Below, piece by piece: positions 1 to 53,989 of a stretch of DNA of 53,989 nt; positions within the stretch are counted from its first letter, which is position 1, and every line of letters begins with the position of its first letter. A program made the translations under genes and the position numbers. Location of the stretch: contig JAGPCC010000003.1 of assembly GCA_018058245.1 (NCBI GenBank), positions 1 to 53,989 on the forward strand. The letters run 5' to 3'. This stretch comes from Verrucomicrobiales bacterium. Lineage in GTDB: Bacteria; Verrucomicrobiota; Verrucomicrobiia; Verrucomicrobiales; DEV007. Below the pieces are notes generated by a model. That model had not been told where the DNA came from. It saw only the letters and a program-made list of their open reading frames with translations, and did no database searches.

Positions 1-60
1 TCCGAAGACGCCAATGTCAGACTTTCACCGGAAGATTTGTTAGATCTGATTCCGGAATAG
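1..60 (+). CDS. 3' end of an unidentified protein
   Basis: The window opens inside a plus-strand frame that stays open for 19 codons and closes with TAG at 58-60. The visible tail ends SPEDLLDLIPE, acidic and leucine-rich. Too little is present to assign a family. A simple-repeat tract begins a few bases after the stop, so this gene is not co-transcribed in an obvious way with what follows, which lies on the other strand. The frame is inferred from the continuous codons alone, so it could be chance. Confidence 0.4.
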   Translation, partial: SEDANVRLSPEDLLDLIPE

Positions 61-67
61 GAGCGGG

Positions 68-139
68 ATTCAGGGGTTCAGGGGTTCAGGGATCAGAGTT
101 CAGAGTTCAGAGTTCAGAGTTCAGGGGTTCAGAGTTCGA
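68..139. repeat. Degenerate short tandem repeat (ttcagag / ttcagggg)
   Basis: About nine near-copies of a 7-8 base unit run head to tail: ttcagggg twice, ttcaggga, then ttcagag several times, ttcagggg again and ttcagag. The tract is followed by tattcggtatccggtattcc, which has its own small internal repetition. It separates the C-terminal fragment at the window start from the toxin-antitoxin cassette and codes for nothing recognisable. Confidence 0.7.
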
Positions 140-171
140 TATTCGGTATCCGGTATTCCCACCCCGGAATT

Positions 172-375
172 TTAAGTTCCTTCCTGAAGAGACCAGTCAT
201 CCATCGTGAAGGGAACTTCGACGGGGAGGAATCCCATTGCCGTGTCGCCCCGGAGGAGCCGGAGACGGCGATTTTCACGGTGCCACCGGTCATTCTCCTC
301 GGCCGAACGCACCCGCTCCGGTAGATCCGGCAGAGGGCCAAGAGGTAGATCGAGATCTAGCAAATCCGGGTTCAT
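172..375 (-). CDS. Small hypothetical protein, last gene of the Phd-VapC cassette
   Basis: A 67-residue protein starting MNPDLLDLDLPLGPLPDLP, with a charged arginine- and glutamate-rich middle and an acidic tail. I do not recognise the family. Its ATG (375-373) overlaps the TGA stop (374-372) of the preceding 37-codon frame in an ATGA arrangement, which suggests translational coupling and supports it as a real gene despite its size. It is the fourth and last frame of a minus-strand series that begins with a Phd-type antitoxin. It ends at TAA (174-172), just before the simple-repeat tract. It could be a regulator or antitoxin-like partner of the toxin, but the sequence does not prove this. Confidence 0.5.
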   Translation of the reverse strand: MNPDLLDLDLPLGPLPDLPERVRSAEENDRWHRENRRLRLLRGDTAMGFLPVEVPFTMDDWSLQEGT

Positions 376-485
376 GAGGTTTCGCGGTGAATCGGATCAA
401 AACGATTGGGCGGTCCGTATCTTTCGCACAAGGCCCGGAGGTCATCAAGCGCGACCGCCTGCGGATGCAAACGCAGCATCTGCAT
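372..485 (-). CDS. 37-residue small protein between vapC and the 67-residue gene
   Basis: The frame starts at ATG 485-483, overlapping the VapC stop codon by one base (TGATG), and ends at TGA 374-372, overlapping the next start (ATGA). The product starts MQMLRLHPQAVALDDLRALC and ends HRETS. Both junctions are the compact types used for coupled translation, which is the main evidence that it is a gene. The leucine/arginine pattern suggests a short helix. No family is recognised; it could be a remnant of a longer gene that once included the following frame. Confidence 0.4.
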   Translation of the reverse strand: MQMLRLHPQAVALDDLRALCERYGPPNRFDPIHRETS

Positions 486-919
486 CAAATGGGCACTATG
501 AGGCCCTCCGCCTCGGCCAGTTTTTTCTGATTCTCGTCAAAGGTGAGAAGCTGCTGAGCTTTCAAATTAAGTGCCGCAGCGACGTGAAGAATATCAAATC
601 CCCGATGACCACCCGTGAGCGTGTACGTGGAGGAAAGTCTTTTAGCTTCCTCTACCACATCAGCAAGATTACAGACATGGAGTTGGAGCCTACCACTAGC
701 CCGATCCGCCTCAAACTGAGCCCAGAACATCGCAGCTTCGCCCGGCGCGATCCCTCTACGGAACTCCGAAAAGCGCAGCGCATTGCCCAACTCATACTCA
801 CCCAAAGCGGTGACGGTCAAAGCACTGCGTTGCGACTTCATCCATGCCAGGACACGCGGCGAGTGGGCATCGTTGCCGTAAAGCGAAAACAGAAAGCTCG
901 TGTCCGCACAGGTTACTAT
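485..919 (-). CDS. VapC-type PIN-domain toxin (apparent ATA start)
   Basis: A PIN-domain endoribonuclease of about 144 residues, expected to cleave RNA when freed from its antitoxin. The acidic metal-binding set is visible: Asp near residue 6 (TCADTSFLF), Glu near 41-43 (ALGEYELGNALR), Asp near 109 (GFDILHVAAA) and Asp near 128 (LLTFDENQ). The antitoxin stop TAG (918-916) overlaps the codon ATA at 919-917, exactly where an ATG would normally sit. No ATG, GTG or TTG occurs in frame between there and codon 1111, which is deep inside the antitoxin gene. Either ATA is used, expression depends on coupling, or the start has mutated and the toxin is silenced. The family call is strong; the start is the open question. 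Confidence 0.85.
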   Translation of the reverse strand: MVTCADTSFLFSLYGNDAHSPRVLAWMKSQRSALTVTALGEYELGNALRFSEFRRGIAPGEAAMFWAQFEADRASGRLQLHVCNLADVVEEAKRLSSTYTLTGGHRGFDILHVAAALNLKAQQLLTFDENQKKLAEAEGLIVPI

Positions 920-1164
920 TTTCCAGAGGTCTCGTGGATGATTTCTAGTGATTCCTCCACGGATAGCACGCGAGAGTCGGACCGGTCCCGCTTCACTGCG
1001 GGGCTTTGAGACCAATCCACCTCCTGCGTGGCGTAATCCTGCTCCGGAATAACCCGGGCAATGACTTTTCCCCTTTGTGTGATGACAATCTCTTCGCCCG
1101 CTCCAATCCAACTCAGTAGGCTGGTGTAGCGGTTCCTTAAATCTCGAACAGTTGCCGTCTTCAT
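916..1164 (-). CDS. Phd/YefM-type antitoxin
   Basis: An 82-residue protein with the Phd/YefM pattern: MKTATVRDLRNRYTSLLSW at the N-terminus, then a short strand with EEIVITQRGKVIARV, forming the DNA-binding fold. The C-terminal half is expected to wrap around and block the toxin. It starts at ATG 1164-1162 and its TAG stop overlaps the start region of the PIN toxin by four bases, the usual order for such modules. Antitoxins of this family normally repress their own promoter, which would lie just upstream at about 1165-1200; I could not define an operator there. Confidence 0.9.
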   Translation of the reverse strand: MKTATVRDLRNRYTSLLSWIGAGEEIVITQRGKVIARVIPEQDYATQEVDWSQSPAVKRDRSDSRVLSVEESLEIIHETSGK

Positions 1165-1328
1165 TGTGCTACATTACTGACGCACACGGAACGGTTGTCA
1201 AGCAGTCAGCCAGCTCCTCGGTCTGGTCGCGGATCAACACACTCCGCCAAGCAGATTGGACGCTCCGCAGATACCGAAGTTTCGAGAGGACTGAATTTCG
1301 ATAGGACTGTTTATCAATACGAGGAGCC

Positions 1329-1362
1329 TGTCCCTTATCAATATGTGTCCCTTATCAATATG
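1329..1362. repeat. Perfect tandem duplication of a 17-base unit
   Basis: The unit tgtcccttatcaatatg occurs twice back to back (1329-1345 and 1346-1362). A related tgtttatcaata lies just upstream at about 1308. The tract is in the non-coding gap between the antitoxin gene and the 1371-1724 gene. It may be replication slippage or a pair of protein-binding sites; nothing shows a function. Confidence 0.75.
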
Positions 1363-1370
1363 CTTTTTGC

Positions 1371-1724
1371 CTATTCCGGATCGGGAGGAAGAGCAGAGAG
1401 AATCGACAGGAATTTCTTTTGATCGAACATGCGAAAAGTGATCGGATTGGACTCTACAATCGCTCGAATGTCCGGCCGATAGATTTCGATCTTTGTGACA
1501 ACTAGGGAAATCTGTTTACCGAGGTTCTTTTCGGTAAATCGTTTGTAGTCAGAAATTTTTTGCTCAGTCAGCGTGATCGAGAAGATCCATGGCTCGTTCG
1601 GGGTCGCTTCGAGGACGATGTTCTCGATGTCACCGGCTTCGATCTCAAATACCGGAGTGTCTCCGGAATGCAACGACTGAAGAGAGAAGCATCCGATGAG
1701 GAGAAGAGCGATCGTGATTTTCAT
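1371..1724 (-). CDS. Small exported protein with a SecDF P1-head-like domain
   Basis: A 117-residue protein. The N-terminus MKITIALLLIGCFS is a signal peptide; LIGC could serve as a lipobox, making it a lipoprotein, though the hydrophobic run is short. The mature part has the pattern FSITLTEQKISDYKRFTEKN followed by LGKQISLVV and a strand ending IVESNPITF. This resembles the periplasmic P1-head fold of SecD, where a helix after ITLT is followed by GK-x-I/L-a-i-v. Here it stands alone, without SecD membrane segments. The ATG at 1724 was preferred over a TTG four codons upstream because it begins the signal peptide. Its role is unknown; similarity is by pattern only. Confidence 0.6.
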   Translation of the reverse strand: MKITIALLLIGCFSLQSLHSGDTPVFEIEAGDIENIVLEATPNEPWIFSITLTEQKISDYKRFTEKNLGKQISLVVTKIEIYRPDIRAIVESNPITFRMFDQKKFLSILSALPPDPE

Positions 1725-1936
1725 ATGCAGGTCCAATGTCGGACGCCGGGTGCCTTAAAAATGGGAGTGAGGTTCCGTTAGCAGGATACTGATTCGATTC
1801 GATGAAGTCAATCGACTCGGAGACGGTTCCTCCATTCACTTCCGGGATTCTTGTCACACTTCGGAGCTCGTTTTCGGAACGCTAAAGTCATCCAAGGGCT
1901 GTCCCACGGAATTTTCCGAATCCTTAATTCGAGGGG

Positions 1937-1990
1937 CCGACAGGCGCGACGCATCCCACCACGTCGGAGGCGTCGTACCTGACAGGCGCG
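1937..1990. repeat. Short repeat/inverted-repeat element in non-coding DNA
   Basis: The 10-mer gacaggcgcg occurs at 1939-1948 and again at 1981-1990. Between the copies, cgacgc (1947-1952) pairs with gcgtcg (1970-1975), and ccgac (1937-1941) can alternatively pair with gtcgg (1963-1967). This suggests a small mobile or REP-like palindrome. It lies in the roughly 490-base gap 1725-2215, which otherwise holds only the cloverleaf element at 2073-2135 and no convincing gene. Confidence 0.4.
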
Positions 1991-2072
1991 GGACACTTCC
2001 AAGCATCTGCCATGCGTCGCAAAATCGAAATTTCCAGACAGGAAATCTGTAGCGAACCGGGAACCTCAATCC

Positions 2073-2135
2073 GTAGCCGCCTTCGTCAGAAGGTGGCTCG
2101 TTTGACCTTCGCCACGCTCGGACGAGCGCGGCTAC
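2073..2135. repeat. Cloverleaf-forming palindromic element (REP/MITE-like)
   Basis: The 63 bases resolve into abutting stems with no unpaired bases between them. An outer stem gtagccg (2073-2079) pairs with cggctac (2129-2135). Three arms fill the interior: ccttc-gtca-gaagg (2080-2093), tggc (2094-2097) with gcca (2111-2114), and cgctcg-ga-cgagcg (2115-2128). The outline is tRNA-like, but the lengths and conserved tRNA bases do not fit a tRNA. It sits in non-coding DNA upstream of the heparinase-like gene. Palindromes of this kind usually belong to families dispersed in a genome; I see only one copy here. Confidence 0.65.
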
Positions 2136-2215
2136 CAATTTGGAGCAATTTCCAGAGCACTCCATGAGTCGGCAACTCGAAAGCAAAAACAGTAGTCCTA
2201 TCGGATTTCTAAATT

Positions 2216-2386
2216 ATGCTTCCACAAGAAGACAAAATCCCAACAGCCATGGATTTGGAACTCAATCTCGGTGATCGCCCTCCGCCGCCCACACTTCCGT
2301 ACAACTTGCTCCCGTACGATGATCGCTCAATGATCCAAGCGGTCCCCCTCTATTCTCGACAACCCACCCCACTCTCCCTCAGATGA
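2216..2386 (+). CDS. Proline-rich 56-residue small ORF overlapping the lyase start
   Basis: An open frame from ATG 2216 (alternative ATG at 2249) to TGA 2384-2386, overlapping the ATG of the next gene (2383-2385) as ATGA. The product begins MLPQEDKIPTAMDLEL and contains a PPPPTLPYNLLPYDDR stretch. It has no signal peptide and matches nothing I know. The exact overlap suggests translational coupling to the lyase, as a leader peptide or small partner. It may equally be a chance frame, since no strong ribosome-binding site is visible. Confidence 0.35.
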   Translation: MLPQEDKIPTAMDLELNLGDRPPPPTLPYNLLPYDDRSMIQAVPLYSRQPTPLSLR

Positions 2387-5298
2387 ATTTGATCCTTCCT
2401 ACTCATGGTCGCCTCTTTCTGACAAGCATGACGTGCCTTTCGCTGGCCCTGTCGGCCTTGGCGGACCCGGTTGTGGTTGCCGACGATCCCTTCACCGATG
2501 GAGAAAACTTTAGCTCGGGCGGTGATCCACTCGGTTTGATCTGGTTTCAGTCCAAACTTGCTCTGCAGATCGTGGAGGAAGGAGGGAGTCTGGGAGACGG
2601 CAAGGCGCTACACCTCAACCCGATCCCTGGCTATTCTAGTCTTTCGACCCACTTCCCTCTCGTCCCGCTCGATTCGGATGGCGATAGTCTGACGGTGGAG
2701 TTTGCCTACCGCCTCCCTCGCGATTTGCCGGAGATCGGTGCCGGAATCCGACTGGGGATCTATGACTCCGCGGGCACTCCCCGGACCACAGATCCGGGCA
2801 ACACGGCCTGTTATGACGATTCCGGATACGGAGTGAGCAGCAACCAGGGCGGGCAAAACGAACACGGCACCCAATGTTTCCGCGAACCTGCGGGAAATGA
2901 TATCCTCGGTGGCCCCGCACCGATGGGCATCACGGAAATGAGCGGCGGAGAACGAGGTGTTGCGATCACTGCCGACGGCGAGAGTCATCATCTGCGCCTG
3001 ACCTTGACGCGGTCGGTTGGAGGGTCGCTGGAAGTCGTCTGCTGGGTGGATGACAACCAAGTGGCGTCGGCGACCGAACCGGCGGAGGAGGTTCTTACCT
3101 GGCGCTTTGACACCTTTGCGTTTGGATTCGCCGGGACGGAGAATTTGGGAGAGATCACGATGGATAACTTTCTCGTCACCGCATCGACACAGCGTCCGCT
3201 CGATTCGATGATTCCGAAACAGGCTCCTCCTCAGGGTCCGATGTATCGCCAATGGACCAATCTACAGGGACGTCAACTCGAAGCGGCCCTGCTTGCTTAC
3301 GACTCGGGAACGGCCTCGATCAAAGTGCGGATGCGGGATGGGCGCGCGTTCGATCTCTCGCTCAAAACTCTGATTTCCGAAGATGCCGCCTACGTTTCCG
3401 AGGTGGCGGATTCCTTGCCTGCACCCGGTCTCGCAGGAGGCGATGCCTGGAACGTCCAGTATCCGCCACCGCTCACGACAACGGTGGCCAAGCTCGAGGA
3501 CGCCAGTGCATTACTAAAAAATCTCCAGAGCGGTCATCCCCGACTCCTGATGCTCCCGGATGACTGGGGAGCTCTCGGAGAACTAGTCAAAAATGATGCG
3601 ATCGCCGAAAAACTCTACAAGGCTGTGCAGGTCTCGGGGAATGACTATCTGAATGCGTCTCCACTGGAACACGTCCTCCCGGATGGGGTAAGACTATTGA
3701 ATACATCGCGGGCTTTTGTCTCGCGCATGTATGTGCTGGGAATCTTGCATCGCCTCGACGGGGACCCCAAGTGGTCGGCACGGGCGAAGGGAGAGATGCT
3801 CAATATCTGCTCTTTCAAAGACTGGAACCCGTCTCATTTCCTTGACGTAGCCGAGATGGTCCACGGCATGGCGATCGGCTACGATTGGTTCTACGACGAA
3901 CTGGACGAATCCGAACGCGCCCAAGTCCGTCAAGCGATTCTCGATAAAGCCTTCGCCCCCGCCCTGCTCGTCTACGCTAAACCGAGTGGCTGGCATCGGG
4001 GAAATCACCTCAACAACTGGAATCATGTCTGCAACGGTGGTCTCATCACGGCGGCCCTTGCCATTGCCGACGAGGAGCAAAGATCGGCGCAACAGATCAT
4101 GGAGGCAGCGCTAGAGAGTCTCGAACCCGCGATGAACCTTTACTTTCCCGATGGTGCCTGGGACGAAGGTCCCAGCTACTGGGACTACGCGACGAATTAT
4201 GTGATCACCTGCGCAGAGGCCTTGCGGACGGCAACTGGTTCGGATGGTGGGATCAGCGCCGCTCCAGGTCTCGATAAGGCAACGGAGTTCATGCTGCACG
4301 CCACCGGGGCTACCGGGAAAGCCTTCAACTTCGCCGACGCTGGTCCGTCGGACTGGAACCTTGCGGCGTTTCAATGGATGGGCCGTCGCTACGAGCGAGC
4401 GGAGTATTCCTCGATGTTCAAATCCTACATCCAACAACAGGGTGCCAATAGCAAATCGCAATGGTTCCGAGCAGCCCACGGTTTACTCTGGTTTGATCAG
4501 AAGGCTGGGACCACGGAGTGGCAACGGGCACCCTTTGATCGAGTCTTCCGACGGATCGAGATGGTTTCTCTGCGAAGCTCTTGGGATCAGAACGCCTGGT
4601 CTCTTTCCGCAAAGGGCGGGGACAATCGCTTCAACCACGGCGACCTCGATCTCGGGACCTTCGTTCTCGATGCGCTCGGCGTACGATGGGGGATGGACTT
4701 GGGGGCGGACAGCTACTCTCTCCCGGGTTACTTCGGCAAAGAACGCTTCAGTTACTATCGAACCGCCAGTGAAGGACAAAATACGGTTACCTGGAACCGG
4801 GAAAATCAAGAACTGGACGGTACCGGGTTCGTCGAAACTTTCGAGTCCACCCCGGAGCGAAGTTGGTCCATTCTCAATCTTTCAAAAGGATACACCACCG
4901 CCAAGGAAGTTCGGAGAGGAGTCCTGCTCACCCGTGGCGATGCCCCATCGATCCTGATTCAGGATGAATTTCTAAAACCAAAAACCGGCAATCTTCTTTG
5001 GGCAATGCATACCCAGGCAGCAGTGGAGTGCGACGGCAATCACGCTCTCCTCACGATAGGCGGCCGCCAACTCAGGGCGACGATCCTACAACCGGAAAAC
5101 GCCAAATTCGAGGTGGAGGAGATCGACCTAAAAGAACCTGCCTACCCCACCAAAGGCATCCGAAAACTCCTCGTTCCCATTCCGGTCGAGGGAAACGCTT
5201 TTACACTTGCGATTCGTTTCTCAAACGAAAACGACAATTCCCCTCCCCTGCCCGTGATTCCCCTCGCCAAGTGGGGTGGTCACGTGGTGCCGAGATAA
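2383..5298 (+). CDS. Secreted heparinase II/III-like polysaccharide lyase with LamG-like and SHD1 modules
   Basis: A 971-residue exported protein predicted to depolymerise an acidic polysaccharide by beta-elimination. A signal peptide ends near residue 27 (LSALADP). Residues about 30-265 look like a concanavalin/LamG-type jelly roll, ending in the typical ITMDNFLV. Residues about 285-342 match the SHD1 pattern (YRQWTNLQGRQLEAAL ... SEDAAYV), a module common in Verrucomicrobiota and Planctomycetota. The alpha-toroid begins near 384 and carries GNHLNNWNH (about 538) and EGPSYWDYATNY, typical of the lyase active site. The C-terminal beta-sandwich begins near 750 with FNHGDLDLGTFVLDALG, the Hepar_II_III signature. 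The substrate cannot be told. The start overlaps the small ORF just upstream. Confidence 0.85.
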   Translation: MNLILPTHGRLFLTSMTCLSLALSALADPVVVADDPFTDGENFSSGGDPLGLIWFQSKLALQIVEEGGSLGDGKALHLNPIPGYSSLSTHFPLVPLDSDGDSLTVEFAYRLPRDLPEIGAGIRLGIYDSAGTPRTTDPGNTACYDDSGYGVSSNQGGQNEHGTQCFREPAGNDILGGPAPMGITEMSGGERGVAITADGESHHLRLTLTRSVGGSLEVVCWVDDNQVASATEPAEEVLTWRFDTFAFGFAGTENLGEITMDNFLVTASTQRPLDSMIPKQAPPQGPMYRQWTNLQGRQLEAALLAYDSGTASIKVRMRDGRAFDLSLKTLISEDAAYVSEVADSLPAPGLAGGDAWNVQYPPPLTTTVAKLEDASALLKNLQSGHPRLLMLPDDWGALGELVKNDAIAEKLYKAVQVSGNDYLNASPLEHVLPDGVRLLNTSRAFVSRMYVLGILHRLDGDPKWSARAKGEMLNICSFKDWNPSHFLDVAEMVHGMAIGYDWFYDELDESERAQVRQAILDKAFAPALLVYAKPSGWHRGNHLNNWNHVCNGGLITAALAIADEEQRSAQQIMEAALESLEPAMNLYFPDGAWDEGPSYWDYATNYVITCAEALRTATGSDGGISAAPGLDKATEFMLHATGATGKAFNFADAGPSDWNLAAFQWMGRRYERAEYSSMFKSYIQQQGANSKSQWFRAAHGLLWFDQKAGTTEWQRAPFDRVFRRIEMVSLRSSWDQNAWSLSAKGGDNRFNHGDLDLGTFVLDALGVRWGMDLGADSYSLPGYFGKERFSYYRTASEGQNTVTWNRENQELDGTGFVETFESTPERSWSILNLSKGYTTAKEVRRGVLLTRGDAPSILIQDEFLKPKTGNLLWAMHTQAAVECDGNHALLTIGGRQLRATILQPENAKFEVEEIDLKEPAYPTKGIRKLLVPIPVEGNAFTLAIRFSNENDNSPPLPVIPLAKWGGHVVPR

Positions 5299-5353
5299 CA
5301 AGGTGCCGTCTGGCGGGACCGCTCGGAATTCTCCCGGCCCGCGACCTGCGACC

Positions 5354-5465
5354 TGCGAGTCCGGGTCACTTTGTTCGCTCGTTCCGCTCTTTTTCAACTG
5401 CAACGCAACGAAGGCTGGGAAGAACTGACTGCGAGTCCGGGTCACTTTGTTCGCTCGTTCCGCTC
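5354..5465. repeat. 36-base direct repeat, two copies, overlapping a gene end
   Basis: The 36-base unit starting tgcgagtccgggtcacttt and ending cgttccgctc occurs identically at 5354-5389 and 5430-5465, with 40 unrelated bases between. The second copy overlaps the 3' end of the minus-strand hydrolase gene and supplies its last codons and TGA stop. Read on the minus strand, the unit encodes ERNERTK followed by stop in that frame. This looks like a dispersed repeat family that has replaced the original gene end. Confidence 0.8.
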
Positions 5466-6434
5466 CCAGTGGTCGGCCTCTTCCAGAACGGTGCGGGCCC
5501 CGTTTCCGTTGAGCCAATCTTTCGCGAGAGAGTTACCCCGGAGGGTGGCATCCCAAAAGGCGGTGGTGAGCGCGAGTATCGATTTATGGTATCGGTTGCC
5601 ACTCTCTTCGTTGCCTTTGGTTTTCATCCTCTGGCCGAAACTGCTATGCTCGGCTTTGTCGAAGACGATCTCCCAGGCAGGTGCCTGGGAGAGGGCTGGA
5701 AATACCTGCTGACGTTGTTCCGGGGTGGAGTCATCGATGACTCCGGCGTCGTTCGTTCCAGTCATGAGCAGGCATGGGATCGTGATCGAACCAAAAGCCT
5801 CGGAGGGAGATCCAGTCTTCGGAATGCTGGGACTCATCATGACGGCGGCGGTGATGCGTTTCTCAAGGAACGAAGCTCCCCCCACACGAAAGATCTGCCC
5901 GGAGACTGCCTGTGTCGTTCTCGCGCCAAAGGAATGGCCGGACATGCCGAGGTGCCTCAGATCGAGGCGACCTTTCAAGTTTGTGCCTTCTTCGGTGTTC
6001 CATTTCGTCAAGGCATCGATGACGAGAGGTATATCTTTCATCCTTTCCAAGAAATTTGCGAGGGAGGCAGCCCCCTTCATGGCCGCCATCCGCTCACTCG
6101 GTGGGAGATCTCGCCAGACACTTTCATCACTGCCGGGGTGTTGCACAAAAACCACGAGGTAGCCCCGCTTTGCCCAATGGTTTCCGAGATAGGGATTGTT
6201 GTCCCGCGAGCCCCCAAGGCCGTGGGAAAATAGGATCACCGGCGCGGGGGTTTTTGACTCAGGCAGATAGACTCGCAGCGGCAAGACCCGGTTCCGGGCG
6301 GCGTCTTTCACTTCGAGCGTCTCGGTAACAATCTTTGTTTCCGCCACGACAAGCGGATCATAGGGCACCGGTTCGGTCCCCAGTGCAGACGAGAGTAGGA
6401 CCAACGAGAAACAAAAAACGAAGGGGGATTTCAT
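5442..6434 (-). CDS. Exported alpha/beta hydrolase, PAF-acetylhydrolase / dienelactone-hydrolase type
   Basis: A 330-residue protein with a signal peptide (MKSPFVFCFSLVLLSSALG). The core is an alpha/beta hydrolase: an oxyanion-region HGLGGSRDNN, the nucleophile elbow GMSGHSFGA with Ser at about residue 168, an acidic segment TGTNDAG, and a late histidine in KAEHSSFG. GHSFG is typical of the platelet-activating-factor acetylhydrolase family, so an esterase or lipase role in the periplasm is likely; the substrate is unknown. The chosen ATG begins the signal peptide, and upstream in-frame codons encode unlikely sequence. The final residues ERNERTK and the stop come from a 36-base repeat, so the C-terminus is probably not ancestral. 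Confidence 0.8.
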   Translation of the reverse strand: MKSPFVFCFSLVLLSSALGTEPVPYDPLVVAETKIVTETLEVKDAARNRVLPLRVYLPESKTPAPVILFSHGLGGSRDNNPYLGNHWAKRGYLVVFVQHPGSDESVWRDLPPSERMAAMKGAASLANFLERMKDIPLVIDALTKWNTEEGTNLKGRLDLRHLGMSGHSFGARTTQAVSGQIFRVGGASFLEKRITAAVMMSPSIPKTGSPSEAFGSITIPCLLMTGTNDAGVIDDSTPEQRQQVFPALSQAPAWEIVFDKAEHSSFGQRMKTKGNEESGNRYHKSILALTTAFWDATLRGNSLAKDWLNGNGARTVLEEADHWERNERTK

Positions 6435-6504
6435 TCTTCGTATAACCCTCCGAAGACAAAAGGGTTGCGCAGAATTTGGATTCTGATCTGGGAGGATGCC
6501 CTGA

Positions 6505-7089
6505 TCACTCCACCCCAGTGATCTTGCAGCCGACTGCTTCGGTCCGAGCTGTGGCAACGGGTTTACCTGCCTGGATCGCCGTGAGCGCATCGCGCAGATC
6601 ATTCGTCTTGACCTCGCGCTGGCGTTTCGTGGGGCCCAGGTAGAGATCGTTGATGCGCCCCTGATACAGAACGATTCCTGCGGGATCTATTACAACGACC
6701 TCGGGTGTGATTTTTGCCCCAAGCTGCTTCGCGACCACCTGGGCGGTATCGTCAAGGACAGGACTCACGAATCCCATCATCGAGGCATGTTGCAAAATGT
6801 CGGCCGACTTGACCGAGGGATCCGAATGGATATATCGAAAAGCAAAGGCATCGGTAAAATCCCCCTCGATCGACGTCATCTCGGGAGCGAAATTATTCGA
6901 CGTAGGGCAATAGGGCGAAACAAAAAAGAGAACGACAGCCTTTTTCTCCCCCATCTCGAAGACTTCGACAGGCTTGCCGTCGAGGCCCTTCAGGGCAAGC
7001 GGCGGTGCCACCGCATCCTGAGCAAGAGCCGCCGAGGAAACGAGAGCGAGCAGGAGAACGACAAAGGAGAACCGTCGAGGGAATGTCAT
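6505..7089 (-). CDS. Exported redoxin (thioredoxin-fold, AhpC/TSA-like)
   Basis: A 194-residue protein with a cleavable signal peptide ending near SSAALAQ. The thioredoxin fold is shown by AVVLFFVSPYCPTSNNFAPE with Cys at about 61, then LGAKITPEVVVIDPAG containing the cis-proline region, and YQGRINDLY. The usual CxxC is CPTS, so there is only one cysteine at this site. A second cysteine occurs near the C-terminus (AVGCKI, about 188), a pattern seen in exported redoxins of PVC bacteria. It probably acts in periplasmic thiol or peroxide chemistry. It lies 70 bases upstream of the hydrolase gene on the same strand and could be co-transcribed with it. Confidence 0.85.
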   Translation of the reverse strand: MTFPRRFSFVVLLLALVSSAALAQDAVAPPLALKGLDGKPVEVFEMGEKKAVVLFFVSPYCPTSNNFAPEMTSIEGDFTDAFAFRYIHSDPSVKSADILQHASMMGFVSPVLDDTAQVVAKQLGAKITPEVVVIDPAGIVLYQGRINDLYLGPTKRQREVKTNDLRDALTAIQAGKPVATARTEAVGCKITGVE

Positions 7090-7205
7090 GATCGGTCTGT
7101 TTACGGCTTTGCAACGGGAGATGCAAGAGCGGCAGGACGATTTTCGAAACTTCTACGAGTGGATGATCAAAAGACTATGAGCCACCGCTATCGCTTCCCC
7201 AATCC

Positions 7206-7706
7206 TCACCCCTCCCCCAGCAGCACCACCTCGCGCGAAAGCATCGTTTCTCCGTCAAACCGGAACCAGGCTTTAAACCGGTTTCCGGCGAGCATGAGGG
7301 GCAGCCAGTAGCGGTCGTCGGGCCACATGCGGTCGAAGGGAATAGCGGATATGGGGAACCACTCGGGCCGGGCTTCGCGAGTTTCGGTGGGGGTTCCGGT
7401 GAATTCACTGCCCAAGAAAACGGTGCAGTGAAGCCGGAGGCCATCCTCAAAGTCAAAGTGAAGTTCCCCCATTTCCCGAAGTGCTCCGGTGGTGAGATGG
7501 AGTTCCTCTTTCACCTCGCGCGCAGCGGATTCCAGTGCGGTCTCGCCCGGCTCCAGTTTCCCACCGGGACCGTTGATTTTGCCAGCCCCCAGTCCGGTTT
7601 TTTTGTGGATGAGGAGCACTTCCTCGCCCCGTGTCAGGAAGACGAGATTGGCGATCATGTTGGCTTGCCAGTCAGAGGGGAAAATATCGGGACCGGTTTC
7701 TTCCAT
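7206..7706 (-). CDS. Nudix hydrolase of the MTH1 (oxidised purine dNTPase) type
   Basis: A 166-residue Nudix protein, expected to hydrolyse oxidised nucleoside triphosphates such as 8-oxo-dGTP. The Nudix box is nearly canonical: GGKLEPGETALESAAREV followed by KEELHL. Outside the box the match is specifically to MTH1/NUDT1: KKTGLGAGKINGPGGK at the front, TREARPEWFPISAIPFDRMW, and WPDDRYWLPLM followed by a FKAWFRFDG-type tail, where the adjacent aspartates read the oxidised base. It begins 38 bases after the gcvP stop on the same strand, so it may be the last gene of the glycine-cleavage cluster. The start at ATG 7706 is the first available; a second Met lies at residue 17. Confidence 0.9.
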   Translation of the reverse strand: MEETGPDIFPSDWQANMIANLVFLTRGEEVLLIHKKTGLGAGKINGPGGKLEPGETALESAAREVKEELHLTTGALREMGELHFDFEDGLRLHCTVFLGSEFTGTPTETREARPEWFPISAIPFDRMWPDDRYWLPLMLAGNRFKAWFRFDGETMLSREVVLLGEG

Positions 7707-7744
7707 GATGCGGCAATGCTGCCTCGTCTTCTCGTTCCAAAAAT

Positions 7745-10585
7745 CTAGGACTGATAGGCATCCATCCCTTCGCAGGTACAGACGAGATTGCGATCTCCAA
7801 ACACATTATCGATCCGGCTCACCGGTGGCCAGAACTTCCGTTCCCGCACCCACTCCACCGGGTAGGCGGCCACTTCACGAGAGTAGGGATGAGACCAGTC
7901 ATCGGAAAGCAGCATCGTCGCGGGATGCGGGGCATTCTTCAGGGGATTGTCGACGGAATCCCATTCGCCGGAGGCAACTCGACCGATCTCTTCATGGATG
8001 TGGATCATGGCGTCGCAGAAGCGATCCAGTTCCTCCTTTGATTCGCTCTCGGTCGGTTCGATCATGAGGGTACCCGGCACCGGCCATGACATCGTCGGAG
8101 CATGAAATCCGTAATCGATGAGTCGTTTTGCGATGTCTTCGACCTCGACCCCGGTTTTCTCCTTGAAGCCCCGCACGTCGATGATGCACTCGTGCGCAAC
8201 GAGCCCCTTTTTGCCCCGATAGAGAACCGGGAAACAGGATTCGAGACGACGGGCGATGTAGTTGGCGTTGAGAATGGCCACTTCGGTTGCTTTGCGAAGA
8301 GTCGGTCCCATCATCGCGATGTACATCCACGAGATCGTAAGAATACTGGCGCTCCCGTAGGGTGCCGCACTCACGGCGTGAGTCGAGGCATCGGACCATT
8401 CGACATGACTAGGCAAATAGGGGGCGAGATGAGAGCGAACTCCGATAGGCCCAACTCCGGGACCTCCCCCACCGTGCGGGATACAGAAGGTCTTGTGGAG
8501 ATTGAGATGGCAAACGTCCGCTCCGATCGCGCCGGGAGAACAGAGACCGACCTGCGCATTGAGATTGGCTCCGTCCATGTAAACCTGGCCACCGTGGCGA
8601 TGGATCATTTCACAAATCTCAGCGACGCCTTCCTCAAACACCCCGTGCGTTGAAGGATAAGTGATCATGAGCGCCCCGAGCCGCGAGGCATGTTTTTCGG
8701 CCTTTGCGGCGATATCGACCGGGTCGATATTTCCATCCGAGTCACAGGCCACTGGAACGACTTCGAACCCGACCATGACGGCACTCGCGGGATTGGTCCC
8801 GTGTGCGGACATGGGGATGAGGCAGACTTTGCGATCGGTTTCCCCGGCCGCTTCGTGAAAACGACGGATCGCAAGAAGACCGGCATATTCCCCCTGAGAT
8901 CCCGCATTGGGCTGGAGACTGAAGGCATCAAATCCAGTGATCTCGGAGAGCCAGTCTTCCAGTTCGTGGATCATTTCCAAGTAACCACGGACTTGCTCTT
9001 TCGGAACAAAAGGATGGATCGACGAAACCTCGCGCCAACTCAGGGGCATCATCTCGGAGGCGGCATTGAGTTTCATCGTGCAGGAGCCGAGCGGGATCAT
9101 GCTCCAGTTGAGAGCGATATCCTTCCCCTCGAGTCGGCGGATGTAACGGAGCAACTCGGTCTCCGTGTGGTATCGATGAAAGACCGGTTGGCTCAAGTAG
9201 TTCGAGGTCCGAAGCATATCCTCCGGGAATCCGGGTCTGGCATCAGCCGTTTCGGACAGAGAAAAGAGCTCAAAGAGACGTTTCCATTCCCCGGTCTCAA
9301 TGGCTGATTCGTCGAGAGATATGCCAATACGATCCGGCTGATCGTCGCGCAGATTGATCCCGAGGCTTTTACTTTTTGCCAGAATCTGGACACGCTCTTC
9401 CCCCGTGACGGAGAGTGTCAGGGTATCGAACCAGGTTTCATTGACGAGCGTGTAGCCACCATCCACGAGTGCCGCAGCAAGTCTGGAAGTCGCGATCTGA
9501 ATCCGGGACGCGATCTTTTTCAGACCTTCTGGGCCGTGATAGACCGCGTAGAATCCTGCCATCACCGCCAGAAGCACCTGGGCGGTGCAGATATTGGAAG
9601 TGGCCTTTTCCCGCCGGATATGCTGCTCGCGAGTCTGCAGAGCAAGGCGCAGGGCAGTCCGCCCCTCGCTGTCGCGTGAGACTCCGATGAGCCTGCCGGG
9701 GAGTCGTCGTTTCAGCGTCTCACTGCAGGCCATGAACGCGGCATGAGGACCACCGAAACCCGGCGGCACACCAAATCGCTGGGCGCTACCGATCACGATG
9801 TCGGCCCCCCATTCGCCGGGAGGTTTCAGCAGTGTTAGGGCAAGGAGATCCGCTGCCACTACGACGATCCCACCGACGGCATGACAGGCTGCAACTGCAG
9901 CATGGCCCCCCCCGAGAACTCCAGACTCCCCGGGATACTGCAGGAGCAAACCGATGACCTCGTCTCCTCCTTTGGAAAAATCGAAAGAGTCTGGGGCACC
10001 GATTTCGATCTCAATGCCGAGCGGTTCCGCACGGGTCTGGAGAACGGCGATCGTCTGGGAAAAACACTCGTCACTTACATAAAAACGCTTTCCCCGGCTA
10101 CGCGTCCCCGCTGCAAGAGCCATCGCCTCGGCCGCTGCGGTCGCTTCATCTAGGAGCGAGGCGTTCGCGACCGGCATCGCCGTGAGTTCGCAGATGAGGG
10201 TCTGATAATTCAGGAGCGCTTCGAGTCTGCCCTGCGAGATTTCCGCCTGATAGGGGGTGTAGGCGGTGTACCATCCCGGATTCTCCAGAATGCAGCGCTG
10301 GATCACCGGTGGAGTGACCGTGCCATAGTATCCCCGCCCGATATAGGAACGGAAAAGCTCATTCTTTTCCATCAAAGACCGCAGGCGAGAAAGAGCCTGC
10401 GATTCGTTGAGAGCGTCAGGGAGAGCGAGGGCACGATCCTGAAGCAGTCCTGATGGAACGACGTCGGCGATGAGTGCGTCGAGTCTTTCGTACCCGATCG
10501 TCGCGAGCATCGCGCTCCGTTCCTCGGGAGACGGCCCTATATGCCTGTCGGCAAAAGCAGTGGCGAAATCAGGAAAGGTGTTCAC
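7745..10585 (-). CDS. gcvP: Glycine dehydrogenase (decarboxylating), P-protein, full length
   Basis: A 946-residue single-chain P-protein of the glycine cleavage system. It decarboxylates glycine with pyridoxal phosphate and passes the aminomethyl group to lipoyl-GcvH. Both halves of the fused P-protein are present: an N-terminal half with [16 protein letters not shown] and [12 protein letters not shown], and a C-terminal catalytic half with [11 protein letters not shown] and the PLP lysine in [17 protein letters not shown] at about residue 697. The GTG start at 10585 overlaps the end of gcvH by 17 bases, showing tight coupling. The order on this strand is gcvT, gcvH, gcvP, Nudix. The lipoamide dehydrogenase (L-protein) is not in the window and is presumably shared with other complexes elsewhere. 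Confidence 0.97.
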
Positions 10586-10949
10586 GATAGGAGGTTCCGG
10601 TCATCAGAGAATCGAGTTCAGAAAGGTCAGAGAGTCTCATCTTCACCATCCAACCGGCTCCATACGGATCCGTGTTGATCGACTCGGGAGACTCCACGAG
10701 CGTCTCGTTGATCTCCACAATCTCGCCACTAACTGGCGCATAGATATCGTTAGCCGCTTTCACGGACTCAATCACCGCAAACGCTTCCCCCTTTTTCACT
10801 TGGCGTCCGATTTCCGGAAGTTCCAGGTAGACGACGTCGGTCAATTCCGCCTGAGCATGATCGCTGATCCCGATGGGCGCTGATTCCGGAGTGCCTGCGT
10901 CAACCCACTCGTGGGATTCGGAAAAATGGAGGTGTTCGGGAGCATTCAT
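10569..10949 (-). CDS. gcvH: Glycine cleavage system H protein (lipoyl carrier)
   Basis: A 126-residue lipoyl carrier that shuttles the aminomethyl intermediate between the P, T and L proteins. The N-terminal FSESHEWV is typical, and the lipoyl lysine is K64 in [17 protein letters not shown]. The C-terminus has [13 protein letters not shown]. The ATG at 10949 was chosen because [14 protein letters not shown] matches the family start; a slightly longer frame begins six codons earlier. The gene's 3' end overlaps the gcvP start by 17 bases and it follows gcvT after 62 bases. Confidence 0.96.
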
Positions 10950-11011
10950 AGATAGTTGGGATTCCAAGGGCAGGAACTAAGCAAATTATCGGGCGGTGAC
11001 AAATCGGATTC

Positions 11012-12073
11012 TCAAACAAATGGCTTTTTCACAATGCTTCCCGCGTGGAGTCTTTCTCGAATCGAAACAAATACGGTCTCCCCGACCTTGCCGTTAGCCG
11101 TCGGCAGGTAGGCTAATCCGATCCCGAGGCCAAGACCGGGCGAAAGCGAACCGCTCGTGAGTTCTCCTAGAACGGTGACACCGTCCTCCGCCAGGACAGG
11201 ATATCCGTGACGCAGCGGTGGTGCTTTTTCATTGAGACAAATCGCCACTAACCGGGTCACGAGACCCTCTTGCTTCTGCGACCGAAGAGGGTTCGCTCCG
11301 AGAAATCCATTCGGTTTGTCGAGTTTCACAAAAAAGCCAAGACCAGCTTCCAGCGGCGTGTGTTCTTCATCGAGATCCGAGCCATTGAGCGGAAATCCTT
11401 TCTCAAGACGCAGCGTATCGCGTGCCCCGAGACCACAGGGAACGACACCGGACTCGATCAATTTTGCAAACCAGTCGGTGATTTTCTCGACCGGGGCAAA
11501 GAGCTCAAAACCGTCTTCACCGGTGTAACCCGTGCGACAGAGGACTACTCCGCCGTCGTACTCGACGATCCCGTTTTTTTCCGGCAAAGACATCTCCGGC
11601 GCGATCGTTTCCCAGATCGAGACACTTTCCGGCCCCTGCACCGCGACCGCGCCCAATTCTTCGCTACGATCTCGCAAACTCACCCCCTGGGAAATATGAT
11701 CTTCCATCCAGGCCCGATCCTGGTCGATCCGCGAGGCATTCACGACGAGAAAATAACGATCCGCCGTGAGACGATACACGATGAGATCGTCGATCACGCC
11801 GCCGCTTTCATTCAGCATCAGAGTGTACTGCCCTTCTCCGTCGTTCAGAACCGAGAGGTCATTTGTGAAGAGCCCGTTCAGCCATTCTCCTGCCGCCGCT
11901 CCGCTGACTTCGAACTCGCCCATGTGGGAGATGTCAAAAACCCCAATGGACTTCCGCACCGCCTCGTGCTCACTGACAATCCCCTTGTATTGAATCGGCA
12001 TTTCCCAGCCTGCAAAAGGAGCGAGGCGGGCACCGAGGGTCAAATGCTGATCGTGCAGCGGCGAATGTTTCAT
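11012..12073 (-). CDS. gcvT: Aminomethyltransferase, glycine cleavage T protein
   Basis: A 353-residue T-protein that transfers the methylene group to tetrahydrofolate and releases ammonia. Diagnostic features are KHSPLHDQHLTLGARLAPFAGWEMPIQY split over the first 30 residues, VFDISHMGEFEVSG, the LFTNDLSVL segment, GYTGEDGFELFAP and CGLGARDTLRLEKGFPL. Length is normal. It is the first gene of the gcvT-gcvH-gcvP-Nudix run. Its start faces the rhomboid-like gene across 98 bases, so the two promoters lie in that gap. I looked there for a glycine riboswitch and saw no convincing one; the gap is too short for a tandem glycine riboswitch. Confidence 0.97.
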   Translation of the reverse strand: MKHSPLHDQHLTLGARLAPFAGWEMPIQYKGIVSEHEAVRKSIGVFDISHMGEFEVSGAAAGEWLNGLFTNDLSVLNDGEGQYTLMLNESGGVIDDLIVYRLTADRYFLVVNASRIDQDRAWMEDHISQGVSLRDRSEELGAVAVQGPESVSIWETIAPEMSLPEKNGIVEYDGGVVLCRTGYTGEDGFELFAPVEKITDWFAKLIESGVVPCGLGARDTLRLEKGFPLNGSDLDEEHTPLEAGLGFFVKLDKPNGFLGANPLRSQKQEGLVTRLVAICLNEKAPPLRHGYPVLAEDGVTVLGELTSGSLSPGLGLGIGLAYLPTANGKVGETVFVSIRERLHAGSIVKKPFV

Positions 12074-12171
12074 CGCTGATCATCGCCCCCGGCGTATTGA
12101 AGTCAACGTCGAGTCATGAGATCGGCGAACTTGGCGTTTGAAATCCGCCCGATCACCCGCAACTTCCCCCC

Positions 12172-12969
12172 ATGTTCTACGAAACAGGAAATCGTCTCCT
12201 GAACCAACTGGAAAAGCCGCTCGGAAAGCTGGCTCTGCCAAATATTCTGCGCTGGATTGCGATCTTTCAGGTTCTGAACTGGGGCCTTGGCCTTTTTTCC
12301 AAAGATTTCCTCACCTGGATCGAATTCGATCAGGCCAAGATTTTTTCCGGAGAGATCTGGCGCATCATCACCTGGCCCGTCTATCCCGCCGCATCGAATC
12401 CTCTTTTTGTGCTGTTCGCCGTCTTTTTTATGTTCTTCATCAACGACAGTCTGGAGAGTGCGTGGGGTAGTTTTCGGCTGAACGTCTACGTCTTCGCTTG
12501 CATCATCCTGTGTTCTCTCTGCGGTCTCCTCCTCCCGGCAGCGGGCATCGGGTCGCTGATGAACATGATTTTCTACTCCAGTAGCTTTTTGGCTTTTGCG
12601 ACACTTTTTCCAGAGCAGATCATCCAGCTCTTCGGGATCATCCCGATCAAGGCAAAATGGCTGGGATGGGCGAACGCCGCGATCCTATTTTCCGTCATCG
12701 TGACGAGCCATCCGATCTTCTCACTGCTGATCTTTACTGGAATGCTGCCGTATGTGATCACCTTTGTTCCCGGTTTTTTCCTCAACTACAAAAAACAAAG
12801 CAGCGCAGCGGTCCGTCGCCATCGTTTCCAGAAGGATATGGATTCCGGGAAAGAGGCCTTCCACGAGTGTGAACGCTGTGGAGCGACCGAACTGACCCAC
12901 CCCGAGCGGGAGTTCCGTGTCACTGCGGACGACCGCGAAATGTGCAGCACCTGTAGAAACGAAGCCTGA
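12172..12969 (+). CDS. Rhomboid-like membrane protein (no catalytic dyad seen) with a C-terminal zinc ribbon
   Basis: A 265-residue protein with about six membrane segments between residues 25 and 205. GEIWRIITWPVYP and LFGIIPIKAKWLGW follow the pattern of the rhomboid superfamily. The GxSG serine motif of active rhomboid proteases is not present, so it is probably a non-proteolytic member. After the last membrane segment a basic linker leads to a cytoplasmic zinc ribbon, CERCGATEL ... CSTCRNEA, with four cysteines. It is divergent from gcvT and its end is seven bases from the end of the convergent Ig/FN3 gene. The function is unknown; the ribbon suggests binding to a cytoplasmic partner or nucleic acid. 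Confidence 0.7.
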   Translation: MFYETGNRLLNQLEKPLGKLALPNILRWIAIFQVLNWGLGLFSKDFLTWIEFDQAKIFSGEIWRIITWPVYPAASNPLFVLFAVFFMFFINDSLESAWGSFRLNVYVFACIILCSLCGLLLPAAGIGSLMNMIFYSSSFLAFATLFPEQIIQLFGIIPIKAKWLGWANAAILFSVIVTSHPIFSLLIFTGMLPYVITFVPGFFLNYKKQSSAAVRRHRFQKDMDSGKEAFHECERCGATELTHPEREFRVTADDREMCSTCRNEA

Positions 12970-12976
12970 AAGCGGT

Positions 12977-15157
12977 TCAAAGGTCGACGTATTGCGATTG
13001 ATACACCTCCGGTCGTCGATCGCGGATCACCTTCCACGTCCCGAGACCCAACCCGACGAGGAATATCATACCACATCCGAGATAGATGTATGTCCAGTCC
13101 ATCGGGAGACCCGTCACCGCACTGATCGCGGTGGAGGGAGGCGAACTAAGCCCCTCTGGCGACTTGAAAAACACCCGGAATTCATACGTGCTCGTCGGGT
13201 TCAAATTCTCCAGGCGCGCTTTCACAAGCCGGTCGATTTTTTCGATTTTTTGAATCGGATAGACAATCCAGACGCTTTCCGGCATCTGACTCTGGGGATT
13301 CACGATCATGGCCCTGATCTCGACCTCGAAGGTGCCCACCTCTGTATCCTTCGGTGCCGTCCAGCCAATGACTAGGAAATCGGCTCCCGTTTTCAGGACC
13401 GAAAGATCCTCTGGTGCACGAATCTCTGGATCGGTCTTTCGTGGCACGAGGGCACGGGTCACAAAACCGAGGGGGCTGGACAAAGCCTCCCGCTCTTTGG
13501 CGCTCAATTTTTCGAACCAGAGCGCTCCTGGTCTACTCGAACCCGATGCGTTTTCGACTGGAGAACTGCCGGGATCCGCCGCCGCTGGCGTGGTACTGAG
13601 AATCGGTACCGCAGACAGATCTGTGGTCTCAGCCGGATCCTTTTCCGACGTGCTCTTGTTCGCGCTCGCTCCAGGCGAGGCCAAGCGAATCGTTTTTGAG
13701 GGGAGATTGGGCGAGGCGAGGCCAGGCTTATGTTGGCCTGGAGATCCACCGCTCGCGGGGATCACGTTCGCGAGGAGCCGCAGAGGCACCGTTTTCTCAT
13801 TCCCGAAAATGTTCATCGTCACGTCAACAGGGCCTTTTGCACCACTTGTCGGAAAGATTCCCACCGAAATGTTCATCGACGAGAGAGGCCCCAGTTGTGG
13901 GCCTGGATTGGTGAGCATACGAAAGGGCTCGGGTATGTGAAACTCCAGCGGCACCGCGATTCCTCCGGGATTGGTCAGAGTGAAACCGCGCTCCTGAGAT
14001 CGACCGGCCTCGACCTTTTCAAAATTGATCACCTCGGAAGTGACGGAATTGGGAATACTCACCACAATTCGTCCGGGAACGACCTTAGCAATCACCCGAG
14101 CCGCTTTGGAATACCCGTTTTTCAGGAAAAACTGGACTGTTCCGTCAAAAGGCGCGGTATCTTTTGCCCCAAGCTTCACTGGGACTTTTGTGACCTTTCC
14201 CGGTGCGAGGAGATAGCCTTCGAGAAGTCCGTCCTGGATGCGAGTGCTCGCACGGGCTTCGACGAGGATCGGTTTCTGACCGGGATTGGAGAGTCCCACC
14301 TCGCCGAGACGTTCGCCACTCGTTTCGTCGAGCACCAACTCGACGGTCTCGCTCTCCACCGTGAACGGGTCACCACCGACTCCGCTCAATTTTGCGGTTC
14401 CTTCCTTGCTACTGCTGAAACTCAGGTAGTAGCTAGTCTCTCCCATCAGTTCGGGGCGAAAGGCGACTTTCAGGATACGGGAACCACGCGGTCCCAGGAT
14501 CACCTTCCCGTTTGCCGGTTCGAGCAGATGCCACGGCGATGCGAGAAAGAGTTGACGTTCCATCGGGCCATTTCCAAGATTGCGAATCGGGATCTCCCGA
14601 ACGGATTCCCCCCCGACCATGACCTCGCCAAAATCGACCTCCTTCGGGACTTGGATCTCGGTTTTCAAGTCAACGAGGCTGATGTCGTATCGCATCTCGG
14701 ACGAATATCGACCTCCCCGATATCGCACCGCGAAAGCAAAGGCATCCGCATCGGCGCTCGAGGTAGGGTCTGCGTAGTAGGTCACGATCGCCTTGTTCCG
14801 CTCATTTGGTTTGCTCAGCAGCGAGACGATTTTTCCGGCAGACGGGAAAGTCCGGATCAGAAACTCCACGCTCGCACCGGGGGTTTTCGACTCGGCACGG
14901 ATTTCGAATTGTATTTCGTGTCCCTTCAACGCCTCCACTCGGCCCGTCACCGGAACAGGGACCCCGATCTCGTCCTCGCTCTGGGCGCGCGGAGCTTCGG
15001 GTTTTTTGCTAAACATCCCCCCATCTCCGAAGATCTGAGCCTCCAGCGAACTACAGCCGAAAAAACTCCCTACGCACATCACTACGATGATCGCGAAGAT
15101 CCCCGCGCTCTGATTGTGAAGCGCTGGCTTCCACTGGCTTACTTTCACGCTCTCCAT
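12977..15157 (-). CDS. Large envelope protein with Ig-like repeats, FN3 domain and C-terminal membrane anchor
   Basis: A protein of about 726 residues. A hydrophobic N-terminal segment (IFAIIVVMCVGSFFGC) exports it. Several Ig-like beta domains of the HYDIN/ASPM kind follow, with repeated themes such as VDFGEVMVGGESVREIPIRN and INFEKVEAGRSQERGFTLTN, where groups of residues say new domain with normalised value. A Ser/Pro/Thr-rich linker comes next, then a fibronectin-III-like domain (VIGWTAPKDTEVGTFEVEI ... TSTYEFRVFFKSPEG), and finally a membrane helix with a basic tail. ATG 15157 is preferred; a GTG eight codons earlier is possible. It is the last gene of the rsfS-cinA run, 30 bases after cinA. 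A role in surface binding is plausible but unproven. Confidence 0.7.
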   Translation of the reverse strand: MESVKVSQWKPALHNQSAGIFAIIVVMCVGSFFGCSSLEAQIFGDGGMFSKKPEAPRAQSEDEIGVPVPVTGRVEALKGHEIQFEIRAESKTPGASVEFLIRTFPSAGKIVSLLSKPNERNKAIVTYYADPTSSADADAFAFAVRYRGGRYSSEMRYDISLVDLKTEIQVPKEVDFGEVMVGGESVREIPIRNLGNGPMERQLFLASPWHLLEPANGKVILGPRGSRILKVAFRPELMGETSYYLSFSSSKEGTAKLSGVGGDPFTVESETVELVLDETSGERLGEVGLSNPGQKPILVEARASTRIQDGLLEGYLLAPGKVTKVPVKLGAKDTAPFDGTVQFFLKNGYSKAARVIAKVVPGRIVVSIPNSVTSEVINFEKVEAGRSQERGFTLTNPGGIAVPLEFHIPEPFRMLTNPGPQLGPLSSMNISVGIFPTSGAKGPVDVTMNIFGNEKTVPLRLLANVIPASGGSPGQHKPGLASPNLPSKTIRLASPGASANKSTSEKDPAETTDLSAVPILSTTPAAADPGSSPVENASGSSRPGALWFEKLSAKEREALSSPLGFVTRALVPRKTDPEIRAPEDLSVLKTGADFLVIGWTAPKDTEVGTFEVEIRAMIVNPQSQMPESVWIVYPIQKIEKIDRLVKARLENLNPTSTYEFRVFFKSPEGLSSPPSTAISAVTGLPMDWTYIYLGCGMIFLVGLGLGTWKVIRDRRPEVYQSQYVDL

Positions 15158-15211
15158 TTCAAGTTTCTCAGGAAAAGTCACCTGAAGTGGACGTTACACC
15201 GAATCCACAAA

Positions 15212-16456
15212 TTAATCGAGCGGGAAGCCACAAAGTCTCCGTCTCAGCAAATCGAGCGCGAGACGGCTCACTCGCATTTTGAAACTGATGCGCTCGACCG
15301 GATAAAAATACCGCTTCGCAAAAGTCTCGATGCCGCGACTCGCAATTCCGATGTAGACCGTTCCCACGGGTTTGGCCTCGGTCCCCCCAGCGGGACCGGC
15401 GATACCGCTCACTGCGATCGCATGATCCGCACCGCTCACGGACAGACAGCCTTCGGCCATGGCTCTGACGACCTCCTCACTGACCGCACCGTGCATTTCA
15501 AGCAAAGTAGACGGCACCCCGAGGATGTCCGTTTTGGCCTCGTTCGCATAGGTCACGTACCCCCGGTGGAACACCGCGCTCGATCCCGCGACATCCGTCA
15601 GGGTGTTGGCGATGAGCCCACCGGTACAGCTCTCCGCCGTTGCCACGGTCTCGCCTCTCGCCTGAAGCAACTCGAGGAGGACTTTTTCAATTGCATCCTC
15701 CGACTCCGTCACGATATCGGCAGGATACGCCGTCCGGACAAATTCGGACGCTTCCTCCACTGCCTCCAGGGTACCGATCAACCGCAGATCCACTTCCCCA
15801 GGTCTCGCACAATACCCCACCTCGAGATCGGATATTTCCGCAAAAACCGGCCCAGCGAGAGACGCCAGAGACGATTCCCCCACCCCGAATATTTTGAAAT
15901 TCCGCCAATGTTGCGGCACTTCCTCACTTCCGAGCAATCGGGAAATCGCGGGAAAAACGAGAGACTCAAACATCGGCTTCAGCTCCCGTGGCGGTCCCGG
16001 CAGTAAAAAGAGATGCGGGGACTGTGCTTCCGGATCTGCCGGGAGATACAATCCCGGCGCCGTTCCGTGCGGATTCTCGAGGACCACGGCTCCCGCCGGC
16101 ACCATCGCCTGGCGATCGTTGGAGGGGTTTTGTTTGAGGCCGCGATCCCGGAACATCTCTGTAATCGTATCGAGGATGGACTGATCGAGATGCAACTCTC
16201 TCCCGAGCATCTCCGCCACGATCTCGCGAGTGACGTCGTCACTGGTCGGCCCGAGACCACCGGTAATGAGGATCAAATCGCACCTCGGGAACGCCTCGGC
16301 GAGATCGGTGCGGATTTCTTCACCGTCAGGAACAGTGGTCTGGCGCTGAATGCGAAGCCCGAGTTTAAAAAGCTCCTGTCCAAAATACCCCGCATGGGTA
16401 TTGACCACTTTGCCGAGAAGCAATTCCGTACCGGTATTGACAACCTCGATGCGCAT
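15212..16456 (-). CDS. cinA: CinA family protein, nicotinamide-nucleotide amidohydrolase type
   Basis: A 414-residue two-domain CinA. Residues 1 to about 170 are the MoCF/COG1058 domain (EVVNTGTELLLGKVVNTHAG, LITGGLGPTSDDVTREIVAE, FLLPGPPRELKPMFE), linked to ADP-ribose pyrophosphatase activity in the family. Residues about 255-410 are the PncC domain (TAESCTGGLIANTLTDVAG, VSGIAGPAGGTEAKPVGTVY), which deamidates nicotinamide mononucleotide in NAD salvage. Both halves are complete. It begins 12 bases after the rsfS stop, so the two are very likely one transcript. Confidence 0.95.
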   Translation of the reverse strand: MRIEVVNTGTELLLGKVVNTHAGYFGQELFKLGLRIQRQTTVPDGEEIRTDLAEAFPRCDLILITGGLGPTSDDVTREIVAEMLGRELHLDQSILDTITEMFRDRGLKQNPSNDRQAMVPAGAVVLENPHGTAPGLYLPADPEAQSPHLFLLPGPPRELKPMFESLVFPAISRLLGSEEVPQHWRNFKIFGVGESSLASLAGPVFAEISDLEVGYCARPGEVDLRLIGTLEAVEEASEFVRTAYPADIVTESEDAIEKVLLELLQARGETVATAESCTGGLIANTLTDVAGSSAVFHRGYVTYANEAKTDILGVPSTLLEMHGAVSEEVVRAMAEGCLSVSGADHAIAVSGIAGPAGGTEAKPVGTVYIGIASRGIETFAKRYFYPVERISFKMRVSRLALDLLRRRLCGFPLD

Positions 16457-16468
16457 CCCGAACCTGGT

Positions 16469-16846
16469 TCAGTTAGGCGCCGTCGGTGGCCCTTCGAGAA
16501 AATCGAGCGCAAGGTGCGGAGCGTCTGACCAGAGATCCTCCAGCGCGTAGAGTTCCCGTTTGTCCTTGTGAAAGACGTGGACGATCACGTCAACATAATC
16601 CGTCACCATCCAAAGGCTGGCGGCATCACCATCAGCGGACCGTGGCTTTTCACCGATCGCCTCCTGCGTTTTCGCACGAACATCGCGGCTCACCGCTTTG
16701 AGGTGGGGAACGGACGTGGCCGTGCAGATTACGAAAAAATCGGCGATGGACGAGATCCCTCGTAGATCGAGGATCACGATGTCTTCCGCCTGCATGTCAT
16801 CCGCGTATTTCGCGCAGGTCTTGGCAATGGTAAGGGAGTCAGGCAC
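16469..16846 (-). CDS. rsfS: Ribosomal silencing factor RsfS
   Basis: A 125-residue RsfS/Iojap protein that binds ribosomal protein uL14 and blocks subunit joining under nutrient limitation. The core is AEDIVILDLRGISSIADFF followed by VICTATSVPHLKAVSRDV, and SLWMVTDYVDVIVHVFH, all diagnostic. It uses a GTG start. It heads the rsfS-cinA-Ig/FN3 run. The 162-base gap upstream to the P450 gene contains a small hairpin (gtccga-tt-tcggac, 16938-16951) but no T tract, so I did not call a terminator. Confidence 0.95.
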   Translation of the reverse strand: MPDSLTIAKTCAKYADDMQAEDIVILDLRGISSIADFFVICTATSVPHLKAVSRDVRAKTQEAIGEKPRSADGDAASLWMVTDYVDVIVHVFHKDKRELYALEDLWSDAPHLALDFLEGPPTAPN

Positions 16847-17008
16847 AGGGAATCAGAAGTCAGGAGGTCTGGAAAACGGTAAGGTGGCGACAAATCGCGC
16901 TTTCGCAATCGGCAATTTGCCCTGCAAGCCCTGCTTTGTCCGATTTCGGACTGCTTTGGCCCTCGGAGCGACTCGGATCTCTCGCGCAAACAGGGTCAAA
17001 TCGTCGCC

Positions 17009-18157
17009 CTAAGAGGGTTGCTTGGCTCTGATTTTCACGACAAGAGACTCGAAAGCGGAGATTCTCTGATACTCCGATTCTCGCTCAATCCGGTCTTCAC
17101 TTTCCAACTCGGTAATCGATTCCACCGTATCGACGCACTGCTGTAAGAGCGTCCGCACGAGAAGTCGAGCGTGGATCGCCCCCAGACAGAGGTGTGTCCC
17201 AAATCCGAAGGAGAGATGCGGATTCGGTTTCCGGTCGAGCCGAATCTCTTCCGGATGATCAAAAACCGTTTCATCCTGATTCGCCGAGGCCCAGCAAAGC
17301 GAGACTCGATCCCCCGATTTGACGGTGGTGCCATGGACTTCCGTATCGACCGGACAGACACGACCAATGTGAGTGAGCGGCATATAAACGCGAAAAAACT
17401 CCTCGCTCGCGTGGGTAATCCGCTTGGGATCTTCCCGGAGATACGGCAGCGCCGCCGGATTCCTCGCGAGATAGGCAAAAACATTCGAAACCGTGTGAAT
17501 CACCGTGTCGCGTCCTCCCGCAAAGACGAGATTTGCAAAACCCATCATTTCCTCCCGTGTCAGGGGACGCCCCTGATAGGTCGCCTGCGTGAGAGAGCTA
17601 AAAAGATCTTCGCCCGGAGCCGCCGCAGCCTGGTCAAATCGAGCCTGCAGATAGTCTTCGAACTCCGTCCCCTTTTTGATCCCACCCGTCACCCGAAAAA
17701 CATGAATGCCCCAGCGGATCCAGATCTCGGCCTCCGATTCAGGAACATTCAGCAGATAGGTGAGCGCCCGTGACTGGAGCGGAAGCGCAAATTCATTCAC
17801 GATCTCGACCCTGTCCTGCGCCGCCGCAGCACCGAGAAGTTCTGCGATGAGGGCTTCGACCTGCGCGATCACTTCCGGAGTTTTGGATCGCTTAAAAAAC
17901 GGTTCCACAAGGGCTCGGTATTCCCCGTGTTCCGGCGGATCGACCTCGATCGGCAATTGACGCATGGACCGGACGTCTTCCTCAGACGGGATGGGAACTC
18001 GGAACGGTGCGTCCGAACTAAACGTTTCCCAATCCTTTGCCGCCGCCCGCACGTCCGCGTGCCGGAGGATCATCGCAATTTCTTCGCCTTCAAACTCACA
18101 TTTTAGGACACCAGAATCCTGGCGGGCTTTTTTAAAGGGATCAATTTCGGGTTTCAT
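17009..18157 (-). CDS. Cytochrome P450
   Basis: A 382-residue soluble bacterial P450 with the three signature motifs. The I-helix oxygen-activation motif is FAGGRDTVIH, the K-helix ExxR is EEFFR, and the heme-binding loop is SFGFGTHLCLGAIHA with the proximal cysteine near residue 325. IEVDPPEHGEYRALVEPFF is the usual segment before the heme domain core. No ferredoxin or reductase gene lies beside it, so its electron partner is elsewhere. The substrate cannot be inferred. It shares a 165-base divergent gap with the redoxin gene at 18323. Confidence 0.95.
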   Translation of the reverse strand: MKPEIDPFKKARQDSGVLKCEFEGEEIAMILRHADVRAAAKDWETFSSDAPFRVPIPSEEDVRSMRQLPIEVDPPEHGEYRALVEPFFKRSKTPEVIAQVEALIAELLGAAAAQDRVEIVNEFALPLQSRALTYLLNVPESEAEIWIRWGIHVFRVTGGIKKGTEFEDYLQARFDQAAAAPGEDLFSSLTQATYQGRPLTREEMMGFANLVFAGGRDTVIHTVSNVFAYLARNPAALPYLREDPKRITHASEEFFRVYMPLTHIGRVCPVDTEVHGTTVKSGDRVSLCWASANQDETVFDHPEEIRLDRKPNPHLSFGFGTHLCLGAIHARLLVRTLLQQCVDTVESITELESEDRIERESEYQRISAFESLVVKIRAKQPS

Positions 18158-18322
18158 CGTCTACATTCGAAAACTAAATCGCCAAATCTCGCTGTCGGCC
18201 GTCGGTATTGCCGCACCCGCATTCGCCAAACAGGGCCGCTTCCTACGCAAAGAGGATAGATTACAAAAATTCCCCCGCAAGCCCGCAATAGTATGCTTTC
18301 TTTCTGTGCAACCACTCCACTG

Positions 18323-18898
18323 ATGATGAAAAAATCCCGAATCTCCCTGCTCGCTCTGTCAGCCCTCCTCCTGCCCCTTTCGCTCTCCGCCCAAAATAGC
18401 GAAACCGGCGAAAAAGGCATCCAGGGCCAAAAGGCACCGCTCCTGAATGTTTCGACCTGGATTAATCTCCCCGAAGGAAAGGACAAAGTCGAAATCACCG
18501 ACTACAAAGGCAAAATCATCGTGCTCATGTTTTTCCAACACTGGTGCAGAGCCTCGCAGGAGCGGGAATTGCCGGTTCTGGAGAATCTCGCGAAAAAATA
18601 CGAAGGAAATCCAGAGATCGTCTTTCTGGCCGTTCAGACCGTTTTCCAGGGTTTCATCGACAATACTCCGGATAAGCTCCCCATCACTGCCGAAAAATTT
18701 CACCTGAAAATCCCGATCGGACATGCTCTGAAAACACCGGATTTCCCTGGCGTAAGCGGTACTTACAAACCAGGCGGAACACCTTGGTGGGTCATCATCG
18801 ACCGTGAGGGGATCGTCGAATACAACGGATTCATCCTCAACGAAGAGGAAGCGATCCAGAACTTCGACAAAATGATCGCCGGACTTCCGATCGAGTGA
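18323..18898 (+). CDS. Exported thioredoxin-like protein with a single active-site cysteine
   Basis: A protein of about 191 residues starting MMKKSRISLLALSALLLP, a clear signal peptide ending near SAQ. The thioredoxin fold is seen in GKIIVLMFFQHWCRASQERE and in the cis-proline segment GGTPWWVIIDREG. The usual CxxC is CRAS, so the resolving cysteine is missing. This makes a simple disulfide reductase unlikely and a peroxiredoxin-like or binding role possible. An upstream in-frame start 10 codons earlier would put polar residues before the signal peptide and is less likely. Its stop is eight bases from the convergent TpsB stop. Confidence 0.8.
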   Translation: MMKKSRISLLALSALLLPLSLSAQNSETGEKGIQGQKAPLLNVSTWINLPEGKDKVEITDYKGKIIVLMFFQHWCRASQERELPVLENLAKKYEGNPEIVFLAVQTVFQGFIDNTPDKLPITAEKFHLKIPIGHALKTPDFPGVSGTYKPGGTPWWVIIDREGIVEYNGFILNEEEAIQNFDKMIAGLPIE

Positions 18899-18905
18899 GT
18901 TTTTT

Positions 18906-20684
18906 TCAGTAAGTGAGCGTGATTCCGAAGTGGAATTTTCCCCCGGTCTCATCAGCCGGGGCCACACCTCGCGAATCGAGCGCCCACCCGTAGGAGGCGC
19001 GGGCGAATCCGCGGTCGCTGAAGCGGCAATTCAGACCGATTCCGGCACCTTGCAGTGACGGACTCACCTCACCCGGAAGCGGATCGCTGATCGAGAGCGC
19101 CGCAGCATCGTAAAAGAGAAAGGCGTTCCAGGTATCCTGGAGAGTCTGCCCGAGACGATCCCCCACTGAAAAGTCGGGCGAGATCAGTTCAATCGAGGAG
19201 AGAAATCCGGAATCGCCCCGGACAACACTTTCATTGAACCCCCGGACCGAATCATAGCCGCCCGCGAGAACCTGCTCCGTCGCAGTTAGCCTGTCGGAGG
19301 AAGCCTGCCCGGACATTTCCACCCGCAGGGTAAAATCCTCTGGAAGACGAAAGAGCCTTTCCACTTCCGCAAATCCATAGGCATACGAAGCCTCCGTTCC
19401 CGCCCTCGTCGCCGCGAAACTGACATCATTGTTGTCTGTAAAGAGGTCGCCCGGAGACCCCACAACTCCGGTGCTGAAGCGGGTAATCCCGTATTTGTCA
19501 GGAACCCGCACTTCGTAGGCGCCGCGAAACTGTCCCACCGAGACAGTCGTCCCGAAGAGACCGCTCCCTCCGAAGATGAGGTCTGTGTTTGTCGACTTGT
19601 AATCAAAAGCAAAGGTCAGAGAATGTCGCCACTGACGATTGAATTCCGGACGCATCAGCGGGATCCGATATTCCGTGGTCAACTGCTTGCTTTCCCCTTC
19701 GAGACTCAGCAGGGGAACCACGTCGGAGTCACTCGTGACATACGCCCCGACAATACGAAAGGTGTGCCTCCACGGGAGAAACGCCTGGTAGAATACGGAA
19801 TGGGCCTGCAAATGATCCCACTCCAGATCAGTCGCAAAGTGATACCCGAACATCTGCTCCCGCTGGAACGGATTCGCAAGATTGAACCCGAAGGACCACT
19901 CCTCTTCTCCTGTCAGTGATACACCTGTATTCGCAAAACCGGTATAAGCGGAGAACGCCTTTTCTTCCGTAACGTTCAGAAGTATGTCACTAGTCCCGTC
20001 CTCTTCGCCCCGCTCGTAGATCAGGTCAACCTGTCGTATCGGATTTTCATTCAACCAGTCGAGATCTGATTCCACGACACGTCGACTGATGCGGCCCCCG
20101 GGCTCGGGACGGAGTTGCCCGACCAGATAGTCTTTCCGGGAGACAATCGCTCCCTCCACCGTTTTCTCCCCGAGTCGTGCCTCTCTCACCACGATCTGGA
20201 GCCTACCACCGGTGATGTTCTGTTCGGGGAAATACACATCAACGAGTGGATAGTCACTCTCCCGCCATGCAACGATGATCTCTTTCTGGATTCGTGAGAG
20301 CAGCGCCATGGAAAGCGGTTCCTCTACAAAAGGCATAAGGATGGATGAAAGAGAGGGGGGCGCGGGAAGGTCGCTCGCAATGACAATCGGATTCTCTCCG
20401 GGGTCCGCGGCGGTCGAGATATTGTCCTGATGGGAAACCAACTGAAGGGAACGGAGGTTCACCCCGAAAGGAGTTTCGTCCGCTTCTTCGGCAGCTTCGG
20501 CCTCCTCACGATCATCTTCGACACGCCCTTCCTCCAAGCGGTCTGTTTTGAGTACTCGACTCCGAAGTGTCTCCGCCGTCTCCAACTGACGTCGCTGCGC
20601 CATCGTTTGCGGAATACCAAAGACCAACGTCAGAAAGCCCGCGCAGGCGATTTTCCATAGGACGGGATTGGCGAAAGATCTCAT
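18906..20684 (-). CDS. TpsB outer-membrane transporter (ShlB/FhaC family) of a two-partner secretion system
   Basis: A 592-residue outer-membrane protein that would export the TpsA protein encoded just upstream. After a signal peptide and a charged acidic linker comes a POTRA region (LVDVYFPEQNITGGRLQIVVRE, then RPEPGGRISRRVVESDLDWLNE). From about residue 230 the sequence alternates as beta-strands typical of the 16-strand barrel. The conserved VRGF of barrel loop 6 is present (SVRGFNESVVRGDSG), as is FLFYDAAAL near the C-terminus, and the last residue is an aromatic (Tyr), usual for BAM substrates. It lies 13 bases after the tpsA stop in the same operon. Confidence 0.92.
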   Translation of the reverse strand: MRSFANPVLWKIACAGFLTLVFGIPQTMAQRRQLETAETLRSRVLKTDRLEEGRVEDDREEAEAAEEADETPFGVNLRSLQLVSHQDNISTAADPGENPIVIASDLPAPPSLSSILMPFVEEPLSMALLSRIQKEIIVAWRESDYPLVDVYFPEQNITGGRLQIVVREARLGEKTVEGAIVSRKDYLVGQLRPEPGGRISRRVVESDLDWLNENPIRQVDLIYERGEEDGTSDILLNVTEEKAFSAYTGFANTGVSLTGEEEWSFGFNLANPFQREQMFGYHFATDLEWDHLQAHSVFYQAFLPWRHTFRIVGAYVTSDSDVVPLLSLEGESKQLTTEYRIPLMRPEFNRQWRHSLTFAFDYKSTNTDLIFGGSGLFGTTVSVGQFRGAYEVRVPDKYGITRFSTGVVGSPGDLFTDNNDVSFAATRAGTEASYAYGFAEVERLFRLPEDFTLRVEMSGQASSDRLTATEQVLAGGYDSVRGFNESVVRGDSGFLSSIELISPDFSVGDRLGQTLQDTWNAFLFYDAAALSISDPLPGEVSPSLQGAGIGLNCRFSDRGFARASYGWALDSRGVAPADETGGKFHFGITLTY

Positions 20685-20697
20685 CAGAAAAACAGGA

Positions 20698-23600
20698 TCA
20701 CGGAATCTCCAGCGCAGCGGTCAGTTCGGTGAAGGAGGCATCGTTCAACAGATCAGCCAGAAGCGCAAGCGTCTCGACATCAATCACAATGGGCACAGCA
20801 AGGATCGCGATCGGCCCCTCGGCAGGAGAAATCGAAAGGACCAGGTCCATTTCCAATGCCGCCCAGAGTTCAGAGGCAGCCTCCAGATCGAGATTTGCAG
20901 TAAGAATTGCTGCGATATCGACAGGAGCATTTCCGCGAAGATCAATCGCCCACGATCCGTCAGCATATACCAGGATCATTGAACCATCAAAATCGATTGC
21001 CTCCGCCAGCTCGATCCATACGTTCGGCTCAAGGTTTCGTCGGAGTTGATTGATCAACTCTGCGGGTGGAACCCCGAAAGTCCCGTCGAGGCTCATCGGT
21101 GGACCGAGAAGATACTGCTGTCCGTCAATCTGGATGACCACAGCCTGCCCAACGATAGAGGAAGCGATCGCTGAAAACGCGCCTCTAGACTGAAAGAGTG
21201 TCTGCACGGCTGTAGAGGAAAATTGGTCGGTCACCTGAAAACCGGAATTACCGAGATTCTCAATTCGGGGCACATTCGACGTCTGAATAGTAAGCTGCTC
21301 GTCGCCTCCGTTCGGGAAAGGAGCTTCAAAATTCACATGATAGACTGAGGAGTTCCCTACCGCCATCGGGCTTCCACTCAGACTGATCCCAGGGCCGAGA
21401 TTCAAAATATCAAAGCCGCTTCCACCATCGTAAAATTGCTCAAATCCAGTCGAACCAGAATTCACTGTATCATCACCGGACCCGAGGAGAAGTTCGATCC
21501 GTTCGATTCCAGAGAATGAATAGAACGGATTCCTGGAAACACTGTTACTCGTCACCGTATAGGTATTGATCCCCCCCAGATTCCGGTCGTCGAGCTGGAA
21601 AAAGTCGAATCCCGATCCACCATCGAAAGACTCCACTGTTGCCTGATTGGAAAAGAGGAAGCGATCGTTTCCTGCGCCGCCGATGAGACGTTCGAATGAG
21701 GCGAAATCAAACCCCGTGTTCACATTCCCCGCATGGACTGCGGTAATGGAAAACGTATCACTACCCGACCCTCCGGATAACGTATCCGAAAACAAGGAAC
21801 CGACAAATTTTTCGACCCCTGAAACCCCGCCGAAACCGGTGGCATTTCCGTTCCCTACATTGACAGAGACCGGACTGCCATAGGCCGAGTAGTCTAGCCT
21901 GTCATATCCCCCTCCTCCGTTCAACACGCCACCGATTCCACCCCCTGACAAAACGAGAAATAAATCAGCTCCGGAACCCGCGATCAGATTTTCGAATCCA
22001 TTGACTTCAAATCCCGCCACCGAAACCCGGGACGGACCGTCAAAAGTATATGTACTCGCTGTAGTGAGCCCGCGAACGGTATCGAGATTTGGGGAGCCTC
22101 CGAAGACATGGATGTTGCTGAACCCAGCCTCAACTCCGGAACTCACCGCCAATTGCAAATCAAGAACGGCACCAGTGAGGAATCCGGCATAGTTGATCTC
22201 ATTGCTCACGCCCCCGCCTCCGTCCAGGTGACCACTCAGGGAGCCTCCGGCATTGAATGAGAAAACGTCCTCGTCATCCCCGGCAGTCAAATTTTCGAAT
22301 GCACTCACCGCTACCCCCTCCGCCGCAAACTGATTCGCCCCGGTGAAGAGGTAGGTCGTGGCCAGTGCGGAGCCGGTGATTTCATCCATGGTGGAGCCGG
22401 AGCCTACTAGAAATTCAATATTGCTGAGGTCATCCAGTTCAAATTGAACCGGACCACCGGCAAAACCCGCGTAGGTAACCATATCAGACGCTCCCGCTCC
22501 GCCGACAAAACGGAGACTCCCGCCATGCGACAGCAGGGCATTGATTGCGGCGGTTCCCCCTCCCGAGGCAGCGACCGTGCCGATTTGAATCAGAATGTCT
22601 CCGACCGTAGCATTCACCCCGGCATTGACTGTAACATCATCCCCAGTCAGCGTGATATTGCCAATGCTGGAGCTCAGTATACCACCGATCTCTGTGCGCT
22701 TCCCGGAACTCACGGTGAGGTCTCCGCTCGCCGTGACCACGCTTTCGACATACAGATCGCCGTTGTTCGAAACAAGCGAGACGAAACCGGCGCCACTCCC
22801 TCCCGTGTTCAAATGGGAAAGACTCATTCCCCGAGCATTCACTCCTGTGCCGGCGATGGAAACGGAGCCGGTTCCAAGAGAAAGGATATCCCCGCTGTTG
22901 TTTGTCGAAATGACTCCGATTCCGAGAGTTCCTCCGGCAACGCCGGTCATAGTGAGAGCGCCATTATTCACCCTGACGCTGGCACCAACTTCCATCTGAA
23001 TGCCGTCGTTCTGATCATCGCCTCCCCCGCCATTGCCGAGAACCACAAATGTCCCCGAACCACCCGTTGAGAGGGTGGAAGAGTGAAGCAGGACACCCCG
23101 ATTGCGGGCGCCGGTTGCGGCTGCCCCGCCGTCGCCGCTCACTTCAAAATTTCCTCCGCTTGTTGCGAGATTCGCGTTCCTGATATCAACACCCAGATTG
23201 TCATCAACGCCATTGCCTCCAGTGCCATCGAGGGTAATCATTGCTCCAGTGGCACCAGTGCCGCTAGATTCAAGGGCAAGATCCGAATCCCGGATCACGA
23301 TTCCTTTGTTTCCAGATCCGAACCCGTCGCCGCCCCCCGTCCCTATGACGGTGACATCGCCCGACACAGAACGAATTTGTGTATCGGCACCTTCCACAAG
23401 AACCCCAAAATTTTCAGACCCGGCACCTCCGCCGGTGCCTTGAATCTCTATCGTCGCAGCACCCGTCCCGGGACCGGTCGAATCCACGAGAGCCCCCTCA
23501 TCCACGACAACCCCCCGACCGCTCCCGTTGTACGAAGTCCCTCCCGTTCCTGTGATCGAAATCGCACCGGAAACGGAGGCAATCCGGGTAAGCGCTCCCG

Positions 23601-26600
23601 AAAGATGCACTCCCGCCTGCGCCGAGCCGTTGTTTCCGCCTTTACCAATGAGAGTGATGAGACCGCTGTCAGTGGAGTCAATCGTAGATCCCCCGGTCAC
23701 ACGAATGCCATCCGCTGCGGTGTAGGCATACTCCCCACCGGTTCCCTTGAGAGTGATGTTTCCCGATCCGCTGCTGGAGAGAGACGACGCGTCAATCCAA
23801 ATGCCGTTAAAATCACCGTATGCCAGGCCGTCCGTATTGGCGGTAAGTCCTAGATTTCCATTGATGACGGAAAGAACAGATCCGTCTTCAATCAAAATGG
23901 AACGGTAGGAATCAAGAAGGATGGTGCCCGCTCCCGTAGTCGTAAGCGATGCACCCGTCACCACGATGTCCGTGCCGTCGAGATCGATGTCCCCTCCCTG
24001 AGAAGTGACCGACTGCTCTATCCGGATCGGAGCAAAACTTCCGATGGAAGAAAGCAACTTGATCCCACCGGTTGCATCGATCCCGCTTCCGCCGAGGAAC
24101 GAGCCCACCAAAAAGCCTCCCGAGTTCCGGAAATCGAGACTCCCGATCCGACCATTGCTTCCGTTTCCGAGGGCGGAGATTTCACTGACACTGTTTGAAA
24201 GATTGGCCGCAATGAAAGCGACCGACTCCGTCCCCGTGCTATCGCGGAACTGAAGTTGATTCGAAGAAATCAGGTTCAAAATTGTGACGGAACCGAGCAG
24301 GGAATCCAGGATGATTGTTTCCGTCCCGCTCCCGATTGTGCTCGAGTCGGAACTGCCCAGGATTGCGATAGGATTTGAGCCGACTCCGCCCTCTCCTTTC
24401 AAATGAATCGTCCCGCTTCCGGCGGTGATCGTCGAGACGTCAATCTTGATTCCGGCGTAACTGGCGGAAAGAGACTTCCCGTAGAGCGAAAGATCACCAC
24501 CTGCGGCAGTCACACTGGCCCCTCCCAGGACGAAGATGCCCCCCTGTCCGCCCACTCCATCGATGATGACATCGTTGGTTTCACTGTGAACCCCGCCGGA
24601 AAGGGAAAGAAACACTCCGACGTTGGAAAGGAGAGAGCTGGCTCCTCCGGTTCCGTCGATTTTCACAAGCCCGTCTGTGCTCGTAACACTGGTTCCCGTT
24701 CCGTAGATCGCGACCCCGTTTCGGCCCGCGGTTCCACCGCCGGCGACTCCAGTTAGAGTCAAATCGCCACTCACGCTTTCGATTCGCGCTCCCCCATCAA
24801 TACCGATTCCGTCGTTATTCTCCTCCGTCGCACCAGCCGCGCCATTTCCGGTGATCGTAATCGTTCCACTTCCACTACTTACTACGGTATCGGTTTGAGA
24901 GATGGACACCCCGAAATTATCGTATGTTCCGCTCACGCCTGTCCCCGCCACAAGGATGTTTCCGCTCGTCGTTGAGACGACCGAACCTCCGAGAATTTGG
25001 ATACCGGAATGCCCGCCGGTGAGCGCATCACTTCCGCCCTGACCGAGAAGTGAAATGTTCCCGCTCGTTGCGGAAAGAGTGGCTCCTTCGAGAGTGATGC
25101 CGGAAAAGTTTCCTGAAGTGTTCCCAAGCGTGTTTGCGGTGAGCGAAATGTCCCCGGCTCCCGTGGTAATCTGACTACTCGATCCGAGCTGAATGAGCCG
25201 TAATGCCTCGACGACAAAATCCCCCGTTCCCGTCGACGCAATCGAGGCACCACCGCTCATGATAAAATCCCGATCCGCGAAAAAACGCAATTCACTCGAA
25301 TTTGCCCAGGTGATAGCAGCATCCCCGGCTACCGTGATATCTCCGCTACCGCCTGTCCCCGTAGAAGTCGTGATGATAAGACTGCCGCTGGAAGTTAGAA
25401 AGTCGTTGATGGCACCATCTGTTATCGTCGTTCCGGCAACTCCGCCACTGACTCCCGATATCACCGAAAGATCGACCGGATCGAGGAGCAGTGTCCCTGC
25501 CAGCCCCTGAGCAGAAGTGAGATCTACTTGCCCGACGAGATCGTCAACAAAGAGCGACTGTTTCCCCGATAGTTCAACGAATCCGCCGTTTCCGCCGAAA
25601 ACCCCGCCGTTCACAGATGCCTGACCGCGAAAGTGAAGCGTTCCCTCAGCAAAAACGATCACCGTGCCACCGTCTCCCGAGATCAGAGCATCTGCACTGA
25701 TTTGCGCGCCCGATCCGATGGTAACTGATGAGGAATTGTCCAACTCCGCATCGCCCCCCTGCAATCCTCCTCCGATCTTCACCGTTCCCCCGCCCGAATC
25801 GCCGTCAGCGAGAATGAGAGCGCCCTCGAACACTTCCACGGTATCGCCCAGAAGAATGACCTCGCCACCTTTTCCGCCTCTTCCGCGCACATCGAGAGTA
25901 CCTCCCACTTCGGTTTTCCCCTCCGGTCCCGCATCAATGACGATATTTCCTCCATTGCCGTCCACGGGGCGAGACACTGTGAGCGTTCCGGTGGACTGTA
26001 TTCTGCCTCCACCCGTCGCTTTTTTTCCGGGGCTCCGACCTCCCGCACGCAGGAAGATCTGTCCACCCTCCCGAGTCACCGCAGTCGCGGCGACCCGTCC
26101 TTCATTCTTCACCGCCATTCCATACAGATTTCCCCCATAGGATTTCAGTTCAGCTACGTTCGCTTCAATCGTCCCGCGATTGACGACACCTTCCTCTTTT
26201 TGCCCGCCACTCGCACCGCGCACGTAGATCCGCTCAGCCCCGGATTCTTTGATGAGCACATCATTTCCCGCAGCGAGACCCACCGTTCCCTTGGGAGCAC
26301 GCAGAAAACCGGAGTTATCGACCGTAGCTGCAACAAGAAACACATCGCCGTCAAAGGCGGAAATACTGCCGAGATTGATCACCGCCGCCTGGGACGCGCC
26401 CTTTAGCGAGAGATCACCGCCCGCGAGGAATTCGTTGTTATCGATATCCAAAGTCGACGCGACAAATCCCGCGACATCGATCTGCCCTTCCCGGCCCACG
26501 ATGATCCCGTTCGAGTTTAGCAGAAAAACGCGACCGTTCGCGAGGAGTCGACCATCGATTCGAGAGAGAGTCTCACCGGTCACCCGGTTCAAGGTGGCAC

Positions 26601-26871
26601 TCGAAGATCCCGGTTGCAGAAAGCGAGTCGTCTCACCATTGGCGATGGAAAATGAATCCCAGTCGATGATTCCCCGATCTGATCCCTGAATCACGAGGAG
26701 AGAGTTTCCCTGTTGCTCAAAACGGATCTCGCCTACCTGAATCGAGCCTCCAGCCGGATTTGCATAGGAGTCGCTCGAAAGAGAAATGCAGAAAACCGCC
26801 ACGAACAGGATCCTTCCTGCATGCACCAGTTTCTCTCCGCGTCCCTTGCTCATGCTTTCAGCCGTGGCCAC
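20698..26871 (-). CDS. Giant TpsA exoprotein (filamentous-hemagglutinin-type beta-helix)
   Basis: A 2057-residue secreted protein. A long signal region (to about residue 38, SYANPAGG) precedes the TPS domain, with IDWDSFSIANGETTRF, SATLNRVTG and LLNSNGIIVG, the family's secretion-recognition signature. The rest is glycine/serine/threonine-rich beta-helix. It shows many repeats of the type SGSGNITLKGTGG roughly every 35-45 residues up to about 1350, and then longer modules that alternate YAGF with FENLTAGDDEDVFSF and GGG loops up to about 1850. The last 200 residues are different and acidic. It starts at GTG 26871 with GGAG upstream; ATG 26853 is an alternative. It is the middle gene of FecR-TpsA-TpsB. 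A role in adhesion or cell contact is likely. Confidence 0.9.
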   Translation of the reverse strand: MATAESMSKGRGEKLVHAGRILFVAVFCISLSSDSYANPAGGSIQVGEIRFEQQGNSLLVIQGSDRGIIDWDSFSIANGETTRFLQPGSSSATLNRVTGETLSRIDGRLLANGRVFLLNSNGIIVGREGQIDVAGFVASTLDIDNNEFLAGGDLSLKGASQAAVINLGSISAFDGDVFLVAATVDNSGFLRAPKGTVGLAAGNDVLIKESGAERIYVRGASGGQKEEGVVNRGTIEANVAELKSYGGNLYGMAVKNEGRVAATAVTREGGQIFLRAGGRSPGKKATGGGRIQSTGTLTVSRPVDGNGGNIVIDAGPEGKTEVGGTLDVRGRGGKGGEVILLGDTVEVFEGALILADGDSGGGTVKIGGGLQGGDAELDNSSSVTIGSGAQISADALISGDGGTVIVFAEGTLHFRGQASVNGGVFGGNGGFVELSGKQSLFVDDLVGQVDLTSAQGLAGTLLLDPVDLSVISGVSGGVAGTTITDGAINDFLTSSGSLIITTSTGTGGSGDITVAGDAAITWANSSELRFFADRDFIMSGGASIASTGTGDFVVEALRLIQLGSSSQITTGAGDISLTANTLGNTSGNFSGITLEGATLSATSGNISLLGQGGSDALTGGHSGIQILGGSVVSTTSGNILVAGTGVSGTYDNFGVSISQTDTVVSSGSGTITITGNGAAGATEENNDGIGIDGGARIESVSGDLTLTGVAGGGTAGRNGVAIYGTGTSVTSTDGLVKIDGTGGASSLLSNVGVFLSLSGGVHSETNDVIIDGVGGQGGIFVLGGASVTAAGGDLSLYGKSLSASYAGIKIDVSTITAGSGTIHLKGEGGVGSNPIAILGSSDSSTIGSGTETIILDSLLGSVTILNLISSNQLQFRDSTGTESVAFIAANLSNSVSEISALGNGSNGRIGSLDFRNSGGFLVGSFLGGSGIDATGGIKLLSSIGSFAPIRIEQSVTSQGGDIDLDGTDIVVTGASLTTTGAGTILLDSYRSILIEDGSVLSVINGNLGLTANTDGLAYGDFNGIWIDASSLSSSGSGNITLKGTGGEYAYTAADGIRVTGGSTIDSTDSGLITLIGKGGNNGSAQAGVHLSGALTRIASVSGAISITGTGGTSYNGSGRGVVVDEGALVDSTGPGTGAATIEIQGTGGGAGSENFGVLVEGADTQIRSVSGDVTVIGTGGGDGFGSGNKGIVIRDSDLALESSGTGATGAMITLDGTGGNGVDDNLGVDIRNANLATSGGNFEVSGDGGAAATGARNRGVLLHSSTLSTGGSGTFVVLGNGGGGDDQNDGIQMEVGASVRVNNGALTMTGVAGGTLGIGVISTNNSGDILSLGTGSVSIAGTGVNARGMSLSHLNTGGSGAGFVSLVSNNGDLYVESVVTASGDLTVSSGKRTEIGGILSSSIGNITLTGDDVTVNAGVNATVGDILIQIGTVAASGGGTAAINALLSHGGSLRFVGGAGASDMVTYAGFAGGPVQFELDDLSNIEFLVGSGSTMDEITGSALATTYLFTGANQFAAEGVAVSAFENLTAGDDEDVFSFNAGGSLSGHLDGGGGVSNEINYAGFLTGAVLDLQLAVSSGVEAGFSNIHVFGGSPNLDTVRGLTTASTYTFDGPSRVSVAGFEVNGFENLIAGSGADLFLVLSGGGIGGVLNGGGGYDRLDYSAYGSPVSVNVGNGNATGFGGVSGVEKFVGSLFSDTLSGGSGSDTFSITAVHAGNVNTGFDFASFERLIGGAGNDRFLFSNQATVESFDGGSGFDFFQLDDRNLGGINTYTVTSNSVSRNPFYSFSGIERIELLLGSGDDTVNSGSTGFEQFYDGGSGFDILNLGPGISLSGSPMAVGNSSVYHVNFEAPFPNGGDEQLTIQTSNVPRIENLGNSGFQVTDQFSSTAVQTLFQSRGAFSAIASSIVGQAVVIQIDGQQYLLGPPMSLDGTFGVPPAELINQLRRNLEPNVWIELAEAIDFDGSMILVYADGSWAIDLRGNAPVDIAAILTANLDLEAASELWAALEMDLVLSISPAEGPIAILAVPIVIDVETLALLADLLNDASFTELTAALEIP

Positions 26872-26902
26872 TCACCCTTTGCTCCGATCACCCAGTGAAT
26901 TC

Positions 26903-27424
26903 CTATTCCGGTTTTCCATTGGGAATCACCTCGACTCGTCCCTCTTTCACCTGGGCGTATCCCTTACCGTCTTTCACAACGACGGAGTAAAACGTACCTC
27001 GGGCGGCAGCCACTCCGCTAGGAGTGCGAACCTGAAAGTCCAACTCCCCTGCGGAGTTTGGTTTCAAAAGAGCGGAAACGCTCCCGTCCTTGAGATCGAC
27101 GGTAACCTTTTTCGGAAGAACCGTCTCGTCGACCATCTCGATCACTACCGTCGAGTTTTCAGAAATGCGGATTGCCGAGCGGGAAGTCATTACAACCACG
27201 GCCCTTGCCCCGGCACCCGTCTTGATGATAGCCCCCACCTTCACTTTGTCCCCCGATTGCAAGGCAACGGGAGCCGCACCTTCCGAGGCAACAACCGTTA
27301 CTTCGCCTACAGCCACCGTTACTTTTCCCGATTCCGGCTCAGCGAGAAGAGAGCAATATGGCAGAAAAACAAGCAACAATACACGGATTGATATGGAGTT
27401 AGCGATTTTCATATTTCGATTCAT
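26903..27424 (-). CDS. Exported FecR-domain protein
   Basis: A 173-residue protein with a signal peptide (VLLLVFLPYCSLLA). The mature part matches the FecR domain: an opening GKVTVAVGEVTVV, the DKVKVGAIIKTGAGARAVV segment, SAIRISENSTVVI, and the closing LDFQVRTPSGVAAARGTFY. There is no inner-membrane anti-sigma helix, so this is the stand-alone periplasmic/secreted kind, not a classic FecR regulator. It is the first gene of the FecR-TpsA-TpsB run (31 bases before tpsA). FecR domains often accompany CHASE2 cyclases and adhesins, as here. Confidence 0.88.
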   Translation of the reverse strand: MNRNMKIANSISIRVLLLVFLPYCSLLAEPESGKVTVAVGEVTVVASEGAAPVALQSGDKVKVGAIIKTGAGARAVVVMTSRSAIRISENSTVVIEMVDETVLPKKVTVDLKDGSVSALLKPNSAGELDFQVRTPSGVAAARGTFYSVVVKDGKGYAQVKEGRVEVIPNGKPE

Positions 27425-27478
27425 TACTATTCAAATACTCCCCGCGATCCGAACAAGATATTGGACGATTCTCACCCG

Positions 27479-27661
27479 ATGTCACGAAAATACTCGCCCG
27501 ATTCCGGCGCTAGCCATGCCTCAAACGACCGCTTCCAGCAGCCCTTTCCGCCACTTCTCCCTCGACGCAAAATCCGGCAATGGGAGGAAGTCCTTTCCCT
27601 TGCCAAAGCGAATGGGTCCGTCAAGGGTAAGTCCATGGTAAAGCGTCTCATTTCCACTTAG
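27479..27661 (+). CDS. Possible 60-residue basic protein before the cyclase gene
   Basis: An open frame from ATG 27479 (TTG 27461 also possible) to TAG at 27659-27661. The product begins MSRKYSPDSGASHASND, is basic, and ends KANGSVKGKSMVKRLIST. It sits in the 277-base divergent gap between the FecR and cyclase genes, 40 bases before the cyclase ATG. The composition looks coding and the position would allow co-expression with the cyclase, but I recognise no family. Confidence 0.35.
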   Translation: MSRKYSPDSGASHASNDRFQQPFPPLLPRRKIRQWEEVLSLAKANGSVKGKSMVKRLIST

Positions 27662-27701
27662 ACGTCCGGGATCGCCTGGTTACGCTGATTTTTTTCCCGA
27701 T

Positions 27702-29927
27702 ATGTCAGTCAAGTCTCACAAACGTCGATCCATTTCAGCCATCGTCGCTCCATTCGGAGTCGCAGGGCTGATGGCGGTGACATGGTCCACGAGCCTCGTC
27801 AGGCAGATTGAAAACCTCACCCTCGACTACCGTTTCCGGGCCAGGGCGCAGTCGGATCCTGCTCCCGATCCTCGTATCGCCCTCGTCGGAATTGGTGACT
27901 ACTCCCTGCACAAGAAAGGCCGCTGGGAGGAGTGGACTCGCGAGATTCATGCGGAATTTGCGAATCGACTGACCGCAAAAGAACCCGCCATCCTTGCCTA
28001 CGATTTTTTCTTTTCGGACGAGAGCCGGATCCATCCGGAGGGAGACATCGCTTTCGGAGACGCATTGTCCCTCCACAGCGGAGCCATCACCGGAATGAAT
28101 GTCGCGATCGACGAAGGTCGCACAAGCTCCCGGAACGATCCCGCCGAATACTACTTCGGCGAAAAGACCTTTCCCCTCACCCGGATCACAGGAGACCCGA
28201 AGCTGCTCCTCGGGGGCAATGAGGCCAACATCCCGATTCCCCATATCGCCGAGAGCGCCTACACCGGTTCCGTATCCTGCCCCCCTTCCCGCATTGATGG
28301 CATGCGCAGGGAAATGCCTCTTGTCGTTCGGCTCGGGGAGAGAGTCTTTCCCTCGTTTGTTCTGCAAATTCTCCTTCAGCTCGAAGAAGCGAGTCCCGAC
28401 GATGTCACCGTCGTCCTCGGCGACGCCATCACCGTTCCAAGACGATCCGGCGGAAAATGGCGCATCCCCATCGACTACCGGGGACTCATGATGATCAATT
28501 ATCGGAACACACAACAACTTCGCGTTTTTGACTACGTCCATGTCTCAGAACAGCTCGCGATCTTCGAGGCGGGAACCGGAGCGGGAAACAAATGGCCCGC
28601 GACTTTGCCGCCACTCACAGACCAGATCGTACTCATCGGTCAAGCCGCAGCGGGTCTGCCAGACCTCGGCCCGACACCCTATGAAGCAAACGATCCGCTT
28701 TTCAAAGTGCAGGCGACGACCCTGAACAACATCCTACAGAGTGACTACCTCAGCTTTGCGCCCAAATACGGAATCCTCACCGGCTGGCTTCTCATCGCCC
28801 TCATGACCCTCCTACTCCTCCGGAAAGCACCCGTTTCACTGGAGATCATCGTCCCATTCCTCACCGTTGCCGCCTACCTCTTTCTCGCCCTCCGGCTTTT
28901 CCAGACACAGTCGCTCGTTCTCCCTGTCGTCCTTCCCGTCGGAGGCTTTCTCCTCATTCACACCTCCGTCATCCTCGACCGCCTCATCACCGAGCTGAAA
29001 GAAAAGCGCTACATCAAAGGCGTTTTTGGATCCTATGTTTCGCCCGAAGTCGTCAAGCAGATCATCGAAACCGGGGAAACCCCCAAGCTCGGCGGCGAGC
29101 GTGTCGACATCACCATTCTCTTCAGCGACATTCAGGGATTTTCCACCTTCTCCGAGCAACTCGAACCCGAAGCACTCGTCGAGCTGATGGTCGAGTACCT
29201 GTCGGAAATGACAGACATCCTCACAGATCACGGAGGGACCCTCGACAAATACATTGGCGACGCCATCGATGCGATGTTCGGAGCACCCCTCCCCCTCCCC
29301 GACCACGGGTATCGCGGTGTCACCTCCGCACTCCTCATGCAGCGCAAACAGATCGAGCTGCAGGACCGCTGGAAAGCCACCGATCGCCCCGAACTCATTC
29401 AGGGAATGCGCACCCGCATCGGGCTCAACACCGGACCCGCCGTCGTCGGCAACATGGGTTCCCAACGGCGCTTCAACTACACCATGATGGGTGACAATGT
29501 GAACCTCGGCGCCCGCTGCGAGTCCGCTGCCAAATCCTACGGAGTCTATCTGTTGGTCACCGAAGCCACCCGGGATGCCGCCATCGCCACAAAAGATGAT
29601 CTCGTCTACCGCTTCCTCGACCAGATCATCGTCAAAGGTAGAACCCACCCCGTCAAAATCTACGAACTGATCGAAGAAAAATCCAGAGTCACCCCCGGAA
29701 CCCACCGCTGCCTCGAAATCTACGAAGAAGGCATGGAGTCCTACCTCTCCCGGGACTGGGATCGCGCCACGGCCTCCTTCCATCGCGCTGCGGAAATCGA
29801 GTACTTTCAACCAGGCCCCGGGATCGAGACCAATCCCTCCCTCGTCATGGCAAAACGCTGCGCCGTCATGAAAATCGACCCTCCCGGGGACGACTGGGAC
29901 GGAGTCTTCCGTATGCTTTCCAAGTAG
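27702..29927 (+). CDS. CHASE2-domain adenylate/guanylate cyclase (class III)
   Basis: A 741-residue membrane sensor that should make a cyclic nucleotide, probably cAMP. An N-terminal membrane segment precedes an extracytoplasmic CHASE2 domain (about 30-345; DYRFRARAQSDPAPDPRIALV, ILAYDFFFSDES), followed by three membrane helices (about 345-440). The class III cyclase domain starts near residue 467 with VDITILFSDIQGFSTFSEQL, containing the first metal-binding Asp. DKYIGDAIDAMFGAP holds the second, and GLNTGPAVVGNMGS and RRFNYTMMGDNVNLGAR complete the catalytic signatures. The domain looks active. It is transcribed away from FecR-TpsA-TpsB. Confidence 0.95.
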   Translation: MSVKSHKRRSISAIVAPFGVAGLMAVTWSTSLVRQIENLTLDYRFRARAQSDPAPDPRIALVGIGDYSLHKKGRWEEWTREIHAEFANRLTAKEPAILAYDFFFSDESRIHPEGDIAFGDALSLHSGAITGMNVAIDEGRTSSRNDPAEYYFGEKTFPLTRITGDPKLLLGGNEANIPIPHIAESAYTGSVSCPPSRIDGMRREMPLVVRLGERVFPSFVLQILLQLEEASPDDVTVVLGDAITVPRRSGGKWRIPIDYRGLMMINYRNTQQLRVFDYVHVSEQLAIFEAGTGAGNKWPATLPPLTDQIVLIGQAAAGLPDLGPTPYEANDPLFKVQATTLNNILQSDYLSFAPKYGILTGWLLIALMTLLLLRKAPVSLEIIVPFLTVAAYLFLALRLFQTQSLVLPVVLPVGGFLLIHTSVILDRLITELKEKRYIKGVFGSYVSPEVVKQIIETGETPKLGGERVDITILFSDIQGFSTFSEQLEPEALVELMVEYLSEMTDILTDHGGTLDKYIGDAIDAMFGAPLPLPDHGYRGVTSALLMQRKQIELQDRWKATDRPELIQGMRTRIGLNTGPAVVGNMGSQRRFNYTMMGDNVNLGARCESAAKSYGVYLLVTEATRDAAIATKDDLVYRFLDQIIVKGRTHPVKIYELIEEKSRVTPGTHRCLEIYEEGMESYLSRDWDRATASFHRAAEIEYFQPGPGIETNPSLVMAKRCAVMKIDPPGDDWDGVFRMLSK

Positions 29928-29978
29928 CGGAGAGAATTGTCTGCGTGTCGCTGTGTTTGCTTACCGGAAGTTCCATTG

Positions 29979-30301
29979 TCCAGAGCGCAGCGTATCAGAG
30001 GGATTCGACCACCATCGCCTTGCTCGCCAATTCGATGGACTGGGCCAAGCATCGGTGGCGTAAAGCGGCTGCGAAGTGCCATCTCCGGCTCGACCTCCCG
30101 AGCTTTCTGCCCGCCTGCGCCATCGTCGAGGAGGCCGGACACCACGACGATACCAGGGCGCGGCAACTCTGCGCCGGGTCGTGATGCTCGTCGAGATCAA
30201 CGGAAAGGAAGTGGAGATGGCATTCATCACCAACAACGCCCAGTGGGCCGCCTCGAGTGTGGGGGCACTCTATCAGGCGCGGTGGGGAATCGTTCACTTG
30301 A
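29979..30301 (+). pseudogene. Remnant of an IS4-family (DDE) transposase with internal deletion
   Basis: In one frame the segment reads AYQRDSTTIALLANSMDWAK and then RKAAAKCHLRLDLPSFLP, which is the first catalytic-Asp region and following strand of IS4-type transposases, up to GHHDDTRARQLCAG. Another frame then resumes with LVEINGKEVEMAFITNN and QWAASSVGALYQARWGI, the later part with the YxxRW region. The central piece, where the second catalytic Asp lies, is missing between the two. The start and end of the transposase are also missing. This is a dead insertion sequence; I found no terminal inverted repeats. Confidence 0.75.
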
Positions 30302-30321
30302 AACCGCCCCCTCCCCCTACC

Positions 30322-30732
30322 TCAAGGCTCCACAATCTCCATCCCGGGAAAATTCCTGCGGAAATCATTCGGATTCCGGGTAATCAAACCCCGACGTTTC
30401 ACAGCAAAGGCTCCAATCAAAAGATCAGCGATCGGACGTTTGGGCAGGCTTCCGGATCGCCGCTCTCTTATGTGTCGATTCCAGGCTTCATGTGCCGTCT
30501 CCGTGTCCTCTATATTCCAACCGCCGGGAAACTGAATTCCGGCTTGATTCAGGAACCGCTTTTGTTCCTCCAGGTCCCCGTCGAACGCAGGAGCGAGTTC
30601 GACGAAAGTTACGGGAGAAATTTCCAGTCCGTCTTTCCATTTCCTCTCCAGCAACTTCGCGGATCGCAGTCCAAACTCAGGATCGTTCCCGAAGACATCA
30701 AGAACGACGCACGTATCGACAACCCAGTTCAT
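30322..30732 (-). CDS. VapC-type PIN-domain toxin (second module)
   Basis: A 136-residue PIN ribonuclease. It begins MNWVVDTCVVLDV with Asp at 6; the Glu of TFVELAP, the Asp of RPIADLLIGAFA and the Asp of TRNPNDFR complete the metal-binding set. The ATG (30732-30730) overlaps the TGA of the AbrB-like antitoxin by four bases (ATGA), so the two are coupled. All catalytic residues are present, so the toxin looks functional. It lies between two transposon remnants, consistent with a mobile origin. Confidence 0.9.
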   Translation of the reverse strand: MNWVVDTCVVLDVFGNDPEFGLRSAKLLERKWKDGLEISPVTFVELAPAFDGDLEEQKRFLNQAGIQFPGGWNIEDTETAHEAWNRHIRERRSGSLPKRPIADLLIGAFAVKRRGLITRNPNDFRRNFPGMEIVEP

Positions 30733-30974
30733 TCCCCCTCGCGAAGCTCGTTCATCCACTCCGCTGTGGTTCGTATTGGGCGGTCACGAAACCGATTGGC
30801 ATATCCGAGAACTGATAATGGTCCAGGAGAAAACTCTTCCTGAACAACCACTCGCATTTCCCGATCCGAGATCTGTTCCCAATGCAGTTTCTGTCCCGGG
30901 CGCAGGTTCATCGACTTTCGAATCCTTGCCGGCACCGAAATTTGACCACGCTCCGTGAGAGACGAATCATTCAT
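30729..30974 (-). CDS. AbrB/SpoVT-type antitoxin
   Basis: An 81-residue protein with a swapped-hairpin AbrB DNA-binding domain at the N-terminus: LTERGQISVPARIRKSMN followed by LRPGQKLHWEQ. The remaining acidic tail (TTAEWMNELREGE) should bind the VapC toxin. The ATG at 30974 was preferred to one five codons upstream since SLTERGQI usually lies a few residues from the start. It precedes and overlaps the toxin start by four bases. Confidence 0.88.
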   Translation of the reverse strand: MNDSSLTERGQISVPARIRKSMNLRPGQKLHWEQISDREMRVVVQEEFSPGPLSVLGYANRFRDRPIRTTAEWMNELREGE

Positions 30975-30987
30975 GGAATAATTTATC

Positions 30988-30999
30988 ATGTGAAAACAT
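30988..30999. promoter_or_regulatory. Possible operator for the AbrB-VapC module
   Basis: A small palindrome atgt-gaaa-acat lies 14 bases upstream of the antitoxin start, in an AT-rich stretch that differs from the surrounding GC-rich sequence. AbrB-type antitoxins usually repress their own promoter at such sites. The assignment rests on position and symmetry only. Confidence 0.3.
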
Positions 31000-31197
31000 C
31001 ATGTCAAATCCGATTGCTCCAGGGAACACCGATCCGATAGGTTCAGGTCAGTGAGCCAAGAGGGTTCGGTCCGGGAAAGAGGCACAAGTCGCCACCGGTC
31101 CGGGAAATACGAAACGATCTGCCCGGAAGTGATCGGACTTGAAGGGTTCCCGTTGGATTCTTTTTGGTCATCGCTGACGAGATGTCCGCATCTGCAG

Positions 31198-31290
31198 GAG
31201 GAGGAAAAAGAGCATTTTGTCGCTCTGATGCGCAAGTGGGAGGCATTCCACGGGATGCGAGTTGTCACCTACAGCGTAATGTCCAACCAT
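31198..31290 (+). pseudogene. Fragment of a Y1 (REP-associated, IS200-like) transposase
   Basis: The open frame 31051-31341 contains EEEKEHFVALMRKWEAFHG and then MRVVTYSVMSNH, the characteristic segment ahead of the HUH histidine pair in REP-associated tyrosine transposases, which normally read MSNHFHLL. Here it breaks off after MSNH and turns into unrelated sequence (CKRVPETGTF). The catalytic tyrosine region is absent. It is a short dead remnant within the 30975-31371 gap, which is otherwise non-coding apart from the antitoxin promoter region. Confidence 0.65.
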
Positions 31291-31371
31291 TGTAAACGGG
31301 TCCCCGAAACTGGAACATTTACGTGGAATTCGGATGTGTGACACGAAACTTGGGTTACGACCGACAGTCTG

Positions 31372-32043
31372 CTAGAGTTCCGTAATGCGAATGTTCCGAT
31401 ACCAAGTTTTGTCCTTGTGATCGGTCAGCATGAGGTGGCCTTTGCCTGGAGCAAACCCGGGTTTGCCCTTAAATTTGCTGGCTGCAAGGTTGGCCTTCCA
31501 TTCGTCTGAGTGGGTATCGGCTTCGCCGACGAGGACACCGTTGATCCAATGCTGGAGATTCCCGTCTTTCGCCACGATGCGGCTGCTGTTCCATTCGCCC
31601 ACGGGATGGACTGGCACTTTTACGGTGGGTGCCTGGATGTCGTAAAAGGACGCCGTGAGTCGCTTTGCACCGTTTTTTGCGTCAGGGTGTTTTTTGTCAT
31701 CAAGCATCTGATACTCAATCCCCAACCAGTTCTTCTCGCCCACTTTGGTGACCCAGTATTTAATACCATTGTTTCCGGCTTCGGAAATTTTCCATTCCCA
31801 CTGGAGATCGAAGTTTTTGTATTCCTTTTCTGAAATCAGATTTCCTCCTTCACCATCGAGCTGGAGGACACCGTCGCGGATCGTCCATCCGGCTCCGGGT
31901 GATTTTCCGTCCGGGCCAGTCCAACCAGCAAGGCTTTTTCCATCAAAAAGAGAGACAGGTGCTCCCGCACTGAGCTCTCCCGCATCGGCGGTGAGACTAA
32001 GAGCGAAGGCGAGGGCGAGGATCGACAGCGGAATTTTCATCAT
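31372..32043 (-). CDS. Secreted DUF1080 / 3-keto-disaccharide hydrolase-domain protein
   Basis: A 223-residue exported protein with a signal peptide ending near LTADAGE. The single DUF1080 concanavalin-like domain is unmistakable: SLFDGKSLAGWTGPDG, GWTIRDGVLQLDG, KNFDLQWEWKISEAGNNGI, LGIEYQMLDD and YRNIRITEL at the end. Members are very abundant in Verrucomicrobiota and Planctomycetota; some hydrolyse 3-keto-glycosides, others only bind. It has no operon partner here. The start MM is a doubled ATG at 32043 and 32040. Confidence 0.9.
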   Translation of the reverse strand: MMKIPLSILALAFALSLTADAGELSAGAPVSLFDGKSLAGWTGPDGKSPGAGWTIRDGVLQLDGEGGNLISEKEYKNFDLQWEWKISEAGNNGIKYWVTKVGEKNWLGIEYQMLDDKKHPDAKNGAKRLTASFYDIQAPTVKVPVHPVGEWNSSRIVAKDGNLQHWINGVLVGEADTHSDEWKANLAASKFKGKPGFAPGKGHLMLTDHKDKTWYRNIRITEL

Positions 32044-32185
32044 GAAGAAGATTTTACTCTTCGATCGAGGATCTGGTCAAGGTCGCTCCATCGCCGGATT
32101 GGCGTCTATCCGCTGACGATGACAGGACATGGGCCAGGATGATTTCTTGAAGTTGGAAGGTTTCCCATGTTAGATAGAGCTTGTT

Positions 32186-32554
32186 ATGTCCTCTTCCGCT
32201 CGACTTCGTCTCGCCGCCCTCGTTGTCTTCCTCGGAATCGCACTCGGGGCGTTTGGGGCGCACGGACTTGCGGACCGGCTCGAGGCAACGGGAAGAATCG
32301 GGAACTGGCAAACTGCGACGCTGTATCATCTCCTCCACGGTCTCGCGCTGTTTGTAATTGCCCTTCATTCGCCGAAGGCTCTTGGTTACTGGTGGTTTCT
32401 CACCGGAATCCTTCTTTTTTCAGGGAGCCTATATGCCCTCGCGCTCACGGATTTCACCAAGCTGGGTGCGATCACTCCGCTCGGCGGACTCGCGTTTCTG
32501 ATCGGCTGGGGTCGGTGGATCTTCCATCGGAGTAGCCCAGTGACACCTTCCTGA
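32186..32554 (+). CDS. DUF423 small membrane protein (YgdD family)
   Basis: A 122-residue protein with four membrane helices. The N-terminal helix leads into the diagnostic GALGAFGAHGL-type motif (here LGIALGAFGAHGLADRL) and WQTATLYHLLHGLALF, then LLFSGSLYALAL and ITPLGGLAFLIGW. Length and motifs are those of DUF423/UPF0382. The molecular function is unknown. It is followed 18 bases later by the NIPSNAP gene on the same strand. Confidence 0.93.
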   Translation: MSSSARLRLAALVVFLGIALGAFGAHGLADRLEATGRIGNWQTATLYHLLHGLALFVIALHSPKALGYWWFLTGILLFSGSLYALALTDFTKLGAITPLGGLAFLIGWGRWIFHRSSPVTPS

Positions 32555-32572
32555 ACCTTTCAAAATCCCCCC

Positions 32573-33343
32573 ATGATTACTATCATCAAATCTGTTTTCG
32601 CCCTCATTGCTCTAGCGATCTCTCTGTCCCTCTCCCCCGCTGCCCGCGCCGAGGATCTCACCTGTTTTGAGCTCCGCACCTACCATGCCGCCGCCGGAAA
32701 ACTCGATGCTCTCCATGCCCGTTTCCGGGATCATACGATGGCCCTGTTTGAGAAACATGGAATCACGAATCTCATTTACTGGGTTCCGCAGGACAATACC
32801 GACAACCTACTCATCTATCTGGTCGCCTACCCTGACAGAGCGGCACGTGAGGAATCCTGGAAGAAGTTTATCGCCGATCCGGACTGGATCGCCGCGAAAA
32901 CCGCCTCGGAAGCGAACGGAAAGCTCGTCGATAAAGTCGATCAACGGTTTCTCACTCGCACGGACTATTCTCCGGAACTGCCGCTGAAGGCAGGCGACGC
33001 GCCTCGCCTCTACGAGATGCGTCAATACACAACAAACACCGGAAAACTCGGTGCTCTCGACGCTCGTTTCCGAGATCATACGTTGGCGCTGTTCGAAAAA
33101 CACGGACTCCACAACTTGATCTACTTCCATCTCGCGGAAGGTCAGGAGGGCAGCGATACGACCCTACTGTATTTCCGGGCCTACGACTCCGAAGAAACCA
33201 AGAAGGCAGGGTTCAAGTCCTTTAGCGAAGATCCCGAGTGGATCTCCGCCCGGGACGCGTCGGAAAAGGAGGGGAAACTGCTGATCCAAAACGGAGTGAA
33301 GTCCACGGATCTCCTAACGACGGACTATTCGCCGCTTCGGTAA
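32573..33343 (+). CDS. Exported protein with two NIPSNAP domains
   Basis: A 256-residue protein with a signal peptide ending near SPAARAED. It has two tandem NIPSNAP (ferredoxin-like, dimeric alpha-beta barrel) domains of about 105 residues: the first starts CFELRTYHAAAGKLDALHAR and the second YEMRQYTTNTGKLGALDAR. Both contain the RFRDHT motif and an ALFEKHG helix, and they are clearly an internal duplication. The family is common as secreted proteins in this phylum; the function is not established. It lies between the DUF423 and FMN reductase genes, which are closely spaced on the same strand. Confidence 0.92.
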   Translation: MITIIKSVFALIALAISLSLSPAARAEDLTCFELRTYHAAAGKLDALHARFRDHTMALFEKHGITNLIYWVPQDNTDNLLIYLVAYPDRAAREESWKKFIADPDWIAAKTASEANGKLVDKVDQRFLTRTDYSPELPLKAGDAPRLYEMRQYTTNTGKLGALDARFRDHTLALFEKHGLHNLIYFHLAEGQEGSDTTLLYFRAYDSEETKKAGFKSFSEDPEWISARDASEKEGKLLIQNGVKSTDLLTTDYSPLR

Positions 33344-33371
33344 GTCTTTAAAGCGCCACGATTTTTCCTCG

Positions 33372-33959
33372 ATGTCACAGCCGGTTCTCATCGCCCTCTC
33401 CGGGAGCACTCGCTCGAGGTCTTACAATGCCACCATCCTTTCGGTTGCCATCGAAGCCGCCCGAGCTGCGGGTGCGGAAGTAGATTTCATCGACCTGCGG
33501 GAATTTCCGATGCCATTGTTTCAGCAGGATCTCGAGGATGCAGAAGGGCTACCCGACGCAACCAAACGACTAAAGGACCGATTTCGAAAGGCTGATGGCT
33601 TCCTCCTCGCGAGTCCAGAATACAATAGCGCCTTCAGCCCACTCCTGAAAAATACGATCGATTGGTGCAGTCGTGCGGAATCAGACGATGAAGCGCCGCT
33701 TTCGGTTTATGCCGGAAAAAGCGCGCTGCTCCTCAGTGCCTCTCCTAGTGCCCTCGGTGGACTTCGCGGACTCACGGCACTGCGGGCGCTCCTGCAGAAC
33801 ATCCGCGTAACCGTTTATCCTGAAATGCTCTCGGTGAGCGGCGCACACGAGGTCATAGACGGAAATGGTGTTTTTTCGGATCCCAAATGGCCTAGCCGGA
33901 TCACACGTCTTGTCAATGGCTACGTCCCCTTCGCGGGAAAACTGGCCGCATCAAAATAG
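33372..33959 (+). CDS. NADPH-dependent FMN reductase
   Basis: A 195-residue flavodoxin-fold oxidoreductase. The phosphate-binding loop is ALSGSTRSRSYNATIL near residue 8, and the flavin-contact segment ASPEYNSAFSPLLKNTIDW is present near residue 80. It probably reduces FMN, quinones or chromate-like acceptors with NADPH. It ends the DUF423-NIPSNAP-reductase run. Its stop is about 30 bases before a hairpin that has its T tract on the minus strand. Confidence 0.93.
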   Translation: MSQPVLIALSGSTRSRSYNATILSVAIEAARAAGAEVDFIDLREFPMPLFQQDLEDAEGLPDATKRLKDRFRKADGFLLASPEYNSAFSPLLKNTIDWCSRAESDDEAPLSVYAGKSALLLSASPSALGGLRGLTALRALLQNIRVTVYPEMLSVSGAHEVIDGNGVFSDPKWPSRITRLVNGYVPFAGKLAASK

Positions 33960-33988
33960 CGGTCGATCCACCCCACCGTTCAGGGCAC

Positions 33989-34017
33989 AAAAAAGCCGGA
34001 GCAATTGCCCCGGCTTT
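33989..34017 (-). terminator. Rho-independent terminator after the mono-heme cytochrome gene
   Basis: An 8-base-pair stem aaagccgg/ccggcttt (33992-33999 with 34010-34017) encloses a loop with the self-complementary gcaattgc. On the minus strand the stem is followed by six T. It therefore terminates the cytochrome gene (34046-34543). On the plus strand the hairpin could also hold back the reductase transcript, but no T tract follows there. Confidence 0.8.
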
Positions 34018-34045
34018 CGTAACAAAAATGCCTTGCTCACGCGAA

Positions 34046-34543
34046 TTACTTCGCGGTCTCGGTCGTGCCAGGATCTTTCTCTTTTCCATCCCACACAGGG
34101 GCTTCCAGAGCCTTAGGATCTTCTTTCCAAGTCCCGAAATCGGCACCCTCTTCAATCCACTTGGCAAAAAGTGCTTTCTCGGCATCGGTCCACTGGGGAG
34201 CCTTGCCCTCTGGCGGATAGTGACCGTCGTCGTCGAGAGGCAACTTCGTCACGGTGAGCATGAGACTCTCCGCTGGTTTGCCAGGAACGATGAATTTGCC
34301 CGCATCGTCCTCTCCTTCGGCTTCCATCAGAGTGGCTGCGCTGGTCATGACATGGCCGCCCTTGGGCTTGACCATACGACCGGGGCGATCTGGATTTTCG
34401 TGTTCGGGGCGGTGGCACTGCACACATCCCGACTTGATGAAGGGGTAGATCTGCTTTTCAAAATCAATTTTCTCCTGAGCAGATACGCTGAGGACCGAAA
34501 GACCAAGGCCGAAGAGAGCGGCAATCAAAGTGGTTTTTTGCAT
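34046..34543 (-). CDS. Exported planctomycete-type (PSCyt1-like) mono-heme cytochrome
   Basis: A 165-residue protein with a signal peptide (MQKTTLIAALFGLGLSVLS). The mature part starts IDFEKQIYPFIKSGCVQCHR with one CxxCH heme site, followed by ESLMLTVTKLPLDDD and YPPEGKAPQWTDAEKALFAKWIEEG, the typical layout of the planctomycete cytochrome C domain. No distant methionine ligand is certain. A longer frame starts at 34642, but the signal peptide marks 34543 as the start. It lies 120 bases after the di-heme cytochrome c gene and a terminator follows it. Confidence 0.88.
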   Translation of the reverse strand: MQKTTLIAALFGLGLSVLSVSAQEKIDFEKQIYPFIKSGCVQCHRPEHENPDRPGRMVKPKGGHVMTSAATLMEAEGEDDAGKFIVPGKPAESLMLTVTKLPLDDDGHYPPEGKAPQWTDAEKALFAKWIEEGADFGTWKEDPKALEAPVWDGKEKDPGTTETAK

Positions 34544-34662
34544 ATGCTTGATGTGGTTTCTACTAACACCGACAAAGTATAAACGAACGAGCAGCGACTT
34601 CAATTCCCAAATGACCGCGAAAACGGGAGTTTCAGAAAACAAATTACCAGCAACCCGAGCGA

Positions 34663-35361
34663 CTACTTTTCGCGAGCTTCCCGCGGATCATCCCCTTGCG
34701 CGAGCGCACCGATGTAGTTCACAAATAGCTCGATCTCTTCGTCCGTAAGCCGCTGGGTGATCGCGACCATTTTCTGCCCGTAGAGATCTTCCTCGACCAC
34801 ACCACGGCGACCGCCCCGGTAGTTCTCAAGCTGGCGACGCAGGTAACTGCGGTTCAGGGTGACGAGCGGTGCACTGTGAAAGACTCGGTCTCCCATGCCG
34901 TTGTATCGATGGCACTCCATGCATTCATTGGCATAGCGATAGCGGGCCTTTTCGAGGTCAAATGGCTCCGTTGTCGGCTGAGTGCGAATGATCGGCATCG
35001 CGGCGACTGCGGCTGTGGCCTCTGCGATTTGTTCGTCTGTCAACGTCAGCGAAATCGCCCGCATCTGCTGACCGGGTACGTCCTCAGGATGTATTCCCCG
35101 CTGCTCGCCTCGAAATTTTTGCAATTGCTCCTCCACATACCAGACCGGGAGTCCCGTGATCGAAGGGCTAAAAAGTTCTTCCTTTCCCTCCCCTGCGGCT
35201 CCATGACAGGCCGCGCAGACCTGCGCGTAGATCCCCGGTGCCCCGACCTGCTCGGCAGCAGCCAATTCTTCTGGCGAAGGCGGTTCGCTACAGGAAATAC
35301 CACCAATTCCGACGAGGAGGAACAAGACAAAACGGAGAAACTTGTGAGACAATCGATTCAT
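34663..35361 (-). CDS. Di-heme cytochrome c lipoprotein (cytochrome c4-like)
   Basis: A 232-residue protein with a lipoprotein signal (FVLFLLVGIGGISC). Two similar class I cytochrome domains follow: CAACHGAAGEG near residue 54 and CMECHRYNGMG near 150. Each has downstream methionine candidates, in GQQMRAISLTLTDEQI and in GQKMVAITQRLTDEEI, so this is a c4-type tandem. It should carry electrons in the periplasm, anchored to a membrane. It begins four bases after the DUF4340 gene, so it belongs to the exporter operon by position; why is unclear. Confidence 0.9.
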   Translation of the reverse strand: MNRLSHKFLRFVLFLLVGIGGISCSEPPSPEELAAAEQVGAPGIYAQVCAACHGAAGEGKEELFSPSITGLPVWYVEEQLQKFRGEQRGIHPEDVPGQQMRAISLTLTDEQIAEATAAVAAMPIIRTQPTTEPFDLEKARYRYANECMECHRYNGMGDRVFHSAPLVTLNRSYLRRQLENYRGGRRGVVEEDLYGQKMVAITQRLTDEEIELFVNYIGALAQGDDPREAREK

Positions 35362-35365
35362 GAAC

Positions 35366-37261
35366 TTACCGAGGGGGAACCCGGAGACTCATGACCGGAC
35401 GGATCAGGTCCTGGTACGTCTCGCGGTCGAGGAAAAAAACGTCCGGCGAACCCTCGATTTGACCAAAATACAAATTGCTCGTCGAGGGCGCAAATTTCAG
35501 TAAATAGCTGACTTCTTTCGGTTCATTGATCGCGGGATCAAGCTCGGTCGTCACGATATTAAATTTTGCACTGGGCGTCTGGAGCGCTTCGTAGGCGGGA
35601 CCGAGAGCGAGGTACCAACCGCTCGCGGTGAGTCCGCCGAGTCGATCACGGAGACGGTTCGCAGCCGCACGATCGAGGGAAGGAGTGGTGTCCACACCGC
35701 TGCGCGAGGCACCCCATTGATCGAGCCGATTGTCATAGGTGAGCTTCAGGGTTTCCTTGTCCCCCAGTTCGCGGGTGATCGAGTTGAGATGCAGTCGATT
35801 GAAAGTGAGCACTTTCAAGGAACGCCATTTGATGGGATGGGTCGGAATCGCATTCACAAAGGTCGGATCGAGTTCATAGACATAGGGTTCCCCTGCGAAG
35901 TTCGCGAAAAGTCGCTGTTCGTCGCCCTCGCGCCACCCGAGATTGAGCACTCGCGTCATCTCCTGCACCTGTCCCGGAGATCCATCGGCGAGCGGAGGAC
36001 CGGGGAAAAGGAGATTAAAGGTGACTTGCCGTGCGGGAGGGTTCAAACCGAATTCGGCCAGATTTTTCACCGAGTCAGACGTGAAGTCGATGATCGCAGC
36101 TTCGTTTACAGAATTAATCAGAGCAAAGACAGCCGCCGAATTGGCCGGTTCTAATTTCACCCCGATGCGGACATCCCAACGGACATTGTCACCGTCACGA
36201 TCTGACTTCAGGATCACAGTCGGGTCGATGTGACTCTGGATAATGATGGAATCCAGATACTCCATCGGGATACGAGCGAGAGTGCGATCACGGATGTCAT
36301 TCGCATTGCCCGGCAGTTTTGTCAGGAAATCGCTCTTCAGACGGTAGACCGAGGGCCGGTCCGAGACCCGAACCTCGATCAGGGGAAGTTCGCCGTCTTT
36401 GGCTTCCACCTGTTTCAGATAGAGTGTGAGAGGCTGCTCGATGCCGTAGATCTGCAACTGAAGGACCGCAGAATTTTCCGGCAATGGATTCGGGATCTCC
36501 TCCGCCGCGCTACCACCGGAGACGACTTCTTCGATTTTCAGGCCACCGAGTTCGGTGAGGAGCTTGTCGAGAGCCTCCCGATCAGCCCAAACATTGAGCG
36601 GCTCTACGATGGCCCAATCCTGACGGGGTGGAGTGATCTTCCGCTGGAGGGCCATCTTGCCCTTCGCTTGGCGCAGGACTACCTGCACGATCGCTTCAAT
36701 CGGGGCTCCAAGAATGCGACGGTCACGCAGCGTTTCCAGGGGATTTTCAAGCCACGGGCGCAGGTTCCCATCGACGACAAAGATGCCGCTTTCTTTCCCT
36801 TCGCGACGGGCGTAAAGCGAGTTCGCACGCGGTGCCGCACTTCCCAGCGTTACCGTTTCCGAAACAGGACCAGTTTCGCCAGCACCCGAAAATGTAACCT
36901 TGAGCGCCGAGTCTCCGGTAAGACCTAGTTGAGCGAGATCCTGCCCCGCTTCTTCCGGATTGATGCGATCCATGATCGAGAGATGATTAACTGTATCGAG
37001 GAGGGAGGCAATGAGAGAGGCATCGACTCGATCCTGCTCTGGTTCGGAGAAAAACCAGAGTCCCGCTTTTTTCACAAGCGATGTCTTTGCAGTCCCCTTC
37101 TCGACCTCGATGCGCTCAATCGACTCCGGCTCAAAACGCAGCAGCACGTTCGCCCGTTCGGCGGCGAGTTTTCCGCTGACCGGTTTATGATCCGCCAAAT
37201 AGATGAGGATCGCGAGGACGATGACACTCAATCCGAGAAAGGCTGTCGTGGTGATTCTCAT
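35366..37261 (-). CDS. DUF4340-domain membrane-anchored protein of the Gld-type exporter
   Basis: A 631-residue protein with one N-terminal membrane helix (AFLGLSVIVLAILIYLA) and a long periplasmic part. The first repeat unit contains LLRFEPESIERIEVEKG and KKAGLWFFSEPEQDRVDASL; repeated beta-rich units of this kind make up the DUF4340 family. A middle unit begins QRKITPPRQDWAIVEPLN. It is translated right after GldG (seven bases apart), a partnership typical of this exporter in Bacteroidota and PVC bacteria. A role in substrate handling outside the membrane is likely. Confidence 0.88.
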   Translation of the reverse strand: MRITTTAFLGLSVIVLAILIYLADHKPVSGKLAAERANVLLRFEPESIERIEVEKGTAKTSLVKKAGLWFFSEPEQDRVDASLIASLLDTVNHLSIMDRINPEEAGQDLAQLGLTGDSALKVTFSGAGETGPVSETVTLGSAAPRANSLYARREGKESGIFVVDGNLRPWLENPLETLRDRRILGAPIEAIVQVVLRQAKGKMALQRKITPPRQDWAIVEPLNVWADREALDKLLTELGGLKIEEVVSGGSAAEEIPNPLPENSAVLQLQIYGIEQPLTLYLKQVEAKDGELPLIEVRVSDRPSVYRLKSDFLTKLPGNANDIRDRTLARIPMEYLDSIIIQSHIDPTVILKSDRDGDNVRWDVRIGVKLEPANSAAVFALINSVNEAAIIDFTSDSVKNLAEFGLNPPARQVTFNLLFPGPPLADGSPGQVQEMTRVLNLGWREGDEQRLFANFAGEPYVYELDPTFVNAIPTHPIKWRSLKVLTFNRLHLNSITRELGDKETLKLTYDNRLDQWGASRSGVDTTPSLDRAAANRLRDRLGGLTASGWYLALGPAYEALQTPSAKFNIVTTELDPAINEPKEVSYLLKFAPSTSNLYFGQIEGSPDVFFLDRETYQDLIRPVMSLRVPPR

Positions 37262-37268
37262 GTCAGGG

Positions 37269-38792
37269 TTAGGCTCGGCGGCGCATCCAGACGAACCCGC
37301 CGAGGATCAGGGCGATACCGGGGAGCACCATGATGAGGAGCGACTGGAGCAATGCCACTTTGTCAGGGCTGATGCTGAGGGTGAAAAAGGTGGGACGGCG
37401 GGGAGAGATCCCCATGAGCTCTTCGCGATTCATGACCCAGTTGACAGCAGCCATCGTAAAGTCTGCCGCGACTTTGGTAGAGTTTCCGTCAGGGGAGATC
37501 ACGTCCGCATTTCCCACGACAACAAGCCGCGAGGTGCCTTTGAGAAAATCTGGATCTCCGGGAGCGCCTTTTTCAATGGAGGCAGCGGTGAAGACCGGAT
37601 CGGGTTGTCCGTGATCGAGATCAGGACTGAAGGAAACCTCCTCGTCCTGAAAATCCGTCTCGCCCCAGAAACCCGTCGCTGCGATCATGAGCGGAAGCGG
37701 ACGGATGTTTTCTGAGCGCAAGAGATCGTCCTCGTAGAGCACTTCCATCGATTGCGTCTGGCCGATGAGACGAGTTGTCATCGCAGGTAGATCGCGGGTC
37801 GGCCCGGGGCCAGGCATCAGCGAAACCGGCACATCGTAGGTCTTCCGGGCAGTCACTCCGGGGATGCTCACGACGCTCATGACCCGGTCACGGCGCGGCG
37901 AAACACCATGCTCGCGCAGAAGAGAGTTCAAATTCGGCGTCTCTGCAGCAGGATCGAGAAACAAAATCAGCCCGCCGCGACGTTTTTCCCAGAAGTCGCG
38001 CACGAGTCCGAGTTCCCGCTCCGTGATGTCCTGACTGCCTCCCGGGAAAAAGAGCGCGTCGGCATCGTCCGGAATCTCTTCGCGGCCTTCGAGAACAAGC
38101 CCCTCAAGGCGGGCGTTCTGTGCATTCACGAGCGGCTGCAACTGCGCGGCGATTTTCACGAGATCGTCAGCACGTCTGTCGCCGGTGATCAGATAAATTT
38201 TCCGCTGCTGCTGCTCGGTCACTGCGAGAAGCGCCGCCGTGAGCGCTTCCTCGCCCCGGAACTCGATGACCCGCCCCGTGTTGGAATCCCGATTGACCAA
38301 CTCCTCGGCCATCACGGTTTTGATGCGACCTGTGTCCCCAATGATCACGATCTGATCGCCACTGAACTGGAGCTGATACTTGTCCTTCAACTCGGACAGC
38401 CTCGCACGGCTGCGGCTGAGGTCGAGATACTCAGCGGAGACAGAGTCCCCCCCGATCCGGGCGTATTCCGAGACCAGCCCCTTTACCTCCGAATGGAGAT
38501 CGGAGGTACCGAGAAAAGCCATCACGATGTTCACCTTCGAATCAAGGCTCCCGAGGTAGTTCCTGGTCGTGTCCGACACGGTAAAGCGACGATTCTGGGT
38601 TAGGTCCCAGGTGCTGTGGCGACGGCAACTGAGGTAGTTGAGCTGGAGAAAGACAACTCCGATCAGAACGATCTGCACCATCACTAACCCGGCGGTGCGA
38701 TATCGTTCGAGACTTCGGCTCGAACGCGATGCCCCTCCATTCCCAGAGGGGGAACCGGACGCTTTGGAGTTTTTCTTTTCCTTAGTAGCCAT
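37269..38792 (-). CDS. GldG-family ABC-associated protein
   Basis: A 507-residue protein with a charged N-terminus, a membrane helix (about 33-52, GLVMVQIVLIGVVFL), a long extracytoplasmic part and a second membrane helix near the C-terminus (SLLIMVLPGIALILGGFVW). The extracytoplasmic part has the ABC_transp_aux / GldG pattern: DTTRNYLGSLDSKVNIVMAF, SEYARIGGDSVSAEYLD, and GGLILFLDPA. It is encoded between the permease (18 bases) and DUF4340 (seven bases). In gliding bacteria GldAFG is needed for motility, but in this phylum the substrate is unknown. Confidence 0.88.
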   Translation of the reverse strand: MATKEKKNSKASGSPSGNGGASRSSRSLERYRTAGLVMVQIVLIGVVFLQLNYLSCRRHSTWDLTQNRRFTVSDTTRNYLGSLDSKVNIVMAFLGTSDLHSEVKGLVSEYARIGGDSVSAEYLDLSRSRARLSELKDKYQLQFSGDQIVIIGDTGRIKTVMAEELVNRDSNTGRVIEFRGEEALTAALLAVTEQQQRKIYLITGDRRADDLVKIAAQLQPLVNAQNARLEGLVLEGREEIPDDADALFFPGGSQDITERELGLVRDFWEKRRGGLILFLDPAAETPNLNSLLREHGVSPRRDRVMSVVSIPGVTARKTYDVPVSLMPGPGPTRDLPAMTTRLIGQTQSMEVLYEDDLLRSENIRPLPLMIAATGFWGETDFQDEEVSFSPDLDHGQPDPVFTAASIEKGAPGDPDFLKGTSRLVVVGNADVISPDGNSTKVAADFTMAAVNWVMNREELMGISPRRPTFFTLSISPDKVALLQSLLIMVLPGIALILGGFVWMRRRA

Positions 38793-38810
38793 TCAGAACA
38801 AATGATTTGC

Positions 38811-39566
38811 TCAAACCCTCCACTTGCGGGATTCAAGAACATGGTGAGTCAATGAGAGCAGGACCGCACTGAAACTCAGATAATAAACGATCGGACGGCT
38901 GTCGATGAGTCCCTCGCTCAAGTTTTGCATGTGCTCTGTCGTCGAAAAATAGGCAATCCCTTCGCTCCACATCGACCCCGGAACCATCCCGAAATTCTGG
39001 ATAAATCCGAGGAAATAATGCAGCATCACAAACACGAAGGTCAGCATCGCGGCGATGAGCTGGTTCGTCGTCAGTGACGAAGCGAGCGTACCAATCGCGA
39101 CATTGAACAGTCCGACAAGGAGGAGACAAAGGCCACTGCCCCAGACCGCACCGCTGTGGAAAGCCGCTTCCTCCCCCGTGACGAGGTGGAAGAGCGGGAA
39201 AAAGAGAAAGACGGGGAGCACGATGACAAGATAGACAACGACGGTCGCAAAGTACTTCGCAAGAACCACCTCCGACGTCCTCACTGGTGCGGTGAGCAGC
39301 CCCTCGATCGTTCCCATCTTCCGTTCCTCGGCAAAAAGCCGCATCGTGATGAGTGGAAAAAGGATGAAGTATCCCATCCAAAACCAGCCCGAGCTGAATA
39401 GATTATAAATGAGGCTCCGGGGAGTCACCTGCATCTGCATCGCCTTCACGATACTGATGAAGAGCCAACCGTTCAAAAAGGTAAACAAACCCATCACGAC
39501 GTAGGCCAACGGAGAGAGAAAAAAGGATCGTAGCTCTTTGCTAAACAAGATGAGAAAGGCGCGCAT
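38811..39566 (-). CDS. ABC-2-type permease, GldF-like
   Basis: A 251-residue permease with about six membrane helices. It opens MRAFLILFSKELRSFFLSPLAYVV, the ABC-2 membrane pattern of GldF, then FILFPLITMRLFAEERKMGTI and EGLLTAPVRTSEVVLAKYF, the highly conserved cytoplasmic loop that contacts the ATPase. It is 29 bases after the ATPase gene and before GldG. An export function is expected for this family. Confidence 0.9.
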   Translation of the reverse strand: MRAFLILFSKELRSFFLSPLAYVVMGLFTFLNGWLFISIVKAMQMQVTPRSLIYNLFSSGWFWMGYFILFPLITMRLFAEERKMGTIEGLLTAPVRTSEVVLAKYFATVVVYLVIVLPVFLFFPLFHLVTGEEAAFHSGAVWGSGLCLLLVGLFNVAIGTLASSLTTNQLIAAMLTFVFVMLHYFLGFIQNFGMVPGSMWSEGIAYFSTTEHMQNLSEGLIDSRPIVYYLSFSAVLLSLTHHVLESRKWRV

Positions 39567-39595
39567 GAAAGGAAGTCAGTGGGAACCAGACAGGG

Positions 39596-40621
39596 TTAAG
39601 TCCCCGACTCAACAGGGTTAGGGGTGGCGTCGTCTTCAGTGTTTTTGCGCGGAGGTTCGGCAGGAGGGGCCGATTCGCCGGTGCTCCCAGGGGACTGCTG
39701 GAGAATGTCGACAAAGGCGTCCTCCAGAGAATGGGTACGGCTCGCGAGCTCCCGGATCGTCCATTTTTCCGTCTGGACAAGGCCAAAGAGATCTTCCCGA
39801 ATGTCAATGTGCGGATCAGTCGTGATCGAGAGAGTGTTCCAATCCACCCTTTCATCAATCATCGTAACCTCCTTCACTCCCTCGATTTTCCCGATTTTTT
39901 CCATCGCGGGGACGGCGTCGGCTTTGAGTTCCAGGATGACGGAACCAGGCCGCCGCAAGCGACGGATAAGATTTTGGGGAGAATCCGAGGCACGGATCTT
40001 GCCGCGGTCGATGATGATGACCCTCCCGCAGGTCATTTCCACTTCAGAGAGAATGTGGGTCGAGATGAGAATGGTGTGACGTTCGCCAAGGCGCTTGATC
40101 AGCTCTCGCGACTGACGGATCTGATGAGGATCGAGACCGTTGGTGGGTTCGTCGAGAATCAGCAGATCTGGTTTGTTCACGAGCGCATCTGCGAGCCCGA
40201 CTCGCTGTTTGTAGCCTTTGGAAAGAGTCGCGATCATTTTCCGCTCCACTCCCGCGAGACTACAGATGTCCATTGCCTCGTTCACCGCGCGGCGCGTCTC
40301 ACGAAAACCGAGTCCTTTGATGCGGGCGCGGAAGCGGAGGTATTCGACAACCCGCATGTCGTGGTAGAGCGGCACATTTTCAGGCATGTACCCGACCCGA
40401 CGCCGCACCTGGATGGAGTCTTCGTAAATATCGTAACCAGCAACTTTCGCAGAACCTTCCGACGCGGACAAAAAACAGGTCAGCATCCGCAAGGTCGTGC
40501 TCTTCCCGGCTCCGTTCGGACCGAGAAAGCCGACAATCTCTCCTTTGCTCACATCAAAGGAGATCGCATCGACCGCAGTGCGGCCGGCGTAGCGCTTAGT
40601 AAGCTGTCGGACTTCGATCAT
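39596..40621 (-). CDS. ABC transporter ATP-binding protein, GldA-like
   Basis: A 341-residue ATPase that powers the GldF/GldG exporter. All motifs are intact: Walker A GPNGAGKST near residue 36, signature LSKGYKQRVGLADAL, Walker B LLILDEPTNGLDP, and the H-loop STHILSE. A C-terminal regulatory segment and a disordered tail rich in Pro, Glu and Thr follow (APPAEPPRKNTEDD). It starts the exporter block, 77 bases after rodA. Its intact motifs contrast with the degenerate ATPase encoded upstream of rodA. Confidence 0.94.
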   Translation of the reverse strand: MIEVRQLTKRYAGRTAVDAISFDVSKGEIVGFLGPNGAGKSTTLRMLTCFLSASEGSAKVAGYDIYEDSIQVRRRVGYMPENVPLYHDMRVVEYLRFRARIKGLGFRETRRAVNEAMDICSLAGVERKMIATLSKGYKQRVGLADALVNKPDLLILDEPTNGLDPHQIRQSRELIKRLGERHTILISTHILSEVEMTCGRVIIIDRGKIRASDSPQNLIRRLRRPGSVILELKADAVPAMEKIGKIEGVKEVTMIDERVDWNTLSITTDPHIDIREDLFGLVQTEKWTIRELASRTHSLEDAFVDILQQSPGSTGESAPPAEPPRKNTEDDATPNPVESGT

Positions 40622-40698
40622 GAAAGGGAAGGCTTACGGATACATGGACTGGCTCTTCCGATCAACCCTTCAAATCAGAAACCGCAAGTCTCTCGCGA

Positions 40699-41880
40699 TC
40701 AATCCAGATGCTCAATCTGGAGAGCCGGCCGAATTTTTACGGCATTCGGATCGACCCGGTGAACCCACACACTCTGGACCAAGCCCAAAAGGAAGAGAAT
40801 GACAATCGTAAAAGTACCTCCGTAACTGATCAGTGGCAGCGGAATCCCGGTGATAGGCATGATGAGAAGATTCATCCCCACATTTTGATAGATGTGGGCA
40901 AAAAGCAGTCCGACCACTCCCACGACAAGGAGACGCCCCATCATGTCTCGACTATAAAACGCGACATAGATACACTGCATCAGGAGCAGCATGAACCCGC
41001 CGAGCATGAGAAGACTCCCCCGGAAGCCGTGTTCTTCAGCGAGAACCGGAAAAATGAAGTCATTGATCGCGGTGTCCGGCGAAATAAAACCTTTGTTGTT
41101 CACCGTTTCAGGGTTTTTGAATCCCTTGCCGCCCCATCCCCCGCTCCCGATCGCAAGGAGGTTGTTGTAAGCGCTGTAGGCTTCCCCGAGGATGTTTACC
41201 TTTTTTCCCTGGAGCATCTCGATCTGGGTCGTGATTCGCTTTTTCTGGTAATCTTTCAGCCCGAAAAAGAAGGCAAACGGTAGAAACATCGTCACCGCGA
41301 GCACGATCACGACGAGATACCGGAGAGGAATATTCCCGATCAAGACCATCGCACCACAGACCGGCACCCACACAATCGCGGACCCGAAGTCCCCTTGTTT
41401 CAAAACGAAGAGGAAGGGAATGCCCGCAATGATCCCGGTGGCGACAAGACGAACAAAGGAATTCCGAAAAATCGGATGCAATTTGTGAAGCGAACAAAGC
41501 GTCACCGCAAGCGCAATGACTCCCCCGGCAATGGCGAGCTGCGAGGGCTGGACCAACATACTGCCCACTTTGATCCAGGCTCTCGTCCCGTTGATCTCCG
41601 TACCGAAAAAGGTCGTAAAGATGAGCAAGCCAGTCGCAACGAGGTAGACGGGGAGCCCTAGAAAACGGATCCATTTGTAATCTACGAGGCTCGCCACGAA
41701 AAAAAACACCAGCCCGAGCAACATCCAGTAGACCTGATCCCGCCACTTGTCCGCCAGATTCGCCTGCTCCCGCATCCAGCAGGCGCTGTAGATCGCAAAT
41801 ACGCCGAAAATCATCAGCGCGAGAATGTTCGCGAAGAGGAGCCAGTTCAGGCCGAGGAATTTGCGAAAGAGTGGAGTCAT
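40699..41880 (-). CDS. rodA: Rod-shape-determining SEDS glycosyltransferase RodA
   Basis: A 393-residue polytopic protein with about ten membrane helices, the peptidoglycan glycosyltransferase of cell elongation. SEDS signatures are present: RAWIKVGSMLVQPSQLA, the KQGDFGSAIVWVPV segment, AINDFIFPVLAEEHGFRG in the outer loop holding the catalytic Asp, and QNVGMNLLIMPITGIPLPLISYGGT at the end. This indicates a cell with peptidoglycan elongation. The companion transpeptidase, MreB and MreC are not in the window. Upstream by 13 bases lies the degenerate ABC ATPase, downstream the Gld-type exporter. Confidence 0.95.
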   Translation of the reverse strand: MTPLFRKFLGLNWLLFANILALMIFGVFAIYSACWMREQANLADKWRDQVYWMLLGLVFFFVASLVDYKWIRFLGLPVYLVATGLLIFTTFFGTEINGTRAWIKVGSMLVQPSQLAIAGGVIALAVTLCSLHKLHPIFRNSFVRLVATGIIAGIPFLFVLKQGDFGSAIVWVPVCGAMVLIGNIPLRYLVVIVLAVTMFLPFAFFFGLKDYQKKRITTQIEMLQGKKVNILGEAYSAYNNLLAIGSGGWGGKGFKNPETVNNKGFISPDTAINDFIFPVLAEEHGFRGSLLMLGGFMLLLMQCIYVAFYSRDMMGRLLVVGVVGLLFAHIYQNVGMNLLIMPITGIPLPLISYGGTFTIVILFLLGLVQSVWVHRVDPNAVKIRPALQIEHLD

Positions 41881-41893
41881 CGTCGGGCGAGGA

Positions 41894-42706
41894 TCAGAGC
41901 GAACAACTCACAAGCCTCCGGGTATAATCATGTTCAGGGCGGGATACCACCTGATCAGCACATCCCATTTCGAGGAGCCGTCCCTGGTGAAGTATCCCGA
42001 TATCATCGCCCAAATGATGGCCGACTGCAAGATCGTCCGTCATCACCAGCAAACTGAGGCGGAAGTCCTCTTTCAGAGTGCTTACGAGATTCATCATCTC
42101 CGCCCGTTGCACGGTATCAAACCCTTCCGTCAGGCCGTGACAAATCAGCAGTTCCGGTCCGGTCAGGAGCGCTCGCGCGAGCGCGACTTGCTGCCGCTCC
42201 ACGGCATCGAGCTCCACTGGATAGAGATCGCGCACCGCCTCGGGAAGACCGCAGGCGATCATCACGGCTTCGATACGCTGATGCCAGTCGTCTTTTCCCG
42301 AATTGCGATGCCATACCGAGAGGACTTCCCGGAAGGCCTGACTGATCGTGAGATCCGGTGTTAACTGTCCAAAGCGGTCGGGAAAAACTGCCTGAATACG
42401 ACGACGGATGGGGCGAAATCGTTGCTCGGGAAGCGCGGTGAGATCAACCTCGCCAAACACGATCCTGCCGGAAGCAACCGGATGGAGTTTCAAAAGAGCC
42501 ATCGTGATCGCCAATTTCCCACTCTTTTCCTCCCCAACGAGAGAAAAGCTACGCCTCCGGTTGATCGTGAACGAGACATCATCGACCAAGTCCTCTTGAT
42601 CGAGCGCATGATGAAACCAACGTCTCCGGAGCCGCCCGCGGCGGAGTGTCAATCGTTCAATCGCGAGGAGTTCTTTACTAAAAACTCGGTCAGTACTCCC
42701 GCTCAT
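41894..42706 (-). CDS. Degenerate ABC ATPase (OppF/DppF-like fold, catalytic motifs lost)
   Basis: A 270-residue protein aligning along its full length with oligopeptide-transporter ATPases (VDDVSFTINRRRSFSLVGE, then the C-terminal DYTRRLVSCSL region). Yet every nucleotide motif is changed: Walker A GEEKSGKLA instead of GESGSGKST, the Q-loop Gln replaced by Pro (AVFPDR), signature ELDAVERQQVALARAL instead of SGGQRQR, Walker B LLICHGLTEGFD instead of LLIADEPTSALD, and the H-loop His replaced by Asp (MTDDLAV). The frame is open with no stop, so it is probably a maintained pseudo-ATPase, not random decay. ATG 42706 is preferred over an upstream TTG. It lies 13 bases upstream of rodA. No permease or binding protein lies nearby. 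Confidence 0.75.
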   Translation of the reverse strand: MSGSTDRVFSKELLAIERLTLRRGRLRRRWFHHALDQEDLVDDVSFTINRRRSFSLVGEEKSGKLAITMALLKLHPVASGRIVFGEVDLTALPEQRFRPIRRRIQAVFPDRFGQLTPDLTISQAFREVLSVWHRNSGKDDWHQRIEAVMIACGLPEAVRDLYPVELDAVERQQVALARALLTGPELLICHGLTEGFDTVQRAEMMNLVSTLKEDFRLSLLVMTDDLAVGHHLGDDIGILHQGRLLEMGCADQVVSRPEHDYTRRLVSCSL

Positions 42707-42723
42707 TGGGAAACACAAGACCC

Positions 42724-43260
42724 TCAAAGTTCCAGGATGAACTCACCGAGTGTTTCCACTCGTAGGGATGACTGATGAAGGGCACGAAGCCGCGTCTCGT
42801 CATCCACCCGCCTGACGGCCTTGGAGAGACTTGCCGACTTCGCGCCAAAGCGAATCAAAAGTGTCTCCAGAATGGCCTCTTGAATTCCTTCCCGTCGACC
42901 TTTTCCCAGACCTTTTTGTCGGCCTTCCTGCCGTCCTTTTTTCAGACCTTCGAGGCGGCCTTTTTCGAGACTTTTTTGAGTAAGCTGTTGGGCCAATGTC
43001 ATGGCGGACTTCTTGAGATTCGATTGGGAAACCTTACGCAATCTATTCTCGAACCGCTCGCTGTCAATTTCTGCATTGAGGAGGTAATGAATCACCATTT
43101 CAAAAATCCCTTCGGGAATCTGGCTCATCAGGGATTCATCCCAGATCGCATCCTCGAGCAATGGATCGCTGCGCTCTGCTTTCATTACTCGCAGTTTTAC
43201 AACGTCACTTTCGAGCCTCGACCCGAATGATCTGCCGCATTTTTTTCCCCGGAAACGCAT
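42724..43260 (-). CDS. C-terminal remnant of an Rpn/YhgA-type nuclease-transposase protein
   Basis: A 178-residue frame. The middle and end follow the C-terminal pattern of Rpn (PD-(D/E)XK recombination-promoting nuclease) proteins: a helical stretch, then a run of Lys/Arg/Gly-rich repeats (EKGRLEGLKKGRQEGRQKG), followed by GIQEAILETLLIRFG and a short C-terminal helix. The PD-(D/E)XK nuclease core, normally N-terminal, is missing: the first 30 residues (MRFRGKKCGRSFG) do not match it. It is therefore probably a 5'-truncated remnant. Its stop lies 18 bases upstream of the degenerate ATPase start. Confidence 0.65.
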   Translation of the reverse strand: MRFRGKKCGRSFGSRLESDVVKLRVMKAERSDPLLEDAIWDESLMSQIPEGIFEMVIHYLLNAEIDSERFENRLRKVSQSNLKKSAMTLAQQLTQKSLEKGRLEGLKKGRQEGRQKGLGKGRREGIQEAILETLLIRFGAKSASLSKAVRRVDDETRLRALHQSSLRVETLGEFILEL

Positions 43261-43313
43261 TACCTCCTTTTGTGGGACTTGCTACGGACGGCGAGTTTCA
43301 TTAGGATCGTGGA

Positions 43314-44126
43314 ATGCTACGGCCTCGAAAAAAATATACGGTATATGAATTGCGCCAACTCAAAGGGAAACGTGTTCTTACTCACCTCCATGTGAAGTCT
43401 CCCGAAGAAGCGGCAGCAGCGGAGGCGGCGGGAGTGGATTTGATGAGCTGCCCCTTTGACACTCCAGAAGCACAGGCTCGACTTTCCCTTCTTGTGGCAG
43501 CGGCACCAACCAGTTTTCTCTCGGGATCGACTCCGCATGGAATCGCCACGGCGGAGGAGGCCATCCGGACGGGGTTTCGGGCCCTGGAAATGGGGGCGAG
43601 TTCGGTGTATTGCTCGGCGAGTCCGCAGATCATCGAGGCGATGGCCCGCGAAGGGATTCCGGTGGTCGGTCACCTTGGTCTGGTTCCGCGTCATGTCACT
43701 TGGACGGATTACCGGGCGATCGGAAAAACGGCGGCGGAGGCTCGGGTGCTGTATTCCAAAATGAAGGATCTGGAAAGCGCTGGGGCCTATGCGGCGGAGC
43801 TGGAGGTCGTGCCTCACCGTGTCGCAACCTTCCTCTCCTCGAATACCTCCCTACTGCTGATGTCTCTGGGAGCAGGATCAGGATGCGATACTCAATTCCT
43901 CTTTTCAGATGACCTTTTAGGGGAATACGAGGAGCGGCCGCCCCGCCATGCCAAAACCTACCGGAATTTTCTCGCGGAGTACCAACGCCTCCAACAGGAG
44001 CGGATTTCTGCCTTCCGGGAGTATGTTACTGACGTGAATTCTGGAGCTTTTCCAGAGGAAAAACATCTCGTCGGAATGGACGAGTCGGAGTTTCAGGCGT
44101 TTATCGAGTCACCACTTCTGGAATGA
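43314..44126 (+). CDS. PanB-fold protein without the PanB metal ligands
   Basis: A 270-residue protein that aligns with ketopantoate hydroxymethyltransferase from start to end. IPVVGHLGLVPRHVTWTDY, DLESAGAYAAELEVVPHRVA, and LGAGSGCDTQFLFSDDLLG match PanB closely, and EYVTDVNSGAFPEEKHLVG matches its C-terminus. The catalytic Glu of PanB is kept (AAELEVVP). But the N-terminal Mg-binding sites are not: PanB GDSLG is MSCPF here, PanB ADLPF is LSGSTP, and PanB KIEGG is YCSASP. The usual reaction is therefore unlikely; an aldolase-like or non-metal variant is possible. It starts 54 bases from the divergent Rpn remnant. Confidence 0.75.
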   Translation: MLRPRKKYTVYELRQLKGKRVLTHLHVKSPEEAAAAEAAGVDLMSCPFDTPEAQARLSLLVAAAPTSFLSGSTPHGIATAEEAIRTGFRALEMGASSVYCSASPQIIEAMAREGIPVVGHLGLVPRHVTWTDYRAIGKTAAEARVLYSKMKDLESAGAYAAELEVVPHRVATFLSSNTSLLLMSLGAGSGCDTQFLFSDDLLGEYEERPPRHAKTYRNFLAEYQRLQQERISAFREYVTDVNSGAFPEEKHLVGMDESEFQAFIESPLLE

Positions 44127-44157
44127 GGCCACAGTCACACTGGTAGTCTGTCGGCCT
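44126..44157. terminator. Hairpin between convergent genes (possible terminator)
   Basis: The arms aggccacag (44126-44134) and ctgt-c-ggcct (44148-44157) form a nine-pair stem with one bulged C. It lies between the stops of the PanB-like gene (plus) and the exported duplicated protein (minus). No clear T tract follows on either strand, so a terminator role is only inferred. Confidence 0.35.
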
Positions 44158-44171
44158 TAGAGCGTTCTCAA

Positions 44172-44951
44172 CTACTCGGGTTGGTCCGGTTTTCCATCCG
44201 GAACGCTAGGGACATCGTTCTTCTTCACTCGTTTTTCACCGACCTCCGGTTTCGGCTCGCTACTTTTCCGAAGTTTCGCCGGAGCGGAAGCGCCGTGATC
44301 GCCTCCAAGCAATTTGACCTGCACTTCCGCAAGAGACGGGTCGATCCGGACCATTTCGTCGACGGTGACTTTCCTCAATTTTCGGTGAGCCTCGATTCGC
44401 TTCCGACGCTGAGCGTCTCCCTCCTTGCGGATCGCATCGAGTTCGTCTTTTGCTGCGATGACAACGGGTGACACCATCGCCGTCTCTTCCGCTTTCTTGA
44501 TTTTTTGCCTCATTTCGGGAGAGACAGATTCCAAAAAACCGGGAGGTCGGATCTGGCCTTCAAATCCCGACTTTCCTGCACTGCCCATGGAGGGACGCCC
44601 AGAAATATGCTCGTGGGCGAGGCCACTATTGCTCTCCTGAATCTTGGCCATGACCCCAGCAATGGAAGGATCGGCACGGCTGACGGCAGCCTTGATAGCG
44701 GCCTGATAGGCATCTGTCGCCAGTTTCACTTCTTCGCGAGCGTTAATGACAGCGGGGTCGATCCAGACATCCCGAAGGGCTTCGCGGAGTTTGTCTCGCT
44801 GCTCTGGACTGAGAGAGTCCCACAATTTCGTACGGGGGTCATCCCCTCGGTCGCTGGGTTTCCCACGCGGGAAATCGGGTCCCTCAGCAAGAAGTGGACT
44901 CGAGAGCGTCACGAGAGCGCCAGTGATCAGGAGTAGTCCCAGTTTTATCAT
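44172..44951 (-). CDS. Exported protein with an internal duplication, unknown function
   Basis: A 259-residue protein with a signal peptide ending near SSPLLAEG. It holds two related helical units: LWDSLSPEQRDKLREALRDV followed by DPAVINAREEVKLATDAYQ ending RADPSIAGV, and FLESVSPEMRQKIKKAEET followed by SPVVIAAKDELDAIRKEGD ending RIDPSLAEV. The two-helix pattern with SPE(Q/M)R resembles Spy/CpxP-like periplasmic proteins, but the match is weak. A basic, charged C-terminal tail follows. The N-terminal heptads suggest coiled coils. No neighbours explain it. Confidence 0.6.
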   Translation of the reverse strand: MIKLGLLLITGALVTLSSPLLAEGPDFPRGKPSDRGDDPRTKLWDSLSPEQRDKLREALRDVWIDPAVINAREEVKLATDAYQAAIKAAVSRADPSIAGVMAKIQESNSGLAHEHISGRPSMGSAGKSGFEGQIRPPGFLESVSPEMRQKIKKAEETAMVSPVVIAAKDELDAIRKEGDAQRRKRIEAHRKLRKVTVDEMVRIDPSLAEVQVKLLGGDHGASAPAKLRKSSEPKPEVGEKRVKKNDVPSVPDGKPDQPE

Positions 44952-45184
44952 ACTGCTTATTTCTTCTTACGTGAATCAACCGCTGGTCTCAAGTAAAGTT
45001 GCGAGATAAAGTAAAATCAGCCAACCTCACCCTCCCGCAAAGGTGATCAAAATCCCGTATCGGATCGTTTCGTCATTGACCCAGACAGTAGATTGCCGAC
45101 CATTCCCGCCCACGTGGAGGGTTCGGATCCGCAAAGGTTCCCCAATAACTCCGCTTACACGGATCGTATTTCAGACACTCTAAA

Positions 45185-46309
45185 ATGCCACCCCAAACTA
45201 GGAATTTCCCTTTTCTTCCAGCCCTGCTCTTGGTCGGTCCGTTCCTGCTCCTCTTGACGAGTGGAATGACCTATTGGGGCATCGCTGCGCTCCTGCTCGC
45301 GGTAATCTGGTTTGCGATTGAGTTCGCCCGTTGGTTACTACCTCCAAAATCGAATTCCAAACCTACTCCGTCCTCTTCATCTGGGATGCGAGGAGATTCC
45401 GAAGACCCGTTGATCTCACTCGTCTTTTTTCTCGACGAAGCGAGAGAAACCAACGACGCAGGCATACGACAATGTGTCTCCCATGCTCTCGGAACAAAAT
45501 TTGCAGTCGATGCCCCAGACTCTGATGTCTTTGTGATCCCGTTTTCCCCGCCCGACGGTGGCAGATTGCATGACGGAGAGATCCAACATTTCATGGTCCG
45601 AATTCCAGAGGGACTTTTTGCGGTGCTCGTCTCCGATCAACCGTATATCAATGATCCAAAGAGTTTTGCGAAAGGAGCGATCCGTGACAAACGTCTCCGC
45701 AGTGCGGTAGAAAAGCACGTCGCCTGGATCTCGGTGGACCTGATGGACGACACGGTGGATCCCGCACGAACACGCGAGGCTTACCTTGTGATTGGGAAAA
45801 TTCTAGCCGCAATGGCGGGTCCAGACTGCCTGGCGATCTATTGCCCGGAGTTGCAGCGCTGCAATGAGTTTGACCCCGGTCTTCTAGAGGTACTTGTTGG
45901 TCCGGACCCAATCCAGCTGTTTAATGAACCGACCTTTGAGCCTGTCATTGAGATCTCTGACAACAATCCGAAAATGGCGGCAGCGGTGAGGGAGGCGATT
46001 TCCCGCTGGCCGGAGTTTGTCGATGCCTATGAAAGTGCAAATTCCGCCGAGCGGGAACGCTTCATCGCAAAGGCGGAATTCCGCGAGCGGAAGGGTTCGG
46101 AATATATGTGGGTGACGGTCCGCACGATCGAGGACGGGGAAGTCTCGGGAGTTCTGATGAATGATCCTCACGAACTCATGGATCTTCACCGAGGTGCCCT
46201 CGTCACCTTCCCTCTCAGCCGCCTGAATGATTGGATCTACCCGGGCACAAACGGATCGCACATCGGAGGTTTTACCCTCGATGTGCTCGCCGACAGTGAC
46301 GGGGACTGA
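45185..46309 (+). CDS. Membrane-anchored DUF4261 / DUF2314 protein
   Basis: A 374-residue protein with two N-terminal membrane helices (about 10-50: FLPALLLVGPFLLLL and TYWGIAALLLAVIWFAI). The middle part, from about LISLVFFLDEARETNDAGI to LAIYCPELQRCNEF, matches DUF4261; the C-terminal part, FIAKAEFRERKGSEYMWVTV through MNDPHELMDLHRGALVTFP and DWIY, matches DUF2314. Both families are of unknown function and are found together in other bacteria. The stop codon abuts that of the convergent Gfo/Idh/MocA gene, the two forming TGATCA. Confidence 0.8.
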   Translation: MPPQTRNFPFLPALLLVGPFLLLLTSGMTYWGIAALLLAVIWFAIEFARWLLPPKSNSKPTPSSSSGMRGDSEDPLISLVFFLDEARETNDAGIRQCVSHALGTKFAVDAPDSDVFVIPFSPPDGGRLHDGEIQHFMVRIPEGLFAVLVSDQPYINDPKSFAKGAIRDKRLRSAVEKHVAWISVDLMDDTVDPARTREAYLVIGKILAAMAGPDCLAIYCPELQRCNEFDPGLLEVLVGPDPIQLFNEPTFEPVIEISDNNPKMAAAVREAISRWPEFVDAYESANSAERERFIAKAEFRERKGSEYMWVTVRTIEDGEVSGVLMNDPHELMDLHRGALVTFPLSRLNDWIYPGTNGSHIGGFTLDVLADSDGD

Positions 46310-47659
46310 TCAGAGCGACCAACCTTCACGGTAGGTGTGTTTCACCATACGGTCAGCCGTAGGATTTCCCGTTGTCATCGTTTCCGGGTTCCAGTTCAGT
46401 TCGGTTCCTTCTCCGAGAAGAGCTCCGATCGCTCCGAGGAGCAGCGTTTCAGTCAAGGGCACGGCAACATCAAAATTAGACTTCGCCCGTTTCGGGTCGC
46501 CCTGCTGAATCGCCTCGATCCACTCCACGTAGTGGCCGGGAGAACGTTCCATCGTTTTCGGTGGTGCGATAAATTTCCCGTAGGCAGAATCGATAATTGT
46601 CGGATTCCCACCGTGACTGCCGTGCATCATCTGATGCTTGCTCCCGAGGTAGACACAGCCATTGTCCGGCATCTGTTGATCGTCCCGCATCCCGGCGGCC
46701 CGGGGAATCGTGTATTTCCCGTCGAGCCACTGGAGTTTGACCGGTCCCCGACCCTCTTTCGCGGCAAATTCATAATTGATGATGCAGGAGGAAGGATGGG
46801 TGTCCTTTTCCGCGCCGGGAACAGAACGATCTGCCTTTTCGATCCACACCTTCGTCGGCAGGCCGAGATTCAGCGCCCACATGGGATGATCGATGATATG
46901 AGCCCCCATATCTCCGAGGGCACCGGTTCCGTAATCGATGAATCCGCGCCATTTGAATGGCGCGATCTTGCTGCTATAGGCCTTTTCCGGTGCCGGGCCG
47001 AGCCAGAGATCCCAGTTCAGGGAATCGGGCACGGGTTCCCCTTCCGGACGGATGAGGTCCTGCGGCCAGATCGGACGATTCGTCCGGCAATAGACCTGTT
47101 CCACTTCCCCGATGGAACCGGACTGGATGTATTCGTTCGTGAGACGTGCTCCTTCATTGGCATGTCCGGTGTTTCCCATCTGAGTACAAACACCGGCATC
47201 TTTGGCTGCCTGGTGCAGTGCCCGTGCCTCGCTGATGGTCAGGGTGAGAGGTTTTTCTACGTAGACGTGCTTCTTGAGCTTCAGCGCAGCCATCGCCGCT
47301 ACTGCATGAAGGTGGTCCGGTGTCGAGACAACGACCGCATCGATTTTATCTCCTTCGTTCGCGAGCATTTCGCGCCAATCGGTATAAACCTTCGCTTCGG
47401 GAAATTTCTGAAAAGAACCTAACGCTCGACTTTTGTCGACGTCACAAAGTGCAAAAATCGTCTGCCCGGCTTTAGAACAGCCGTCGATATTGGCCGACGC
47501 CCGGCCTCCAGCTCCGATGAATGCGATATTGAGTTTCCCGTTTGCGGCAGTCCCCTGCCCTTTCACAAAACCGGAAAGAATATTGAGGGATGCGGTCGTA
47601 CCGAGAGCGGTGCCAAGGAAACGTCGTCGGGAAGTCAGGGACGGAGAAATGTTTTGCAT
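46310..47659 (-). CDS. Tat-exported Gfo/Idh/MocA-family oxidoreductase
   Basis: A 449-residue NAD(P)-dependent enzyme that would oxidise or reduce a sugar or sugar acid outside the cytoplasm. A twin-arginine signal (SRRRFLGTALGTTASLN) precedes the Rossmann motif KLNIAFIGAGGRASANI and the conserved KKHVYVEKPLTLTISEARAL and NTGHANEGA. The C-terminal domain has GALGDMGAHIIDHPMWALN. The ATG at 47659 starts the Tat signal; a longer frame starts seven codons earlier. In this phylum such genes often sit near sugar utilisation clusters, but not here. Stop codons abut the neighbouring convergent gene. Confidence 0.92.
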   Translation of the reverse strand: MQNISPSLTSRRRFLGTALGTTASLNILSGFVKGQGTAANGKLNIAFIGAGGRASANIDGCSKAGQTIFALCDVDKSRALGSFQKFPEAKVYTDWREMLANEGDKIDAVVVSTPDHLHAVAAMAALKLKKHVYVEKPLTLTISEARALHQAAKDAGVCTQMGNTGHANEGARLTNEYIQSGSIGEVEQVYCRTNRPIWPQDLIRPEGEPVPDSLNWDLWLGPAPEKAYSSKIAPFKWRGFIDYGTGALGDMGAHIIDHPMWALNLGLPTKVWIEKADRSVPGAEKDTHPSSCIINYEFAAKEGRGPVKLQWLDGKYTIPRAAGMRDDQQMPDNGCVYLGSKHQMMHGSHGGNPTIIDSAYGKFIAPPKTMERSPGHYVEWIEAIQQGDPKRAKSNFDVAVPLTETLLLGAIGALLGEGTELNWNPETMTTGNPTADRMVKHTYREGWSL

Positions 47660-47841
47660 AGATCTGTTAGTAACTCGCAAGGCGGAGCGAGGTCAAGAAA
47701 GGGCTGTGGCGGGATGAAGTATTGAGCCTCCCGCAACCTAGTTTCACTGCGCCGCACGCAACGCCGCAGATCCATTCGGGTATTACAATTCTGAGGTATT
47801 TCAATTACACTGAAATCCGGATGCAGGCAGGATCGCTGCCT

Positions 47842-48102
47842 ATGAAACTTCTTCGTCCGGGCACTTTCCTGACATTTGCTCCTCTTCTTTTTCCCTTCTT
47901 CCTCGTTGCCAAAGAGCCCGCCCACCTTGCCGATGCTCTCACCCACTTCGTGGAACGCTCCGAACTGGCCGGTGCCGTCGCGATGGTGGTGAATCGGAAA
48001 AAGGACGACGACCTTTTCCATCGAAACAGATCTTACCAGGGAAAAACTCACGGACGGAATCCTGCGAATCCGATCGCACAGAAATCTGGAAGAAACTCCT
48101 GA
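47842..48102 (+). pseudogene. Truncated beta-lactamase/serine-hydrolase N-terminus
   Basis: The frame begins MKLLRPGTFLTFAPLLFPFF, a signal peptide, then HLADALTHFVERSELAGAV followed by AMVVNRKKD. This last motif is the N-terminal part of class C beta-lactamase / serine hydrolases, which normally have another 300 residues. Here the frame turns into unrelated sequence (SYQGKTHGRNPANPIAQ) and stops at about 87 residues. The SxxK active site is absent. It is a truncated, probably non-functional gene with a start that still looks normal, 30 bases before the convergent propeller gene. Confidence 0.55.
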
Positions 48103-48132
48103 CTCCGATTCCAATTTCCCCCTCTGCTTTGA

Positions 48133-51100
48133 TCAATCTCCGAGACACATCACCTCACCACTGCGAGTGGTGAGAAAGACACGACCTTCAGCGATCGCGA
48201 GACCGTCCCAACTGACTGCGGGCACAGTGCGCTCGGCGAGAATACTCCCGTCCGTTGTATTCAAGATCTTGAGACGGCCGTCGTCGTGGCTTGCGTAGAG
48301 CCGCCCCCCTGCTGCCATTGCGAGGGCATTGATGTGATTGGCTAGTTGCTCTCCGGGCTTGACTGGCTCGGTTTTGCTCCCAGCTGCGGTGAACGGATCG
48401 ACCGTCCATTTCGCACCCTCGGCGATCCGGTAGGTGCGGAAGGGTTTTTCGCCTTTATTCCCCTTCTGGGCGGCTTCCCATCCGGTGATCCATTTTCCAT
48501 TGAACTTCTCAAGTCCCTCCGCATCAAAATCGCGACGGAAAAGATCGGTACTCCCATCCAACTGCCCGTAGACCTGCCCGTCATGAAAAACCACGAGGGG
48601 ACGATCCGGAGCCTCCCCGCGGAATCGATCCTGATGCCGGGCACCGTAGGTCCACGTTCCCCTCGGAACCCAGACGGCTCCCCCTCCCGTGTCGAGGCGG
48701 GCAAACGCGTTCCACTTATCGACATCGACTTTTTTGCCTTCCTCCGTGAGGAGCCAGCGGGACATCGCGATTCCGTCGCCCTCTTCATGCAAGATGTCGA
48801 TGGGATCGAACTCCAGCCCCGAGTTCTCGTAAAAACCTTCGTAGGGGTTCTTGAAAGTCGGATCTTCCTTGTGCGGGATCGTATCAATGCGCTGCGCCCA
48901 CTGCTTTACCCCGCTCATCGCATCAACCGCGACAACAAAGACACCACCGTCGGCAAGAGGCTGACGTCCCGCCACAAAATAGGCGGTCTCTCCCCGTACG
49001 AGGGTGGCACCCGGGACCGGCCAGGGGCTTTCCACCTGCCCAAAGGCGACAATACGCTCCTCACTCGGAGCAACTCGCATTTCCCAGACAAGCTCACCGG
49101 TGTCGGCCTTCACGGCATAGGCATAACCGGAATGGCACCCGAAAAGACAAAGTCCCCGATGAATCGTCGGCGGAGAGTCAACCCGTCCCCTCGCGGTGTA
49201 ACGCCACCTCTCGCTTCCGTCCGAGGAAGAAAGCGCGACGACTTCATGCGCATCGGGGCGGGCCACAAAAAGAGTCCCATTGGCGATGACAGGAGCACTC
49301 AAGACTCCTTTCACATACGGATTCTCTTTCCAGTCGCTCGCAATCGGCCCCGAGGGAACGGCGGCACCGTTCGCAATCTTCACGGACCATTTGGTATCGA
49401 GCGTTTCCGGGCCTTTCCCGGCATTGCTGCCACTGCGCCAGCGATCACCACGATAGGTCGGCCAGTCGCTTGCGTCGGCGATCGCCGCAGCTGGATCCGC
49501 CGAAGCAGTTCCTTTCCGCACCGGAAACTCGATCGACTCGACGGGTTTTCTCGCCACATCATCACGACCTTCGATCGCCGGGGCCATCGCGACAAATCCC
49601 CGCAACATCGGCCAGCAGGTGCAATGTTTCGGAGTCGTATATATCAGACCATTGGCCGGCACCCAACCGTTTTCACGGGAGCAATTCGCTTTTGTCATCC
49701 GGTTGGCGACGATTTCTCCCGAATTCATGTCGGTCAGGTCCATCACTCCGGCGAAGACATACTTCGGCGTCGCGACCGGAGGAAAACAGTGCGCCAGTCC
49801 CGCTGAATGCGTCTTTTTCGTCTCACCGGTTTTCGGATCGAGCGCGGACACTTCGATAAGGGAGCGAGTTGTCGTCTCTTTGGTCTCCGTATTCTCTTTT
49901 CCCCCGTGCAGGATCCAGAGATCGTCATCGGTAAACATGGCACGGGCCTGCCGATTGTGATTCATCCCTGGGGCAAAAATCTTCTCCCATTCGAGCGTAC
50001 CGCTCTCGCTCGACGCGAGATGCAGGGCATTCCCGGCGTCGTGATCACTCAACGAGGAGACTTCAAAGGCCATCTGACCGTCATGCATCACCGTGCGGTA
50101 AACGTGGTCGAGCCAGGGATATTCCGAGTTCTGCCACTTCAGCTTGCCGGAATAGAGATCGAGCGCGAGCACCTCAGATTTTTCACCCCGTTTGGGTCGC
50201 CCCCGGAGGAACGTCACCGTCTCAGACTCGGCCGCGAGATTCCGCGGATCCCCAGCCTCCTGGCGCCAGAGCATTTCCCCAGTCTCGACGCTGAAGGCGC
50301 ACACCTGATTCTCATCGGCCGCGACAACGATGTCCCGGTGCGAGATGATCTCGTCCGGTTCTTCGATTCCGTCGTAGATCCGCACGACCTCACCACTGAC
50401 CGCATTGAGCGCAGAAAACTTCCCTTTTACGACCGCAAAAACATACTTTGCCGAGGCTACGGGGCGGGCGCTCGTGTAGTTGAGCCGGGGCAGTCGAAAG
50501 TCGGCGTTGTTCAGAGTTCCCTTTTCGAGATCGTTGTCCCAAAGACGCAGGCCATTAAAACTGTCTCTCGCGAGGATGCCTCCGTAAAAATTTCGTCCCG
50601 CCTCAGTCACGAGCCCCTCGACCTCCTCGAGTGCGGCGGCGATCCATCGCACGCGTTCTGGTGGCCCCACCGTCGTATCGTGCGAAACGGGATTTCCATC
50701 CGCACCATGGCGAGGGTGCGACCAAGCGTCCATACCGGTAGGCCAGGGTTTGCGAGCAGTAAGACTTCCGTCCGCCCTGACCGTGATCTGTTCAAAACCC
50801 ACTACCTCCAGGGCTTCTTTTGTCAGCCGCTCGTCCACCCCTGCCTCTGCCACAAAGTGGCCCAAGGGAGTGATCACCCGGTGGATCTCTACCAGGGAAA
50901 GAGTCGATGGGGATCTCATCACGACCGCGTTCACGACATTCTCCGCATAGGGCAGATGAGCCGGATCCCGCAGAACCTCCGCAAATGCCATGCCGTAGCA
51001 CCCGTCCTTCCGCAAAGCCACCTGCGCCTTGTCGATGATCTTGACGTCTGGGTCGAGCAAATGAACGAGAAACCGCCCGCTCCGGCTCATCGTTGCCGCC

Positions 51101-51261
51101 TCTGCTGTCTCCGCAGCACCAATCTGCACCACGAGTCCGCCGTGAAGATCGACACCGAGTAGCGACGTGTCCGCAGCTCTCGCAAAGTATTGCGGAAAAT
51201 AGACCGCAGCCATCAGGAGAGAAACAAGGAACAATGATTGGGAATAACGAGGATCTCTCAT
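48133..51261 (-). CDS. Exported methyltransferase-like / PQQ-type beta-propeller fusion
   Basis: A 1042-residue protein with a signal peptide (MRDPRYSQSLFLVSLLMAAVYF). Residues about 35-170 have the Rossmann-like layout of a SAM methyltransferase (LHGGLVVQIGAAETAEAA, LVHLLDPDVKIIDKAQVALR, LPYAENVVNAVVM), but the glycine-rich SAM loop is degenerate. The rest is a large PQQ-binding-like propeller with blades such as FSVETGEMLWRQEAGD, VALSSSDGSERWRY and VKADTGELVWEMRV. Fusions of this kind occur in PVC bacteria; the role is not established. No PQQ-dependent catalytic site is evident. It is transcribed away from the ModA-ModA gene. Confidence 0.85.
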   Translation of the reverse strand: MRDPRYSQSLFLVSLLMAAVYFPQYFARAADTSLLGVDLHGGLVVQIGAAETAEAATMSRSGRFLVHLLDPDVKIIDKAQVALRKDGCYGMAFAEVLRDPAHLPYAENVVNAVVMRSPSTLSLVEIHRVITPLGHFVAEAGVDERLTKEALEVVGFEQITVRADGSLTARKPWPTGMDAWSHPRHGADGNPVSHDTTVGPPERVRWIAAALEEVEGLVTEAGRNFYGGILARDSFNGLRLWDNDLEKGTLNNADFRLPRLNYTSARPVASAKYVFAVVKGKFSALNAVSGEVVRIYDGIEEPDEIISHRDIVVAADENQVCAFSVETGEMLWRQEAGDPRNLAAESETVTFLRGRPKRGEKSEVLALDLYSGKLKWQNSEYPWLDHVYRTVMHDGQMAFEVSSLSDHDAGNALHLASSESGTLEWEKIFAPGMNHNRQARAMFTDDDLWILHGGKENTETKETTTRSLIEVSALDPKTGETKKTHSAGLAHCFPPVATPKYVFAGVMDLTDMNSGEIVANRMTKANCSRENGWVPANGLIYTTPKHCTCWPMLRGFVAMAPAIEGRDDVARKPVESIEFPVRKGTASADPAAAIADASDWPTYRGDRWRSGSNAGKGPETLDTKWSVKIANGAAVPSGPIASDWKENPYVKGVLSAPVIANGTLFVARPDAHEVVALSSSDGSERWRYTARGRVDSPPTIHRGLCLFGCHSGYAYAVKADTGELVWEMRVAPSEERIVAFGQVESPWPVPGATLVRGETAYFVAGRQPLADGGVFVVAVDAMSGVKQWAQRIDTIPHKEDPTFKNPYEGFYENSGLEFDPIDILHEEGDGIAMSRWLLTEEGKKVDVDKWNAFARLDTGGGAVWVPRGTWTYGARHQDRFRGEAPDRPLVVFHDGQVYGQLDGSTDLFRRDFDAEGLEKFNGKWITGWEAAQKGNKGEKPFRTYRIAEGAKWTVDPFTAAGSKTEPVKPGEQLANHINALAMAAGGRLYASHDDGRLKILNTTDGSILAERTVPAVSWDGLAIAEGRVFLTTRSGEVMCLGD

Positions 51262-51411
51262 GTGACGAGAATTCCACGGTCACGCTTCCCAAGTCAATTT
51301 CACTGTCAACTTGATCGCGTCACCCCCACCCGATCACGCATTGTTTCACACTTGAAAAAGGAGCGCCCCGCCCGTTACTCTTCCTCCGCCACAGCCCTAC
51401 CCGACGACACC

Positions 51412-52929
51412 ATGTCCCCCCGCCGAAATCCTGTCCTCCGCATCATTCTTTTTGCGATCTTCCTCGCCGGAGGAGCGATCTGGCTGCTGACCTCCCTGTG
51501 GCGGCAGGACAATCGCCGCGCAGACGCCGGGAGCGAGGTGATCACCCTGCATTGTGCCGCCGGACTCTCAAAACCCGTCCAACGCATCGCCGAAGCCTAC
51601 GAAAAAGAAACCGGCCACCGCATCAATCTGCAATTCGGTGGCTCTGGCACGCTCCTGAGCGGATTGCAGGTCTCCCAACAGGGCGATCTCTTCCTCGCTG
51701 CCGATGAGAGCTACACCACGCAGGGACGGGAAAAGGGACTCATCCGCGAGGTCCTCCCCGTTGCGACTCTCACCCCAGTCATCGCCGTAAAGAAGGGAAA
51801 TCCAAAATCCATCACCGGACTCGCCGACCTCGTGCGGGAGGATGTGCGACTCTCCCTCGGCGACCCCCAAGCTGCTGCGATCGGACAAATTTCCAAAGCA
51901 ATCTTCACCGAAGCCGGACTCTGGGAAAAAGTCGAAACCGCCGTTCAGGACCGTGGAGTCTTTGGTGCGACCGTGAATGGTCTCGCGACCGACCTCACCG
52001 CCGGACCGATTGATGCCACGATCATCTGGAGCGCGGTCGCAGATCAGTTTGAGAAATCGGAGGCTCTACCCCTCGATCTCGGGAAACAACACACCCGTCT
52101 CGTCTCCCTCGGAGTTCTCACGGCGACGAAACACCCCGCAGCTGCGCTCCATTTTGCACGCTATCTCACGGCAAAGGATAGAGGATTGCCCCTTTTCACC
52201 GAAGATGGATTTGCCGCCGTCGCGGGTGATGTCTGGGCGAATACACCGGAACTGACCCTCTTTAGTGGAGGAGTCAACAGGGTTGCGATCGAAGAGACGG
52301 TCCGCGAATTCGAAGCGCGGGAAGGAGTGCGCGTCACCACAGTCTACAACGGCTGCGGTATTCTCGTAAGCCAGATGAGAGGAGGCGCACGGCCCGATGC
52401 CTATCTCGCCTGCGACACAACCTATATGAACGATGTGCAGTCTCTCTTTGCCCCTTCCCAGCTCGTCTCCTCGACAAACATGGTCATCATCACCGCCCCG
52501 GGGAATCCAAAACAAATCAAAACCCTCGCAGATCTCGGAAAAAAAGGAGTTCGCGTTGCGATCACCAATCCTGAATACAGCGCCCTCGGAGGCCTGACTC
52601 ATAATCTCCTCCGTGCTACCAATCTCTTTGATGCAGTCATGCCCAATGTCACCTATGGCGATGCCCCCACCGCCGATGCGGTCGTAACGCGAGTCCGCAC
52701 TGCACGAGAAGATGCCGGGATCGTCTATCGCGCAAACACCATCGGACTCGGGGTCGACCTCCAGATCCTGGAAATCGACGATCCCCGCGCCACCGCCTCG
52801 CAGCCGGTAGCGATCGGCCGAGAGACCCCCTACCCCCACCTCATGGCACGACTCGTCGCCGCGATCACCGGAGAGACTTCCAGAGAACGCTATCGCAACG
52901 CAGGCTTCGATTTCCTCTTCAAAAAGTGA
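51412..52929 (+). CDS. Tandem ModA-ModA substrate-binding protein, membrane anchored
   Basis: A 505-residue protein with one N-terminal membrane helix (VLRIILFAIFLAGGAIWLL), followed by two ModA-like periplasmic binding domains. The first (about 42-270) contains LHCAAGLSKPVQRIAEAYE, FGGSGTLLSGLQVSQQGDLF and AADESYTTQ. The second (about 275-505) contains FSGGVNRVAIEETVREFEA, VYNGCGILVSQMRGGARPDA and ACDTTYMND. Single-domain ModA is the norm, so this is a gene fusion or duplication. The halves differ clearly, so it is old. The ATG at 51412 begins the anchor. It is coupled to modB by TGATG. Confidence 0.88.
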   Translation: MSPRRNPVLRIILFAIFLAGGAIWLLTSLWRQDNRRADAGSEVITLHCAAGLSKPVQRIAEAYEKETGHRINLQFGGSGTLLSGLQVSQQGDLFLAADESYTTQGREKGLIREVLPVATLTPVIAVKKGNPKSITGLADLVREDVRLSLGDPQAAAIGQISKAIFTEAGLWEKVETAVQDRGVFGATVNGLATDLTAGPIDATIIWSAVADQFEKSEALPLDLGKQHTRLVSLGVLTATKHPAAALHFARYLTAKDRGLPLFTEDGFAAVAGDVWANTPELTLFSGGVNRVAIEETVREFEAREGVRVTTVYNGCGILVSQMRGGARPDAYLACDTTYMNDVQSLFAPSQLVSSTNMVIITAPGNPKQIKTLADLGKKGVRVAITNPEYSALGGLTHNLLRATNLFDAVMPNVTYGDAPTADAVVTRVRTAREDAGIVYRANTIGLGVDLQILEIDDPRATASQPVAIGRETPYPHLMARLVAAITGETSRERYRNAGFDFLFKK

Positions 52930-53750
52930 TGGCCCGCGCCCTGTCTCCCCACCGCCCCTGGCCGGGATGGCCTCTCTACGCGGCTCTAGGTCTCCTCGGC
53001 GGATTCTACGTGCTCCTCCTCGTCGCGCTGATCCTCTCCCTCTTCCTTGCTGACGGACTCTTCTCCCCCGGGGAAGCTCTCGCCTTCCTGAACACTCCGC
53101 CGATCCGCTACGCTCTCGCCCTCACCCTTGGTTCGACGGTCCTCACCGCCATCCTTTCCGTCCTCTTCGCCGTTCCCATCGGCTACCTCATGAGCCGGTT
53201 TCGTTTTCCGGGAAAAAACTTCCTCGATGCCCTCCTCGACGTTCCCATCGTTCTGCCCCCGCTCGTGGTCGGGCTCGCCCTGCTCCTCTTTTTCATGACC
53301 CCGATCGGACAGGCAATCGAGTCCGTCATTCCTGTCACCTATGCCATTCCCAGCGTCGTTCTCGCCCAGCTCACCGTTGCGGCCGCCTTTGCGGTCCGGC
53401 TCATGCGCAGTGTCTTCGAACAGATCGATCCACGCTGCGAACAAGTCGCTTTGACGCTCGGTTGCTCACCCGGGCAGGCTTTTCGCAAAGTCGTCCTCCC
53501 CCAGGCCGCTAGCGGCATCGTAACCGCGTGGACCCTCGCGTGGGCGCGAGCCCTCGGAGAGTTCGGCCCCGTCCTGCTCTTTGCGGGAGCGACCCGATTC
53601 CGCACCGAAGTGCTCCCTACCACGATCTTTCTCGAAATGAGCGTTGGCAATCTCGAGGGAGCCGTCGCCATCTCCATCCTCATGGTCCTCGTCGCGATGA
53701 TCGTGCTCATCCTCATCCGTGCCGGAGGCGGAAATCTTCGCGGAGCCTGA
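52929..53750 (+). CDS. modB: Molybdate-type ABC transporter permease
   Basis: A 273-residue inner-membrane permease with about six helices. It has the ModB/CysT pattern: IGYLMSRFRFPGKNFLDALL, then DVPIVLPPLVVGLALLLFF, and the ATPase-contact loop LGCSPGQAFRKVVLPQAAS, followed by ARALGEFGPVLLFAGAT. The ATG at 52929 overlaps the ModA-ModA stop by one base (TGATG); a GTG one codon earlier is possible. Together with its neighbours it should import molybdate or tungstate; sulfate is less likely because there is one permease only. Confidence 0.88.
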   Translation: MARALSPHRPWPGWPLYAALGLLGGFYVLLLVALILSLFLADGLFSPGEALAFLNTPPIRYALALTLGSTVLTAILSVLFAVPIGYLMSRFRFPGKNFLDALLDVPIVLPPLVVGLALLLFFMTPIGQAIESVIPVTYAIPSVVLAQLTVAAAFAVRLMRSVFEQIDPRCEQVALTLGCSPGQAFRKVVLPQAASGIVTAWTLAWARALGEFGPVLLFAGATRFRTEVLPTTIFLEMSVGNLEGAVAISILMVLVAMIVLILIRAGGGNLRGA

Positions 53751-53754
53751 ACCG

Positions 53755-53989
53755 ATGATCACATTTGACCAAGTCGCCATCGCCCAGGGGAACTTCCAGT
53801 TGGAGAACATTTCCTTCGAACTGCCGGAAAATGCCTACGCCGTCCTCATGGGAAAAACCGGCTGCGGCAAGACCACCCTCCTCGAGATTCTCTGCGGACT
53901 ACGTAAACCGACCCGGGGAATTGTGCGTATCGCCGGTGGCGCCATCACCCGGGTGCAGCCCGGTGCCCGCCAGATCGGCTACGTACCGC
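53755..53989 (+). CDS. ABC transporter ATP-binding protein, partial (ModC-like)
   Basis: The frame starts with ATG four bases after the modB stop and runs off the window end. 78 codons are visible: MITFDQVAIAQGNFQLENIS, then the Walker A motif MGKTGCGKTTLLEILCG and a Q-loop start at QIGYVP. It is very probably the energising ATPase for the ModA-ModA/ModB importer, like ModC or WtpC. The C-terminal regulatory domain cannot be judged. Confidence 0.88.
   Translation, partial: MITFDQVAIAQGNFQLENISFELPENAYAVLMGKTGCGKTTLLEILCGLRKPTRGIVRIAGGAITRVQPGARQIGYVP

Follow-up and report, generated by a model that had tools for sequence, protein, structure and literature searches.

Tandem substrate-binding proteins (SBPs) and ModA have both been described. 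In GlnPQ (PDB 6h30), two tethered substrate-binding domains of different specificity compete for one translocator (PMC8025302); these domains recognize amino acids, are part of the same chain as the permease and are connected by a flexible 14-residue linker. The ligand residues and loops of the P. aeruginosa ModA have been described (PMC9171197), and the tungstate importers WtpABC and TupABC are known as single-headed systems. The window, by which we mean the whole 53,989-nucleotide stretch of Verrucomicrobiales DNA that was analysed, ends in a locus that shares features with each of them (Table 1). It resembles ModABC (E. coli ModA, PDB 1amf and 1wod; TIGR01256) in that both domains of its binding protein have the fold and family membership of ModA, next to a ModB-like permease and an ABC ATPase. 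Unlike in ModABC, two heads are carried on one tethered chain. The likeness to GlnPQ lies in the two non-identical tandem SBPs that accompany one translocator. Here, however, the binding protein is an ORF separate from that of the permease, has its own transmembrane (TM) helix or lipobox, and contains a GDxWxxxP linker of invariant length. In the open-licence literature that we searched, we found no tandem ModA whose second pocket carries cysteines. Our results favour, with a probability of roughly 0.6, a GlnPQ-like two-headed importer in which the first domain (D1) is ModA-like and the second (D2) has been rebuilt for a separate, thiol-related extracytoplasmic role, exercised together with an undescribed secreted protein that bears an invariant C-x-C motif (CxC protein).

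Table 1. Features at the end of the window (positions are those of the window)
Feature	Position	Strand	Remarks
PQQ-like beta-propeller protein, divergent neighbour	48133..51261	-	1042 aa; as a family, flanks many fused loci
Two-headed ModA-like binding protein	51412..52929	+	505 aa; one open frame, no internal stop
Domain 1 (D1), ModA-like	51535..52218	+	alignment to E. coli ModA
Domain 2 (D2), ModA fold	52246..52926	+	alignment to E. coli ModA
ModB/NifC-like ABC permease	52929..53750	+	273 aa; ATG overlaps the binding-protein stop codon
ABC ATPase, first 78 aa only	53755..53989	+	contig end at 53989; relatives' ATPases are 212-219 aa without TOBE domain

The primary structure of the binding protein was examined in detail. 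The ATG at 51412 agrees with the N-termini of its relatives; an alternative start, the TTG at 51238, would give a 563-aa frame. The protein consists of a TM anchor (aa 7-37), which is an N-terminal membrane helix with no lipobox, D1 (aa ~41-271), the linker GDVWANTPE (aa 272-280) and D2 (aa ~277-505). Across 36 aligned proteins the tether is kept, either as a TM helix or as a lipobox, and the length of the GDxWxxxP linker is invariant in all 36. A sequence-only reading of this DNA had proposed two distinct ModA-like domains behind one anchor and with one permease, and this was borne out. Pfam SBP_bac_11 matched the protein twice (276 bits in total; 164.6 and 116.8 bits per domain in the genome search). 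With TIGR01256 modA, whose cut-off is 62.5 bits, the first half scored 73.9 bits, the second 62.4 bits, a hair below the cut-off, and the whole chain 131.3 bits. An AF2 model, calculated from a 36-sequence alignment, displayed a mean pLDDT of 92.9 and a pTM of 0.83, and its structure alignment to ModA gave Z values of ~23 for D2 and ~21 for D1. In this model each half is a complete bilobal fold of the ModA type. WtpA was among the fold matches, and the whole-chain Foldseek alignment reached the GlnPQ tandem.

Full-length tandem relatives numbered at least 40 and were present in Verrucomicrobiota, Planctomycetota and Bacteroidota, with identities to the window protein of 38-67% and one exception at 33%. 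The organisms bearing them include the isolate Snuella sedimenti. As the fusion recurs in three phyla, an assembly chimera was ruled out. The sequence-only reading had left room for the fusion being already described as common in this phylum. The first half of this applies to some extent, as we recovered the tandem from 21 of the 387 genomes sampled across the phylum and from 11 of 34 in the genus; as for the second, we found no description in the open-licence literature. In a tree of 128 domains that included both halves, the D1s of the main fusion fell into one clade (100/99) and the D2s into another (100/100). The separation of the two clades argues that one old duplication preceded one main fusion. 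Within the genus, one locus carries separate D2-like and D1-like genes (L094), and two others carry D1 alone (L095 and L096). These split versions are regarded as secondary because they are nested within the D1 and D2 clades. Named Verrucomicrobiota loci are interspersed in this tree among those of the sampled genomes of the window's phylum, which agrees with its assignment to Verrucomicrobiota. In distant lineages we found two adjacent single-domain SBP genes ahead of one ModB (for example L161, L163, L138 and L083), along with further fusions in a few loci (L021, L081, L162, L165 and L167). From these two-gene and fused systems, we therefore consider two binding proteins per permease to be the general theme.

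Three other arrangements were encountered during the survey. In L140 (3393-6723, minus strand), three consecutive SBP_bac_11 genes lie ahead of one ModB-like permease. In L102 (11948-13468, plus strand), a second Mod-type importer adjoins the same cluster, its binding protein and permease apparently forming one ORF of 506 aa. The genome of the window itself apparently harbours a different tandem binding protein of 725 aa with two fused SBP_bac_11-matching domains (L003:1225-3402, minus strand); assigned by eye, these domains look like PotD and the adjacent gene encodes a histidine-kinase-like sensor.

Because the contig ends inside the ATPase gene, the three-gene operon is only partly visible in the window. 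The nearest relative (locus L098), whose SBP is 67% identical, displays the intact order SBP, ModB, ATPase (217 aa) and ThiF/MoeB. The window permease scored 154.1 bits against TIGR02141 modB, below the cut-off of 182.6, and the permeases of three relatives were likewise below it. Against the NCBIfam models of WtpB and TupB, the scores were 132.7 (cut-off 340) and 66.7 (cut-off 320). For the ATPases of full-length relatives, the best NCBIfam model was WtpC, with at most 223 bits against a cut-off of 440, and a TOBE domain, which E. coli ModC possesses, was not found in the ATPases of three relatives. We did not file the system as ModABC because the permease and ATPase lie below the ModB, ModC, Wtp and Tup cut-offs and the ATPases of the relatives have no TOBE domain. 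A ModB homolog was present on 38 of 44 fused loci. In three genomes without ModB beside the SBP (G187, G199 and G234), loss of the permease was ruled out, as a ModB with 54-59% identity is encoded elsewhere in each genome.

The pockets of the two heads were then compared with that of ModA. Positions were numbered by sequence alignment to E. coli ModA (from NC_000913), supplemented with profile alignments. Ser12, Ser39 and Tyr170, which we take to be ligands in E. coli ModA, are not conserved as a set in either head, and most D1 domains, like every D2, have another residue in place of Ser12. D1 has Gly at the position of Ser12 in 37 of 46 sequences (Gly51 in the window protein), Ser or Thr at Ser39 in all 46 (Ser78), Lys or Arg at Thr14 in 39 (Ser53 in the window protein), Trp at Tyr170 in 36 (Trp206) and a near-invariant Cys at Ala9 in 43 (Cys48). 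D2, in contrast to the Ser/Thr of D1, has Cys at Ser39 in 43 of 43 sequences (Cys315). Cys at Ala58 (Cys334) and Asp59 (Asp335) are equally invariant, Arg is found at Thr14 in 42 (Arg290), Val or Met takes the place of Ser12, and Tyr is retained at Tyr170 in 39 (Tyr439). Among the distant systems with two SBP genes, the outer partner has His at position 58 (6/6). An Arg residue, Arg118, matters for oxyanion selectivity in TupA (PMC5517513); the Arg in D2 aligns with Thr14 of ModA.

We then surveyed the neighbouring genes by clustering and HMM searches. On 44 fused loci, which are of unequal length and in several cases end at contig ends, and with HMMs partly built from these loci themselves, we found the CxC protein on 28, ThiF/MoeB on 22, a four-cysteine PQQ-like beta-propeller on 19, a MoaD-like protein on 17 and an FtsX-type permease on 13. 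HMM searches of the flanks of 12 control loci with a single ModA gave no CxC, FtsX or propeller. In the propeller of the window, Cys492, Cys527, Cys547 and Cys549 are invariant throughout the aligned family. Proteins of the CxC family are secreted and often carry a TM helix at the C-terminus; the Cys that follows the signal peptide is invariant, as is the C-x-C. The family had no match in Pfam and no sequence match in the PDB, and a Foldseek search returned nothing below an E value of 0.001. VIA-align retrieved only thioredoxin-like folds, with Z up to 8.1, and we tentatively assign the family to this fold. The CxC copy in the genome of the window lies on another contig, at a locus (L151:9314-10477 and L151:8058-9317, both on the minus strand) where it adjoins a permease of the FtsX type and an ABC ATPase of 219 aa. 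Two branches share the operon, for example with the order CxC-FtsX-ATPase-fused SBP-ModB in L162 and CxC-SBP-SBP-ModB in L161.

The distribution of the CxC protein followed that of D2. Of the 34 genomes of the genus, 13 have both domains, fused in 11 and split in 2, and CxC was found in precisely these 13 and in none of the 21 others (p = 1e-9, uncorrected for kinship); a genome with D1 only (G406) has no CxC. Among the 387 genomes of the phylum, CxC was found in 44, which comprise all 21 with the fusion, all 13 with distant relatives, none of the four with a single D1-like SBP and 10 of the remaining 349 (uncorrected for phylogeny). In 11 of the 13 genomes with distant relatives, two SBP domains were seen side by side or fused. 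MoaE was distributed differently, being present in 14 of 21 fused genomes, 0 of 13 with distant relatives and 4 of 4 with a single D1-like SBP.

The first alternative to be considered is that the system is an ordinary importer which supplies molybdate or tungstate for Moco. Its two high-affinity heads would either take one oxyanion each or both take the same one, improving capture at low concentrations. Both halves are nearest to ModA in sequence and fold, MoaD- and MoeB-like genes adjoin many fused loci, and MoaE is enriched in the fused genomes (14/21 against 91/366, p = 1e-4, uncorrected for phylogeny). Nevertheless, MoaE is absent from 7 of the 21, and four of these genomes (G029, G139, G214 and G321; completeness 90-97%) gave no MoaC, MoeA or PF00384 either, which rules out Moco as the sole purpose in at least four genomes. 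The corresponding loci (L126, L129, L142 and L143) contain neither MoaD nor ThiF, as would be expected if such genes follow Moco use. In terms of tungsten, the AOR family (PF02730) was found in 5 of 387 genomes, none of them fused. Also against this alternative are the replacement of Ser12, the substitution of Ser39 by Cys in every D2, and the partner ATPases without the TOBE domain of ModC. Taking these points into account, we regard an ordinary importer as unlikely, perhaps one chance in four. The simplest account is that MoaD and MoeB follow Moco use, and that D2 and CxC belong together with or without Moco. The presence of MoaD and MoeB beside many loci still points to molybdenum or tungsten in those species. 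With regard to the sequence-only reading, the functional divergence that it had suspected between the halves is supported by their separate clades, their clade-specific pocket residues and a co-occurrence partner of D2 unlike that of single ModA. Its suggestion of molybdate and tungstate as the two ligands does not hold as stated, considering the loss of Ser12 in most sequences of both halves, the Cys at Ser39 in D2, the lack of AOR in any sampled fused genome and the four fused genomes without findable Moco genes or enzymes.

Less probable still is that D2 is a structural or redox element rather than a capture head. Its Cys pair would then act as a disulfide or metal site that is exchanged with CxC, and D2 would regulate or mature D1 or the permease. 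The invariant Cys pair, the conserved GDxW of the linker and the strict co-occurrence with a thioredoxin-like protein that has its own invariant C-x-C would all suit such a role. On the other hand, D2 has kept a full bilobal fold and further residues of the cleft, among them Asp59 and Tyr170, and in the distant systems, where the two SBPs are separate genes, one would less readily expect a structural element on a tether.

We thus return to the two-headed importer with a rebuilt D2. The system would belong to the type I ABC importers of the molybdate/tungstate/sulfate superfamily, with a single membrane tether holding two heads that are not equivalent. Each of these would close on its own ligand, and D1 and D2 would alternate in docking on one ModB-like homodimer, as do the substrate-binding domains of GlnPQ; the short linker of invariant length may hinder independent docking. 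D1 most likely retains a ModA-like oxyanion role. D2 probably captures a ligand different from plain molybdate, because it has an invariant Cys pair and is accompanied by CxC instead of the Moco pathway. With two Cys residues, an Asp and an Arg at predicted cleft positions, its ligand is most likely a thiol-reactive compound, or a soft metal or thio-oxyanion. D2 would be functionally paired with the secreted CxC protein and more loosely tied to the FtsX-type ABC transporter and the four-cysteine propeller.

These results raise a broader possibility, to which we give somewhat less than even odds, that D2, CxC, the FtsX-type ABC transporter and the propeller constitute an undescribed extracytoplasmic system for handling thiols or metals in Verrucomicrobiota, Planctomycetota and Bacteroidota. 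D2 would capture a cysteine-ligated ligand (a thio-oxyanion or soft metal, for instance), and the system would be free of pterin cofactor in the genomes without Moco. Automatic annotation is likely to name the family "molybdate ABC transporter substrate-binding protein", as the first half passes the NCBI modA model, and such a name is then likely to be taken as a sign that the organism uses molybdenum. Should the ligand of the second head be a different one, that conclusion would fail for a widespread group. The exact coincidence of D2 and CxC across genomes provides a concrete handle on a functionally undescribed system with a secreted cysteine protein.

Two further features of the surroundings were noticed by eye. 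The N-terminal part of the window propeller resembles a methyltransferase-type domain. In L011, L111 and L113, a TauE/SafE-like permease, assigned as one sequence cluster, lies near the fused locus.
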